Shown here: positions 1 to 5,970 of the stretch, one piece after another
How positions within the stretch are numbered: position 1 is the stretch's first letter
Layout: every line of letters starts with the position of its first letter
Assembly: GCA_029570205.1 (NCBI GenBank)
Contig: JAKQSI010000012.1
Location: 1 to 5,970 of the forward strand
Direction: 5' to 3'
DNA from: Candidatus Omnitrophota bacterium
GTDB taxonomy: Bacteria > Hinthialibacterota > Hinthialibacteria > Hinthialibacterales > JAKPRU01
DNA length: 5,970 nucleotides
Notes under the pieces: generated by a model
The model's database searches: none
What the model saw: the letters and a program-made list of their open reading frames with translations, nothing else
Told to the model about the DNA's origin: nothing
Program-made: the position numbers and the translations under genes

Positions 1-1
1 G

Positions 2-487
2 CTGCTGCGGACCTTTTGCCGATTGCCGACGGTCGGCAAGACCAGGCCGACGCCGGTGGTGTGGACGAACGGATGTTTCGACATTCTTCATCACGGACAT
101 GTGCGGTACTTGCAGGAGATCAAGCGGCGGATCCCCGACTCGATACTGGTCGTTGGCGTCAATTCCGATGAGGCGGTGCAGGAACTGAAAGGTCCTCTTC
201 GACCCGTGATGCGGTTCTCGTGCAGAGCCGGGATTATCGCCAGCATCAAAGGCGTTGATTTGGTAGTTGAAATCGGCATGGACGCAACGGAAGGTCTGGA
301 AACGCTGAGACCGGACATTTATGTGAAAGGTGGTGATTATTCAATCGACACAATCAATCAGGTGGAACGTCGTTTCGTGGAAGGATACGGCGGGAAGGTC
401 CTCCTGATTCCGAGTGACATGGACATGTCGTCATCGAAGATCATCCGGGCAATGCAAGGCAGAGAGAACCCCATAAGCAGTACATGA
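2..487 (+). CDS. RfaE2/HldE-C-like nucleotidyltransferase (probably 5'-partial)
   Basis: This resembles the cytidylyltransferase-fold enzyme that transfers AMP to D-glycero-beta-D-manno-heptose 1-phosphate to give ADP-heptose, a cytoplasmic step in LPS core synthesis. Seen: a TNGCFDILHHGH block containing the nucleotide-binding HxGH signature, then VGVNSDE, a KGPLRPV segment, CRAGIIAS, RPDIYVKGGDYS and a C-terminal MSSSKIIRAM comparable to the ISSTxII motif of the superfamily. The frame is open to the left edge with no in-frame ATG; the only visible start is a TTG at 23 with poor ribosome-binding context, so the true start probably lies outside the window. Divergent points are the SSSK in place of the usual STT-like motif, and the segment after RPV, which lacks the usual acidic stretch. 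The fold is secure. The substrate is not: another sugar-phosphate or polyol-phosphate nucleotidyltransferase is possible. It may be a host gene beside an integration site or a phage cargo gene. Confidence 0.82.
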   Translation: MLRTFCRLPTVGKTRPTPVVWTNGCFDILHHGHVRYLQEIKRRIPDSILVVGVNSDEAVQELKGPLRPVMRFSCRAGIIASIKGVDLVVEIGMDATEGLETLRPDIYVKGGDYSIDTINQVERRFVEGYGGKVLLIPSDMDMSSSKIIRAMQGRENPISST

Positions 488-530
488 GGCCGGGAGGTTG
501 CCTTCCTCCCCTTTCAGCGATCTCCCGGCC
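488..530 (+). promoter_or_regulatory. Intergenic stem-loop H1 (GGCCGGGAG / CTCCCGGCC)
   Basis: A perfect 9-bp inverted repeat, arms 488-496 and 522-530, extended by one G.T pair (497/521), encloses a 23-nt pyrimidine-rich loop that includes CCTCCC. The left arm starts directly after the TGA of the upstream gene (485-487) and the right arm ends 33 nt before the excisionase-like start. No proper T run follows, so it is not a textbook intrinsic terminator. An alternative 6-bp pairing, GGGAGG (492-497) with CCTCCC (505-510), would exclude the outer stem. The arms match those of H3 at 3699-3744 closely. Confidence 0.6.
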
Positions 531-563
531 AACCTTTCATGCAATTTCAGACGGTGAAAAGGA

Positions 564-875
564 ATGAATCTGGAACCTTTACTCACGACACAAGAAGTGG
601 CAGAGCAGTTGAAGCTCAGTTTGAAGACCGTGCGCGGCTTGAGAGCGAAGGGATTGGTCCCACTGGATTTCGGAGGGAATTTCCGCTATCGCGCGAAGGA
701 CGTCGCGGCGTATATTGAGCAGTGTGCGGAGGCCGCGAAAAGAGAAGCGGGACTTGGCCTGAATATCCCACCGTTCCCCCATCCGCTCGAACGGGTTGCC
801 GAAGGGACTGACAAAGTGTTACCCTTCCGGGAACTCAAGAACGAAAGGGAGGATCGAAATGTCGTGGGTCGCTAA
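564..875 (+). CDS. Excisionase-like small HTH DNA-binding protein
   Basis: A 103-residue protein with an N-terminal helix-turn-helix of the excisionase/MerR-like HTH_17 type: residues about 6-53 contain LTTQEVAEQLKLSLKTVRGL, then a short wing (GGNFRYR) and KDVAAYIEQ. Family members bind DNA as accessory factors, and next to an integrase they typically direct excision, so recombination directionality factor is the natural inference. The remaining half (about residues 55-103) is a charged tail with no recognised domain, making the protein longer than typical 50-70-residue Xis proteins. The ATG at 564 is preceded closely by GAAAAGGA. The 3' end overlaps the integrase start by 17 nt and carries the integrase ribosome-binding site, implying coupled expression. 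It could instead be a transcriptional regulator of the element. Confidence 0.85.
   Translation: MNLEPLLTTQEVAEQLKLSLKTVRGLRAKGLVPLDFGGNFRYRAKDVAAYIEQCAEAAKREAGLGLNIPPFPHPLERVAEGTDKVLPFRELKNEREDRNVVGR
847..852 (+). promoter_or_regulatory. Ribosome-binding site deciding the integrase start
   Basis: GGGAGG lies 6 nt before the ATG at 859, inside the end of the excisionase-like gene. It favours this start over a possible upstream start at 796, which would add 21 residues of unrelated composition. Confidence 0.7.
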
Positions 876-2082
876 ACGGACGGAACGCGGTACTTGGGTT
901 TATCGATGGACAGAAGGCGGGAAAACGTATCAACGCACCATGCCTAAATCCATACGCACGAAGCGGGATGCAGAGCGCGTACAACGGGCGTGGGATGAGC
1001 AGCGCGAAGACCATGCAAAGAAGCATCGGTCCGGTGTGCCGTGGACCATTGATCGGGCATACGAGGAAGTTGCGAAATCGAATCTCTCTCCCAGATATCA
1101 GCGCGAGCGAGATCGGTATGTGTCGAACCTCAAGGCTTTTTTTGGGGATACTCCACTGGCACAAATCAATGTGGGGGCAATCAAGCGATGGGTAGTCTGG
1201 TGTCTGGAACGACCGGGACGCGCAGCGGCGAAGGTCCGGAATTCGACGATCCGACATGAATACTACACCCTCTCGCAACTGTTCCAGGCCGCTGTCGAGA
1301 ACGGGGCACTGGTTGAGAATCCATGCAAACGGATCACGCTCAAGAAGATTCTCCCTGATGACACACGGCGGCGGGAACGAGTTCTGTCGCCCGATGAAAT
1401 ACAGAGACTCGTCGATCACTCACAGGGCCATGTCCGGTTATACATCGTCGTTGCATGGGCAACGGCTGGACGGATGAGCGAGATTCTGCAACTGGAGTGG
1501 CGGGACATTGATGTGGGGGCCGGAACCATCACGTTCCGGCATGAACCGCCGGAACGACGCACCAAGAACAGGAAGACAAGGACGGTTCGAATTGCCCGGC
1601 AATTTACGGAATTTATTGCGAGTCAGCCCCGCGTGGAAGATTCCCCGTGGGTTTTCTCGCACCCTGACGGATCGAGGATTCTAAACGTGAAGGGTGGTAT
1701 TCGACTTGCTACGAAGAGGGCGGGACTTGAAGGCGTGACCTCGCACACGATCCGCCATTCCGTCAACTCGGCCCTACTTGCCGGCGGCTTCTCGCAGACA
1801 GTGGTCCGGGATCATGTAGGGCATTCGGATTTTCGGATGACGTCGCATTACGCACATAGCCTGGACGAGGAACGGGCAAGGGCTGCCGAACACCTCGCAG
1901 CGGTGTGCCCCGATGCAGAAGAATCAAAAGACTCGTGCCCAAACTCGTGCCCAAACGATGAATTGATCGAAAAAATAGACAAGATTCTCGCAAGGCCGGA
2001 AGTTGTAAGTATAATGGAAATCGTCCAAGATTATTCATCAAATCCGCGCGAACCAGCAGTCTCTAGGCATGGCATGGTTTGA
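859..2082 (+). CDS. int: Tyrosine recombinase / phage integrase
   Basis: A 407-residue site-specific recombinase that would cut and rejoin attachment sites through a phosphotyrosine intermediate. The N-terminal 45 or so residues (WVAKRTERGTWVYRW...) look like an arm-type DNA-binding domain. Residues about 63-165 form a SAM-like core-binding domain, and about 175-345 the catalytic domain. Visible active-site candidates are Arg205 (TAGRMSEI), Lys236 (RRTKNRKTR), His296 and Arg299 (HTIRH), His322 (VGHSDF) and nucleophile Tyr331 (SHYAH), so the full R-K-HxxR-H-Y set is present and the enzyme is probably active. The tail after the catalytic domain is unusual: it holds a duplicated SCPN motif from a 12-bp tandem repeat, followed by a predicted helical stretch. 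The gene overlaps the excisionase-like gene by 17 nt and lies on the same strand. Length is normal for phage integrases. Confidence 0.96.
   Translation: MSWVAKRTERGTWVYRWTEGGKTYQRTMPKSIRTKRDAERVQRAWDEQREDHAKKHRSGVPWTIDRAYEEVAKSNLSPRYQRERDRYVSNLKAFFGDTPLAQINVGAIKRWVVWCLERPGRAAAKVRNSTIRHEYYTLSQLFQAAVENGALVENPCKRITLKKILPDDTRRRERVLSPDEIQRLVDHSQGHVRLYIVVAWATAGRMSEILQLEWRDIDVGAGTITFRHEPPERRTKNRKTRTVRIARQFTEFIASQPRVEDSPWVFSHPDGSRILNVKGGIRLATKRAGLEGVTSHTIRHSVNSALLAGGFSQTVVRDHVGHSDFRMTSHYAHSLDEERARAAEHLAAVCPDAEESKDSCPNSCPNDELIEKIDKILARPEVVSIMEIVQDYSSNPREPAVSRHGMV
1931..1954 (+). repeat. Perfect 12-bp tandem duplication in the integrase 3' end
   Basis: ACTCGTGCCCAA occurs twice back to back (1931-1942 and 1943-1954). 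The repeat is in frame and gives SCPNSCPN downstream of the catalytic tyrosine. It could be simple slippage, a small Cys-containing motif, or a DNA site read by a recombination protein. Confidence 0.9.
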
Positions 2083-2113
2083 TCGAGATTAGAACCGAAA
2101 GGTGGTGATTGGG

Positions 2114-2149
2114 ATGTGCAAGAAAAAGGGTGGACGAAAGGGTAAATAA
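2114..2149 (+). CDS. Possible 11-residue basic peptide (MCKKKGGRKGK)
   Basis: A short ORF in the gap between integrase and ATP-grasp gene. An SD-like AAAGGTGG (2098-2105) lies 8 nt before the ATG, and the TAA ends 10 nt before the left arm of hairpin H2. Six of eleven residues are Lys or Arg and three are Gly, with one Cys. No function can be assigned. Placed between a ribosome-binding site and a strong hairpin, it could be a leader peptide whose translation affects H2, a tiny phage protein, or chance. Such a short ORF has little statistical support; the main evidence is SD spacing and position. Confidence 0.3.
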   Translation: MCKKKGGRKGK

Positions 2150-2159
2150 TTCATACCTT

Positions 2160-2209
2160 GAGTCGGGAGAGCGTTCTTTGGATTACCCACCCCCATGCTC
2201 TCCCGACTC
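2160..2209 (+). promoter_or_regulatory. Intergenic stem-loop H2 (perfect 13-bp inverted repeat)
   Basis: GAGTCGGGAGAGC (2160-2172) pairs perfectly with GCTCTCCCGACTC (2197-2209) around a 24-nt loop that includes ACCCACCCCC. No T run follows. The right arm ends 26 nt before the ATG at 2236. It keeps the CGGGAG/CTCCCG core of H1 and H3 but has different outer pairs. It may be a terminator for the integrase block, a 5'-leader structure, an RNase III-type processing site, or a DNA operator made of inverted half-sites. Confidence 0.65.
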
Positions 2210-2235
2210 CTCGAAACAGAGGAAAGGAAATACCT

Positions 2236-3048
2236 ATGTCAAACCTCAAACATGTCTCATTCCCGTACCGATGCATAGGTAAATCGGATGAACAAATTGT
2301 GGATCGGGATGTTGAGCCTACCAGTATGCTGTATTGGCTACCGATTGTCGAAACATTATATGGAATCAGAGTACCGAAAACAGTCCTTGTTCCGGTTGAC
2401 CCCCTGGAGTGTTTCCAGTGTTTGGACGGAAATGTTGACCCGTTTCGCGACTCGGAGGTTGGGACCAATTGTGAGTTGATGGGGTACCCCGTCTTTGTTA
2501 GGACCGATCTATTCTCTGGAAAACACTCTTGGTCCAACACTTGTTTCGTTGAGGATCGAGGTAGTTTAATGCCAAACCTCTTCAGGCTCCTCGATGAATC
2601 TGCTATGCGTGACCTGGAAGTGAATGCGATAGCTATACGCGAATACATTCCGATGGCGACTCTATTCTATGCGTTTTATGGGAAGATGCCGGTCAACCCG
2701 GAAATCCGGTTCTTTGCGCGGGACGGCAAAATTGAGTGCCAGCACTGGTACTGGATTCCCGACGCGATCAAGAAATCCGGTGCGCCGGTATTCGATCTTG
2801 CCGGGTCGCAGATAACGGAATCCGAATGGACGCACCGCCTTGATTTCGCTCGACAATCCATGGGAACGGATGAAAAGGAATTATTGAAGATTGAACTCCT
2901 CAACACAATGGCAACTGTAATTGCCGCGCAATTCGAAGGCTATTGGTCCATCGACTTCTGTTTGTCCAAAACAGAAGGCTGGGTTCTGATCGACATGGCG
3001 GAAGGCGATAAATCCTGGCATCCAGACGATTGCGAGTTCAAGCGATGA
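2236..3048 (+). CDS. ATP-grasp domain protein of phage type
   Basis: A 270-residue protein that appears to belong to the ATP-grasp superfamily, whose members join a carboxylate to an amine or similar nucleophile through an acyl-phosphate. Visible landmarks are PVFVRTD with GKHSW (Arg89, Lys96), expected around the nucleotide-binding loops; EIRFFARDGKIE (from Glu156), resembling the E-R-F-DGK strand of phage ATP-grasp proteins; and a C-terminal SIDFCLSKTEGWVLIDMAEGDKSWH (Asp240, Asp253) in the place of the metal-binding acidic residues. The family link rests on these motifs only; the substrate is unknown. The ATG at 2236 is preferred because GAGGAAAGGAAA lies just upstream; an alternative TTG at 2158 would put hairpin H2 inside the coding region. 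The stop overlaps the next start as ATGA, so expression is probably coupled. There is no signal peptide, so a cytoplasmic location is expected. Confidence 0.75.
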   Translation: MSNLKHVSFPYRCIGKSDEQIVDRDVEPTSMLYWLPIVETLYGIRVPKTVLVPVDPLECFQCLDGNVDPFRDSEVGTNCELMGYPVFVRTDLFSGKHSWSNTCFVEDRGSLMPNLFRLLDESAMRDLEVNAIAIREYIPMATLFYAFYGKMPVNPEIRFFARDGKIECQHWYWIPDAIKKSGAPVFDLAGSQITESEWTHRLDFARQSMGTDEKELLKIELLNTMATVIAAQFEGYWSIDFCLSKTEGWVLIDMAEGDKSWHPDDCEFKR

Positions 3049-3374
3049 GAGAACAGATCCCTTCATACATGATGCGCCAGCTTGCCGCCAAGTACCAGAA
3101 GCCGGAATCGGAGATTCAGGACATGGCCGACACCCTGGCCCAGCGGTCCCAAAGACCGGCCTCGGTCCTACTTCATATTAACAGGGATGTCGCGATCCGC
3201 TGGTGGGAATCCGTGAAAGGAGGTAATCGCCGTGACAAAAGTAATCGCGGTTTTACTGGCAGTGCTCAAAATAGCCGGTCCGTTCCTGGAGTGGATCACA
3301 AGTCCGATCCGGCGGAGAAAGTCCATTCTGGAGCAGCTCGAGAAAGACAAAAAAGAAATCCTGCACAAGGTTGA
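3045..3374 (+). CDS. Small hypothetical protein with an overprinted 3' half
   Basis: The ATG at 3045 overlaps the stop of the ATP-grasp gene (ATGA), a usual sign of translational coupling. The first 62 or so residues look like a real, mostly helical protein (REQIPSYMMRQLAAKYQK..., then DVAIRWWESVKGG), with codons such as GCC, CTG, CAG and AAG. From the point where the next gene's ribosome-binding site is crossed (3216-3224) the composition changes to a hydrophilic R/S/N/G-rich tail with poorer codons (AGT, AAT, AGA, CAA). That tail overlaps the next gene by 143 nt in another frame. The N-terminal half is probably real and the tail is either an overprinted extension or readthrough after loss of an earlier stop. 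No family is recognised. Confidence 0.55.
   Translation: MREQIPSYMMRQLAAKYQKPESEIQDMADTLAQRSQRPASVLLHINRDVAIRWWESVKGGNRRDKSNRGFTGSAQNSRSVPGVDHKSDPAEKVHSGAARERQKRNPAQG
3216..3224 (+). promoter_or_regulatory. Near-ideal Shine-Dalgarno for the GTG start at 3232
   Basis: AAAGGAGGT sits 7 nt before the GTG. An in-frame TGA at 3214-3216 closes that frame upstream, so the GTG is the practical start. The site lies inside the overlapping upstream reading frame. Confidence 0.85.
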
Positions 3375-3447
3375 GGATCTGACCTCCACGGACAAGACTG
3401 ACCGGGACAAGGCTCGCAAGGAATTGCTCAAGGAGATCCGCGAATGA
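3232..3447 (+). CDS. Short membrane-anchored coiled-coil protein, candidate inner-membrane spanin
   Basis: A 71-residue protein: an N-terminal hydrophobic segment (about residues 3-22, KVIAVLLAVLKIAGPFLEWI), a basic RRRK, then a highly charged, probably coiled-coil helix (about 28-70). It starts at GTG with a very strong ribosome-binding site, and its stop overlaps the next gene's start as ATGA. A small membrane protein with a coiled coil directly followed by a small lipoprotein is the layout of phage Rz/Rz1-type spanins, which join inner and outer membranes during lysis. Two points weaken this: it is shorter than typical i-spanins, and RRRK after the hydrophobic segment suggests, by the positive-inside rule, that the C-terminus could be cytoplasmic. 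A holin-associated or other small phage membrane protein is the alternative. Confidence 0.75.
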   Translation: MTKVIAVLLAVLKIAGPFLEWITSPIRRRKSILEQLEKDKKEILHKVEDLTSTDKTDRDKARKELLKEIRE

Positions 3448-3680
3448 AACTGACCCTGTGTGCCCTCATCCTGGCCGTGCTTTTGCTCAGTTGCGCCACC
3501 GCCTCCAACGTTGGCAACGTCCCGGAACTGCCCGGCGACCTGAGCCTGACGGCACCGCCGGAATATCCGGGCTATTTGCTGATCGCCCCGGAGGACCTGA
3601 AGAGCATCCTGACACGGATGCAAGATGCGGAGACAAAGAACGAACGGATCTACGAAGATAAAGGGGACGCGATCCCCTAG
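3444..3680 (+). CDS. Small lipoprotein, candidate outer-membrane spanin (Rz1-like)
   Basis: A 78-residue protein with a clear lipoprotein signal peptide: MK, a hydrophobic stretch LTLCALILAVL, and the lipobox LLSC with the lipidated Cys at position 17. Ala at +2 carries no inner-membrane retention signal, so outer-membrane anchoring is expected in a Gram-negative host. The mature part has a proline-containing stretch (PELPG, APPEYPG) and a charged C-terminal helix (EDLKSILTRMQDAETKNERIYED). The ATG lies in an ATGA overlap with the preceding membrane protein, with AAGGAG a few bases upstream. Pairing with that gene and the lytic enzyme further downstream supports an o-spanin role, but the assignment rests on architecture, not on a recognised sequence family. 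Confidence 0.78.
   Translation: MKLTLCALILAVLLLSCATASNVGNVPELPGDLSLTAPPEYPGYLLIAPEDLKSILTRMQDAETKNERIYEDKGDAIP
3662..3678 (+). other. Small hairpin over the lipoprotein stop codon
   Basis: AGGGGA (3662-3667) and TCCCCT (3673-3678) form a perfect 6-bp stem with a 5-nt loop. It ends inside the TAG stop at 3678-3680 and lies 20 nt before terminator H3, with which its second arm could compete. Confidence 0.45.
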
Positions 3681-3698
3681 AGACTCCCCTTTCATGTC

Positions 3699-3754
3699 GG
3701 GCCGGGGGATTCTCCTCCGCTCCTCTACTCAAATCTCCCGGCCCATATTTTTTT
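3699..3754 (+). terminator. Stem-loop H3 with T run, probable intrinsic terminator
   Basis: GGGCCGGGGGAT (3699-3710) pairs with ATCTCCCGGCCC (3733-3744) over 12 bp with one G.T pair, around a 22-nt loop rich in C and T that includes CCTCC. A run of seven T follows at 3748-3754 after a 3-nt gap. This fits a rho-independent terminator for the block ending with the lipoprotein, although the loop is much longer than usual. The right arm ends 22 nt before the methyltransferase ATG, so it may also act in that gene's leader. Confidence 0.65.
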
Positions 3755-3766
3755 CAGGTTTGGCCT

Positions 3767-5155
3767 ATGGTAATCGACTTCCATTGTGGGCATAGCGTTG
3801 ACGTTCTGGGAGGTTTCCCGGAGAACCATTTTCACCTATGCGTGACCAGTCCGCCCTACTGGTGCTTGCGTTCGTACAAAACGGATCCCCAGGTATGGGG
3901 TGGCGATCCATTATGCGAGCATGAGTGGACGGAACAACGCGGCCCGATCACAACACGATGGGCCGATGGAACCAAGGCCAAGTTCTCCGACCTGGACAGG
4001 GCCAATGCCAAGCGCGTTCGCGAACCGGTTAGCTACGGGGACATGTGTTCGAAATGCGGTGCGTGGCGCGGTGAGTTGGGGCATGAAAGGAGACCGGACC
4101 AGTACATTGAACATTTGGCGGAAGTTTTCGCAGCAGTCCGCCGCGTCCTCCGGAAAGACGGCTCGCTCTGGATTGTGATCGGGGATACTTATGCGAGCGG
4201 AAAAGGGCGCTGTAACCCGGAAATCCGCGCGAGGAACTCCATGCACGTAAAGGCATACAGAGAAGGCGGAGTCCCGGCATTTTCTCAGAACAGATCGGAT
4301 CTCACCGCGTCCGGTCTCAAACCCAAGGAACTGGCGGGGATTCCATGGCGTCTCGCATTCCGGCTCCAGGCACAGGGCTGGTGGTGGCGGTCCGTAGATA
4401 TCTGGCATAAGCCGAATGGTATGCCATATCAGGGGAAGGACCGGACCTCGTGCGCCCACGAATATGTGCTCATGTTCACGAAATCAAAGAAGAACTATTG
4501 GGACGTGGAAGCCACCCGGGAGCCGCTCGCGCCAGACTCCTTGGCCCGATCCATGCGTCGAAAGGGAAACGGAAAATATTACGGCTCCACTCCCCATGAA
4601 ATCGGCAACATTGCGAGAGGCGAGAATTACGGCCCGGACGGGAATCCAGAGAAAATCTGTAATCCGTTGGGGCGGCAGATGCGGAGCGTTCGGACCGTGG
4701 CGAATCGTGGAACGAGACGCAAACATTTCGCGGTGTATCCGGTGAAGCTGATTGAACCCTACATTCTCTCTGGCACTTCCGAGCGCGGATGCTGCCCGGA
4801 ATGTGGTGCACCGTGGGCGCGGATCATTGAATGGCACGATTATCCCGATGATCCCGCCATACGCGGCGGGAGTTACCAGCAATCAACGCACAACCGAATG
4901 CACGAACTGTCCAAGCGCAAGGGAGAACCAAAGGGGCGCAAGTTTCCTGTCCTGATGGGTTGGCAGCCTTCATGCAGGTGTAACGCCGGCGATCCCGTGC
5001 CCTGCCGTGTTCTCGACCCGTTCGCGGGATCCGGCACGACCGGCATTGTATGCGAGCGATTCAATCGAGACGCCGTGCTGATTGACCTGAACCCGGACTT
5101 TGTTGCTATTGCGCGGGAACGGATCCACGCGGAGGGTCATCCTCTCTTTATCTGA
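3767..5155 (+). CDS. Beta-class DNA methyltransferase (N4-cytosine or N6-adenine), orphan
   Basis: A 462-residue SAM-dependent DNA amino-methyltransferase. Catalytic motif IV is TSPPYW (Ser28-Pro-Pro-Tyr31) near the N-terminus. The SAM-binding motif DPFAGSGTTG (417-426) is near the C-terminus, followed by VLIDLNPDFVAIARERI. The order catalytic-then-SAM-binding is that of the beta class; SPPY is most common in N4-cytosine enzymes but also occurs in N6-adenine ones. It is longer than typical members (about 300-350). The extra length includes possible zinc-binding modules: Cys50/His52 with Cys94-x-x-Cys97, and Cys343-x-x-Cys346 with Cys403/Cys405. The central region (about 200-330) presumably contains target recognition. 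No restriction endonuclease lies beside it, so self-protection against host restriction or a regulatory role is inferred. The ribosome-binding site is weak (CAGG, 3756-3759), and the gene directly follows hairpin H3. Confidence 0.94.
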   Translation: MVIDFHCGHSVDVLGGFPENHFHLCVTSPPYWCLRSYKTDPQVWGGDPLCEHEWTEQRGPITTRWADGTKAKFSDLDRANAKRVREPVSYGDMCSKCGAWRGELGHERRPDQYIEHLAEVFAAVRRVLRKDGSLWIVIGDTYASGKGRCNPEIRARNSMHVKAYREGGVPAFSQNRSDLTASGLKPKELAGIPWRLAFRLQAQGWWWRSVDIWHKPNGMPYQGKDRTSCAHEYVLMFTKSKKNYWDVEATREPLAPDSLARSMRRKGNGKYYGSTPHEIGNIARGENYGPDGNPEKICNPLGRQMRSVRTVANRGTRRKHFAVYPVKLIEPYILSGTSERGCCPECGAPWARIIEWHDYPDDPAIRGGSYQQSTHNRMHELSKRKGEPKGRKFPVLMGWQPSCRCNAGDPVPCRVLDPFAGSGTTGIVCERFNRDAVLIDLNPDFVAIARERIHAEGHPLFI

Positions 5156-5208
5156 ATCCTACATCCCTCGTTGAAACTCCGTATCACCGGTGCTATTGAG
5201 CGAATGCC

Positions 5209-5796
5209 ATGAAAGACCAAGAAATCACTGAAAACCGCGAGCATGTTGTAACGGTCCTGGCGCAAGTGGACTTCCGAGACTCGAAGTTTGCCGAAGCGAT
5301 TTGCTGGCAGGAGGAAAGGACCTTCAACCCGGCATCAGTCCGGTTTGAGCCGGGATTCTTCGAGAAATATATGAAACCCATGTCGTTGCAGGATCTCGCG
5401 GCTCGAAATCCGCATTGTGTTTCGGACCGGTGTTCCTACGAAACCGAGCGGGTATTGGAGGCATGTTCCTTTGGTCCGATGCACCTTCTGGGGGCCACTG
5501 CACGAGAATGCGGATTTCGGGAAGCCTTTCTGACGGAGCTGGTTCGATCAACCCACGAGGCACTTATCTGGTCTCAGAAATACATGGACCGGCTGGTCAA
5601 AAGAGCAAGAACGAAGGGATACCGTGACCGCGAACTGTACGAGCGTCTTGCCCTTGCATGGAACTGCGGTCCCGTTGCCCTTTCGTGGAACCACATCCCG
5701 GAAGACCGATTGAACGAGTACGTTGTGCCGGTCTTGCAGGAATATGAGCGTATTGGCGGCAATTTCGCTCCTCTGAACAAGGCGCCCACTATCTAA
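5209..5796 (+). CDS. Lysozyme-like / SLT-type lytic transglycosylase (phage lytic enzyme)
   Basis: A 195-residue protein with a lysozyme-like fold signature. WQEERTFNPASVRFEPGFF resembles the ESxFNPxAxRxEPGF block of phage transglycosylases, placing the catalytic Glu at 36 by alignment to FNP (Glu35 is adjacent). CSFGPMHLLGATARECGF corresponds to the S-G-L-M-Q...GATAxExGF motif, with GPMH instead of GLMQ. LALAWNCGP matches the AxAYNxGP motif. Such enzymes cleave the MurNAc-GlcNAc bond of peptidoglycan. There is no signal peptide, so export would depend on a holin or tail delivery. The ATG at 5209 follows a weak site; an ATG at 5204 in another frame stops at once. It lies 53 nt after the methyltransferase in the same direction. 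Endolysin and virion-associated lysin are both possible. Confidence 0.8.
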   Translation: MKDQEITENREHVVTVLAQVDFRDSKFAEAICWQEERTFNPASVRFEPGFFEKYMKPMSLQDLAARNPHCVSDRCSYETERVLEACSFGPMHLLGATARECGFREAFLTELVRSTHEALIWSQKYMDRLVKRARTKGYRDRELYERLALAWNCGPVALSWNHIPEDRLNEYVVPVLQEYERIGGNFAPLNKAPTI

Positions 5797-5869
5797 TTCC
5801 CTTCCCCCCTTTGAATCCCCTCAGCGCACACGCTCGCCCTATATCCACGGGTAACGGAGATTGCGAGAG

Positions 5870-5970
5870 ATGGACGTCCTTACCGACGATTCGAAAGGAA
5901 GACTCCCCTTACTGACGGAATCGTACCGCCCCGGAGACGGCGAACTCCAGGTCCTGGAGGAAAGTGTCGG
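5870..5970 (+). CDS. Start of an unidentified gene, cut by the right edge
   Basis: The ATG at 5870 opens a frame without stops to the window end, beginning MDVLTDDSKGRLPLLTESYR. A GGAG (5855-5858) lies 11 nt upstream. The 73-bp gap before it is C/T-rich, with CCCTTCCCCCC early on, and holds no other gene. The acidic, mixed composition looks like real protein. With 33 codons visible no family can be named; its place after a lytic enzyme suggests another phage gene, possibly from the packaging or structural block. A second frame is also open here but has an unlikely Arg/Pro-rich translation and no start. Confidence 0.55.
   Translation, partial: MDVLTDDSKGRLPLLTESYRPGDGELQVLEESV

Follow-up and report, generated by a model that had tools for sequence, protein, structure and literature searches.

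In phage T7, mRNA ends and ratios of expression are fixed by hairpins inside one long transcript, the late terminator and the intercistronic RNase III hairpins; transcription is by the phage's own RNA polymerase, and the stems of the RNase III sites are longer and irregular. In the Pseudomonas phage LUZ100, whose termination sites were mapped experimentally, terminator T4 lies directly after the integrase gene and is partly read through (PMC10134795). Cluster K mycobacteriophages carry ESAS elements, 17-bp repeats that mostly have a 4-13-bp spacer, occur in many copies per genome and are tied to the 13-bp SAS (GGGATAGGAGCCC) at the start site (PMC3203893). We compared with these systems three intergenic hairpins, H1, H2 and H3, of a phage contig from an uncultured host group. 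The analysis covered two phages and five copies of the hairpin, all as sequence data.

Hairpins in the gaps of the window

The window, i.e. the whole 5,970-nt stretch of DNA that was analysed, is the entire contig C122 of the metagenome-assembled genome G000. Positions 1-537 were matched by a second contig, C75 (87% overall, exact at both ends), and the last base of the match was the end of C75; it looks as if C75 is the upstream portion of the window's phage, joined via a strain-variant bubble. A metagenome-assembled genome of the same genus (Candidatus Omnitrophota, G001) contained a 44,668-bp phage contig, C468, whose reverse complement, P, aligned colinearly first to C75 and next to the window (identity about 72-76%). 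P encodes a head maturation protease and a minor tail protein (PHROGs) and lacks both the excisionase-like gene (xis) and the integrase gene (int). A decayed fragment of a close integrase was located in G001 on a different contig than C468, consistent with a temperate phage in this group of hosts. We found no close relatives among phage records, and a search of IMG/VR via the integrase, ATP-grasp, lysin-like and methyltransferase proteins returned distant homologues only; the viral-contig relatives of the ATP-grasp-like protein were 35-40% identical to it. The window contains the following features.

2..487, + strand: 3' part of a cytidylyltransferase-like (HldE/RfaE-type) nucleotidyltransferase gene (PF01467, phrog_7878)
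488..530, + strand: H1 hairpin, 14-bp stem with G·U and 15-nt pyrimidine loop, between the nucleotidyltransferase stop codon and xis
531..540, + strand: weak T-tract 3' of H1 (AACCTTTCAT)
564..875, + strand: HTH_17 excisionase-like gene, xis (PF12728, phrog_66; TIGR01764 slightly under cut-off)
859..2082, + strand: tyrosine integrase gene, int (PF00589, phrog_1)
2114..2149, + strand: micro-ORF of 11 codons (MCKKKGGRKGK; SD-like AGGTGGTG), 10 nt 5' of H2
2160..2209, + strand: H2 hairpin, 15-bp stem and 20-nt loop without T-tract, with int and the micro-ORF on its left and the R2K-like ATP-grasp gene on its right
2236..3048, + strand: R2K clade ATP-grasp-like protein (PF14243, E 6e-5, below the Pfam cut-off)
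3699..3744, + strand: H3 hairpin, 13-bp stem and 20-nt pyrimidine loop, between a lipoprotein-like ORF and the DNA methyltransferase gene
3745..3754, + strand: T-tract 3' of H3 (ATATTTTTTT)
3767..5155, + strand: N6/N4 DNA methyltransferase gene (PF01555, phrog_67)

The first-pass annotation had described the hairpins as related stem-loops, and we found their coordinates and CGGGAG/CTCCCG cores as claimed, with right arms that end 33, 26 and 22 nt before a start codon. The stems of 10, 13 and 12 pairs given there agree with the arm lengths, but with G·U pairs the stems extend to 14, 15 and 13 bp and the claimed loops of 23, 24 and 22 nt shrink to 15, 20 and 20 nt, while remaining 75-93% pyrimidine. 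All three hairpins do lie in gaps between gene blocks, although none was found between the methyltransferase and the lysin-like gene. Each is a stable GC-rich hairpin 3' of a stop codon, and together they fall inside the 6.8% of the window that is non-coding. The fold z-scores of H1, H2 and H3 were -5.1, -6.6 and -4.6, respectively, with none of 200 shuffles as good, and they were the best three hairpins in the window (scores of 30, 39 and 35). Since randomised windows (n=60; on average 1.1 stems of at least 10 bp per window) reached a top score of 35, H1 is not remarkable by score alone. H1 was identical in the strain-variant contig C75. H1 and H3 were 71% identical to each other, and H2 was 56-60% identical to either of them.

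Conservation, covariation and the pairing strand

P carried orthologues of two of the hairpins, H1' (P 3789-3830) and H3' (P 5228-5267), with loops of 12 and 14 nt; the hairpins are conserved structures. H1 and H1' were 95% identical, as against 72-76% for the neighbouring sequence, and had the upstream GCAGTACRTRA in common. H3 and H3', each of which precedes the methyltransferase gene, were 74% identical and differed by compensatory and G·U changes. Additional intergenic hairpins with T-runs were present in P, one of them with a loop of 28 nt. The gene order in the window was nucleotidyltransferase, H1, xis, int, micro-ORF, H2 and ATP-grasp gene, and that in P was nucleotidyltransferase, micro-ORF, H1' and ATP-grasp gene. 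This difference, along with the better conservation of H1 than of its flanks, would suit hairpins that served as mobile-cassette boundaries, where the xis-int module was gained or lost by recombination between them and they persisted as its edges. However, identity between H1 and H2 is only 60%, so an exchange between them left no trace, and H3 is conserved yet adjoins no variable cassette; we regard such an origin as extremely unlikely.

In an alignment of the five copies over 13 pairs, 63 of the 65 pair cells held standard pairs and four pairs had changed on both sides, which bears out the earlier proposal that the complementary changes in the outer pairs represent covariation. The covariation score was 0.40 versus 0.23 when shuffled (0/500) and 0.03-0.09 in slid controls. 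We judge this covariation to be real but modest, because the sequences are few and H1 and H1' are near-identical. Seven of the nine non-Watson-Crick cells were G·U on the + strand. RNA from the + strand was more stable than that from the - strand in all five copies (+/- in kcal/mol: H1, -26.6/-21.1; H2, -30.9/-30.3; H3, -23.3/-21.9; H1', -28.0/-21.8; H3', -23.2/-18.3), with a slight margin for H2. The distance between the core arms was 20, 24, 25, 26 or 30 nt.

These measurements bear on the suggestion of the first-pass annotation that the hairpins form an operator family, in other words inverted repeats in DNA bound by a dimeric phage repressor. The GGCCGGGAG/CTCCCGGCC arms do recur near start codons, but an arm spacing of 20-30 nt lacks the constancy of half-sites and does not suit a dimer of fixed geometry, and G·U pairs were tolerated on one strand only. 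Promoter-like sites were not found beside H1 or H3 either, the single one in the window being at 2323-2351 on the - strand. The + strand G·U pairs, the better folding of the + strand and the variable arm spacing therefore point to a hairpin of the sense transcript rather than to a dimer operator, which seems hardly credible here.

We also asked how far the copies make up one family. A covariance model from all five recovered them at 50-60 bits because it was built from those same copies. In leave-one-out searches, H2 scored 23.3 bits (model without H2) and H1 scored 24.0 bits (model without H1 and H1'), whereas an unrelated host hairpin that lies after an Hsp20-like gene and is followed by TTTT scored 27.6 and 27.8 bits. 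The same Hsp20-like gene terminator, with its stem, pyrimidine-rich loop and TTTT, was the top non-phage match of the model in 400 kb of host DNA. An unrelated terminator thus resembles H1, H2 and H3 at least as well as they resemble one another, and H2 is the weakest member. No Rfam family matched the hairpins; the search gave just a chance match of 20 bits in another part of the window. The first-pass annotation had made its proposal depend on further copies in the genome or its relatives; copies in a relative do exist, since P has orthologues of H1 and H3, and apart from these a covariance-model search of 14 genomes of the phylum (150 scored candidates per genome) gave training members only among the matches listed, a list that missed the Hsp20 terminator found by the other host search and so does not prove the absence of copies elsewhere. 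The CGGGAG/CTCCCG core occurred at 60 places in the host, most of them in REP-like arrays, and the reversed pattern at 6. A scan of IMG/VR for the pattern GGCCGGGAG...CTCCCGGCC returned 108 stretches, mostly unrelated and with a few terminators with T6; on some viral contigs TTTTTT came after the pattern, with a start codon 19-24 nt past the stem.

The element-specific regulatory RNA family put forward earlier is, on these scores, not established as a distinct family. Such RNAs would be bound by a phage regulator or would act as an antitermination or attenuation site, possibly with the Lys-rich micro-ORF as leader peptide. The covariation in five copies is consistent with this idea, as are the excess identity of H1 and H1' over their flanks, the pyrimidine-rich loops of all five copies and the lack of a non-phage copy among the matches listed for the 14 genomes. 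So is the micro-ORF directly upstream of both H2 and H1', whose peptide is identical at P 3736-3771 in spite of two synonymous changes; a pattern search found it in the two phages only. But no micro-ORF was present at H3 or at H1 of the window, pairing of the loops with the downstream SD was no better than that of shuffled loops, and the relatives of the ATP-grasp gene in IMG/VR had no comparable CGGGAG hairpin adjoining the gene. With the held-out H1 and H2 placed under a host terminator and no match in Rfam, we think a regulatory RNA family improbable. Still less probable is a phage leader-peptide attenuator made of the micro-ORF and the hairpin 10-17 nt downstream, in which ribosome behaviour would gate transcription into the ATP-grasp/lysis block; if true, this would count as a new control device of phages, and no data here demand it. 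In an otherwise ordinary picture, the one curiosity is the micro-ORF of 11 aa that precedes H2 and H1'.

Possible termination, stabilisation and processing

Generic terminator-type hairpins fit the data better than an operator or a distinct RNA family. We favour, with moderate confidence, the reading that all three are intrinsic-terminator-type hairpins between cistrons, partly read through, and/or 3'-end stabilisers that insulate the gene blocks. The longest T-run within 10 nt past the stem was 7 for H3, 5 for H3', 4 for H1', 3 for H1 and 1 for H2, and only 1.4-1.7% of 10-nt windows taken at random have a run of at least 4. The statement that only H3 has a T run is thus accurate for runs of at least 4 in the window, although H1 has a short TTT. 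T-runs were offset 3-5 nt from the stem end; those of H1, H1' and H3' started 4-5 nt past it, and such an offset usually weakens termination. For H3 and H1', intrinsic termination appears to be the best reading, and it would apply to H1 in a weak version; at H2, stabilisation or processing would be as likely.

The loops measured 12-20 nt across the five copies, mostly beyond the usual terminator loop size, and none in the window was short. Mapped terminators have a median loop of 4 nt across species, and TransTermHP limits are 3-13 (PMC12207403). As the loops are too long for these limits, we filed H1, H2 and H3 as terminator-type hairpins rather than certified canonical terminators, and a simple terminator scan with loops of up to 8 left all three unlisted. 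Host 3' regions contained 45 comparable hairpins versus 15 in shuffles and had T-richer tails; among the long-loop host 3' hairpins, T-rich tails were seen in only 2 of 14.

According to the favoured reading, the hairpin would form in the sense transcript between the last stop codon of a block and the next ribosome-binding site. The stem and the downstream U-tract would cause RNA polymerase to terminate part of the time, strongly at H3 and H3' and more weakly at H1' and H1, and the hairpin remaining at the 3' end would shield the upstream message. Since H2 has no U-tract, only stabilisation, processing or pausing would be expected there. The gap from hairpin to start codon is 17-33 nt, without space for a separate promoter, and the downstream genes should therefore need read-through, antitermination or a promoter that overlaps or lies upstream of the hairpin; we infer that termination must be partial or overcome. 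The outcome would be that expression ratios between blocks are set and the xis-int cassette is insulated.

Hairpins for mRNA processing or stability in the style of T7 RNase III sites, where the stem is cut or capped, the blocks become separate stable messages and termination is unnecessary, would share much of this evidence, namely the intercistronic location immediately upstream of a ribosome-binding site, the 13-15-bp stems and the sense-strand pairing. The missing T-tract of H2 suits processing better than termination. However, processing has no need of the T-tracts at H3, H3' and H1', and classical RNase III substrates have stems longer than those found here. We therefore give processing as the general explanation a small, though real, chance.

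Comparison with known systems

Ordinary intercistronic terminator-type hairpins are the simplest account of H1, H2 and H3. For phages of a host group that is uncultured and whose transcription is unstudied, they offer candidate transcription-unit boundaries, and they indicate that hairpins whose long loops escape a simple scan for terminators can be conserved from phage to phage.

The 6-bp core CGGGAG/CTCCCG is common to the phage hairpins and to the REP-like palindromes present in many copies in the host. The latter differ in their loops of about 4-6 nt, tandem arrays and CGGGAGC-TGACG type core, and the comparison gave no evidence of descent. Like the ESAS, the hairpins are imperfect inverted repeats with a variable spacer just upstream of a subset of start codons; unlike the ESAS, they occur in 2-3 copies, have T-tracts and are placed after the stop codons of blocks, and by reading we found no SAS (GGGATAGGAGCCC) before the three start codons of the window. 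With the T7 hairpins they share a proposed role between genes of one long transcript, but their stems are shorter than the longer, irregular ones of T7 RNase III sites. They resemble intrinsic terminators in the T-tract of three of the five copies, and differ from them in their loops of 12-20 nt versus about 4, in the T-tract offset of 3-5 nt and in the lack of a T-tract at H2. The LUZ100 sites were mapped experimentally and these hairpins were predicted from sequence; as with LUZ100-type intrinsic terminators, a GC-rich stem follows the last gene of a block, the lysogeny cassette is flanked, and read-through would be needed downstream.

Micro-ORF upstream of a hairpin in each phage

The peptide MCKKKGGRKGK was found to be identical in the two phages, and the two copies of its micro-ORF differ by just two synonymous changes. 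A hairpin lies 10-17 nt downstream of the micro-ORF in both phages. A pattern search of IMG/VR and 14 genomes of the phylum gave no further match to it.

Window 2114-2149: micro-ORF MCKKKGGRKGK, 11 codons, with SD-like AGGTGGTG
G001:C468 40898-40933, minus strand: the second phage's copy of this micro-ORF

Other contigs

The 3' region of the nucleotidyltransferase gene occurs in two variants, window 1-537 and 1-540 of a second contig of the same MAG (L018, G000:C75), which show 87% agreement overall and identical ends. These variants are probably an assembly strain bubble that links C75 and the window (C122) as parts of one phage.

A large phage contig of 44,668 bp, JAKPYU010000028.1 (L155/L152-L154), is present inside an Omnitrophota-labelled MAG bin, and no close relative was found in IMG/VR or phage records. 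Separately, a degraded piece of an integrase closely related to that of the window, carrying one stop and one frameshift, was detected at 2748-3012 of L139 (G001:C738) and was the sole match between that contig and the window.

REP-like arrays of the host

The host genome carries REP-like tandem arrays with the repeat unit GCGG[C/G]AGCGTCAGCT[G/C]CCGCCTTTCCTTGGAGT, in which changes in one arm are matched in the other.

L004 1490-1600 and 2530-2800: REP-like tandem arrays
L215 (G000:C48 80500-83000): REP-like tandem array, 7 copies at a spacing of 48 nt
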